Assembly: GCA_030038475.1 (NCBI GenBank)
Contig: JASHOU010000208.1
Location: 1-41,619 of the forward strand
Origin: Terriglobales bacterium
Lineage (GTDB): Bacteria; Acidobacteriota; Terriglobia; Terriglobales; Acidobacteriaceae
Reading direction: 5' to 3'
Length of the DNA stretch: 41,619 nucleotides
Part shown: piece by piece, positions 1 through 41,619 of the stretch
Numbering within the stretch: the first letter of the stretch is position 1
Layout: each line of letters opens with the position of its first letter
Notes under the pieces: generated by a model
Told to the model about the DNA's origin: nothing
The model's input: the letters and a program-made list of their open reading frames with translations, nothing else
Database searches by the model: none
Translations under genes and position numbers: made by a program

Positions 1-1
1 T

Positions 2-1363
2 GCTATACCTCAACCCAACGGCGCGACTCCTCCGGCGAAAGCGGACAATCGGGCGGAAGCAACGGGCGATCAGAGCACCCCAGCCGATCCGGAGTCGATC
101 TTCCCACATTTCACGAACACTCGCTTTTGGCTCTCCGGCCAGATGAACTTCGTTTTCCAGACCCATCCTGGCTTTCACGCCGATTACAGCGGAACGCACA
201 GCCTGAGTCCGTATTATGAGAAAGCCACTTCGCGCGTGCTGACACTCTACACTGGCGTGCGGATTAACGACTCCACCGAACTTCTTGTGGATATCGAAGA
301 GGCGGGAGGGGCGGCGCTGAGCCTGGGATTTGGCTTGGCGGGCAATACCGATCTGGATATTGTGCGCAATCCGCTGTTGAGCAAAGCGCCGTATCTGGGC
401 CGCGGCATGATTCACAAAGTGTTTGCGCTGAGCAAAGACAAAGTGGAGAACGATCGCAGTTTCCTTTCGCTGTTTCCTGAACTGCCGCGGCGGCGCCTGG
501 AAATTCGCTTTGGCAAGTTCAGCCTGCCCGATTTTTTCGATGTGAATTCCGTCGGCTCCGATACGCATTTGCAGTTTTTGAACTGGACGGTAGACAACAA
601 CGGCGCGTGGGATTACGCGGCGGATACGCGCGGCTATACGGTCGGGGTGGTGGCGGACTTCGAGGACCGCAACTGGGGTTTTCGTTTTGCCGAAGCGCTG
701 ATGCCGAAAGTTGCCAATGGAATCGATCTGGTGTGGCGGCCGTGGCAGGTTCATGCGGAGAACTGGGAGTATGAATTGCGCCACGGCATTCTGCCGAAGA
801 AAGAAGGCGCGGTTCGGGTGCTGGCATTTACGAACTATGCCAACATGGGCATTTACCGGCAGGCGATTACGCAGTTTGAGGAAGGACTGGTTCCGGTTCC
901 GGAGATTGACAATCATCCCTGGCACATCACGCGCAAATATGGCTTCGGGGTAAACATGGAACAAAGTCTCACGCCTTATGTCACAGCGTTTTTCCGGTGC
1001 GGATGGGACAACGGGAAGACCGAGTCGTTCGCCTATACCGAAGACGATTTGACCTTCAACCAAGGTGTTGGCGTGAACGGCGCGCTGTGGCGTCGCAAGC
1101 AGGATCGGGCTGGTGTCGCGTTCGTGTCGAACGGGATCAAGAAGGATCATCAGGTGTATCTGGCCGATGGCGGGCTGGGTTTCCTGCTGGGCGATGGCGG
1201 GCTGAGCTACGGGCGGGAGAACATCGTGGAATCGTATTACACGGTTCATGCGTGGCGCGGAATCTATTTTGCTCCCGGGGTGCAGCATATCGACAATCCC
1301 GGTTACAACCGCGCGCGCGGGCCGGTGATTGTGCCGAGTTTCCGCGCGCACGTGGAGTTCTGA
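2..1363 (+). CDS. OprB-type carbohydrate-selective porin, 3' part
   Basis: The reading frame is open from base 2, so the N-terminus, including any signal peptide, lies outside the window; about 453 codons are visible. The first visible stretch is Ala/Pro/Asp-rich and leads into FPHFTNTRFWLSGQMNF, typical of the start of the barrel in this family. The rest is aromatic-rich alternating sequence consistent with an outer-membrane beta-barrel, and it ends in RGPVIVPSFRAHVEF with the C-terminal Phe used for outer-membrane assembly. OprB-family porins let sugars diffuse across the outer membrane. Family assignment is from recognised pattern (RNFGxxF-like strands, the VNSVGSDTHLQFLNWTVD stretch and the C-terminal motif), not from an alignment. 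The substrate cannot be told. A heptamer array begins just after the stop codon. Confidence 0.75.
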   Translation, partial: AIPQPNGATPPAKADNRAEATGDQSTPADPESIFPHFTNTRFWLSGQMNFVFQTHPGFHADYSGTHSLSPYYEKATSRVLTLYTGVRINDSTELLVDIEEAGGAALSLGFGLAGNTDLDIVRNPLLSKAPYLGRGMIHKVFALSKDKVENDRSFLSLFPELPRRRLEIRFGKFSLPDFFDVNSVGSDTHLQFLNWTVDNNGAWDYAADTRGYTVGVVADFEDRNWGFRFAEALMPKVANGIDLVWRPWQVHAENWEYELRHGILPKKEGAVRVLAFTNYANMGIYRQAITQFEEGLVPVPEIDNHPWHITRKYGFGVNMEQSLTPYVTAFFRCGWDNGKTESFAYTEDDLTFNQGVGVNGALWRRKQDRAGVAFVSNGIKKDHQVYLADGGLGFLLGDGGLSYGRENIVESYYTVHAWRGIYFAPGVQHIDNPGYNRARGPVIVPSFRAHVEF

Positions 1364-1369
1364 AAGAGC

Positions 1370-1390
1370 AGGTCGCAGGTGTCAGGAAAG
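1370..1390 (+). repeat. Short heptamer array after the porin gene
   Basis: Three 7-nt units in register (aggtcgc, aggtgtc, aggaaag) start 7 nt after the porin stop codon. The same 20-nt stretch recurs with one mismatch at 10504-10523, so this is a dispersed repeat and not chance low complexity. Confidence 0.55.
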
Positions 1391-1441
1391 GCACTTTGGG
1401 GCTGAAGCCTTGTTTCAGCGTGCGTGACCTCGGTGGGTTGA

Positions 1442-1516
1442 TGGAGCGGGAGACGGGGATCGAACCCGCGACATCCGGCTTGGGAAGCCGACGTTCTACC
1501 GCTGAACTACTCCCGC
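1442..1516 (-). tRNA. tRNA-Gly, anticodon CCC
   Basis: Read on the minus strand, a 7-bp acceptor stem (GCGGGAG / CTCCCGC), a D arm GTTC-AGCGGTA-GAAC, an anticodon arm with loop TTCCCAA, and a T arm with GGTTCGATCC are all present. An encoded CCA tail lies at 1442-1444. The loop places CCC at positions 34-36, reading the glycine codon GGG. It stands alone, between the porin gene and an inverted-repeat element. Confidence 0.95.
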
Positions 1517-1527
1517 TCGACGTGGTT

Positions 1528-1556
1528 AGAGTACCATTGCGACTTGGCTAAGACAA
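1528..1556 (-). promoter_or_regulatory. Putative sigma-70 promoter of tRNA-Gly
   Basis: On the minus strand TTGTCT (1551-1556) and TACTCT (1528-1533) are separated by exactly 17 nt. The -10 box ends 11 nt before the tRNA 5' end, as expected for a tRNA promoter. The -10 match is modest. The inverted-repeat element stops about 46 bp upstream of the -35 box, so its insertion left this promoter intact. Confidence 0.45.
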
Positions 1557-1615
1557 TGTTTGCCGGGCGATGATGGTGGGTATTAAGAACACCCACTACG
1601 CAGGCTATGTTTGCC

Positions 1616-1648
1616 GGGGTTATACGCACTGAGGGGAAAACGCTACAC
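1616..1648 (+). repeat. Left terminal inverted repeat of the 590-bp element
   Basis: A 33-nt arm beginning ggggttatacgca. It pairs with 2173-2205 apart from one base (c versus t after the gca). Confidence 0.85.
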
Positions 1649-1716
1649 TCAACCCCAGGGGGTACGAGGCCGGGACGCGGCCATCGTCGGCACCGTACTG
1701 GTACTGATCGCGGGAG

Positions 1717-2079
1717 ATGCTTACGTTTTTTGATCTCTCACATCCAAACGCCTTTTCCTTGCTTCAAATTATTTCTATGAATCGCACTGCAAAAGTTGTG
1801 TTGCATTGGCTTGAGAGAGATAGACCGTTCCCACGGAACCAGCGCTTCTCACGACCGGCTCGCTTCGATCATCAGGGTCAGGACTGGAAACAAGACGCGT
1901 GGAACCTCACCGTCGTTACAGAGGGAAATGTCGATGCCGCAGGTCGGCAGTCGGCAACTGTGAAGTTCTTGGTCCCTAATGCCCCGCATGATTGGCTTTC
2001 GGTTGGGAAGCGTTTTACCCTTATTGAAGGGGAACTTGCCCTCGCCGAGGGCGTTGTCGAACAGATTCTTGCCTGTTGA
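1717..2079 (+). CDS. Small passenger protein of the inverted-repeat element
   Basis: The only plausible gene inside the 590-bp element, 120 aa from ATG 1717 or 100 aa from ATG 1777. The shorter form (MNRTAKVVLHWLERDR...) looks more like a natural N-terminus; neither start has a well-spaced Shine-Dalgarno. The composition is ordinary soluble alpha/beta. The C-terminal part (HDWLSVGKRFTLIEGELALAEGVVEQI) resembles the last beta-barrel of EF-Tu-like proteins, where a 'PG.RF.I.EGG..VA.G.V' pattern is usual. That resemblance is by eye, and no catalytic residues are evident. It is not a transposase. What the element gains by carrying it is unknown. An overlapping minus-strand frame is longer (1878-2402) but runs out of the element and is arginine/serine-rich, so I treat it as a shadow. 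Confidence 0.55.
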   Translation: MLTFFDLSHPNAFSLLQIISMNRTAKVVLHWLERDRPFPRNQRFSRPARFDHQGQDWKQDAWNLTVVTEGNVDAAGRQSATVKFLVPNAPHDWLSVGKRFTLIEGELALAEGVVEQILAC

Positions 2080-2172
2080 GACCTTGGAAATTCATGCGAC
2101 CTATACTCAGGGGCGCTTTTCTGTGCCCCAGATACATACCGCCGTTGCCTTCGATCAGCCGCATTTCCGTAG

Positions 2173-2205
2173 GTGTAGCGTTTTCCCCTCAATGCGTATA
2201 ACCCC
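2173..2205 (-). repeat. Right terminal inverted repeat of the 590-bp element
   Basis: 33-nt arm ending tgcgtataacccc, the reverse complement of the left arm with one mismatch. The 14-bp flanking repeat follows at once at 2206. Confidence 0.85.
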
Positions 2206-2295
2206 AGGCTATGTTTGCCTTTCTCTGACAGGCTGCGTAAGATTCCCGCTCGGATTTCGATCAGAACCCATCTGCATTTCAGGAGCGCTAACTTC

Positions 2296-3978
2296 ATGAA
2301 TCCGCTCTCCGCAAAACACAATTCGCGCCGCGACTTCATTCGCGGTGGGCTGACGACGGCTGTGGCAGCGTCAGCGTACCCGGCGCTTGGAGCGTCTGGC
2401 ATCGCCAGTCTTCGCTATGAGCCTGAGTCTGAATCTGAATCTCAGCCTACGCCTGTCGGCGACAATTTTGCGCGAGACTTTGAACTCGACGAGATCACGA
2501 TTGACGCCGTCCAGCGAGCGTTTGAGTCGGGCCAGCATACGTCGCGCTCGCTGACCGAGAAATATCTGGCGCGCGTTCAGGAGATCGATAAATCCGGGCC
2601 AAGGCTGAACGCGGTGATTGAAGTGAACCCGAATGCATTGGAGATTGCGGGTGCGCTCGATCGTGAGCGCAAGGCGAGCGGACCGCGCGGGCCGCTGCAT
2701 GGCGTTCCAGTTCTTATCAAAGACAATATCGATACGGGCGACCGAATGAATACGACGGCGGGGTCGCTCGCGCTGCTCGGATCGCGTGCTGGGAGCGACG
2801 CTTTCGTCGCTGCGCAGTTGCGCAAAGCGGGCGCTGTGATCCTGGGTAAAACCAACCTGAGCGAGTGGGCGAACATTCGCTCCAGCCACTCGACCAGCGG
2901 GTGGAGCGGGCGCGGCGGCCTTACTCGCAACCCGTATGCTCTCGATCGCAATCCGTGCGGCTCGAGTTCCGGCACAGGAGCGGGTGTGTCGGCAAACCTG
3001 TGCGTTGCCGGCGTTGGCACGGAGACGGATGGGTCGGTCGTGTGTCCATCGTCGGCGAACGGATTGGTGGGATTGAAACCTACGGTCGGACTGGTGAGCC
3101 GCAGCGGCATCATTCCGATTTCGCACAGCCAGGACACCGCGGGCCCGATGGCGCGCACAGTGCGCGATGTCGCGATACTTCTCGGAGCTATGGCAGGGGC
3201 CGATGCGCAGGATTCCGCAACCGCCGACAGCCAGCGCAGGCAGGCGCCCGACTACACGAAATTTCTCGATGCGGCGGGACTGAAAGGCGCGCGGCTGGGA
3301 GTGGTGCGCAAGTATAGCGGCTTTAACGATGCGGTCGACCGGATGATGGAGTCGATGATCGGCGCGATGAAAGGCGCCGGCGCGGAGATCGTCGACCCCG
3401 CTGACATTCCGACGATAGGCAAGTTCGACGACAGCGAACTGACCGTTTTCTATTACGAACTGAAGGCGGATCTTGCGGTTTACCTCGCGCGCCGCGGAGA
3501 TGCTTCCATCAAGAGTTTGAAAGATGTGATCGCGTTCAACGAAAGCAATCGCGAGCGGGAGATGCCGTATTTTGGGCAAGACCTTTTTCTCAAGGCGGAG
3601 CAGAAGGGTCCGCTCAGCGAAAAAGAATACCTCGATGCGTTGGCCCTGAATCGGCGGCTTAGCCGCGCCGAGGGAATTGATTTCGTAATGGACAAGTTCA
3701 AACTTGATGCGCTGGTCGCGCCGACGGCAGGCCCGGCATGGCTCACCGATTTGATCAATGGCGATCACGCTCCGGGAGGCAGTTCGAGCGCCGCGGCGGT
3801 TGCGGGATATCCGAATATCAACGTGCCGGCAGGATTTTTGTGGGGATTGCCGGTTGGTATTTCTTTCTTTGGCCGCGCGTGGAGCGAGCCGACTTTGCTT
3901 AGGATTGCCTATTCGTTCGAGCAGCCCACCAAGGCCCGCCAGAAGCCGCGATTTCTGCCGACGATTAATCTCGCGTGA
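2296..3978 (+). CDS. Tat-exported amidase-signature hydrolase
   Basis: A 560-aa amidase-signature enzyme. The ATG at 2296 is chosen over an upstream in-frame ATG (2215) because AGGAG at 2281-2285 is well placed and the protein then begins with a twin-arginine signal (SRRDFIRGG followed by an Ala-rich hydrophobic stretch, residues 10-34). The Ser-cisSer-Lys triad is visible: Lys142 in PVLIKDN, the GSSSG loop at 222-226, and the nucleophile Ser247 in GTETDGS. The family hydrolyses amide bonds, and exported members may act on peptides or xenobiotic amides. It is not GatA: it has a Tat signal and lacks gatB/gatC neighbours. Residues 43-52 are a Glu/Ser repeat linking the signal to the enzyme. The gene starts 76 bp after the inverted-repeat element. 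The substrate is unknown. Confidence 0.88.
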   Translation: MNPLSAKHNSRRDFIRGGLTTAVAASAYPALGASGIASLRYEPESESESQPTPVGDNFARDFELDEITIDAVQRAFESGQHTSRSLTEKYLARVQEIDKSGPRLNAVIEVNPNALEIAGALDRERKASGPRGPLHGVPVLIKDNIDTGDRMNTTAGSLALLGSRAGSDAFVAAQLRKAGAVILGKTNLSEWANIRSSHSTSGWSGRGGLTRNPYALDRNPCGSSSGTGAGVSANLCVAGVGTETDGSVVCPSSANGLVGLKPTVGLVSRSGIIPISHSQDTAGPMARTVRDVAILLGAMAGADAQDSATADSQRRQAPDYTKFLDAAGLKGARLGVVRKYSGFNDAVDRMMESMIGAMKGAGAEIVDPADIPTIGKFDDSELTVFYYELKADLAVYLARRGDASIKSLKDVIAFNESNREREMPYFGQDLFLKAEQKGPLSEKEYLDALALNRRLSRAEGIDFVMDKFKLDALVAPTAGPAWLTDLINGDHAPGGSSSAAAVAGYPNINVPAGFLWGLPVGISFFGRAWSEPTLLRIAYSFEQPTKARQKPRFLPTINLA

Positions 3979-4003
3979 GAAGCGGCTCGCCGGCTGGCCA
4001 CCC

Positions 4004-4966
4004 TTAGTGAGGTTCAGTCGGCGCGGTGCCCTGCGCTGCTGGCACAGCAGCCGCGGGTTGCGGCGGAGTCGCGATAGGCGCTGGTGACGGCGCTGGTTGC
4101 GCTGTTGCGGGTGTCGCTTGTGCCGGCGTCACTTGGGATGGGGTTACCTGTGGCGGCGCGGCAAATTGGGGATCGGAAAATGATGGAGCTGCAAACAGCG
4201 GTTCGGTGAGCGATTCGGGCGGCGACGGCGGCTCGGAGGGGCGGATTCCCTTGGCTTCTACGATTGACCATCGCCAGTCTTCATCAGGGCCGGGAGTGAT
4301 TCCGATATTTTCGCGAAAAGCGGTTGTGCTGAAGGGCTTGGCTTCAGCCTTGAGGTGATAAAGAAGCGTCACGTCGGAACGTCGCTCGATGGCGGCGGAG
4401 GCGCTATTTTCGGCTGCGGGAATCACGCGGGCGCGAGCCGCGATTTCGGCGTTTTCTCCCGGCTTGCGTTCGAGAGTGAGGCCGATGGTGATCTCGCGCA
4501 GATCCCAATCGGTGCCGTTGAATACCTGCAGCTCGAGGTTTTCATCCTGAATGAAGCCAGGACCGTCGAGCTTGAGCAGTTCGGCGAGCGGCAGGTCTTC
4601 GATGAGAACCGGCTTGATCAAGAGCGAAGTGGCGCGCGCGTTGAACGACAAGCTGCAGGTTACATCGGGTGACGATACTTTGACTGTTTCGCTGCGCGGA
4701 TCGATAGAGAATACGGTCTTCGCATCGCTGACGGAGCGCGCCCGCTCGGCCTCTTGCATGGCCTGGTCGAGATTGTCGTTGTCGATGACCGGCGAGTCGG
4801 AGCTGGAGTGTTGAGACTGCTGCAATTTCTGTTCGCGCAAAGTGCGCGCGACATCTCCGAGTGAGGGTGAGTCATCGTCCTGCGCCAGGACTGCAAGGGG
4901 AACGAGCAATAGGACTCCCAGGAGAACTAGGCGAAGCCAGCGCGGGTTGGGGAGTTGGAATTCCAT
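4004..4966 (-). CDS. Secreted protein with Pro/Ala/Thr-rich tail, unknown function
   Basis: 320 aa. The N-terminus has a clear signal peptide (hydrophobic LRLVLLGVLLLVPLAVLA, cut near AQ at 28-29). Residues 30-85 are polar and partly helical (LREQKLQQSQ, DQAMQEAERARS). Residues 90-245 look like a folded beta domain with FNGTDWDLREITIGLTLERK. The last 75 residues are a low-complexity Pro/Ala/Thr/Gln tail with repeated PSQVTPAQAT-like words. I recognise no family. It is convergent with the amidase, only 25 bp apart. A periplasmic or envelope role is inferred from the signal peptide alone. Confidence 0.75.
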   Translation of the reverse strand: MEFQLPNPRWLRLVLLGVLLLVPLAVLAQDDDSPSLGDVARTLREQKLQQSQHSSSDSPVIDNDNLDQAMQEAERARSVSDAKTVFSIDPRSETVKVSSPDVTCSLSFNARATSLLIKPVLIEDLPLAELLKLDGPGFIQDENLELQVFNGTDWDLREITIGLTLERKPGENAEIAARARVIPAAENSASAAIERRSDVTLLYHLKAEAKPFSTTAFRENIGITPGPDEDWRWSIVEAKGIRPSEPPSPPESLTEPLFAAPSFSDPQFAAPPQVTPSQVTPAQATPATAQPAPSPAPIATPPQPAAAVPAAQGTAPTEPH

Positions 4967-5159
4967 GAATTCGGCAGCCGTCGCGGGTGCGCGCGACAGG
5001 TCTATAGAGGAAGTTTAGGCGAGGCGGAACGGAAAAGAAGTTACCGAAGGGACACGTCGGTACTAGCACTTCCAGAGTTTGGCACAACAGGAGTAAGAAA
5101 CGTGGGCGCGCTCAGATCGAAGCGCGCAACGGGGCGCACCCACGCTCGTTCAACCATAA

Positions 5160-5282
5160 CTACAGCAGGCCAGAGGTGCGGAAACGCGCGATCGGATCGG
5201 TTACCCGCATTGGTTGACGCTTAAAAATCCAGCGTGCCACCGCAATTCCCAATGCCGCGTAAGCCAAATGCCAGAGTTTCAT
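5160..5282 (-). CDS. 40-aa single-pass membrane peptide
   Basis: Minus-strand frame starting MKLWHLAYAALGIAVARW and ending RFRTSGLL. GGGGAG lies 7 nt before the ATG, a strong ribosome binding site. It has one hydrophobic segment (residues 4-20) followed by a basic, cytoplasm-type tail. The well-placed ribosome site and membrane-like composition argue for a real small protein; length alone does not. It lies between mnmA (upstream, 229 bp) and the secreted protein at 4004-4966, on the same strand. Function unknown. Confidence 0.5.
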   Translation of the reverse strand: MKLWHLAYAALGIAVARWIFKRQPMRVTDPIARFRTSGLL

Positions 5283-5510
5283 AAAATCGCTCCCCACGCC
5301 GGACCTAGTTGGGGAGAGACTCGAAGGTCGCGCCGTGAATTTACCCTACCTCTGCTCTATCGGCAGGTCTAGGCCACGAAGGTGCTATAAAATCGGGCAA
5401 AGGTACTGCTTGGTAACGTGGCGGGGGTAACAAGATGGCGAATGTCGGGAAACTCAGATCTCAGGCACGGCCGGGCGGGGACAACTGGAGCCACCACATA
5501 CTTTTCGATC
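5283..5510. other. Intergenic region after mnmA with an isolated promoter-like box
   Basis: 228 bp between the mnmA stop and the small membrane peptide. On the plus strand an extended -10 (tgc then TATAAA, 5383-5391) points toward the mnmA 3' end, where there is no plus-strand gene. I see no clear terminator hairpin and could not match any riboswitch. The region may hold the promoter of the 40-aa peptide or an antisense transcript start. Confidence 0.3.
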
Positions 5511-6626
5511 TTATTTTTCAATCCAGCCGCCGCCGACTACGATGTCTCCGTCATAGAACACGGCAGCTTGGCCGGGGGTTATGGCACGCTGAGGCTCGTT
5601 GAAGGTTACCAGCACCTCGTGAGGGGTGACCGCCTCGATCGTCGCCGGCGCTGGCTGATGCCTGTGGCGAATCTTCACGGCAACCCGCATCGGCTCGCGC
5701 AGCTCGGCGGTTGAAATCAGGTTGACGCGGCGCGCGCGGAGGGTGCTGGAATATAGCTCCTCATCGTTGCCGACGACAACCTGTCGCGTGTCGTTCTTGA
5801 TTTGAATCACGTACAACGGAGATCCCGTGGCCACGCCCAGTCCCTTGCGCTGGCCGACCGTGAAATTGTGAACGCCGGCATGCTCGCCGATGACCGTGCC
5901 ATCGGTTGTGACCATTTCACCGGAAACATCGGCCGGCGTTTCTCGCTGCTCGCTGAGATAAGCTTCGAGAAAGCGCTTGTAGTCGCCGCCGGGGACAAAG
6001 CAGATTTCCTGCGAGTCGGGCTTTTCGGCGATGGCGAGGCTGTGCTTGCGAGCGAGTTCGCGCACCTCGGGCTTAGTCATCCCGCCGAGCGGGAATAGAG
6101 TGCGGCTTAGCTGCTCTTGCGTGAGGCCGAAGAGGAAATACGTCTGGTCTTTGGACTTGTCGGCTGGCCGCTTCAGGAGCCAGCGTCCTTGTTGGCCGTC
6201 GAAGTTGATTTGAGCATAATGGCCAGTGGCAATCTTGTCTGCGCCAATCTGCCTGGCCACAATAAGAAGCTGATCAAACTTCAAGTGATTGTTGCACAGA
6301 CTGCAAGGGATTGGCGTGCGTCCAGCGAGATACTCTTCGACGAAGGGGCGGACGACGTCGCGCTCAAAACGCTCCTCATGATTTACAACGTAGTACGGGA
6401 TGCCGAGGGTCTCGGCGACGCGGCGAGCATCGTAGACGTCATCGATAGAGCAGCAACGGCCCTGCACGGACTCCGGCATACCTGCGTGGCCGGCGAGACG
6501 GCGCTGGTTCCAGAGCTGCATGGTCAGGCCAATGACGTTGTGGCCGTCCGCGCGCAGCATGGCCGCGACGGTCGAGGAGTCGACTCCTCCCGACATGGCG
6601 ACGGCGATGGTGTCGTTCGTTAACAT
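5511..6626 (-). CDS. mnmA: tRNA-specific 2-thiouridylase MnmA
   Basis: 371 aa, the usual length. MnmA activates the wobble uridine of tRNA-Lys, -Glu and -Gln with ATP and inserts sulfur to give s2U34. The PP-loop SGGVDSS is at residues 12-18. The catalytic cysteines are Cys111 (in PCSLCNNH) and Cys209 (in SQEICFVPGGDY), which form the persulfide/disulfide pair in this family. ATGHYA (133-138) and KDQTYFLFGL (159-168) are family blocks; the C-terminal third is the beta-barrel tRNA-binding part. It follows the cysteine desulfurase gene by 35 bp on the same strand, so sulfur donor and acceptor enzymes are probably co-transcribed. Confidence 0.96.
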   Translation of the reverse strand: MLTNDTIAVAMSGGVDSSTVAAMLRADGHNVIGLTMQLWNQRRLAGHAGMPESVQGRCCSIDDVYDARRVAETLGIPYYVVNHEERFERDVVRPFVEEYLAGRTPIPCSLCNNHLKFDQLLIVARQIGADKIATGHYAQINFDGQQGRWLLKRPADKSKDQTYFLFGLTQEQLSRTLFPLGGMTKPEVRELARKHSLAIAEKPDSQEICFVPGGDYKRFLEAYLSEQRETPADVSGEMVTTDGTVIGEHAGVHNFTVGQRKGLGVATGSPLYVIQIKNDTRQVVVGNDEELYSSTLRARRVNLISTAELREPMRVAVKIRHRHQPAPATIEAVTPHEVLVTFNEPQRAITPGQAAVFYDGDIVVGGGWIEK

Positions 6627-6661
6627 TGGGAAACCAGCTTCAGTCTATCTTGAATCTGCGG

Positions 6662-7900
6662 TCAGGCACTTCTTTGGTTGTGCGCAGCTCGCCTCTCATA
6701 GCTCGCAGCTTTACTGTACGTCGGCGACAGTTCCCGGAGCCGGGAGACCGTTTCAGGAACCACCTCCAAGCCGAAGTCTATATCCTCGGGCGAATTCTGT
6801 TTGCCGAGGCTGAAGCGAATGCTGGCCTTCGCGCGCTCACTGCTCAATCCCATGGCGAGCAGAACATGCGATGGTTCGATGGAGCCGGAAGAGCATGCAG
6901 CGCCGGTTGAAACCGCCAGTCCCTTCAAGTCAAGCGCAATGACCAGCGCCTCGCCTTCGATGCCGTCAAAATAAATGTTGGTGGTGTTCGGCACGCGCGG
7001 CGTAGGTTCGCCTCTGAAGTCTGTGCCGTTTAAGCCGGTCGCTTCGATGGCGAGCAGTTCCCTTTCCAGACGGTCTCGCGCGGCCGCCATCTTTCGATCG
7101 TCTCCGCGTTCGAAACCCGCAATGGCCAACTCCGCGGCCTTGCCTAAACCGACGATGCCGGGAACATTCTCGGTGCCGGCGCGGCGCGAGCGTTCATGGC
7201 TGCCACCATAGAGCATAGGCTCAAGCGCGGTTCCTTTGCGGATGTAGAGCGCGCCTACACCCTGCGGCCCGTGCATCTTATGGGCCGAGATCGTGAGCAG
7301 GTCGCAGCCGATCGTGTCAACATCGATCGGGACTTTCCCGGCGGCTTGCACGGCGTCGGTGTGAAAGCGGACGCCGGCTTCGCGGGCAATTTTTCCAATT
7401 TCTGCGACTGGCTGCAAGACGCCGGTTTCGTTGTTCGCGAACATCACGGATATAAGCTTTGTATTCGGTCGCAGGGCGCGCTTCACATCCGAGGGATCGA
7501 CAACACCGTGGCCATCGACGGGAATGTATGTGACTTCGCATCCCTGGATTTCGTTTCCTTCGATGACAGAAGAGGTCGCGAGGCGCTTGCAAGCGTTCAG
7601 GACAGCGTGATGTTCGATGGTCGAAGTGTTGACATGATCGCCATGACGAGCCAGACCGAATAGGGCGAGATTGTCGGCCTCAGTGCCGCCGCTGGTGAAG
7701 ACGATCTCGGAGGCGCGGCAGCCGAGAAGTGCCGCTACCGATTCGCGAGCGCGCTCGACGGCTGTGCGCGTTTCCTGTCCATGATGGTGAATGGAGGAGG
7801 CGTTGCCAAAATGCTCGCCAAAATAGGGGCGCATGGCCTCCAGCACCTCGGGCAAGACCGGGGTGGTCGCGTTGTTATCGAGATAGACGCGGCGCATCAT
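6662..7900 (-). CDS. iscS: Cysteine desulfurase (NifS/IscS family)
   Basis: 412 aa. A PLP enzyme that takes sulfur from L-cysteine and passes it on as an enzyme persulfide. YLDNNATTP opens the protein, the substrate/PLP His is in EHHAV (97-101), the Schiff-base Lys208 is in SAHKMHGP, and the active-site Cys336 is in STGAACSSGS, the long-loop form typical of class I (NifS/IscS) enzymes. ATG 7900 is followed directly by a second ATG (7897); either may be used. Residues after about 390 form an extra polar tail (SYERRAAHNQRSA). No iscU, iscR or suf genes are next to it, and mnmA directly follows, so its main local role is probably tRNA thiolation. Confidence 0.95.
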   Translation of the reverse strand: MMRRVYLDNNATTPVLPEVLEAMRPYFGEHFGNASSIHHHGQETRTAVERARESVAALLGCRASEIVFTSGGTEADNLALFGLARHGDHVNTSTIEHHAVLNACKRLATSSVIEGNEIQGCEVTYIPVDGHGVVDPSDVKRALRPNTKLISVMFANNETGVLQPVAEIGKIAREAGVRFHTDAVQAAGKVPIDVDTIGCDLLTISAHKMHGPQGVGALYIRKGTALEPMLYGGSHERSRRAGTENVPGIVGLGKAAELAIAGFERGDDRKMAAARDRLERELLAIEATGLNGTDFRGEPTPRVPNTTNIYFDGIEGEALVIALDLKGLAVSTGAACSSGSIEPSHVLLAMGLSSERAKASIRFSLGKQNSPEDIDFGLEVVPETVSRLRELSPTYSKAASYERRAAHNQRSA

Positions 7901-8021
7901 GCTGTTTCTATTGTACTGGGATTGTGGCCGCGTTCGGGACGAAACGTGGAGTTGGAAGTTTGTTTCAAGTTCTCGCTAACTGCATTTTGAGGGGCGTGGC
8001 GCGCCGAATCTTTACTGCAGA

Positions 8022-8057
8022 AAGGAAATATCTGTGGGGAATCTTATTGCCCCACAG
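8022..8057 (-). terminator. Putative intrinsic terminator
   Basis: An 8-bp stem (CTGTGGGG / CCCCACAG, at 8032-8039 and 8050-8057) directly follows the 8062 stop codon on the minus strand. It is followed there by the T-rich run atatttcctttc. The T-tract is imperfect. Confidence 0.5.
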
Positions 8058-8061
8058 TAAA

Positions 8062-8892
8062 TCAATGGCCCTGGGCCACTTGCGGCGTGCGCTCTCCGAG
8101 GGTGAAATTCACTTCTGACGATTGATGGGGAAGCACCGCGACCGGCTTGCTCCAAACGATAGGATCGGAGAAAACGGGGCGCTTGACGCGCAGCTGGGTT
8201 GCGATGTCGTAGAGCGGGCTTTCGCCGACCACTCTCCATCCTTCATGCCAGGCGACGATTTCGTAATCGCCCGGTGGGACCTCGGTAAGCTCGAAGTTGC
8301 CATCTTGATCGGTGACGGCATAGTAGGGATGGCGCGCGACGATCATTTCGCCGTTCATCCAGACATGGCCGGCGTTGCAACGCAGGCTGACCACGCCTTC
8401 TCGGGTCATGGTGCGCGAGATCTCTTGCCCTTCCGAGGTAAACGGAAGGTTGTAATCCGAGCTGCCCGACATGTGCACGGTGTGTAGCAAGGGATCGCTG
8501 CTCTTGACGGTCAAGGTCGCCTGCACCGGCACGAGCAGAATGTGGGGCTCGTAGCGGCAGTTCTTCTGGTTCAGAAAGCGGCGAGCTGGCGGCAAATCCA
8601 TCGCCTTTCCCCGGCTAATGTTGCTGAGATAAACGACCGTGTTGGCCACGCCGCCGTCGGGGCTGACCACGAGGCGCTCCAGGTCGCGGTGCTTCTGGCC
8701 GAGCGGGTCGCAAACCTGTGTGTCTTTATTGATTTCGAGCGACGTCAAGTGGGGCAATGGGCCCTGCCACCTCACCGTGCCCTTAATCGTCCCCCCGTCG
8801 TCGACGGAAATGACTTGATAGCCTTGCGCCAGCGTAAGCTCTGGCGCGCAGCCGACCGCAAATACCACGAGCAGCCAAAAGAGATATTTCAT
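8062..8892 (-). CDS. Secreted cupredoxin-like protein with carboxypeptidase-regulatory-like domain
   Basis: 276 aa with a signal peptide (YLFWLLVVFAVGCAPELTLAQ). Residues 25-120 form a first beta domain resembling the N-terminal part of 'methylamine-utilisation-like' copper proteins (GGTIKGTVRWQG). The central part has candidate type-I copper ligands: His in LLHTVHMSG, then Cys, His and Met in RCNAGHVWMNGEM, a C-x3-H-x3-M spacing. The last third (VTDQDGNFELTEVPPGDYEIVAWHEGW) is a textbook carboxypeptidase-regulatory-like domain. A periplasmic electron-transfer or copper-binding role is inferred. A palindromic site lies about 110 bp upstream. No methylamine dehydrogenase or cytochrome gene is adjacent. 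Confidence 0.72.
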   Translation of the reverse strand: MKYLFWLLVVFAVGCAPELTLAQGYQVISVDDGGTIKGTVRWQGPLPHLTSLEINKDTQVCDPLGQKHRDLERLVVSPDGGVANTVVYLSNISRGKAMDLPPARRFLNQKNCRYEPHILLVPVQATLTVKSSDPLLHTVHMSGSSDYNLPFTSEGQEISRTMTREGVVSLRCNAGHVWMNGEMIVARHPYYAVTDQDGNFELTEVPPGDYEIVAWHEGWRVVGESPLYDIATQLRVKRPVFSDPIVWSKPVAVLPHQSSEVNFTLGERTPQVAQGH

Positions 8893-9003
8893 GGTTACAC
8901 CTTCGGGACGGCCTGGGGGTCGAAAACGGCGGAGGATACCGGGAACCTCCCAAGCTTGCTAATTTCGCGGTTTCCCCACAAACCGCGCTTTACTGAACGA
9001 CGA

Positions 9004-9047
9004 TAGGACATGTCCTAAATCCCATGCAAATGACCATAGGACATGGA
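9004..9047. promoter_or_regulatory. Palindromic operator-like site upstream of the cupredoxin-like gene
   Basis: A perfect 14-bp palindrome TAGGACATGTCCTA (9004-9017) and a second TAGGACATG (9037-9045) start exactly 33 bp apart, about three helical turns. They lie about 110-155 bp before the start of the cupredoxin-like gene. This is the layout of a dimer-binding operator with an auxiliary half-site. I cannot name the regulator. A decayed short-period array is the alternative. Confidence 0.4.
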
Positions 9048-9185
9048 CCATTGGGCAGGTGTGACAACCCGCATACGCGGTTGTAAAACGGGTTTTCTTC
9101 GGGATCGAGAGGTGAAGGAACGCGGCCCCGAACCGCAAATACCCTGCCGGCAAGGCGAGCTTCTGACGCAACGGTTCCGGCTATT

Positions 9186-10028
9186 TCACTCCGGCCAGAT
9201 CGAAGCTGCGGTTTTGCTGAGAATCTGTTCTCGTATTTCCTCGCGCAGGGGAAGCGCTTTGAATTCCTCGAGATTCTGCTTCACGTCGGGAACACCCGGA
9301 CCCGGCCAATCGGTACCAAATAAAGTCTTGTGGGCGATCTCGTCGAGCCGTGGGAAGTATTTCAGCAACGACTTCGGCGGAATGCCGCTGATATCGAGAT
9401 AAACATTTGCGTGGCAGCGAATGAGGAAGAATGCGGTATCCATCCACAGCGGACGGCCGCCGTGCGCCAGCAAAATTTTGAGCCTGGGAAAATCGACGGC
9501 AACGTCATCCACGTAGATGGGATCGCCGTATTTATTGCGCGCGCCGGGAAAAATCGACGTTCCCGTATGAAACATGACGGGAATCCCGTTGGCTTCAGCC
9601 GCACGGTAGATGATTTCCAGTTCCTTCACCCCTTTCAGGTAATCGTTGGGAAACAGCAATTGATGCGGGGGATGGATCTTGATCATACGGATGCCAAGGC
9701 GGAGGATCTGTTCGACGTCGGCCAGGATGTTGGTCGTATGCCGCGGGTGCAGACTGCCGCAGGCGATCAAGCGCTTGGGATCGTGCTTGACATAATCCGC
9801 CACGAACTGGTTGACCTCGGCTGTGAAACCGATCACCTCCGGCGCCACGTAGTTGATGAGTGCAGCACGGTCAACGCCACAACGGTCGAGATAGCCGAGA
9901 AAAGCCTTCGGCGAACGGCAATATTCGGCGATCTCGTCGAAATTGGCTCGCTTGCGCTTCATCAATTCGAGCGCCTGCGGTTTAAACAATTCGATGGGGT
10001 CGATGTGAACGTGGCAGTCGGTGATCAA
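9186..10028 (-). CDS. Amidohydrolase-2 (ACMSD-like) metal-dependent hydrolase
   Basis: 280 aa, start codon TTG at 10028; the metal-binding CHVH (residues 5-8) sits so close to this point that the start cannot be much further in. A TIM-barrel amidohydrolase of the ACMSD/aromatic-decarboxylase clan. KIHPPH gives the strand-4 Lys/His, FHTG the next His, LAHGG the strand-6 His, and FGTDWP the catalytic Asp. Members decarboxylate or hydrolyse aromatic or small ring acids. It ends a minus-strand run that includes a BoxB-like oxygenase and two crotonases, so an aromatic-acid substrate is attractive but unproven. Heptamer arrays fill the gap between it and the rhodanese gene. Confidence 0.82.
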   Translation of the reverse strand: MITDCHVHIDPIELFKPQALELMKRKRANFDEIAEYCRSPKAFLGYLDRCGVDRAALINYVAPEVIGFTAEVNQFVADYVKHDPKRLIACGSLHPRHTTNILADVEQILRLGIRMIKIHPPHQLLFPNDYLKGVKELEIIYRAAEANGIPVMFHTGTSIFPGARNKYGDPIYVDDVAVDFPRLKILLAHGGRPLWMDTAFFLIRCHANVYLDISGIPPKSLLKYFPRLDEIAHKTLFGTDWPGPGVPDVKQNLEEFKALPLREEIREQILSKTAASIWPE

Positions 10029-10160
10029 GGGCAGTTCTCTGTTGTCACTTCTCAGTTCTCGGTGGTTAAGAACAGTTCTCAGTAACCTGGTTCGCCGCTG
10101 CGGCAGAGTTCCGGTTTCGCTAAAGGCTAAGGGCCAACAGCTAAGGGCTAACTGCTGTTC
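10029..10160 (-). repeat. Two heptamer arrays between amidohydrolase and rhodanese genes
   Basis: On the minus strand 10029-10097 reads as 7-nt units (agaactg, agaagtg, acaacag, agaactg and further up gttactg, agaactg) with one slip. On the plus strand 10126-10160 reads gctaagg, gccaaca, gctaagg, gctaact, gctgttc. The second array ends on the base before the rhodanese stop codon (10161-10163). The first begins directly upstream of the amidohydrolase TTG start. Confidence 0.65.
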
Positions 10161-10484
10161 TCAGTACAGCGGCACCTTTGGATCCACGGTGCGCGCCCAG
10201 CCGTCGATGCCACCGCGCATGGATTGAACTTTTTCGTATCCCTGCTGCCGCAGCCAGTTGGTCACCGACAGTGAGCGCACGCCGCGATGGCACATGACGA
10301 CGATGTGATCTTCGGGGTCGAGTTCCTGGTGGGCCCGCGTGGGAATGTCGCCCATGGGAATGTGTTTTGCGCCGTTGATGCGCGAGGCATCGTATTCCCA
10401 AGGCTCGCGAACATCGAGCAGGGTGAACGCTTCGCCGCTTTGCTGAAGTGCCTTCACTTGGCCGGGTGAAATTTCGAAGTCCAT
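10161..10484 (-). CDS. Single-domain rhodanese-like sulfurtransferase
   Basis: 107 aa, one rhodanese domain. LLDVREPWEYDASRINGAKHIP (around 22-43) is the CH2A/B region. The active-site loop CHRGVRS starts at Cys65, so the catalytic cysteine is present; the six-residue loop is the thiosulfate/persulfide size. MRGGIDGW is the closing family motif. It is cytoplasmic, with no signal peptide. It probably moves persulfide sulfur; no partner is fixed by the context, though MnmA and the cysteine desulfurase lie 3 kb away. Heptamer arrays lie on both sides (ending at 10160 and starting at 10490). Confidence 0.9.
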   Translation of the reverse strand: MDFEISPGQVKALQQSGEAFTLLDVREPWEYDASRINGAKHIPMGDIPTRAHQELDPEDHIVVMCHRGVRSLSVTNWLRQQGYEKVQSMRGGIDGWARTVDPKVPLY

Positions 10485-10489
10485 AGTTC

Positions 10490-10524
10490 AGGTCTCAGAT
10501 GTTAGGTCGCAGGTCTCAGGAAAA
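10490..10524 (+). repeat. Heptamer array upstream of the rhodanese gene
   Basis: Five 7-nt units in register: aggtctc, agatgtt, aggtcgc, aggtctc, aggaaaa. It lies 6 nt upstream of the rhodanese ATG and shares 19 of 20 nt with the array after the porin gene (1370-1389). Confidence 0.65.
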
Positions 10525-10545
10525 CCACAGTTCCGTAATCCCCCA

Positions 10546-11019
10546 TCACAACTTTTTAGCTCCATTCTCGGGTGACTCGGGCGGTCTGACCAATGTTGCC
10601 AGACTCAGCAGCGCGCCGAGGGCCCAAAGAACACCAGTTCCAATGCGGGCGGCACGCACATCGGCGGAGGGAATGTTGTACCACAACGTCAGCCCACAAC
10701 CGACCAGAAAATTAACGACCAGCACGCCAAAAAACAGGCGTTCGCGAAGGCAACGCGTGTCAAGCGCCAAGCCAACAAGCAGGATGATCCAAACGATGTA
10801 AGTGGCGACCGTCCAGGCATCGTGCGGCCAGACGTATTCGTGGCGCATGATGTGGCGAAACGAAATCCAGGCAAAATAAGCGCACCCGAAAAAGCCTGCC
10901 ACACCCCACAATGGCGTGCGGCACATGAGGTGGTCCGATCGGTGGGGAGGCTTTGCTCGGTTGTTCGTTTCGCTCTGGGTCGCGGCCTTGGGCTTCCCGT
11001 TATCTATTTGCCTGTCCAT
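10546..11019 (-). CDS. Four-segment membrane protein, unknown function
   Basis: 157 aa. After a polar head (residues 1-35) there are four hydrophobic segments, near 37-55, 68-88, 95-115 and 125-143. It overlaps the end of the upstream crotonase gene by 16 nt, which points to translational coupling. ATG 11019 may be replaced by the internal Met32 just before the first membrane segment. No family is recognised and no catalytic motif is seen. Confidence 0.65.
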   Translation of the reverse strand: MDRQIDNGKPKAATQSETNNRAKPPHRSDHLMCRTPLWGVAGFFGCAYFAWISFRHIMRHEYVWPHDAWTVATYIVWIILLVGLALDTRCLRERLFFGVLVVNFLVGCGLTLWYNIPSADVRAARIGTGVLWALGALLSLATLVRPPESPENGAKKL

Positions 11020-11825
11020 TTCGGTTTGCGTTTATCAAGGAAGGCAATGATACCCTCGCGCGCGTCTTCGGTCGAGATCAGTTCTTCGAGGTAGATCTTT
11101 TCTGCGCGGGCCAGGCCTTTGTCGAAGTGGAGCGCGTCCCAGGCGTAGATCGCCTTCTTGGCATGGGCGAGCGCGGTGGGGCTGAGTTGCAGCAATTCAT
11201 GCAGTGTCTCTTGAACCAGAGTTTCGATTTCTTCAGCGCGGGCGGAACGCGTGGCCAAGCCGATGGCAACCGCCTCATCACCGGAGATCTGACGGCCAGT
11301 AAGGATGAGTTCGGTAGCGCGTTTGTGTCCGATTAATGCGGGCAAAGCCACGGCGGCGACCGGCGGATAACAGCCCAGCTTGATTTCGGGAAATCCCCAG
11401 GTGGCATCGCGCGCGGTGTGAACCATGTCGCAGACCGCGGCAAGTTCAGCGCCTCCTCCAAGACAAACACCGCGGACAGCGGCAATCGTGATTTTGCGCG
11501 AGGCCACAATCGCCCGGATCACCGCGTGGAAGCTGATAAGCATTTCATGAACCTGGTCGGGAACATGCGCTTTGATATCGACGCCGGCGGAGAACGCGTG
11601 GGAATCGCCCTGGAACACGATTGTCGAAATGTGCGTGTCGGATTCGATCCCGTCGAGCGCCTGCTCCAGTTCGCGCATGAAGGGAACGTCAATCACGTTC
11701 AGCGGTGGATTATTGAAAATAATTCGCGCAACGGACGCCGAGATTTTAACGTTGAGCCGGGTTGTGGAGACGGTGGTCACTTGCCGAGGAAAATTGTTAC
11801 GCCGCTGCACTGTGCTGACACGCAC
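11004..11825 (-). CDS. Enoyl-CoA hydratase/isomerase family protein (second crotonase)
   Basis: Crotonase fold, 273 aa from GTG 11825; another GTG at 11780 (VTTVSTTRL...) would suit the family better, and no ribosome site decides. FSAGVDIKAH supplies the first oxyanion-hole strand and GVCLGGGAELAAVCD the second. Both acidic residues of hydratases are present (Glu in GGGAEL and in GFPEIKLG). It lies 54 bp downstream of the BoxB-like oxygenase gene and overlaps the membrane-protein gene. Members near ring oxygenases hydrate or open ring-epoxide/diene CoA esters; dienoyl-CoA hydratases are another possibility. The specific reaction is inference. Confidence 0.85.
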   Translation of the reverse strand: MRVSTVQRRNNFPRQVTTVSTTRLNVKISASVARIIFNNPPLNVIDVPFMRELEQALDGIESDTHISTIVFQGDSHAFSAGVDIKAHVPDQVHEMLISFHAVIRAIVASRKITIAAVRGVCLGGGAELAAVCDMVHTARDATWGFPEIKLGCYPPVAAVALPALIGHKRATELILTGRQISGDEAVAIGLATRSARAEEIETLVQETLHELLQLSPTALAHAKKAIYAWDALHFDKGLARAEKIYLEELISTEDAREGIIAFLDKRKPKWTGK

Positions 11826-11879
11826 GATTGGCGGCTCGCGCAGGCGTCGATTTGGCAGAGATCGCTTCAGTCGAGCGCT

Positions 11880-13055
11880 TTAAATGTTGATCGCCGACTT
11901 ACGCGGCTCGCCGATCGTCGACAGCGGATCGCGCGCACCCGCTTTTTCCTTGATCCACTTCTTCTCGTTGCGGATGATATCGAGCAGCTGAGCTTTATCC
12001 TGAGCGCTCGGTAGAACCTCTTCGCAGTGCGCGGCGTAAGCGCGATCATCGAGCGGCTCGCCGGTTTCGCAGTGGAACATTTGCCCTGCCCAACGCCCGA
12101 TATTGCGATTAAAGTGGATGTCGGGCGTGTAGAACTTTTTCTCGCCCGGCGGGAGAAAGGTGTTGAGGCGATCGACCAATCCGGCGACTTCCTGACGATA
12201 AAGATGACGGCTGTAATCGTTCAAATCGTCGAGGTCGGCGGTCTTGTCGTTCTGCGGCTCGTCGTAACGTCCTTTGATTCCCCAAACGTAGGCCCAATGC
12301 GCCGAAGAAGAATGATCGGTGCCGAAAAGATCAAAGGAGCTCGAAATCCACTTGTTCAGATATTTTTGCAGCAGCCAGCGCGGAATCACGCCTGCCTCGA
12401 CGACGCGGCGCAGGCCGTCGTGGCCGGTTCCCATGTGGAAGGCTTCTTCGCGCAGCATGTAGGAAGTTGAGCGTCCGAGCGGGGCGAACGACGAATACTT
12501 AAGCATCTGCAACTGGAATTTGCCGTCGCGGTCGACGAAATCGGTGTAAGTGAAAAAGTCGAGCCAGTTATCGACATCGACGTTGAAGGTGCCGAGCAGG
12601 CGCTTATTTTCGAACGCCCGGCGCTCCAGCATTTTTTGCGCTTCCACTTTGCCGGACGAGCCAAAGAAGTCGATGAGCAGCGCGCACATCTGCCAGCCGT
12701 GGCGCATCTCTTCGATCATGACGCGGGTGATGGCGCGGCGATCGTATTCGGTGGGCGCGGTTTCAAACAGGTTGCGCTGCTGCTCGACGCTGGCAAATTC
12801 GGTATCGCCCTGGTAGACGATCATGTTCATGAGCGCGTCGCGCATCTGCTGTGTGGGCACCTGGCGCAGGTTCTCCCATTTGTTGCGGCCCTTGTAGGAG
12901 CCGAACTGGATCTCTTCGGTTTCAATCGCGCCGTAGAGAGTGTCGAAGTGGAAGGCCTCGACGTCGTCTTTGTTGACGCCGACTTCTTTGCGCCATTCGT
13001 TGAACAGACCGACCCAATCGCTGAACGTTCCGATTTTTGCTACTTTGCCTGGCAT
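11880..13055 (-). CDS. BoxB-like diiron oxygenase (benzoyl-CoA / phenylacetyl-CoA epoxidase family)
   Basis: 391 aa. The block VYQGDTEFASVEQQR (80-94) is close to the benzoyl-CoA 2,3-epoxidase subunit BoxB. Candidate iron ligands follow the ferritin-like pattern: Glu86, then Glu116 and His119 (EEMRHGW), an Asp in DRDGKF (176-178), then Glu204 and His207 (EEAFHMG). The 30-residue Glu86-Glu116 spacing fits BoxB. It is shorter than classical BoxB (about 470 aa); the N-terminal part is reduced. AAGGAT precedes the ATG. A crotonase gene lies on each side on the same strand. Expected role: O2-dependent epoxidation of an aromatic or other CoA thioester. No BoxA-type reductase or CoA ligase is in the window, so the electron source and substrate are open. 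Confidence 0.82.
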   Translation of the reverse strand: MPGKVAKIGTFSDWVGLFNEWRKEVGVNKDDVEAFHFDTLYGAIETEEIQFGSYKGRNKWENLRQVPTQQMRDALMNMIVYQGDTEFASVEQQRNLFETAPTEYDRRAITRVMIEEMRHGWQMCALLIDFFGSSGKVEAQKMLERRAFENKRLLGTFNVDVDNWLDFFTYTDFVDRDGKFQLQMLKYSSFAPLGRSTSYMLREEAFHMGTGHDGLRRVVEAGVIPRWLLQKYLNKWISSSFDLFGTDHSSSAHWAYVWGIKGRYDEPQNDKTADLDDLNDYSRHLYRQEVAGLVDRLNTFLPPGEKKFYTPDIHFNRNIGRWAGQMFHCETGEPLDDRAYAAHCEEVLPSAQDKAQLLDIIRNEKKWIKEKAGARDPLSTIGEPRKSAINI

Positions 13056-13068
13056 AGAATCAAAATCC

Positions 13069-13290
13069 TTCTTACCGCCGAGACGCCGAGAGCGCGGAGA
13101 AATTCTTTTTCACCACGGAGACACAGAGAAACCCATGGCAATGCAAAACTCCTTTTTCTCTTCTCCGACTCCGCTTTCTCTTCTCCGACTCCGCGTCTCC
13201 GTGGTGGATGTTATTTTCCACGCTCGTAGCGCTCCCAACTGCGGCCGAGCTTCGCTCGGCTGGACAGCCGAGGGCGGCTGTCCCCATTAA
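13069..13290. repeat. Inverted octamer arrays plus hairpin element
   Basis: Left array from 13076 in 8-nt steps: cgccgaga, cgccgaga, gcgcggag, then cggagaca and cagagaaa. Right array ends cgactccg, cgtctccg (13186-13201), the opposite strand of the same words. Inside the right half a 20-nt unit is tandemly duplicated (13155-13174 and 13175-13194). A separate hairpin-rich piece follows at about 13238-13285 (cgctcggctggacagccgag then ggcggctgtcc). It fills the gap between the first crotonase and the oxygenase gene. Confidence 0.6.
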
Positions 13291-13306
13291 TCCGCACCCC
13301 ACAGGG

Positions 13307-14134
13307 TCACTTTGCTTTAAACTCTGCTGGGCGCTTTTCAACATATGCGGCCAGGCCTTCTTTCGCATCTTCGCTCTGGAAGAGCAACTGCTGATTCTCA
13401 CGCTCGACTGCCAAAGCTGACTCAAGCGGAATCTCCCATCCCGTTTGCACCGCACGTTTGATGCGTCCGACGGCTTTTGCGGCTTTGTTGGGCGGAGTGA
13501 ACTGCCGCGCGTATTCGAGGATGTTTTCCATGAACCCATCGCGCTCGAAAATGTCGTTGACGATGCCGAACTCCTGCGCTTCTTCAAACGAAAATGTGTT
13601 GCCGGTCACCATCAGTTCAATGGCTTTGCTTTTCCCCACCAGGCGCGACAGGCGCTGGGTTCCGCCGGTGCCGGGGAGTACGCCAAGATTCACTTCGGGC
13701 AAGCCGATTTTGCCCGCGTCTTTGCGGGCAATGCGCAGATCGGCAGCCATCGCGATCTCGAGCCCTCCGCCGACGCAATGGCCGTTGATCGCCGCGATGA
13801 CGAGCTTGGGCGTATGCTCTAAACGCAGAAGCGTTTCATTTGCGTGCAAGCAGAAATAATATTTGAACGTCGGATCGACCGAAGCCAGCATTTTAATGTT
13901 TGCTCCGGCGGAGAAAAACTTGTCGCCGACGCCGGTGAGCACGATGACGTGCACGTCGTTATCCATGCGCGCACGGAGGATGGCATCGTCGAGCTGGCGG
14001 TTCATCTCGTAGGTATAAGTGTTGGCGGGAGGATCATTCATCTCGATCACCGCGACGCCGCGCTCGGTGCGATAGTTGATGAGTTGCTTCGTCGTCTCGC
14101 CGGTTGCCGGCTGAGTGGTGGTGATTGTCGCCAT
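13307..14134 (-). CDS. Enoyl-CoA hydratase/isomerase family protein (first crotonase)
   Basis: 275 aa, ATG 14134 preceded by AAGGAG. FSAGANIKML and GHCVGGGLEIAMAAD form the oxyanion hole. Hydratase acids are present in GGGLEIA and LPEVNLG, followed by the classic GVLPGTGGTQRL. This is the more canonical of the two crotonases and could serve ordinary beta-oxidation, or the ring-opening step after the BoxB-like oxygenase 250 bp downstream. Classical BoxC is about twice this length, so neither crotonase is a BoxC by size. Confidence 0.88.
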   Translation of the reverse strand: MATITTTQPATGETTKQLINYRTERGVAVIEMNDPPANTYTYEMNRQLDDAILRARMDNDVHVIVLTGVGDKFFSAGANIKMLASVDPTFKYYFCLHANETLLRLEHTPKLVIAAINGHCVGGGLEIAMAADLRIARKDAGKIGLPEVNLGVLPGTGGTQRLSRLVGKSKAIELMVTGNTFSFEEAQEFGIVNDIFERDGFMENILEYARQFTPPNKAAKAVGRIKRAVQTGWEIPLESALAVERENQQLLFQSEDAKEGLAAYVEKRPAEFKAK

Positions 14135-14269
14135 GAGTGCTCCTTGCTCAGTGTTAATACTTTTTGCGTGGCTCGCCGCTACGGCCCCCCATACGCCGCT
14201 GAGACTCTGCGAGTTGCAGATCCTTCCTTTAGTTTACCGGATCGCGCGATTAAGAGAAGGACATGGCAT

Positions 14270-15385
14270 CTAGCTGCGAATGCCCGCCATCAGCTTCTCG
14301 ATCTCAACTTTCTGCTCGCCCGTCAGCGGCAGGAATGGCAGGCGCGACGCGCCTCCGTAGTAGCCGTTGAGATCCATAGCGTACTTTACCCCCGGAACGC
14401 CGAGGTCGCCGACCACGCGCTGGGTGGCCAGTTTGATGCGATCCTGTTTCTCGCGGGCGAGTACCGTGTCTCCGTCTTTAAGCGCGGCGTAGATTTCGTA
14501 ACACGCCATGGGCGCGGCGCAAGCGAACGCCAAAATAGCGCCAACCGCTCCCATGCCCAGCGACGGTTCAAGCTGGTGAGCCGCGCCAACCATCACCTGG
14601 AAGCCAACTTCTTTTTGGCGCATTTTCAATTTTCCAACCACGGTTACGGCAGAGGATGAAGGTTTGGTGGCACCCGGTGTGGAAACGGGCGCGCGGCTCT
14701 CGCTTGCTTCGGCCGTGCCCGCCAGCGAGGCTACGCTCACCAGTTCCCTGCTCTGTTTTTCGCTTTCGGCCGTTGCGGCCTTGACCATTCTCGGCGTCAC
14801 CGCCTCGAACGTTTCTGTCACGGTGACCTTGCGCTTAACGTGACGCGTGCCTTCGATCATCGTTTTCACTTTATCAAGATTGCCGCTTGATTCCTTGATC
14901 GCAACGATGTTCGGATGTGCGGCAAGTTCGATGACCACTTCGGCGGGAATGTCGTATCCCGTGGCCTGCGGAAAGTTGTAGATGACGATCGGCAGCGCCG
15001 AGCGGTCAGCGACGGTGCGATAGAAAGCGAGCAGATTCGCAGGGTGCATCTGCTTCTTGTAGTAGTGGGGAGTGCGCACCATGGCGGCATCGTAGCCGAG
15101 TTCGGCGGCATATTCGGTGAGTCGCAGAGTTTCGTGTGCGGATTCGATGCCGGCGCCCGCGACCATGACTTTATGTGGAGCGGCAGCGCCGAGCGCGGCT
15201 TTCAACACGTCGCGGCGCTCCTGGTCGGAGAGCAGGATGGCTTCGCCAGTCGAGCCTTGGACCACGATTCCAGCGACCGGCGTTCGCGAATAGCGCTCGA
15301 CATTCGCTTCGAGTTTTTTGTAATAGACTTCGCCGTCGGGATAAAACGGCGTAGTAATCGGCGGGAAAATACCGGATAAAAGCAT
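14270..15385 (-). CDS. DapA/HOGA-family aldolase with low-complexity insertion
   Basis: 371 aa, against about 300 usual for the family. GGAG lies 5 nt before the ATG. GSTGEAI (44-50) binds the substrate carboxylate, Tyr136 (IYNFP) is the proton relay, and Lys164 (VAIKESSG) forms the Schiff base with pyruvate. About 75 extra residues (roughly 186-262) are rich in Ala/Ser/Glu (for example SVASLAGTAEASESRAPVS) and sit where the family passes from strand 6 to GDD. The fold then resumes at VGAAHQLEPSLGMGAVGAILAFA. The family includes dihydrodipicolinate synthase, 4-hydroxy-2-oxoglutarate aldolase and the hydratase-aldolases of aromatic degradation. No lysine genes are adjacent, so DapA itself is not the best guess. 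Confidence 0.85.
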   Translation of the reverse strand: MLLSGIFPPITTPFYPDGEVYYKKLEANVERYSRTPVAGIVVQGSTGEAILLSDQERRDVLKAALGAAAPHKVMVAGAGIESAHETLRLTEYAAELGYDAAMVRTPHYYKKQMHPANLLAFYRTVADRSALPIVIYNFPQATGYDIPAEVVIELAAHPNIVAIKESSGNLDKVKTMIEGTRHVKRKVTVTETFEAVTPRMVKAATAESEKQSRELVSVASLAGTAEASESRAPVSTPGATKPSSSAVTVVGKLKMRQKEVGFQVMVGAAHQLEPSLGMGAVGAILAFACAAPMACYEIYAALKDGDTVLAREKQDRIKLATQRVVGDLGVPGVKYAMDLNGYYGGASRLPFLPLTGEQKVEIEKLMAGIRS

Positions 15386-15443
15386 AGAAGCTCCATTCGT
15401 GATTTGCTTTACACAATCAGGTTACTGCCTCGTCGAATTGTTG

Positions 15444-15689
15444 TCATCCCGGGCGCGACAACCTCGCGATGAACAGAAGCAGGAACAGGCATCCATCGAC
15501 GATGACGACTACAGATCCAAGCCAAATCAAAGCCACCATCCGTACCTGTTCCGGCGCAGGGGTGGTAATTCCGATGGTTTTGTGCAGATAACCGATCATG
15601 CCGCTGACCAGCCGCGTCGCCACGACTCGACTGGCGATGCCGATCCCGAGCAGCAATATAAAGGCATGAAGCAAAGCGATGCCGATCAT
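15444..15689 (-). CDS. Small two- or three-segment membrane protein
   Basis: 81 aa with hydrophobic stretches at about 1-28 and 50-75 and a basic end (ARLSRPG). Its ATG overlaps the stop codon of the secreted-protein gene upstream by 4 nt (ATGA), so the two are translationally coupled. No family is recognised. Confidence 0.6.
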   Translation of the reverse strand: MIGIALLHAFILLLGIGIASRVVATRLVSGMIGYLHKTIGITTPAPEQVRMVALIWLGSVVVIVDGCLFLLLFIARLSRPG

Positions 15690-16159
15690 TCGCAGGCGGG
15701 CCAGTCTTTGCCAGTGGGATCGATTAAGTGGCGATATTGGTCTTCGCTTCCAACGAAGAAGCGCACAAAGGGCGTGGAGGTTGGCTCATCGACCATGGTT
15801 TCAACTTCCCAGATCGCGCCGCCTTTGCAAAAACCGGCGTTCGAAAGCCGCGTGCGGCGGTCTCCGGAGTAGTAGAAAAAATCGTCGCTGCCGTGGCCGG
15901 TGAGCGGATCGGAAGACGTTGCGAGCGTGCCCTGGGAGTTGAGCTTGAGCAGAAGGCGTCCGTCTTCGGTCGGTAGTGGCGGTGCGCTTTTTTGGCGGAA
16001 ATCGATGCGTACCCAGCCCGTGTATCCGGCAGGCATCAGGAAACGCTCGGGCGGACGGCGATGGAAAACAAGATCGAAGGCCGTGGGGCCGAGGATGACG
16101 GCCGCGATCATCAGAGGAACACAAACGATCGCGACGGGCAGAAATGTACCTTTGCTCAT
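15686..16159 (-). CDS. Membrane-anchored extracytoplasmic protein, possibly DUF6843-like
   Basis: 157 aa. Residues 5-28 are a signal/anchor segment. The rest is a beta-rich outer domain beginning RFLMPAGYTGWVRIDF and containing APPLPTEDGRLLLKLNSQGTL, a pattern I associate tentatively with DUF6843 proteins. A single internal Cys (GFCKGG) and a C-terminal PACE are present. Coupled by a 4-nt overlap to the small membrane protein downstream. Function unknown. Confidence 0.6.
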   Translation of the reverse strand: MSKGTFLPVAIVCVPLMIAAVILGPTAFDLVFHRRPPERFLMPAGYTGWVRIDFRQKSAPPLPTEDGRLLLKLNSQGTLATSSDPLTGHGSDDFFYYSGDRRTRLSNAGFCKGGAIWEVETMVDEPTSTPFVRFFVGSEDQYRHLIDPTGKDWPACE

Positions 16160-16236
16160 GCTTACTTAGGAGTGGAGGAAATTATGCCACAAATGGGACA
16201 TGGTCTCCGGCTCGTCCTGCGACAATATCAGACTTC

Positions 16237-16644
16237 TTATCGCCCCGGCGGGCAAAGGATCGGGATAACGTCGCGTTTATTGCGACGGTACACGCGGAAA
16301 TCGTCTTCATCGACGGTGAGGATGGTGTGGCGCGGGAAGAGTTCGCTCATGCGGATAAGACAAAGATCGGCCAAGTCGGGATGGCGGTTGGCGTAGCGGC
16401 GGGCGAGGTCGAGCACATGATCGAGATGGCGCGTTAAATCAAATGCGAGGCGAAGCATGCCGTCTTGCAGCATACGCAACGGCAGGTCGCTGGAACGGAC
16501 CTGAAAGGCTGTTTCCGATAGGACGGATTCACAGGTCAAGGCGGGCCATTTGATACTCTCGGAAACTTCTTTAGCCCAGGAATGATGATTGTCGTAAGTT
16601 TCGAGGAAAGCTACGAGAAAGCCGGTGTCTACTATAGCGTTCAC
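16237..16644 (-). CDS. PIN-domain RNase toxin (VapC-like)
   Basis: 135 aa, GTG start at 16644. PIN-domain acids are visible: Asp6 in NAIVDTGFLVA, Glu in CESVLSETAF, Asp in DLADLCLIRM and Asp in LTVDEDDF. VapC toxins cut specific RNAs, often tRNA or rRNA. Its start overlaps the stop of the upstream ribbon-helix-helix gene (GTGA), the standard antitoxin-toxin order. The C-terminus is basic (RRNKRDVIPILCPPGR). Confidence 0.85.
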   Translation of the reverse strand: MNAIVDTGFLVAFLETYDNHHSWAKEVSESIKWPALTCESVLSETAFQVRSSDLPLRMLQDGMLRLAFDLTRHLDHVLDLARRYANRHPDLADLCLIRMSELFPRHTILTVDEDDFRVYRRNKRDVIPILCPPGR

Positions 16645-16871
16645 TTGCGCGAGTATCCCTTGCGTGATGAGAGATCCGGGGGACCATCCTTGAGAATACC
16701 GACGTACTTTCTCCAGGCTTGATTTCCATTCGCCTGATTTTCATTGGATCGGAGGGTGACTTCCAGAGATTCCCGAACCACACGGTTCACGGGAAGGCCG
16801 GTGCGGCGAGACTTCTCTCGGAGGCGCTTGAGCAAGTCTTCGGGCAGGCGGATGGTGAGCGTGTTACTCAT
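16641..16871 (-). CDS. Ribbon-helix-helix antitoxin of the VapC-like pair
   Basis: 76 aa from ATG 16871 (MSNTLTIRLPEDLLKRLREK); an in-frame GTG at 16889 would add six residues. The beta-strand TLTIRLP plus the two helices to about residue 45 form an RHH DNA-binding domain. The C-terminal region, ending in DLSSRKGYSRK, would bind and silence the PIN toxin. It likely represses its own promoter in the short gap to carB. Overlaps the toxin gene by 4 nt. Confidence 0.8.
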   Translation of the reverse strand: MSNTLTIRLPEDLLKRLREKSRRTGLPVNRVVRESLEVTLRSNENQANGNQAWRKYVGILKDGPPDLSSRKGYSRK

Positions 16872-16898
16872 ATGGCAGGATTGTAACACACATTGAGC

Positions 16899-20207
<3,309 letters not shown>

Positions 20208-20210
20208 TTA

Positions 20211-20260
20211 AAGCAGTTCTCAGTTGCCAGTTGTCAGTTCTCAGTTATTTGCTCAGTGAC
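20211..20260 (-). repeat. Heptamer array between carB and the upstream secreted-protein gene
   Basis: On the minus strand 7-nt units run ataactg, agaactg, acaactg, gcaactg, agaactg. The array supplies the last codons and stop (20234) of the upstream gene and ends just before the carB ATG. It therefore forms the whole intergenic spacer. Confidence 0.7.
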
Positions 20261-21022
20261 CGAATACCGATACGGATTTCTTCCTGCTCCACACCGCGCA
20301 AGCTCCAGTTTTAGTTCAATTCCTCGCCAGGCTCTATCGGAATTGGCAGTCACTTCCAATGGCACAAGAGCCGGATTAAATCCACTCACGGCAACGTGGA
20401 GTTCATAATTTCCATCCGGAACCGCTAGCGAAAACTCGCCTCGCGTATTTGTGCTGCCTTGCATCTCTAACCCGGCATCATTCACGTCGAGGTTCTTTAC
20501 CTGAAATTGGGTGTTGGCGAAAACGGCTCCTGACGAGTCATACAACCTCCCAGCGATACGTTGCACAAGAAGTGGAGCAGGACGCAGAGGTGGCGGGGGA
20601 GCCTCGGGAAGGAGTTCGAATTCTACATGCGAAGAATCAGTATCGCTCTGACTCGACACTCTAATACTGCCCAACCAATGCTTGTGCTCTTTTTCAAGAA
20701 CTGAAAGGGCATATATTCCAGGACTCATTCGGCTCAGAGCTATCTCTCCGCGTGTATTCGTGGCGACTTGCGTGATGGTAAGCAACGGTTTCATTGTTTT
20801 TTCGTTTTCGAGGCGTTCAACGACTATCGAAATACCCACGAGTGGCTGCTTGTTTTTAAGGGCGACGACGGTCACGTTACTCCCCACCTTCTGAGGTGGA
20901 ACTTCTACCTCGACAACAGTGCAGGCGCTCGCCAACTCCGCCGCCAGAAAAATTAGCGTCGCATAGGCTTGAAAGGTTCGCGGATTTAGAAAGTTGAATG
21001 AGCGTCTAACAATCTTGTACAC
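20234..21022 (-). CDS. Exported protein with two carboxypeptidase-regulatory-like domains
   Basis: 262 aa, GTG start with AAGGAG 12 nt upstream. An N-terminal hydrophobic segment (AYATLIFLAAELASAC) is a signal peptide; LASAC is a weak lipobox. First beta domain, about 45-130 (VTVVALKNKQPLVGISIVVE... NTRGEIALSRMSPGIYAL); second, about 155-245 (AGRLYDSSGAVFANTQFQV... NTRGEFSLAVPDGNYELHV). These are Ig-like modules common on acidobacterial surface proteins. It has no obvious tie to pyrimidine synthesis though it sits between carA and carB. Its last codons come from a heptamer array, so its natural C-terminus may have been altered. Confidence 0.7.
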   Translation of the reverse strand: MYKIVRRSFNFLNPRTFQAYATLIFLAAELASACTVVEVEVPPQKVGSNVTVVALKNKQPLVGISIVVERLENEKTMKPLLTITQVATNTRGEIALSRMSPGIYALSVLEKEHKHWLGSIRVSSQSDTDSSHVEFELLPEAPPPPLRPAPLLVQRIAGRLYDSSGAVFANTQFQVKNLDVNDAGLEMQGSTNTRGEFSLAVPDGNYELHVAVSGFNPALVPLEVTANSDRAWRGIELKLELARCGAGRNPYRYSVTEQITEN

Positions 21023-21056
21023 AAAGTAGCCTCACTCCTTAGTCTTCGGACTGTAG

Positions 21057-21090
21057 CTGGCCACCGACCACCGATCACTGGCCACTGGGT
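21057..21090 (-). repeat. Heptamer array overlapping the carA stop codon
   Basis: Minus-strand units cagtggc, cagtgat, cggtggt, cggtggc. The first two encode the last carA residues (PSGQ) and contain its TGA stop. Confidence 0.65.
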
Positions 21091-22220
21091 TTAAACTCCT
21101 CCATCATCTTCACGAAATCTTTGAACAGATAATGCGAATCGTGCGGGCCTGGCGCGGCTTCCGGATGGTACTGCACGGTGAAGAGCGGCAAATTCCGGTG
21201 GCGCATGCCTTCCAGCGTTGAATCGTTCAGATCCATGTGCGTGAGTTCGACTTCGCTTTGCGGTAGCGAATCGGGATCGACGGCGAAGTTGTGGTTGTGG
21301 GCGGTGATCTCGATTTTGCCGTTGGCCAACTGCTTCACGGGATGATTTCCGCCGTGGTGGCCGAACTTCAGCTTGAAAGTTTTGCCGCCGAGCGCGATGC
21401 CGGTAAGTTGGTGGCCGAGGCAGATTCCGAAGATCGGCTGGCGTCCCATGAGGCGGCGAATGTTATCGACCGCGTAGGTGCAGGGCTCGGGATCGCCGGG
21501 GCCGTTCGACAGGAAAACGCCGTCGGGCTTTAAGGCGATCACATCTTCGGCCATGGTTTGCGCCGGGACGACGGTCACCTTACAGCCTTCTCCGCGCAGC
21601 TTGCGCAGAATGTTTTGCTTGATGCCGAAATCGTAGGCGACCACGTGGAAGCGGGCCTGCTCGTCTTTTACGCCGACGACTTCGTCGGGCAGATGCGAGC
21701 GCTCGCCGGTTTCCCAGACGTAGGTTCGGTTGGTGGAGACGACTTTGGCGAGATCCTGGCCATCCATTTTTGGAATCGCGCGCGCCTTGGCGACGAGGTT
21801 ATCGGCGTCTTCTTCGAGCGTGGAGATCACGCCGCGCATCACGCCATGGGTGCGCAGGTGGCACACCAGGGCGCGCGTATCGATTTCGGCGAGCACGGGA
21901 ATCTTGAACTGCTCCATGAACTCATCGGTGACCTGCTGCGAGCGCCAATTGGAGCTGACCTTGGAAAACTCGCGCACGATCAGGCCTTCGATGTAGGGGC
22001 GCGTGGCTTCGCTGTCTTCGGGGTTGGTGCCGTAGTTGCCGATTTCAGGATTGGTGAGAACGACGATCTGGCCGGCGTAGGAGGGGTCGGTGAAAATTTC
22101 CTGGTAGCCGGTAATGGAAGTATTAAAAACGACTTCGCCGGAGCACTCGCCTTTGGCGCCGTAGCCTTTGCCTCGGAAGACGCGACCGTCTTCGAGGGCA
22201 AGCGTAGCTTGCATTGTCAC
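21075..22220 (-). CDS. carA: Carbamoyl-phosphate synthase small subunit (glutamine amidotransferase)
   Basis: 381 aa, usual length. It hydrolyses glutamine and delivers ammonia to CarB. The N-terminal CPSase domain opens ATLALEDGRVFRGKGYGAKGE. The class-I glutaminase domain has the nucleophile Cys in GICLGHQL, plus HHGGNHPV and the catalytic His/Glu in VQYHPEAAPGPHDS. TAGGAGTGACA directly precedes the ATG, a good ribosome site. An unrelated 262-aa gene separates it from carB. The stop codon lies inside a heptamer array. Confidence 0.97.
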   Translation of the reverse strand: MTMQATLALEDGRVFRGKGYGAKGECSGEVVFNTSITGYQEIFTDPSYAGQIVVLTNPEIGNYGTNPEDSEATRPYIEGLIVREFSKVSSNWRSQQVTDEFMEQFKIPVLAEIDTRALVCHLRTHGVMRGVISTLEEDADNLVAKARAIPKMDGQDLAKVVSTNRTYVWETGERSHLPDEVVGVKDEQARFHVVAYDFGIKQNILRKLRGEGCKVTVVPAQTMAEDVIALKPDGVFLSNGPGDPEPCTYAVDNIRRLMGRQPIFGICLGHQLTGIALGGKTFKLKFGHHGGNHPVKQLANGKIEITAHNHNFAVDPDSLPQSEVELTHMDLNDSTLEGMRHRNLPLFTVQYHPEAAPGPHDSHYLFKDFVKMMEEFKPSGQ

Positions 22221-22333
22221 TCCTACACCCGTCGCGCGAACACCGCGCGCGCCGGGGGCCCCTTGGTCTGGGAGTGGATTTTATAGATTTTAACAGGGGT
22301 GAGGTTGTGGATATCAGGGAAAGTTGTGAGCCG

Positions 22334-22570
22334 TCAGTTCGGAGGCCCATCACTATCTCGGCGTTGACGCAACGCCGTCCGAACTATTTGAACGGAGCCG
22401 TAAGAAAAAAGGGCATAGACCAAACACGCGATGATCCACATGATTTTGAACCCAACGCGAGGCTCGTGGACAGCCCAAACTACCGCGCGGATCGCCTGTA
22501 TCGCCATGATGATTGACCAGACCGACCAGAACAGGATGTAGGATCGTTTCACGACTGCGAAATCATACAT
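22334..22570 (-). CDS. Small two-segment membrane protein downstream of lepB
   Basis: 78 aa starting MYDFAVVKRSYILFWSVWS at ATG 22570. Two hydrophobic segments (about 10-32 and 42-66) are joined by HEPRVGFK, and the tail is charged (RQRRDSDGPPN). It begins 13 nt after the lepB stop. A longer in-frame extension upstream only reads lepB in another frame and is rejected. No family is recognised. Confidence 0.6.
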   Translation of the reverse strand: MYDFAVVKRSYILFWSVWSIIMAIQAIRAVVWAVHEPRVGFKIMWIIACLVYALFSYGSVQIVRTALRQRRDSDGPPN

Positions 22571-22583
22571 CGAAAATATGGCG

Positions 22584-23159
22584 CTACCGCAGCCGGCCGA
22601 GCTTATCCATGGGCCAGTAGCCGAAGACGGCTTTGCCGTAGATGTAGCGTTCGTTGACGCAGCCGAAGTCACGGCTGTCGTTCGACATGGTGCGATGGTC
22701 GCCGAGCACGAAGTAGTTGTTGGCCGGAACCACGATTTCTCCGTAGGAGCGAGCATCGGCGTAGTCGCTGGGAACGTAGTCTTCATCGAGCGCCTCGCCG
22801 TTGACGTAAACCTGTCCATCATCGATGCGGACGTGGTCGCCGGCAATTCCGATGACGCGTTTGATATAGCTCTTCGAGGTGTCGCGCGGATAGCGGAAGA
22901 CGACGATATCGCCGCGCTCGATCGGCTCCCAGCGATAGACGAATTTGTTGACGAAGATGCGTTCCTGGTCTTCGAGGCTGGGCATCATGCTGGTGCCCTC
23001 GACTTTTACCGGCTGGTAGAGGAAGACAATGATGAAAGCGGAAATCGCGAGGGAGATGAACAGATCGCGCGCCCACACGGCCACCACCGGCAGCGAATGT
23101 GGGCGAGATTCGACAGGAGAAGCCGGATTCGACGGTAGAGGATTCCCCAGGTCAGACAT
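22584..23159 (-). CDS. lepB: Signal peptidase I
   Basis: 191 aa. It cleaves signal peptides at the outer face of the cytoplasmic membrane. One membrane anchor (about 32-50, LFISLAISAFIIVFLY) is followed by the catalytic Ser57 in VEGTSMMPSL and general base Lys100 in KSYIKRVIG. NNYFVLGDHRTMSNDSRDFG is the family box E (VPxxxYFxxGDNRxNSxDSR) with His replacing the usual Asn in GDNR. One anchor, as in many short LepB proteins. Confidence 0.95.
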   Translation of the reverse strand: MSDLGNPLPSNPASPVESRPHSLPVVAVWARDLFISLAISAFIIVFLYQPVKVEGTSMMPSLEDQERIFVNKFVYRWEPIERGDIVVFRYPRDTSKSYIKRVIGIAGDHVRIDDGQVYVNGEALDEDYVPSDYADARSYGEIVVPANNYFVLGDHRTMSNDSRDFGCVNERYIYGKAVFGYWPMDKLGRLR

Positions 23160-23261
23160 TCCTGTTATTCTATCCGACTTTTAGGGTTGCCAAACCCTCA
23201 GTTTCCCATTACAAACTATGCAACCTTCAGGAGACGTAAAGCTGAGAACGACCGCGGAACC

Positions 23262-23690
23262 ATGACCGACTACTCCATTTTTCCGAAGATCAATGCCACG
23301 CTCAACGGCGCGAGCGCCGTACTGCTCGTGACGGGACGCATTCTGATTGCGCGCCGCAAAATCGCGGCACATCGAGTTGCCATGTTGAGTGCATTCGCCG
23401 CATCGACTCTATTTCTGGCATCGTATGTTTACTATCACTGGCCGCATCATGGCGGGATTGTCTATTTTCACGGAACAGGATGGATCAGGACTCTATATTT
23501 CACCATCCTGATCTCGCATACCACGCTCGCGATTATCGTTGTGCCGGTGGTGCTGGTTACGCTGACCCGAGCCTTGCGCGGGCAGTTCGATCAGCATCGG
23601 GCGATTGCACGATGGACGTTTCCGATCTGGCTGTACGTTTCGGTGACGGGCGTGATCGTTTACCTGATACTGTTTCAGATGGGCGGATAA
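23262..23690 (+). CDS. DUF420 membrane protein (CtaM/YozB-like)
   Basis: 142 aa from ATG 23262 (MTDYSIFPKINATLNGASAV). Four membrane segments and conserved His residues (AHRVAML, YYHWPHHGG, ISHTTLA, FDQHRAIARW) match DUF420. The Staphylococcus member CtaM is needed for a functional heme-A oxidase. Here a Cox15-type heme A synthase lies 11 kb away, consistent with an aa3-type oxidase in this organism. It is divergent from lepB. Confidence 0.85.
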   Translation: MTDYSIFPKINATLNGASAVLLVTGRILIARRKIAAHRVAMLSAFAASTLFLASYVYYHWPHHGGIVYFHGTGWIRTLYFTILISHTTLAIIVVPVVLVTLTRALRGQFDQHRAIARWTFPIWLYVSVTGVIVYLILFQMGG

Positions 23691-23895
23691 CAGCGTTGGT
23701 TTCTGTTTGAGGGCTTGGGATTGCGCTATCTCAAAGGGACGCCGCGTGGCGCACGATGCCGCGTTCCCGGAGCAAGACAGATTTTCAGACAGCCGGATGG
23801 TAGTTTCTGAAATCCGCAGATCTCGGAAGCTACCCAGCGGCCGATTCATCACATTTTTTCTGTACGGGCGACACCGCCAAGGAACTGCCCAATTC

Positions 23896-23904
23896 TGCTA
23901 TAGT
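23896..23904 (+). promoter_or_regulatory. Extended -10 promoter of ssb
   Basis: TGC-TATAGT, an extended -10 box, 72 bp upstream of the ssb ATG. There is no good -35, as is common with extended -10 promoters. The 285-bp region from 23691 to the ssb start holds no other gene I can support. Confidence 0.45.
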
Positions 23905-23975
23905 GAGCGTCTAGCGACAAGACGCGTCCCAGACAATCTCGCACACGTCAGCGTTTGCAAAAGGAGCCCGCCATC

Positions 23976-24464
23976 ATGAAAAGCGTAAACAAGGTCATCC
24001 TGATTGGAAACCTAGGCAAGGATCCGGAAATAAAGTACACGCCGCAAGGCACGCCGGTCGCGAAGATCGCTTTGGCTACCAACGAGCATTTTAAGGGCAA
24101 AGACGGCCAGTGGCAGGATCGCACGGAGTGGCACAACGTAGTCCTGTGGCAGCGGCTCGCGGAGATTGCCGGCGAGTATCTGAAAAAGGGCGGCAAGGTC
24201 TATATCGAAGGCCGCCTGCAGACCCGTTCGTGGGACGACAAGCAGACCGGCCAGAAGAAGTACATGACCGAAGTTGTTGCCAACGATCTGGTGTTGCTCA
24301 GCGGGCGCGGCGAAGGCGGCGGCGATTATGCTGGCAGTTCGCGCGGAGCATCGGCATCGTCTTCGTCTTCGGCGGGCGGCAATAATTTCGACCAGAGCGT
24401 ACACGAGCCGGAACACGCGCCGGTTGGCAGTTCCCCGATCACGGATGAGGACATTCCGTTTTAG
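23976..24464 (+). CDS. ssb: Single-stranded DNA-binding protein
   Basis: 162 aa from ATG 23976, with AAGGAG 9 nt upstream; an in-frame ATG seven codons earlier lacks a site. OB-fold at 1-105 (NKVILIGNLGKDPEIKYT, RTEWHNVVLW, GKVYIEGRLQTRSW, TEVVAND). A Gly/Ser-rich flexible linker follows at about 112-140. The acidic tip DEDIPF is the partner-binding tail. It coats single-stranded DNA in replication, repair and recombination. Monocistronic. Confidence 0.98.
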   Translation: MKSVNKVILIGNLGKDPEIKYTPQGTPVAKIALATNEHFKGKDGQWQDRTEWHNVVLWQRLAEIAGEYLKKGGKVYIEGRLQTRSWDDKQTGQKKYMTEVVANDLVLLSGRGEGGGDYAGSSRGASASSSSSAGGNNFDQSVHEPEHAPVGSSPITDEDIPF

Positions 24465-24518
24465 GAGATCGACGCAACGCTTACAGCTGGAAGAACGCGG
24501 TCGACAGCGCGACACCAG

Positions 24519-25985
<1,467 letters not shown>

Positions 25986-26667
25986 ATTCGGCTGCTTCCT
26001 TATAAGAACAGTGGATATGTGCAAACCAACTATCGTCGCTCAGCGAATCAGCTTTTGCAAATGCGAGTGCCTGAATGCGCCTGAAAGCAACTCTAATGGT
26101 GCCTGCGACACATTGGTCGGCGCGGGCAACGGCAAGTCGCCGGCGCGGCCTGCCATTTCCGCTACCCACATTTCTATGAAGCGCTCCCTCGCTTGGTTGA
26201 GTGATCCAGCCATCATGCAGATGTGATCCTGCTGAGCAAATCTGACGAATCGATTTTTTTGGTTGGACGCGGCTGCTCAATACCAGCATAGTTGAATCGA
26301 GTTCGAACACCGGCCCGCGCGGAGAGTTGATCGAACTTGTTGTTTTCCAGCCCCGTCTGCTGCGTTGGGAAGATCCGCTTGTCGCGTTCTACGTCCCCCG
26401 CGGAAAAGCCTTCACGAGAGTGGTTGCAAATTCAGCTACGATCGGCCCCATATCCAATCGCAGCTGTCTCACCGGGAGCAGATCGTCATTGCATTCTGCT
26501 CCCGGTTTCCATTTTTTGGTAATCGGGCTTTGACAAAATCGGCGGGACAGAAAGCTGGGAGATCGAAGTAAGAATTCCACAGAAAAAAACAGCAGTATGC
26601 AGGATGGTAGTAATTAAGGAAGTGAGATCAAAGGGAAGAAACCAGCCGACACAGGTCGCCAGAAAGC
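25986..26667. other. 682-bp gap with no supported gene
   Basis: Lies between the inositol-phosphate-synthase gene and the GAF-ANTAR gene, both on the minus strand. Short frames exist on both strands but none has a convincing start, composition or domain. It should contain the promoter of the inositol-phosphate-synthase gene and the 3' end of the GAF-ANTAR transcript. The only clear structure is the hairpin at 26472-26505. Confidence 0.5.
26472..26516 (+). terminator. Strong hairpin with T-run, terminator-like
   Basis: An 11-bp perfect stem (ccgggagcaga at 26472-26482 with tctgctcccgg at 26495-26505) and a 12-nt loop, followed on the plus strand by tttccatttttt. The orientation suits a plus-strand transcript, but no plus-strand gene is supported upstream. 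It may belong to an unannotated small RNA, or act from the minus strand as a structural 3' end for the GAF-ANTAR message. Confidence 0.4.
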
Positions 26668-27534
26668 TCAGGCTTCATCGCGCGCTGCATCTCCCGAAAC
26701 GAGCCGCATTTCTGGGGGAATTTTGACCGGCGCACAGGGTGCGGTGTAGCGAAAATTGGGCTTTCCCCGGCCGTTCACGCGATTCCCGTCTGGCAAACGG
26801 TCTCGCTTCAGTTCTTCGCCCAGAATGATCGCCTCGGCGATATCTTTCATGGCTTTGCGCTTTTGCCGGCTTTGCTTCTGGAGCGCAAGATAGGCTTGTT
26901 CTTCGTTCCATCCCAGCTCTCGCTGCAGAATCCCTTTCGCGCGCTCGACCAGCTTTCGTGTTCGCAGCTGATCGCTCAGCTCCGAGTTAACCTCTTCCAT
27001 GCGCGTCAATTCAATCTCCGCGCCTAACAGAAATCCGACCGCGGAGATCACGCGAATCTCTTTCCGTCTATAGATGTGCGGCAAACGATGCTGCAGGTTG
27101 ATCGCTCCAACGACTCGCCCGCGGCACATCAGCGGCACTGAGAGAAACGCCTCGCAACTATCCTCCGGCGATCCGTCCTCCGGCAACTCGTGGAAAAACT
27201 GAAAGCGTGGATCTTGCGCCGCTTTCCTGGAGACCGTGACCGGGTCGTTATTTTCGGACACCCAACCCGTAATACCCCGTCCCGAAGGCAGTTTCAGCCG
27301 TTCCACCACATCGGGATGCGCGTTCTTCGACGCCCGCAGAACCAGTTCCTCGCCTTCCAGGACATAGATAAGACAGGAATCACACTTTACAAGCCGGCAG
27401 GCGAATTCAACCGCGCGTTCGAGCACTTCCTGGAAACCGCCGGCCACTTCCCGCCGGCCGCCAATCTCATGCAAAAAATCAACCGGTAATTCTTCGACGC
27501 TCATCAGATCGTCCATGAAGTAACTTAGCGGCAT
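26668..27534 (-). CDS. GAF-ANTAR signal-responsive RNA-binding antiterminator
   Basis: 288 aa. A GAF sensor domain covers about 25-180 (RAVEFACRLVKCDSCLIYVLEGEEL, SGRGITGWVSENNDPVTV, CEAFLSVPLMCRGRVVGAINLQH). An ANTAR domain covers about 190-240 (LRTRKLVERAKGILQRELGWNEEQAYLALQKQS). ANTAR domains bind paired stem-loops in mRNA leaders and prevent termination. A poorly conserved Pro/Arg-rich tail follows. The start is uncertain: Met1, Met7 and Met11 all lie within 30 nt and none has a strong ribosome site. No nitrogen or ethanolamine operon, the usual targets, is next to it. Confidence 0.88.
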   Translation of the reverse strand: MPLSYFMDDLMSVEELPVDFLHEIGGRREVAGGFQEVLERAVEFACRLVKCDSCLIYVLEGEELVLRASKNAHPDVVERLKLPSGRGITGWVSENNDPVTVSRKAAQDPRFQFFHELPEDGSPEDSCEAFLSVPLMCRGRVVGAINLQHRLPHIYRRKEIRVISAVGFLLGAEIELTRMEEVNSELSDQLRTRKLVERAKGILQRELGWNEEQAYLALQKQSRQKRKAMKDIAEAIILGEELKRDRLPDGNRVNGRGKPNFRYTAPCAPVKIPPEMRLVSGDAARDEA

Positions 27535-27638
27535 CCGTCAGGCGTGTCTAATTCCAAATTTCGATAGGAGCCATGAATGATTTTGTCGGTTTATTCACCC
27601 GCCTTTAACATCGTTTAGCTCCGCGCCGAGCCGGACAT

Positions 27639-28076
27639 TTATTTTTGCTCCAGGTCCACGGTCTTGACCGGCAAATCCCAGTGCGCATCGAGGATCTCGA
27701 AGCGCCGTTGCTCTTCCTTCGCGTATGTGGCCTGATCGGGCCAAAGCTGCTTCTTCAGCGTGTCTTCCTCGAAGGGCTCATTGGCAACGGTTGAATTCTT
27801 GAACACGATGGTCACGCGGTAATCCCAACGTCCGTCTTCGGTTGTGTGGTAGCGCGGCTGATCCATCCAAACCTTGATCATGCGGCCCATTTCGACTTCT
27901 TTTTTCAGGAGCGGGTAATGGTTCTTCTTGAACAATTGCAGAAACTCGTCCGCATGTCCCCACTTAGTCTTGTAGTAGTACTCGATGACAAAGGGCTTGC
28001 CGGTTTCGGGCGCGGACTGAGCGGGAACGGGGATGGGAAGCAAAACAAGTAATAGCAGCAGGAATCTCGACTTCAT
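27639..28076 (-). CDS. Small secreted protein, unknown function
   Basis: 145 aa with a signal peptide (SRFLLLLLVLLPIPVPAQS) and GGAGA 6 nt upstream of the ATG. The mature part (FVIEYYYKTKWGHADEFLQLFKKNHYPLLKKE... YRVTIVFKNS) has the strand-helix-strand rhythm of dimeric alpha/beta barrel (EthD/NIPSNAP-like) proteins, by eye only. Rich in Lys, Glu and Trp. Upstream of the GAF-ANTAR gene on the same strand. Confidence 0.7.
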   Translation of the reverse strand: MKSRFLLLLLVLLPIPVPAQSAPETGKPFVIEYYYKTKWGHADEFLQLFKKNHYPLLKKEVEMGRMIKVWMDQPRYHTTEDGRWDYRVTIVFKNSTVANEPFEEDTLKKQLWPDQATYAKEEQRRFEILDAHWDLPVKTVDLEQK

Positions 28077-28193
28077 CGATCGTCTCCGTAGGGTTTACTC
28101 AACAATTGTCGCATAAATTGTGGCAATGTCCAGAGCTTCGCCAAAATTCTCGTTACCGATGAGCGGCGCTGAACGGTTTTCGACAGCCTACGA

Positions 28194-29117
28194 GTGCTAA
28201 AATTACACGTGCCCGCCGATTCCATTAGCCTCATTGCCATTGATATTGACGGGACCCTGCTGAGCCCGGAATTCCGCATTTCGGATACCGATCTGGCAAC
28301 CCTCCGCCGCGTGCATGCCCAGGGCACCGAGATCATCCTGGTCACCGGACGCCGCCATGCTTTCGCTCTACCCATTGCCGAGCAGCTGGGATTCGATCTC
28401 TGGCTGATCAGCTCGAATGGCGCGATCACGCGCTCGCTCAGCGGAGAGACTTTCCATCGCGATCTGCTCCCCGAGCGAAGCTGCCGGCAGCTGGTTCAGG
28501 TGATGCAAGAATTCCGCGGTCAAACCGTTCTTACTTTTGACCACGACGATCTTCACGATGACGCCGGCACGATCGTGATTGAGCGCCTCGATCAGCTTGA
28601 ACTCAGCATCCAGCGCTGGCTGCAGAAGAACATGCAGTACATCCAATTCGTGATTCCGATCGAGAAGTCGCTGACTACCGATCCGGTGCAGGCAATGTTC
28701 TGCGGCCCGATTGCGGACATGCGACGGGCGTTGCAGATCCTTGAAAACTGCGGCCTGCCGATCACGGTCCTGCGCACTGAGTATCCCGGCCGCGACCTTT
28801 CTATTGTCGATGTGCTGAATGTAGGCTGCTCCAAGGGACACGCGCTCGAACGTTGGGCCAAACACCGCGGCATTGCCCGCGAGCAGGTCATGGCCATCGG
28901 AGATAACTACAACGATATTGAAATGCTTGCCTTTGCCGGCCAGCCTTTTATCATGGGGAATGCATCTGAAGAGTTGCGCTCGCGCGGCTGGACGCTGACG
29001 CGCTCGAACGCGGAGAGCGGAGTGACGGCCGCCATTGAGTACGCGCTGGATGGAAAAGAGATCGAAGCGGCTGCGGTTGAGCAGATTAGCGGGCCGGCGA
29101 TTGGGGTCAGTCTTTGA
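28194..29117 (+). CDS. HAD-superfamily phosphatase, Cof/IIB type
   Basis: 307 aa from GTG 28194 (a second GTG at 28209 is possible). Motif I AIDIDGTLL with Asp17/Asp19, motif II LVTGR, motif III Lys in CSKGHALERW, and motif IV GDNYNDIEML with the metal Asp residues. The cap between about 90 and 190 is the C2 type of Cof proteins, which dephosphorylate sugar phosphates, FMN and similar metabolites. The substrate cannot be told from the sequence. No operon partner on this side. Confidence 0.88.
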   Translation: MLKLHVPADSISLIAIDIDGTLLSPEFRISDTDLATLRRVHAQGTEIILVTGRRHAFALPIAEQLGFDLWLISSNGAITRSLSGETFHRDLLPERSCRQLVQVMQEFRGQTVLTFDHDDLHDDAGTIVIERLDQLELSIQRWLQKNMQYIQFVIPIEKSLTTDPVQAMFCGPIADMRRALQILENCGLPITVLRTEYPGRDLSIVDVLNVGCSKGHALERWAKHRGIAREQVMAIGDNYNDIEMLAFAGQPFIMGNASEELRSRGWTLTRSNAESGVTAAIEYALDGKEIEAAAVEQISGPAIGVSL

Positions 29118-29152
29118 TGGGGCAGTCTTTGATAGGTCAGCACTTGAAGCAT

Positions 29153-29211
29153 GTCCCTCGACTGCGAAGATCGTCCGCCGCGCGGACGATCTTCTTCGCT
29201 CGGGGTGACAG
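29153..29211. repeat. Hairpin repeat between HAD and transglycosylase genes
   Basis: A 12-bp perfect stem (gaagatcgtccg at 29166-29177 with cggacgatcttc at 29183-29194) and a 5-nt loop, flanked by gtccctcgactgc on one side and ttcgctcggggtgac on the other. No T-run follows, so it is less like a terminator than a REP-type element. It ends about 10 nt before the next start codon. Confidence 0.5.
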
Positions 29212-29220
29212 CAAGACAAG

Positions 29221-30093
29221 ATGATTCGCCGAAGAACACCATCGACGCGGACAGCTGCGAGAATCGCGGCGAAGGCTGCCGCGTTTTTATTTGCCATGGC
29301 GCTGGTTCTATTCGGTCAGCCCGCCACAGCGGCCGAATTGGCGATCCTGCGCAACGGATTCAGTATTCGCTACGATCACCGGCTGGCGATGGGGGCAACA
29401 ACCCGCCTGTATTTCGGAAGCGACGATACGAATTTCACCGACGTGCCCACCGAAGAAATCACCGGCTACGAAAAGGATCTGGCCTTGCCTGTGGCAGATT
29501 CGGAGCACGCTAGCGCTACGGAAACTCGCTCCGCAAAATCATCGTCGGCCACGTCTGCACTGCCTTTGAACGAAGTCGTGAACACCGCCAGCACTGCCTA
29601 TCACCTCGATCCCGACCTGGTGAACAGTGTGATTCACGCGGAAAGCGGATTCAACTCGCGCGCCGTTTCTCCGAAAGGCGCTCGCGGACTGATGCAGCTC
29701 ATGCCGTCGACCGCCAGCCAACTCGGCGTCAACGATGCTTTCGATCCGCAGGCCAATGTTACCGGCGGAAGCCGTTACCTGCGCGAACTTCTGGAACGCT
29801 ACAATTTCGACCTAATCAAGGCCTTGGCCGCTTATAACGCCGGACCGGAGCGCGTGGAGCAGTATCAGGGAGTGCCGCCATTTCGCGAAACCCAGGCCTA
29901 CGTGGCCCGCATCGTGCACGAATACAACACCAAGAAGATTGCCCAAGAAAAGGCAGAGAAGGCGGCGAAGCGAAAGCAACTCTCTGCCAAGTCAGCCAAC
30001 AAAGCGCCGACTCACACCGCCGCCCGTGCTACTTCAAAACCTAATGCTTCAAAACCTGCCGGCACTGCCATTGCCGAAAAATCGCCGCATTAA
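29221..30093 (+). CDS. Lytic transglycosylase (SLT, Slt70/MltE-like)
   Basis: 290 aa. A basic N-terminus and hydrophobic segment (about 14-33) act as signal or anchor. Residues 38-90 are a short beta-rich module (LRNGFSIRYDHRLAMGATTRLYF) often seen before SLT domains in Acidobacteriota. The SLT domain (about 118-235) has catalytic Glu141 in IHAESGFNSRAVSPKGARGL, then GLMQLMPSTA and AYNAGPERVEQY. It cuts peptidoglycan between MurNAc and GlcNAc leaving anhydroMurNAc. The C-terminal 55 residues are a Lys/Ala-rich tail. Confidence 0.92.
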   Translation: MIRRRTPSTRTAARIAAKAAAFLFAMALVLFGQPATAAELAILRNGFSIRYDHRLAMGATTRLYFGSDDTNFTDVPTEEITGYEKDLALPVADSEHASATETRSAKSSSATSALPLNEVVNTASTAYHLDPDLVNSVIHAESGFNSRAVSPKGARGLMQLMPSTASQLGVNDAFDPQANVTGGSRYLRELLERYNFDLIKALAAYNAGPERVEQYQGVPPFRETQAYVARIVHEYNTKKIAQEKAEKAAKRKQLSAKSANKAPTHTAARATSKPNASKPAGTAIAEKSPH

Positions 30094-30188
30094 TCGCGCC
30101 CATGCTAAACGTTATTGCTTCGACAGCATCCCGCGGCGGGAGGTAACGTTGACCCTGCCTCATTGCTCATTTACCTTCAACTAGGGAC

Positions 30189-31298
30189 GTGCTTCATTGC
30201 GTCGGTCTTTTTGCGGCTTCGCACTGCATGAATAGCAAGAAAAATCTGGCGTACGCAATCGTTTTCATCGTGCTCCTCGCGCTGGTCTATTTGCAGTTCC
30301 GGACTTGGCGGAATTTTGACTGGGCGCGCCTTTTTCAATACGGATTAAATTGGCGTAACATCTTCTACGGCGTGGTGTACATCTATCTCGCTTATCTGCT
30401 CCGTGCGGTGCGATGGAAAATCTTTCTTCGGCCGGTTCGTAAGCAAACGACGATCATCGGACTCATTCCACCCACCATGATCGGATTTACCGCTCTGGCG
30501 TTGCTTGGCCGTCCCGGCGAATTGGTTCGACCGTACTTGATCGCGCGCCATGAGAACTTGCCTTTCGCCTCGCAAGTGGCGGTGTGGGCAGTGGAACGCA
30601 TCTTTGACATCGGCGCTTTCACGGTGATACTGGTGGCAGCTATTTTTCTTCCCTCGCAGTTGCATCAGTTCGCCCTGGCAGCCACTCCTGAGATGAAGCA
30701 TGGCATTTACTTGATCGGCTATGCCCTGATCGCGCTGGTTCTCGGCCTTCTTACCGTGGCCGTCCTCATGTCCTATCGCGGAAATCGCATCGCGGGTTGG
30801 GTTGAAAACCGATTTGCCCACCTCGCCCAAAATCTCGGGCATCGCATTGCTCACAAAATTCGTGAATTTACCGACGGCCTCAACACCATTCACGGTCCGC
30901 TCGCGTTTTTGCAGCTTTCGAGCGTATCGGTGCTGATGTGGTGGGTGATCGCGCTCGCCTATATGGAGGTCACGCGGGCTTACGGTCCGCCGATGGCCAC
31001 CATGGGATCCACCAAGGTTCTGCTTCTCATCGGGTCGAGCATGGTGGGCTCGCTGGTTCAACTACCTGGGGTGGGCGGCGGATCGCAACTCGCGACCATC
31101 AGCGCCCTCGACCATGTCTTTGGCATTGTCCCGAAAGAACTCACGGTCAGCTGCGGCATCATGCTGTGGCTGGTGACGTTTGTCGCCGTCGTTCCCGTTG
31201 GACTGTTGCTCTCGCATCACGAGCGTCTGTCGCTGCGCAAACTTTCCCGGGAAACTGAGCAGGCGGAAGAGGCCGGAGTGGTGGAGGAAACAACGTGA
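30189..31298 (+). CDS. UPF0104 / lysylphosphatidylglycerol-synthase-type membrane protein
   Basis: 369 aa from GTG 30189, or 356 aa from ATG 30228 (MNSKKNLAYAIVF), which starts nearer the first membrane helix; neither start has a clear ribosome site. Six to eight membrane segments, with LLRAVRWKIFLRPV, LLGRPGELVRPYLIARHENLPF and AVERIFDIGAF typical of the MprF-flippase-like (LPG_synthase_TM) family. The catalytic lysyl-transferase domain of MprF is absent, so lipid translocation is more likely than synthesis. Follows the transglycosylase gene on the same strand. Confidence 0.85.
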   Translation: MLHCVGLFAASHCMNSKKNLAYAIVFIVLLALVYLQFRTWRNFDWARLFQYGLNWRNIFYGVVYIYLAYLLRAVRWKIFLRPVRKQTTIIGLIPPTMIGFTALALLGRPGELVRPYLIARHENLPFASQVAVWAVERIFDIGAFTVILVAAIFLPSQLHQFALAATPEMKHGIYLIGYALIALVLGLLTVAVLMSYRGNRIAGWVENRFAHLAQNLGHRIAHKIREFTDGLNTIHGPLAFLQLSSVSVLMWWVIALAYMEVTRAYGPPMATMGSTKVLLLIGSSMVGSLVQLPGVGGGSQLATISALDHVFGIVPKELTVSCGIMLWLVTFVAVVPVGLLLSHHERLSLRKLSRETEQAEEAGVVEETT

Positions 31299-31409
31299 GT
31301 AGCTCGCGAGGCTCAGTTTCCAGTTGGCCGACAATTCGAGCAGAACCGTTCTACCGACTGCTGCGACGCAGTCTAGTCCGAGTAGGCCTGCTGTCTTCTC
31401 GGGGGAGCT

Positions 31410-32330
31410 TTATCGCGCTAAATGGAACGCCTTAACCCAGGGAACGAGGTTAGGCAAGAAGTCGCCGGCAGCATGCACAATGACCACGACTGCGAAATTC
31501 TTGGTCCGCATCCATAAAACGCCGACAAACAAGCTCGCGAGGGATGTCATCACGATCGCATATCCAACCGCCATTAGCAGGGAGGGATGCGAGCCAAGTG
31601 ATTCCTGCGTGGCTGGCGTACGCAGGTAAAAGCCAGGCGCGTGCACTAAGCCAAAGAGCAGAGCCGCCAGGACAAGGCCACCCCAAGATGACCGCAGCAA
31701 GGCAGCAAGGCGTTCCTGCAGCAGCACGCGGAAGAAAAATCCCTCGACGACGCCAACTTCGATCACCAGCCACGCGAAGCTAAGCGGTGCAGCAAGTGCG
31801 ATCACCCAAACCGGCAAATGTGCACTGCGAATGTCGTGCAGCCCGCGCCCTAGGAACGATTGCATGAGGAGAACAGCCAAGGACATCCACAGCGCGGGGC
31901 GGAGTGCGGTCCTGGTCAATGAAACTGGAGCGAGTTCGTTGATCTTGTACCCTGAGGCCAAAAACACCGCTCCAGGAACAACAAATATCGCGAGCTTCAA
32001 ACCTAACCCCGTCACAGCGTGCAGCGGTTCAGTGGTAATACGTGCCACGCCGCCAAATCCCCACACAAGCACGACTGCAACAACCGCCAGATACGTGAGC
32101 AGAATCGCGGACTCCAGCACAGGCCGCAGTACATCGTACGGAAGGGAGGGAACGCGGCGCGTGGCCAGGAGGCTGATCCCGGGCAATATCACCCCCAGAA
32201 TCACCAATGCTGGGAATGCTTCGCTCGTTTCAAATCCATAGAGTTTCCGCAGCAGCAGAAAGAATATTGTCCAAAGGACGAAGTAAGCACCGACATAGAC
32301 TTTAGAGCCGGGCGAATGGATGTTTCCCAT
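31410..32330 (-). CDS. CPBP-family intramembrane protease homologue
   Basis: 306 aa with about eight membrane segments. The CPBP/Abi motifs are near 205-290: VVEGFFFRVLLQERL (motif 1, normally EExxxR; here the second Glu is Gly), LLFGLVHAPG (motif 2 His) and VIVHAAGD (motif 3 His). The changed motif 1 may weaken or abolish activity. Members process prenylated or bacteriocin-related peptides. Convergent with the UPF0104 gene and divergent from nrdR. Confidence 0.78.
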   Translation of the reverse strand: MGNIHSPGSKVYVGAYFVLWTIFFLLLRKLYGFETSEAFPALVILGVILPGISLLATRRVPSLPYDVLRPVLESAILLTYLAVVAVVLVWGFGGVARITTEPLHAVTGLGLKLAIFVVPGAVFLASGYKINELAPVSLTRTALRPALWMSLAVLLMQSFLGRGLHDIRSAHLPVWVIALAAPLSFAWLVIEVGVVEGFFFRVLLQERLAALLRSSWGGLVLAALLFGLVHAPGFYLRTPATQESLGSHPSLLMAVGYAIVMTSLASLFVGVLWMRTKNFAVVVIVHAAGDFLPNLVPWVKAFHLAR

Positions 32331-32550
32331 GCTCGTTGTTACGGGTGCGGCTGCAATTATGTTCCCGCTGGACTGGCAGACTACGAGCCAGAAGTTGGCC
32401 TCAGGATCACCAAGATCGGTTCTATTGACTCAGCAATCGTGGGCGAATCACGGGCAAACCGGAAGTTGAGTCATGCCGGTTTTCAAAACCACCATCGCTT
32501 GCGGAAGCGCCTGCTACAATCTTGGTGAACTCCGGACTGCAGCCAAGCGC

Positions 32551-33036
32551 ATGAAATGCCCCTTCTGCGGGTTTGAAAATGACAAAGTTGTGGATTCGCG
32601 CGAGAGCAAAGAGGCGGATTCCATTCGCCGCCGCCGCGAATGCCTGAAGTGCGAGAAGCGCTTCACCACCTACGAGCGCATCGACGAAATCCCCTACATG
32701 GTGGTGAAAAAAGACGGACGCCGCGAGCGTTTTGACCGGCAGAAAGTGCTCAACGGCCTGATGCGAGCCTGCGAAAAACGTCCCGTGCCCATCAGCAAAC
32801 TGGAGCAGATCGTCAATGAAGCCGAAGGCTTTGTTATCGAATCGGCCGAGCGTGAGCGCAAGACCAGCGAAATCGGCGAACTGATCATGAATCGCCTGCG
32901 CCGCCATGACAAAGTTGCGTACGTGAGGTTTGCGTCTGTCTATCTCGACTTCAAAGATGTGCAGGAATTTATGACGGAGCTGAAGGATCTGCTCAAGACC
33001 GTGCCGGAATCCAAGGCCAAAACTGGGAAAAGCTGA
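32551..33036 (+). CDS. nrdR: Transcriptional repressor NrdR
   Basis: 161 aa from ATG 32551 (MKCPFCGFENDKVVDSRES); an upstream in-frame ATG at 32473 would add 26 unrelated residues. The zinc ribbon uses the cysteines of CPFC and CLKC. The ATP-cone follows from about 49 (VVKKDGRRERFDRQKVLNGLMRAC). NrdR senses dATP/ATP and represses ribonucleotide reductase genes at NrdR boxes; no nrd gene is in the window. An octamer array starts 8 nt after the stop. Confidence 0.97.
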   Translation: MKCPFCGFENDKVVDSRESKEADSIRRRRECLKCEKRFTTYERIDEIPYMVVKKDGRRERFDRQKVLNGLMRACEKRPVPISKLEQIVNEAEGFVIESAERERKTSEIGELIMNRLRRHDKVAYVRFASVYLDFKDVQEFMTELKDLLKTVPESKAKTGKS

Positions 33037-33044
33037 TTGGGACA

Positions 33045-33120
33045 TTGAATCATTAAGACATTGAATCATTGCAAAGCTTAATTGCTCAATGATTCAATGA
33101 CTAAGTGACTCAATGGTTTC
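33045..33120 (+). repeat. Octamer array upstream of the four-helix-bundle gene
   Basis: Nine consecutive 8-nt units in one register: ttgaatca, ttaagaca, ttgaatca, ttgcaaag, cttaattg, ctcaatga, ttcaatga, ctaagtga, ctcaatgg. The first three are the opposite strand of the later tcaatgat-type words, so it is a head-to-head inverted array. It ends 4 nt before the ATG at 33121 and so replaces the usual ribosome site. Confidence 0.75.
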
Positions 33121-33441
33121 ATGAACTCTCTTGAAACAGCGGAAGAACTGAAGCAGCGTACGAAGAGCTTCGCGATCCGGATCGTAACCCTCTTTCGATC
33201 TCTGCAACATTCTCCCGACGCCCAGACCCTGGGAAAACAGCTCTTGCGTTCCGGAACGTCGGTGGCGGCAAATTATCGCGCGGTCTGTCGCGCCCGATCG
33301 CAGGCTGAGTTCATCGCAAGAATGGGTATCGTGGTGGAAGAGGCGGATGAAACCGTATTCTGGCTGGAACTGCTCGGCGAGGCGGGAGTGGTTCGTCAGG
33401 AACGGACGCAGGATTTGCGCCGAGAGGCCAACGACTGGTAA
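33121..33441 (+). CDS. Four-helix-bundle protein (23S rRNA intervening-sequence-like)
   Basis: 106 aa. ELKQRTKSFAIRIVTLFRSL, LGKQLLRSGTSVAANYRAVCRARSQAEFIARM and VVEEADETVFWLELL are the hallmark helices of the TIGR02436 family, first seen in intervening sequences of Leptospira and Coxiella 23S rRNA genes and related to the Avd protein of diversity-generating retroelements. Function is unknown in general; the basic helix surface suggests nucleic-acid binding. There is no Shine-Dalgarno, because an octamer array fills the space. A second octamer array follows the gene (33480-33527). nrdR and isocitrate dehydrogenase flank the whole unit. Confidence 0.88.
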   Translation: MNSLETAEELKQRTKSFAIRIVTLFRSLQHSPDAQTLGKQLLRSGTSVAANYRAVCRARSQAEFIARMGIVVEEADETVFWLELLGEAGVVRQERTQDLRREANDW

Positions 33442-33479
33442 GGATCTTCGGCGCATCTTTGCGAACATCGAGCATGGCG

Positions 33480-33527
33480 TTAAATGATTTAATGTCTCAA
33501 TGATTCAATGACTCAATTGTTTTAATA
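33480..33527 (+). repeat. Octamer array between four-helix-bundle gene and isocitrate dehydrogenase
   Basis: Six 8-nt units in register: ttaaatga, tttaatgt, ctcaatga, ttcaatga, ctcaattg, ttttaata. An 18-nt word (ctcaatgattcaatgact) is identical to 33085-33102. It ends 5 nt before the ATG at 33533. Confidence 0.75.
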
Positions 33528-33532
33528 GCTCT

Positions 33533-34573
33533 ATGCGCCATAAGGTAACTCTCATTCCCGGCGACGGCATCGGACCGGAAGTCGTCCAGGCGACAGTTCG
33601 CATGGTCGAAGCTACGGGTGTCAAGTTTGAATGGGAAACCTTCGCGGCTGGCGCCGAAGCGTTCGAAAAGTACCACGAGTACATTCCTAAAGAACTCGGC
33701 GAATCGATCGAGCGCACCCGTGTGGGACTCAAAGGCCCGGTGACTACGCCCATCGGTGGCGGTTTCTCGAGCATCAACGTCGAACTGCGCAAGCGCTTCG
33801 AACTGTTTGCCAACTTCCGTCCGATCCGCAATCTTCCGCATATTCCGACCCACTACCCGGGCGTGGACCTCATCGTTGTGCGCGAAAATACCGAGGGTCT
33901 TTACTCCGGCATCGAGCACGAAGTCGTTCCCGGAGTGGTGGAGAGCCTGAAGATCATCACCGAGAAGGCTTCCACTCGTATCTCGCGTTTCGCTTTCGAT
34001 TACGCGCGCAAAAACCAGCGCAAGAAAGTCCATTGCATCCACAAAGCCAACATCATGAAGTTGTCCGATGGACTATTTCTCGCCTGCTCGCGCAAAGTCT
34101 CGAAAGAATATCCCGAGATCTTCTATGGTGAGCACATCGTGGACAACACCTGCATGCAACTGGTGATGAACCCCTACCAGTACGACATCCTGCTGCTGGA
34201 GAATCTCTACGGCGACATTATTTCCGATCTGTGCGCCGGTTTGGTCGGCGGACTGGGTCTGGTCCCCGGCGCGAATTTTGGCCACGAATGCGCCATTTTT
34301 GAGGCGGTACACGGCTCCGCGCCCGACATTGCCGGGAAGAATATCGCCAATCCCACTGCTGTGCTTCGATCGGCGCTGCTCATGCTGCGTCACCTCGGCG
34401 AGGCGGATGCTGCCTGGAGGATCCGCAATGCCATCGATGAGGTCTACCGTGATCGCAGCAAACTGACCCGCGACGTGGGCGGCACGGCCAGCACTTCAGA
34501 ATTCGCCGACGCAATCATTCAGGCAATGGAGTCGCAGAATGCGACGGCAGCCGAAGCCGGAACGCGCCAGTAG
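33533..34573 (+). CDS. NAD-type isocitrate dehydrogenase (isocitrate/isopropylmalate DH family)
   Basis: 346 aa. [13 protein letters not shown] opens the fold. [16 protein letters not shown] gives the substrate-binding block, the catalytic Lys is in [13 protein letters not shown], and metal Asp residues are in [39 protein letters not shown] is the NAD-binding loop, with the NAD-preferring sequence [15 protein letters not shown]. Overall closest in feel to mitochondrial-type IDH3-like enzymes of the TCA cycle and not LeuB, because no leu genes are near and the [11 protein letters not shown] block is retained. 3-Isopropylmalate or homoisocitrate cannot be fully excluded. Confidence 0.85.
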
Positions 34574-34720
34574 AGACTAGTCGTATCTCGATCGGAGCCT
34601 GGCAGGTTCAAATTTGTATGAAAAGCAGATGAACCCGCTACCAACCGTCTGCTAAACTGAACCGTTTTGGAAAGCGGCCGGTGGCTGCGCCATTGGCCGG
34701 TTCTTGGGGGCTATTCTCCG

Positions 34721-35662
34721 GTGGACAATCTCAAGACTCTCGAAGTTCCCTATCATCGCGGACTGCACAACTTCGCCATCTTAACGGCCTGTGTCACTCT
34801 CGTCCTCATCGTGGCCGGAGCGCTTGTCACCAGCAATGACGCGGGTCTATCCGTTCCCGACTGGCCGACTACGTTCGGTTCGATCTACAAAATGCCGCAC
34901 ATGGTTGGCGGAGTGAAGTACGAACACGGCCATCGCATGGTAGCGGAATTTACCGGTCTGCTCACCATTATTCTGGCGATTTGGACTTGGCGCGTTGAAA
35001 AGCGGCGCTGGCTGCGCCTTCTCGGCTTGGCTGCGCTGGCGACGGTCATCATCCAGGGAATCCTCGGTGGAATCACGGTGCTTCATCTGCTTCCACCCGC
35101 TGTCTCGAGCGCGCACGCTGCCGTGGCGCAGACTTTCTTCTGCATAGCCGTTGCGATCGCTGTCTTCACCGGACGGCGTTGGGTTCAGGAGCAGCCACGC
35201 ACCGAATTCGATCAGCGGCGCCCGGCGCTTTTCACATTAACTTTGCTTTCGATTTTCGTGCTTTACGTGCAATTGATTCTCGGCGCGATGTTCCGCCACC
35301 ACGGACTGAGCTGGTGGCCGCACGTCATCAATGCTGCCGTTGTCGCGGTTGTGCTTTCCTGGACCGCAGTGCGCGCCATCTCCGTTTACTCGCACGTCGA
35401 GGCTGTCCGCCTCCCGGCCATTGCCATGCTTGGCCTGATGGTCGCACAGCTCTGCCTGGGCTTTCTCGCCTTCATCACCCGCGTCATGTGGGGAGCGGAT
35501 GCGGCACAACCTGAGCTACCTATGATTATTGCGACCGTTGTCCACGTCGCCGTGGGAGCGCTGCTTCTTGCCACTACCGTTGTGCTCGCCATCCAGGTAT
35601 GGCGGCATGTCCCCGTCGCTTTCGAAGAACGCGTTCCTAGACGGAACGCCGTTGCCGCGTAG
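34721..35662 (+). CDS. ctaA: Heme A synthase (Cox15/CtaA family)
   Basis: 313 aa from GTG 34721 (VDNLKTLEVPYHRGLHNFA), preferred to a TTG at 34667 because GGGGG lies about 11 nt upstream. It oxidises heme O to heme A for aa3 oxidases. Eight membrane segments; GALVTSNDAGLSVPDWPTTFG is the family's first loop. Heme-binding His residues appear in pairs across the repeat (EHGHRM, SSAHAAV, FRHHGLS, TVVHVAV). A TAAACT box at 34653-34658 may be its promoter. No oxidase subunit genes are next to it; an ABC ATPase gene follows. Confidence 0.92.
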   Translation: MDNLKTLEVPYHRGLHNFAILTACVTLVLIVAGALVTSNDAGLSVPDWPTTFGSIYKMPHMVGGVKYEHGHRMVAEFTGLLTIILAIWTWRVEKRRWLRLLGLAALATVIIQGILGGITVLHLLPPAVSSAHAAVAQTFFCIAVAIAVFTGRRWVQEQPRTEFDQRRPALFTLTLLSIFVLYVQLILGAMFRHHGLSWWPHVINAAVVAVVLSWTAVRAISVYSHVEAVRLPAIAMLGLMVAQLCLGFLAFITRVMWGADAAQPELPMIIATVVHVAVGALLLATTVVLAIQVWRHVPVAFEERVPRRNAVAA

Positions 35663-35672
35663 GATCTTGTTT

Positions 35673-35790
35673 GAATCGGGTCATCGGACGATCGGATCAT
35701 CGGGCGATCGGTTGATTCGAAAAAGCGAGTCTCGTGCTTGGTTAAGATGGCCGGATGGCCCGTTCATCCGATGATCCGATCATCCGAGCT
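35673..35790. repeat. Inverted pair of octamer arrays
   Basis: Left array in 8-nt steps: gaatcggg, tcatcgga, cgatcgga, tcatcggg, cgatcggt, tgattcga (35673-35720). Right array ttcatccg, atgatccg, atcatccg (35763-35786) is the opposite strand of the same words. The 42-bp centre holds no gene. Transcribed through, it could fold into a long imperfect hairpin between ctaA and the ABC ATPase gene. Confidence 0.7.
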
Positions 35791-35832
35791 GCTACGGATG
35801 ATAATCAGGTTGCTCCCGTCGTAGAATAGCCT

Positions 35833-36876
35833 GTGACCTTGAACTCAACCGCAATCGACTTCGCTTCTCCTGCCCAATCTACCGAACCTGCTGGTCAGCC
35901 CATGATTACGGTTCGAGACGTCATTCATCGTTACCAGGACCGCGCGGCGCTCAACGGCATTTCGTTTGACGTTCATCCGGCAGAACTCTTCGGCTTGCTG
36001 GGCCCGAACGGCAGCGGCAAGACTACTTTGTTCCGCATTCTTTCCACGCTCATGGTGCCGACCTCGGGCAGCGCTGAGATCGCCGGAATCGATGCGGTTC
36101 GCAATCCCGGTGTTCTCCGCCGTCACATCGGTGTTGTTTTTCAGGCGCAAAGCGTTGACCCCAAGCTCACCGCTTACGAGAACCTCTGGCATCAGGGACA
36201 CCTCTACGGCCTGCGCGGCGGGGAACTCAAAAAACGAATCACGGAAATCCTCACGCGTGTGGGATTGCTCGACCGCCGCGGCGATCGCGTGGAGACATTC
36301 TCCGGAGGCATGCAGCGCCGCATCGAGCTCGCCAAGGGGCTGCTTCATCATCCTGAGGTTTTGCTCCTCGATGAACCGACGACCGGCCTCGATCCCGGCG
36401 CCCGGCGCGACCTTTGGCAGTACCTTCAGATTCTGCGCGATGAGGAGCGCGTCTCGGTCATCGTTACCACCCACCTGATGGAAGAAGCTGAACGCTGCGA
36501 TCGGCTGGCGATTCTGAACGAGGGCAACCTGGTCGCTCTCGGCACGCCGGAGGCCCTGACGCGCGAGATTGGCGGCGACGTAATTCTGCTCGAAGCGCGC
36601 GACCCGCAAGCGTTAGCCGAGCGCATTCGCAACAAGTTCCAAGTCGATGCCGCGGTAATCGACAACCAGGTTCGCCTCGAAATCGAAAACGGACACCGCT
36701 TCGTCCCCGACGTGGTCGAAGCCTTCCCCGGAGAAATTCAGTCGCTAAGCGTGAGCAAGCCCAGCCTAGAAGATGTCTTCATCCATCGCACCGGGCACAA
36801 GTTTTGGAGTGAAGAGGCCGAGTCAGCCGCAGAAGTGGGCAAGAACAAGAATGGAAGCGGCAAGAAACATTCTTAG
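35833..36876 (+). CDS. ABC transporter ATPase (drug/lipid-export type)
   Basis: 347 aa, GTG start. Walker A GPNGSGKT (57-64), Q-loop VVFQAQSVDPKLT, signature FSGGMQRR, Walker B VLLLDEPTTGLDPGARR and switch His in VIVTTHLMEEAE are all intact. The C-terminal extension (about 250-347) with SLEDVFIHRTGHKF is typical of DrrA/NatA-type exporters. These need a membrane permease, usually encoded next to it; none is present here, since the next gene is convergent after 27 bp. In this phylum such ATPases often sit with heme A synthase genes. Confidence 0.92.
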   Translation: MTLNSTAIDFASPAQSTEPAGQPMITVRDVIHRYQDRAALNGISFDVHPAELFGLLGPNGSGKTTLFRILSTLMVPTSGSAEIAGIDAVRNPGVLRRHIGVVFQAQSVDPKLTAYENLWHQGHLYGLRGGELKKRITEILTRVGLLDRRGDRVETFSGGMQRRIELAKGLLHHPEVLLLDEPTTGLDPGARRDLWQYLQILRDEERVSVIVTTHLMEEAERCDRLAILNEGNLVALGTPEALTREIGGDVILLEARDPQALAERIRNKFQVDAAVIDNQVRLEIENGHRFVPDVVEAFPGEIQSLSVSKPSLEDVFIHRTGHKFWSEEAESAAEVGKNKNGSGKKHS

Positions 36877-36903
36877 CGCCGCAAGGTTTTCCAAACATGG
36901 TCG

Positions 36904-38022
36904 TTAGTGGTTGGCGTTCGCTGGCGGCGTTGGCGCGGTCAGTAACTCCACAAACATTTTGTAGAACTTTTCCGTATCCAGATCGTCTTGTATTTCCACC
37001 GACTGCACCTCACGCTTGGGCTTATCCTGATCCGTCCAATTGAGCGTGTCTCCGTAGCCGGCACCGCGATCCAGATCCACATCCATGTAGCGATTTTCTT
37101 TCTTGGTAATCAGGCTTGGATCAAGCCAGGCCGCGGCCGCAAGTTCATCCCACAGATAGTTATAAGAGCCATGCAGCTGCTCATACTTGCCCACGTATTG
37201 CGCCGCGGGCGAATTCCCAGCCTTGACTCTGTCGATCAGCGCGTTCGTCATTCTTGTCTTCAGAGAAATATCCACGGTGGTGCAAACCATCTTCTTCCAC
37301 GGAGCCCGCAGCACAATATGAGCGGCTTCGGGATCGAACCAAAGGTTGAATTCGTGACGGGGATTGTCGGCGAATTCAGGATCTTCGGTCTGCGGATTCA
37401 GACTGCCTCCCATAAAAACCAATTCCTTGGCCAGGCTGGGAAATTCGGGATCGAGCGAGATGGCGAGCGCCAAATTTGTCATCGGTCCGCCTTCGTAGAT
37501 GGTCACTTCGTGCGGATACTTGCGGACCATACGCACTAGAAAGTGGGCGGCGTCTTCATCGGCGGGCTTGGTAGTCGGCTTCCCTTCCGGCATTTCTCCC
37601 AGTTCGCGTGCCGGGTGATACCGGCTCGGAGTCCACGCGCCCAGCCAGACCACGTAGCCGTGTTGCGCCTCCCAACTCTCCGTGTCTTCTTTGGTTCTCA
37701 CCAGCGGATACTCGGCTCCCGGCACCACGGAAATATCGGTGCGGCCGATTAATTCCAACATGCGCAGAGTGTGCGCGACCTCTTCGGTGAGCCATGCATC
37801 GCCCGTCACCACGGTGACGCCCAGAACGTCCGTCTGCGGAGACTGGATCAGGAGCAGGATCGCTTGCTGATCGCTGCCAGCAGGGCCGGCAGCGTCCTGA
37901 TCGATAATGACTTTGCGCGGGGCTTTGTCGAGAACTTGAGATGCAGCGGCTTGGGTTGCAAGGCATGTTGCTAGAATTACGGTTGCAACCCGAATCGGAG
38001 ATTGAAATCGGCTGAACTTCAT
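36904..38022 (-). CDS. Exported nucleoside-hydrolase-family protein
   Basis: 372 aa with a signal peptide (about 1-28), GAGGTG 6 nt before the ATG. The inosine/uridine-preferring nucleoside hydrolase fold is recognisable: VIIDQDAAGPAGSDQQAILLL (38-58), LGVTVVTGDAWLTEEVAHTLRMLELIGR, IYEGGPMTNLALAI, ELVFMGGSL, EFNLWFDPEAAHIVL and WDELAAAAWLDPSL. The family's DxDxxxDD calcium site is altered: after D41-x-D43 there are extra residues, and the final pair reads D51-Q52 in place of DD. It may have changed or lost hydrolase activity. A periplasmic nucleoside-scavenging role is the default guess. Confidence 0.82.
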   Translation of the reverse strand: MKFSRFQSPIRVATVILATCLATQAAASQVLDKAPRKVIIDQDAAGPAGSDQQAILLLIQSPQTDVLGVTVVTGDAWLTEEVAHTLRMLELIGRTDISVVPGAEYPLVRTKEDTESWEAQHGYVVWLGAWTPSRYHPARELGEMPEGKPTTKPADEDAAHFLVRMVRKYPHEVTIYEGGPMTNLALAISLDPEFPSLAKELVFMGGSLNPQTEDPEFADNPRHEFNLWFDPEAAHIVLRAPWKKMVCTTVDISLKTRMTNALIDRVKAGNSPAAQYVGKYEQLHGSYNYLWDELAAAAWLDPSLITKKENRYMDVDLDRGAGYGDTLNWTDQDKPKREVQSVEIQDDLDTEKFYKMFVELLTAPTPPANANH

Positions 38023-38137
38023 TGGTGCACCTCACGCAGTGTTTTCAGGAATCGCATGGGAAGCGTGCCATTGTAAATCGTGTTGGCGTTGATTGGTAAG
38101 AATGCTTGGTTGATAAGAGAATGATTGGCAGGAGTGG

Positions 38138-39727
38138 ATGAGGACGAATCGCGCGAGCGCTAGACATCTCCGAGGAACCAGGACGCCTGTTGCCATCTGC
38201 ATTTTAGGTCTGGCGGCGGTGGTCGCCCTTGTTTTGCCCGAGATTGTTCCGATTGAGGTTCAGGCGCAAGCCCAGGCGAGCGGCGTAATCGAGGGCTATG
38301 TGCGCGATTCGAATGGCAAGCCCGTGGCGAATGCGATTGTTTTCCTGCAACTCGCAGATGGGACGGATGGCGGCGTCACACCGGCGCAGGTCACTCACAC
38401 CGATGCTCAAGGAGTCTTTCGCTTTAGCGCGCTTCCTGACGGCGCCTACCGTCTACGCGCGGAAATGACCGGCTACGATGCGGCAAGCGCCGGACCAGTC
38501 AGCCTGGCGCAGCAAGAAACGAAGAGGATTGACCTCACGCTGGATTCTCCGAAAGCTTCTGAACCGCAGAAGGCGCCGTCAGGAAAATCTGCGTTCTCGC
38601 ATACAAAAGCCGAGGCGCCGCAGTTTTACGATGAACCTCAATTCACCGTAGCGGGCGTAACCCAGGCTACGAATTCGGGTGGGCACGGCTCCGATACTGT
38701 GCGCCGAACCGCGGATGTGCTCGCCAAGGCGACCGTCTCGCTGGGCAAGGATTCGAACCCCGCGGCCTCCGCCGCGTTAGAGAGCTCTTTGCGCGATGCG
38801 CTGGCGCGCAATCCCGAAGATCCCACGCTGCATCATCAACTAGGCGAGATCGAAGAGAAACTCGGCAACTCGCTCAAGGCGGTTCGCCAGTATGAGCGTG
38901 CGGCCGAACTTGACCCCAGCGAGCCAAACCTGTTCGATTGGGGAACCGAACTGCTGACGCATCGCGCCTTTGAACCGGCGACCGAGGTCTTGGCCAAGGG
39001 CAATCGCTCATTTCCGAACTCCACACGCACTCTGATCGCGCTCGGCGTTGCCTGGTATGCACGAGGCTCTTATGATCAGGCGGCACGATGCCTCGTCCGG
39101 GCGTCCGATCTAGATCCCGGCAATCCGACGCCGTACATGTTTCTAGACAAAATGCAAGGCGTTGAGACCGCTCTATCGGAAGATTGGGCATGGCAACAAT
39201 CGGCTGAGCGATTGGCGAGATTTGCCAAGCTGCACCCAGACAACGCGCTCGCGAATTACTATTACGCCGTCAGCCTCTGGAAACGTTCGCTGGAAGAGTC
39301 CGCTGAACAAGCAGGAAGCGTCGCCAGCAACGAGCGAAGTCCGCAGCCTGACTCCAAGGATTCAGCGCGGGTTGAATCGCTGCTGCTGAAGGCAGTACAT
39401 CTCGATCCGAAGCTCGCAGCCGCATACTTGCAGCTAGGAGTTCTCTACTCGCAGCGCGGGGAGTTTTCGCGCGCAATTGCCGCCTATCGAAAAGCGATCG
39501 AAGTCGGGCCGGAAGAAGCCAGTTCGGAGTCCGAGGAGACCCTCGCCGAGGCACACTATCGACTGGCGCAGGCATATGAGCGAACCGGCGACAAAACGAG
39601 AGCTCAACAAGAGCTTCAACTCCATGCCGACTTATCTAACAAACTAAAGCAGGATATGGAACGGGACGAGCGCCAAGTTCAGGAGTTCGTGATCTCATTG
39701 CGCAAGAAAGACTCCGCCTCGCAATGA
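38138..39727 (+). CDS. Secreted TPR protein with carboxypeptidase-regulatory-like domain
   Basis: 529 aa. An N-terminal signal/anchor (about 17-45, VAICILGLAAVVALVLPEIV). A carboxypeptidase-regulatory-like domain at about 50-140 (GVIEGYVRDSNGKPVANAIVFLQ... GVFRFSALPDGAYRLRAEMTGY). A linker, then TPR repeats from about 218 to 515 (HHQLGEIEEKLGNSLKAVRQYERAAELDPSEP; YLQLGVLYSQRGEFSRAIAAYRKAIEVGPEE; HYRLAQAYERTGDKTRAQQELQ). TPRs bind protein partners, so an envelope scaffold is likely. It is convergent with the TonB-dependent receptor gene. Confidence 0.85.
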   Translation: MRTNRASARHLRGTRTPVAICILGLAAVVALVLPEIVPIEVQAQAQASGVIEGYVRDSNGKPVANAIVFLQLADGTDGGVTPAQVTHTDAQGVFRFSALPDGAYRLRAEMTGYDAASAGPVSLAQQETKRIDLTLDSPKASEPQKAPSGKSAFSHTKAEAPQFYDEPQFTVAGVTQATNSGGHGSDTVRRTADVLAKATVSLGKDSNPAASAALESSLRDALARNPEDPTLHHQLGEIEEKLGNSLKAVRQYERAAELDPSEPNLFDWGTELLTHRAFEPATEVLAKGNRSFPNSTRTLIALGVAWYARGSYDQAARCLVRASDLDPGNPTPYMFLDKMQGVETALSEDWAWQQSAERLARFAKLHPDNALANYYYAVSLWKRSLEESAEQAGSVASNERSPQPDSKDSARVESLLLKAVHLDPKLAAAYLQLGVLYSQRGEFSRAIAAYRKAIEVGPEEASSESEETLAEAHYRLAQAYERTGDKTRAQQELQLHADLSNKLKQDMERDERQVQEFVISLRKKDSASQ

Positions 39728-39740
39728 TTCGGGGAGGCAA

Positions 39741-39844
39741 GGCAGGCCGAGTCTATCTCAGCCTGCCCTCAGCGGCTGAAAGCCGCAGTTGAATCAAAGC
39801 AATTATCGCAGCGGTAAACCGCTGCGCCACCCAAAATCAACTGC
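39741..39844. repeat. Multi-hairpin REP-like element
   Basis: Three hairpins in a row: ggcaggc/gcctgcc (39741-39767), gcggct/agccgc (39772-39786) and cgcagcgg/ccgctgcg with a 4-nt loop (39807-39826). The third is enclosed by outer arms gcagttga (39785-39792) and tcaactgc (39837-39844). It occupies the gap between two convergent genes and may serve as a two-way transcription stop. Confidence 0.65.
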
Positions 39845-39868
39845 AACCCGGACTTTTTCCGCAGCCTG

Positions 39869-41619
39869 CTAGAACGTGAGCTTCAAGGCGAACTGCGCCA
39901 AACGCGGGTTGTTCACGGTGCTGTTAATCACGCCGAAACTGGAGGGCGTACCTATGTCCTGTTCGCCGCTGCCGCTGATCCCGGACATCCAGTACTGGGG
40001 ATGGTTGAACAGGTTGAAAAGCTCGGCCCGGAATTGCAGATTCATTCCCTCGCGGAAGGACAAAGGAAAGTTCTTAAACAAAGAGAAGTCGGTATTCACA
40101 AAACGCGGACCGTAAACCGGCGCGCGTGCAGCGGTTCCGAGACCTCCATAGTTCACACCATTGTATGTAAGGACATCCGACTCGAAAGCGCAGGGGTTGA
40201 ACCAATGCGAGAGCGTGTGAACCTGCGAAGGAGCATTGCATCCCGGATTCGCCGCGACCGGACCCGCCACGTTGGGGTTACCCACTTCGTTCGGGCGCTC
40301 AACCACTAAACCGTTGTAGCCGAAGTTCACGCCCGATGGGTTGGTGCTATCGACCACAAACAGCGGAAACCCTGATGTGGCCCTTTCGATCACATTAACC
40401 TGCCAATGCCCAAGAGCCGTGTCTAATGGGGTACTCCAGTTGCCGCCCCAATACTTGCCTTTGCCGAAGGGGAGATCGTAGAGGACGCTGGCGGTAAAGC
40501 TGTCGTTGAGGTTAAGCTGAGACAGGCCCCAATCCAGCCTCGCGGTTCCAGGCAGTGGATAGTACAAAGCGCCAGGGTTGGTGCCCAAACCATCCGTTAG
40601 TCCGGTGTCGAAATTGCGAGACCAGGTATAGCCAATCAAGGCGTAGAGTCCATGCCGCACGCTCTTGGTTTCAGCCTTTACCTGCAGGGAGTCATATTGG
40701 GCAGAGCCGATGCTATTGTTGGTGTCGACAGTCTGAAAAGGTGCCGCATAAGGATATGACGTAATGCCGCAGCCCAGCGTGTAGCCCGGAACGTTGCCGC
40801 ACGCACTTGGCGACGTTATATTTTCGTTCAGCTGACTGACGAGAATGTGGTGACTGCGGGTTCCGGCGTATCCCATGGTCAGCACGATGTTGCCTGGCAC
40901 CTGACGCTGAATGTTGAGGTTGAACTGCTGGATCGAGCCTTGTTTGAAATTGAGGTTCATGGCCTGAATCGACCCGGTGTAATTCTGCGGGTTTACGGGT
41001 GCGTTATAAATTGCGCCGCCTGGAACGTTGATGCTAGAAGGTGTATTGGCCGGAAGAAGGAATCCGCCTGACAGGGATCCGGAAGCAACTCCATAGGTAA
41101 GACAAAAAGTGCAAGGATCGACTTCCGCATAGTAGGGCGGGTTCTGCCACAGTCCCTGACCGCCCTGGTCCCAGGAGGAATCGTGATAGATGGCGTATCC
41201 CGCGCGAATCACGGTCAGATCCCCTCCGAACGGCTTCCAAGCCAGTCCGATGCGGGGTTCCGCGGCAGTCTTGTCTAATTGGATGCCAACGCGCCCGTTG
41301 GTCGGGATGCAGATCGAGCAGTCGGCCAACGTGGGACTCCCGGTCGGAACGTACCACTTAAGGTTTTCGACATTGAACTCCGCTTGCCGATTTCTCACTT
41401 CAGTTTCCGGCGTAACCACAGCCCAGGCGAGACCAATATTCAGCGTCAGATTGCTGGTCACGCGCCAATCGTCCTGAACAAATGGTCGCACCAGCTTAAA
41501 GCGGCGACCGACCGTACCACCGAGAAAGGTTTGATCGTGGGCTGCAAAAACTCCCATAGCACCTACAAGGAGGTCGGCGATATTGTCACCGGTATTTGTG
41601 CCAAAATTTACGACATACC
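39869..41619 (-). CDS. TonB-dependent receptor, Oar-like, 3' part
   Basis: The frame is open to the right edge of the window, so the N-terminal signal, carboxypeptidase-regulatory-like domain and plug are missing; about 583 codons are visible. Beta-barrel sequence with the acidobacterial Oar pattern: FVQDDWRVTSNLTLNIGLAW, EPRIGLAWKPFGGDLTVIRAGYAIYHD, LNLNDSFTASVLYDLPFGKGK, NLQFRAELFNLFNHPQYW, and the C-terminal strand RLAQFALKLTF ending in Phe. These receptors import siderophores, glycans or peptides with TonB energy. The ligand is unknown. Confidence 0.9.
   Translation of the reverse strand, partial: YVVNFGTNTGDNIADLLVGAMGVFAAHDQTFLGGTVGRRFKLVRPFVQDDWRVTSNLTLNIGLAWAVVTPETEVRNRQAEFNVENLKWYVPTGSPTLADCSICIPTNGRVGIQLDKTAAEPRIGLAWKPFGGDLTVIRAGYAIYHDSSWDQGGQGLWQNPPYYAEVDPCTFCLTYGVASGSLSGGFLLPANTPSSINVPGGAIYNAPVNPQNYTGSIQAMNLNFKQGSIQQFNLNIQRQVPGNIVLTMGYAGTRSHHILVSQLNENITSPSACGNVPGYTLGCGITSYPYAAPFQTVDTNNSIGSAQYDSLQVKAETKSVRHGLYALIGYTWSRNFDTGLTDGLGTNPGALYYPLPGTARLDWGLSQLNLNDSFTASVLYDLPFGKGKYWGGNWSTPLDTALGHWQVNVIERATSGFPLFVVDSTNPSGVNFGYNGLVVERPNEVGNPNVAGPVAANPGCNAPSQVHTLSHWFNPCAFESDVLTYNGVNYGGLGTAARAPVYGPRFVNTDFSLFKNFPLSFREGMNLQFRAELFNLFNHPQYWMSGISGSGEQDIGTPSSFGVINSTVNNPRLAQFALKLTF

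Follow-up and report, generated by a model that had tools for sequence, protein, structure and literature searches.

A 590-bp element in the genome of a soil bacterium is very probably a non-autonomous casposon-derived mini-element (a mini-casposon) that carries one cargo gene. Casposons are transposons mobilised by an integrase related to Cas1, an enzyme of CRISPR systems. Here, the window is the whole 41,619-nt stretch of DNA that was analysed, and window coordinates refer to that stretch.

A short element with inverted ends and a 14-bp duplication

The element, which is flanked by genes for tRNA-Gly(CCC) and an amidase, is bounded by two 33-nt arms that are complementary at 32 of 33 positions, with 524 nt between them. 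Directly outside the arms stands AGGCTATGTTTGCC, with both copies identical at 14/14 positions and 590 bp in between. On recheck, the arms and the duplication described by an earlier sequence-only reading proved exact. Position 1601 is C, as is 2205, which also allows the repeat to be taken as 15 bp long, but under that reading the symmetry of the arms is lost. By a simple estimate that assumes equal base frequencies, inverted 33-mers as good as these would be expected about 1e-9 times by chance in the window. The features are as follows.

1442-1516, minus strand: gene for the host tRNA-Gly(CCC), on the left, with 85 bp separating it from the duplication
1602-1615, no strand: left copy of the 14-bp target duplication, AGGCTATGTTTGCC (sequence comparison)
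1616-1648, plus strand: left terminal inverted repeat of 33 bp, which matches the left end of the PolB-bearing element in G013:C118 at 31/33 positions
1649-1685, plus strand: subterminal stretch with CCCCAGGGGGTA and GGCCGGG, resembling by eye the stretch behind several relatives' left ends
1777-2079, plus strand: cargo gene coding for 100 aa, or for 120 aa if translation begins further upstream, at 1717; open frame, all-beta model
2173-2205, minus strand: right terminal inverted repeat, 33 bp (sequence comparison)
2206-2219, no strand: right copy of the 14-bp duplication, whose last six bases, TTTGCC, carry the putative -35 box
2215-2243, plus strand: putative amidase promoter, TTGCCT (2215-2220), 17 nt, TAAGAT (2238-2243); conserved at empty sites
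2296-3978, plus strand: host amidase gene (PF01425), downstream of the target (Pfam match)

The putative amidase promoter was absent from the list returned by a strict consensus promoter scan of the window. We also observed AGACAATGTTTGCCGGG at window positions 1551-1567, 51 bp upstream, which agrees at 15/17 positions with the left duplication followed by GGG and is possibly the scar of an older insertion.

The terminal inverted repeats (33 bp, 32/33) lie above the minimum of 25 nt for casposon TIRs, and the duplication (14/14) agrees with the approximately 14-15 bp of casposons. The element lacks the two casposon genes, as neither Cas1 nor the family-B DNA polymerase PolB gave a match inside it, and there is no transposase among its open frames. 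The earlier description of a non-autonomous element with one small gene and no transposase thus stands, and casposon-shared ends without Cas1 and PolB of its own are what characterizes a mini-casposon or MICE.

Empty sites in congeners

The sequence-only reading had also called the locus a clean insertion. Two genus-wide searches returned 13 relatives with a tRNA match and a close amidase match on one contig, and the tRNA-amidase gap was computed for 11 of them (G019, with the same orientation and short matches, and G015, with the other orientation, were omitted). The pair has the window's orientation in 10/11 relatives, with G013 arranged differently, and the gaps between match ends are 24-245 bp in nine relatives, 1076 bp in G022 and 673 bp in the window. 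When the window's joined flanks were aligned with 12 relative sequences from 11 genomes, the target side was free of an insert in five congeners (G007:C62, G003:C203, G014:C135, G016:C207 and G009:C14), as in GTTTGCC-TTTCTC...TAAGATTCCC; the remaining aligned relatives were not counted as empty because their alignment across the site was too poor. The first eight bases of the 14-mer differ among relatives at this site. Since the same tRNA-Gly/amidase junction occurs without the element in five congeners, the element is an insertion, as claimed. The tRNA-Gly gene, 85 bp away, was considered as the target and rejected, because the promoter side is the side conserved among insertions.

Related ends on Cas1- and PolB-bearing elements

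A search of the host's own genome (4.46 Mb, 216 contigs) found only the window copy of the arm, and a search of it for a parent with type-E ends gave no match within 3 mismatches. The expectation of relatives elsewhere was borne out, as the whole 618-bp stretch matched 11/61 genomes, namely its own and 10 of the 23 others of the genus, with no arm match in any of the 37 genomes outside the genus. The orthologous amidase was found on none of the relatives' arm-bearing contigs. With one mismatch allowed, a short inner piece of the arm matched 14/24 genus genomes, and at least one such match (G018:C545) is not an element end. A plasmid search returned four chance-level Streptomyces matches.

We then scanned the fetched loci, a non-random sample chosen by match to arms, promoters or Cas1, for inverted arms closely enclosed by a pair of near-identical 14-mers, imposing the length of 14 and no motif. 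This revealed 12 complete pairs spanning 590 bp to 17.2 kb, and in all 12, one side of the 14-mer is GTCAA (GGCAA in the window) and the element ends in GGG. Genes for both Cas1 and PolB lie within the elements G004:C172, G020:C23, G015:C12, G001:C25 and G020:C53, and no Cas1 or PolB match was found in G018:C525, G017:C296 or G004:C227, as in the window's element. The end that the window's left arm matches at 31/33 positions, in G013:C118, has a PolB gene 0.7 kb inside; the far end of that element was not found, and the G013 genome has Cas1 fragments only. The G017:C296 element is bounded on one side by an end near the window type (28/33) and on the other by the type found at the ends of the complete elements G004:C172 and G020:C23. 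Among these loci, we saw no complete Cas1- and PolB-bearing element that has exactly the window type at both ends.

Two further observations concern individual elements. The G001:C25 casposon, 13.4 kb long, has perfect 147-bp inverted ends (L161 369-515 and 13638-13784), which suggests, from sequence, recent movement. At two contig ends, G007:C46 (L030 15275-15307) and G007:C91 (L031 5336-5368), the 14-mer CGTCATTCGTTGAC stands beside opposite element ends, which are probably those of one element split by assembly.

Casposases in the genus and in the host

The Cas1 proteins of two complete Cas1- and PolB-bearing elements matched Pfam Cas_Cas1 at 2.7e-40 and 5.7e-40. Three polymerases matched DNA_pol_B_2 at 3.8e-7, 3.3e-4 and 0.021, the last two below Pfam's cut-off, and the G013 polymerase matched it at 1.2e-6. 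For the G004 Cas1, the best PDB sequence match was 6opm (4.6e-21), the structure of the M. mazei casposase. In two reports (PMC6614799, PMC6977970), the A. boonei and M. mazei casposases join the terminal repeats to points staggered by 14-15 bp. Because the Cas1 of relatives best matches a Methanosarcina casposase and casposases make 14-15-bp duplications, we read the ends of the 590-bp element as casposon ends. The duplication had been called unusually long, which is right for an insertion sequence (IS), but it is normal for a casposon.

The host genome itself encodes an intact Cas1 casposase on contig C22 (509 aa, no stop). Modelled together with 11 relatives (mean pLDDT 73, pTM 0.52), its best fold matches were three 6opm chains in loose superposition (TM by query 0.37-0.40). 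Four putative active-site residues, E172, H255, D267 and E270 (G004 numbering), are identical in 13/13 Cas1 proteins, and we take them to be the catalytic ones. The host casposase is 60-67% identical to six others of the 13, and 51-52% identical to the G004/G020:C23 type, so that its sequence places it in a different subfamily from the casposases encoded by those complete elements whose ends are the nearest known. The proposal of an active parent in this genome therefore holds in that an intact casposase is present, but not in its relatedness to the nearest-end casposases nor in a second copy of the arm. Contig C22 does not include the ends of its casposon; an open frame of at least 574 aa lies there beside the casposase gene and runs off the contig (L155 4031-5752, G000:C22).

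Matches to Cas1, many of them fragments, occur in 14/24 genus genomes and 38/298 genomes of the order. Among named genomes, 35 loci were located, of which 32 are acidobacterial by title and the others come from Actinomycetes, Deltaproteobacteria and Rhodospirillales, with those of the last two groups short or weak.

We infer that a casposase, the host's own or another, made the insertion by moving the element in trans. In the proposed mechanism, a Cas1-type integrase supplied in trans would bind the 33-bp ends and join them, 14 bp apart, to the two target strands just upstream of the amidase promoter, and gap repair would then yield the 14-bp duplication. The -35 box of the target promoter would form the promoter-side end of the 14-mer, so that the downstream gene would retain a complete promoter.

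Targets at the valS promoter and at other, putative promoters

Outside one end of many elements, we found TTTGACC-N4-TTTTC-N3-CGCCTGTAAGATCA, after which valS begins. The first part of this pattern matched 17/24 genus genomes and the longer pattern matched 58/300 family genomes (20/79 genera), and the reversed control of either gave not one match among those listed. The fetched loci, a few of them fetched for Cas1, contain 39 distinct copies of this promoter, one of which runs off its contig: 25 precede a valS start, 28 have CCC exactly outside the 14-mer and 18 have both, and some of the 28 are without a recognisable arm. To judge from these sequences, the valS promoter is the main insertion site of the elements. 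The host's own valS promoter has no element-type CCC against the 14-mer.

Several copies of the valS promoter lack an intact valS start (G004:C273, G011:C114, G014:C160 and G004:C227). The one in G004:C227 (L210 5530-6291) is followed only by the first codons of valS, and that in G014:C160 by a frame resembling the casposase C-terminus; an element may bring along or duplicate the target that it uses. A flank similar to the valS promoter sequence was also observed in G022:C52, and the 6.7-kb element G018:C525 (L033 1638-8347), which carries an RHS-repeat gene, sits at a valS-type promoter sequence.

Excluding valS-like copies and junctions with another element, eight targets away from valS are readable: those of the window, G007:C46, G005:C308, G011:C8, G017:C305, G001:C25, G020:C53 and G009:C81. 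TANNNT lies 17-18 nt from the TTGMC hexamer in 6/8 targets compared to 95/4170 TTGMC sites in the same DNA (binomial 3.8e-9), where the spacings were picked after viewing the sites and the background includes the targets. The two targets without a -10 at this distance are G011:C8, which has TAAGAT at a spacing of 14, and G009:C81, which has none. Downstream of the targets are genes for the amidase (window), an amidohydrolase, a beta-propeller protein, a protein kinase, a radical-SAM protein and a GAF protein, with only a 62-aa frame at G011:C8 and a 216-aa frame at G020:C53. Two ends break the target rule, one in G013:C252 (CCCCACCGTCTAAC) and one in G010:C12. Judged by sequence pattern, the fixed bases at one end of the duplicated 14-mer (GTCAA, or GGCAA in the case of the window) are the putative -35 box of the downstream promoter, so that insertion would re-create the promoter, and this group of elements tends to land just upstream of gene promoters. 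We likewise infer that the amidase promoter still works after the insertion.

Alternative explanations

The inverted ends, the duplication and the missing transposase would fit equally well if the element were a MITE or a mobile insertion cassette derived from an ordinary DDE insertion sequence whose duplication is exceptionally long. This explanation was dropped after the ends turned up on PolB-bearing and, as variants, Cas1- and PolB-bearing elements; the strong site specificity of the targets also argues against it, and we consider it very unlikely. Cargo of a larger island moved by a tyrosine or serine recombinase, or an integron-like cassette, would account for one small gene with direct repeats, yet inverted ends directly inside a 14-bp duplication suit such systems so poorly that this origin is barely conceivable. 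The same near-negligible probability attaches to a fixed structural repeat that never inserted, with which the single copy in the host genome would agree. The sequence-only reading had named arms confined to this one locus in all relatives, with no empty site and no other copies, as the sign of such a repeat, and the opposite was found, with five sites empty and copies elsewhere in relatives.

A closer question is whether a casposon derivative reaches promoters only indirectly, its casposase reading GTCAA plus a flank motif that merely coincides with promoters. PMC6614799 and PMC6977970 describe the A. boonei and M. mazei casposases as needing a flank motif and the first bases of the duplication, and G009:C81 and G011:C8 lack a -10 at normal spacing, which also speaks for coincidence. 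Against it, six sites have different downstream genes, and the -10 varies (TAAGAT, TATCGT, TAGACT) with its position kept. We rate this indirect link as a real contender that falls somewhat short of an even chance.

Tandem junctions

We counted 27 distinct places with the arrangement CCC-14-mer-GGG and TTGMC, including a few (L044, L148) that resemble chance occurrences. The same count at spacings of 10, 12, 13, 15, 16 and 18 gave 5, 10, 18, 13, 1 and 1, respectively, and those at 13 and 15 are probably in large part shadows of 14 where C or G runs exceed three. In G004:C172, G020:C23, G015:C12 and G017:C296, the element and its neighbour have one 14-mer in common, which matches the copy at the element's opposite end exactly; the far ends of these four neighbours were not seen. 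Tandem casposons have been reported in Methanosarcina and Thaumarchaeota.

One possibility, whose chances we judge to be evenly balanced, is that acidobacterial casposons, autonomous and miniature, build CRISPR-like arrays at the valS promoter through the successive addition of whole elements, with 14-bp repeats between them and the -35 box on the promoter side, and that window-type elements are scattered overflow with host-useful cargo. If so, the promoter would act as the 'leader' of a Cas1 integrase, and the system would be a living model for the origin of leader-proximal repeat arrays. Unlike in CRISPR, the promoter in these proposed arrays reads away from the array.

Cargo

The window's cargo protein gave no family match, and sequence searches with it were uninformative; it has matches of 28-31% identity in three congeners. 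A single-sequence model is all beta (pLDDT 70, pTM 0.60), and 41 of the best 50 fold matches listed name EF-Tu, EF1A or elongation factor. Among those listed, the best E was 3.8e-3 with none at 0.001, and the rmsd was mostly 5-8 Å. The modelled fold thus loosely resembles EF-Tu domains, which is a lead and not an identification. Separately, the complete G004:C172 casposon contains an AbiV-type (HEPN) gene (L105 9018-9515), which points to phage-defence cargo in that element.

Comparison with known systems

The experimentally studied casposons in the literature searched are archaeal. Casposons at promoter or valS targets, or in Acidobacteriota, were not found described in that literature, which covered non-subscription papers, and casposons together with Acidobacteria were mentioned there in a reference list only. 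To us, the kind of element is known, and its host, target and cargo are apparently new.

MICE, or miniature inverted-repeat casposon elements, are reportedly short, with ends and a duplication and no Cas1 or PolB (Krupovic et al. 2016). The window's element is likewise short, with casposon-derived ends, a duplication and neither gene; it differs from MICE in carrying a gene of its own and in its host and target. An artificial M. mazei mini-casposon (PMC10359463) was moved with its cargo in trans by chromosomal proteins into the casposon's own target, giving a tandem. It shares with the window's element a cargo between casposon ends and differs in being man-made and in an archaeal host.

Casposons are proposed ancestors of CRISPR adaptation, and a large bacterial collection that includes mini-elements and hybrid ends, together with empty sites and with tandem junctions at one conserved promoter, would allow target recognition, movement in trans and array growth to be tested directly. 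Like the Methanosarcina mazei and Aciduliprofundum boonei casposons, the acidobacterial set has Cas1 and PolB, TIRs and a 14-15-bp duplication, and the target layout is also alike, with fixed GTCAA on the flank side, freer bases on the far side and a conserved flank. On the other hand, the hosts here are bacterial (Acidobacteriota), the window's element is without Cas1 and PolB, and the flank appears to be a promoter rather than a tRNA 3' end, with the fixed bases forming the putative -35 box. The first casposon paper gives a TIR range of 25-602 and intergenic, aEF-2 and tRNA targets (PMC4046053). As Tn7 does at glmS, a case compared in the same paper, these elements insert beside an essential gene, apparently without harm; Tn7 inserts behind glmS, whereas the elements here lie in front of valS or other genes with the putative -35 box in the duplication. 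This also suggests a strategy of harmless insertion in which the -35 box is duplicated and the gene keeps its promoter.
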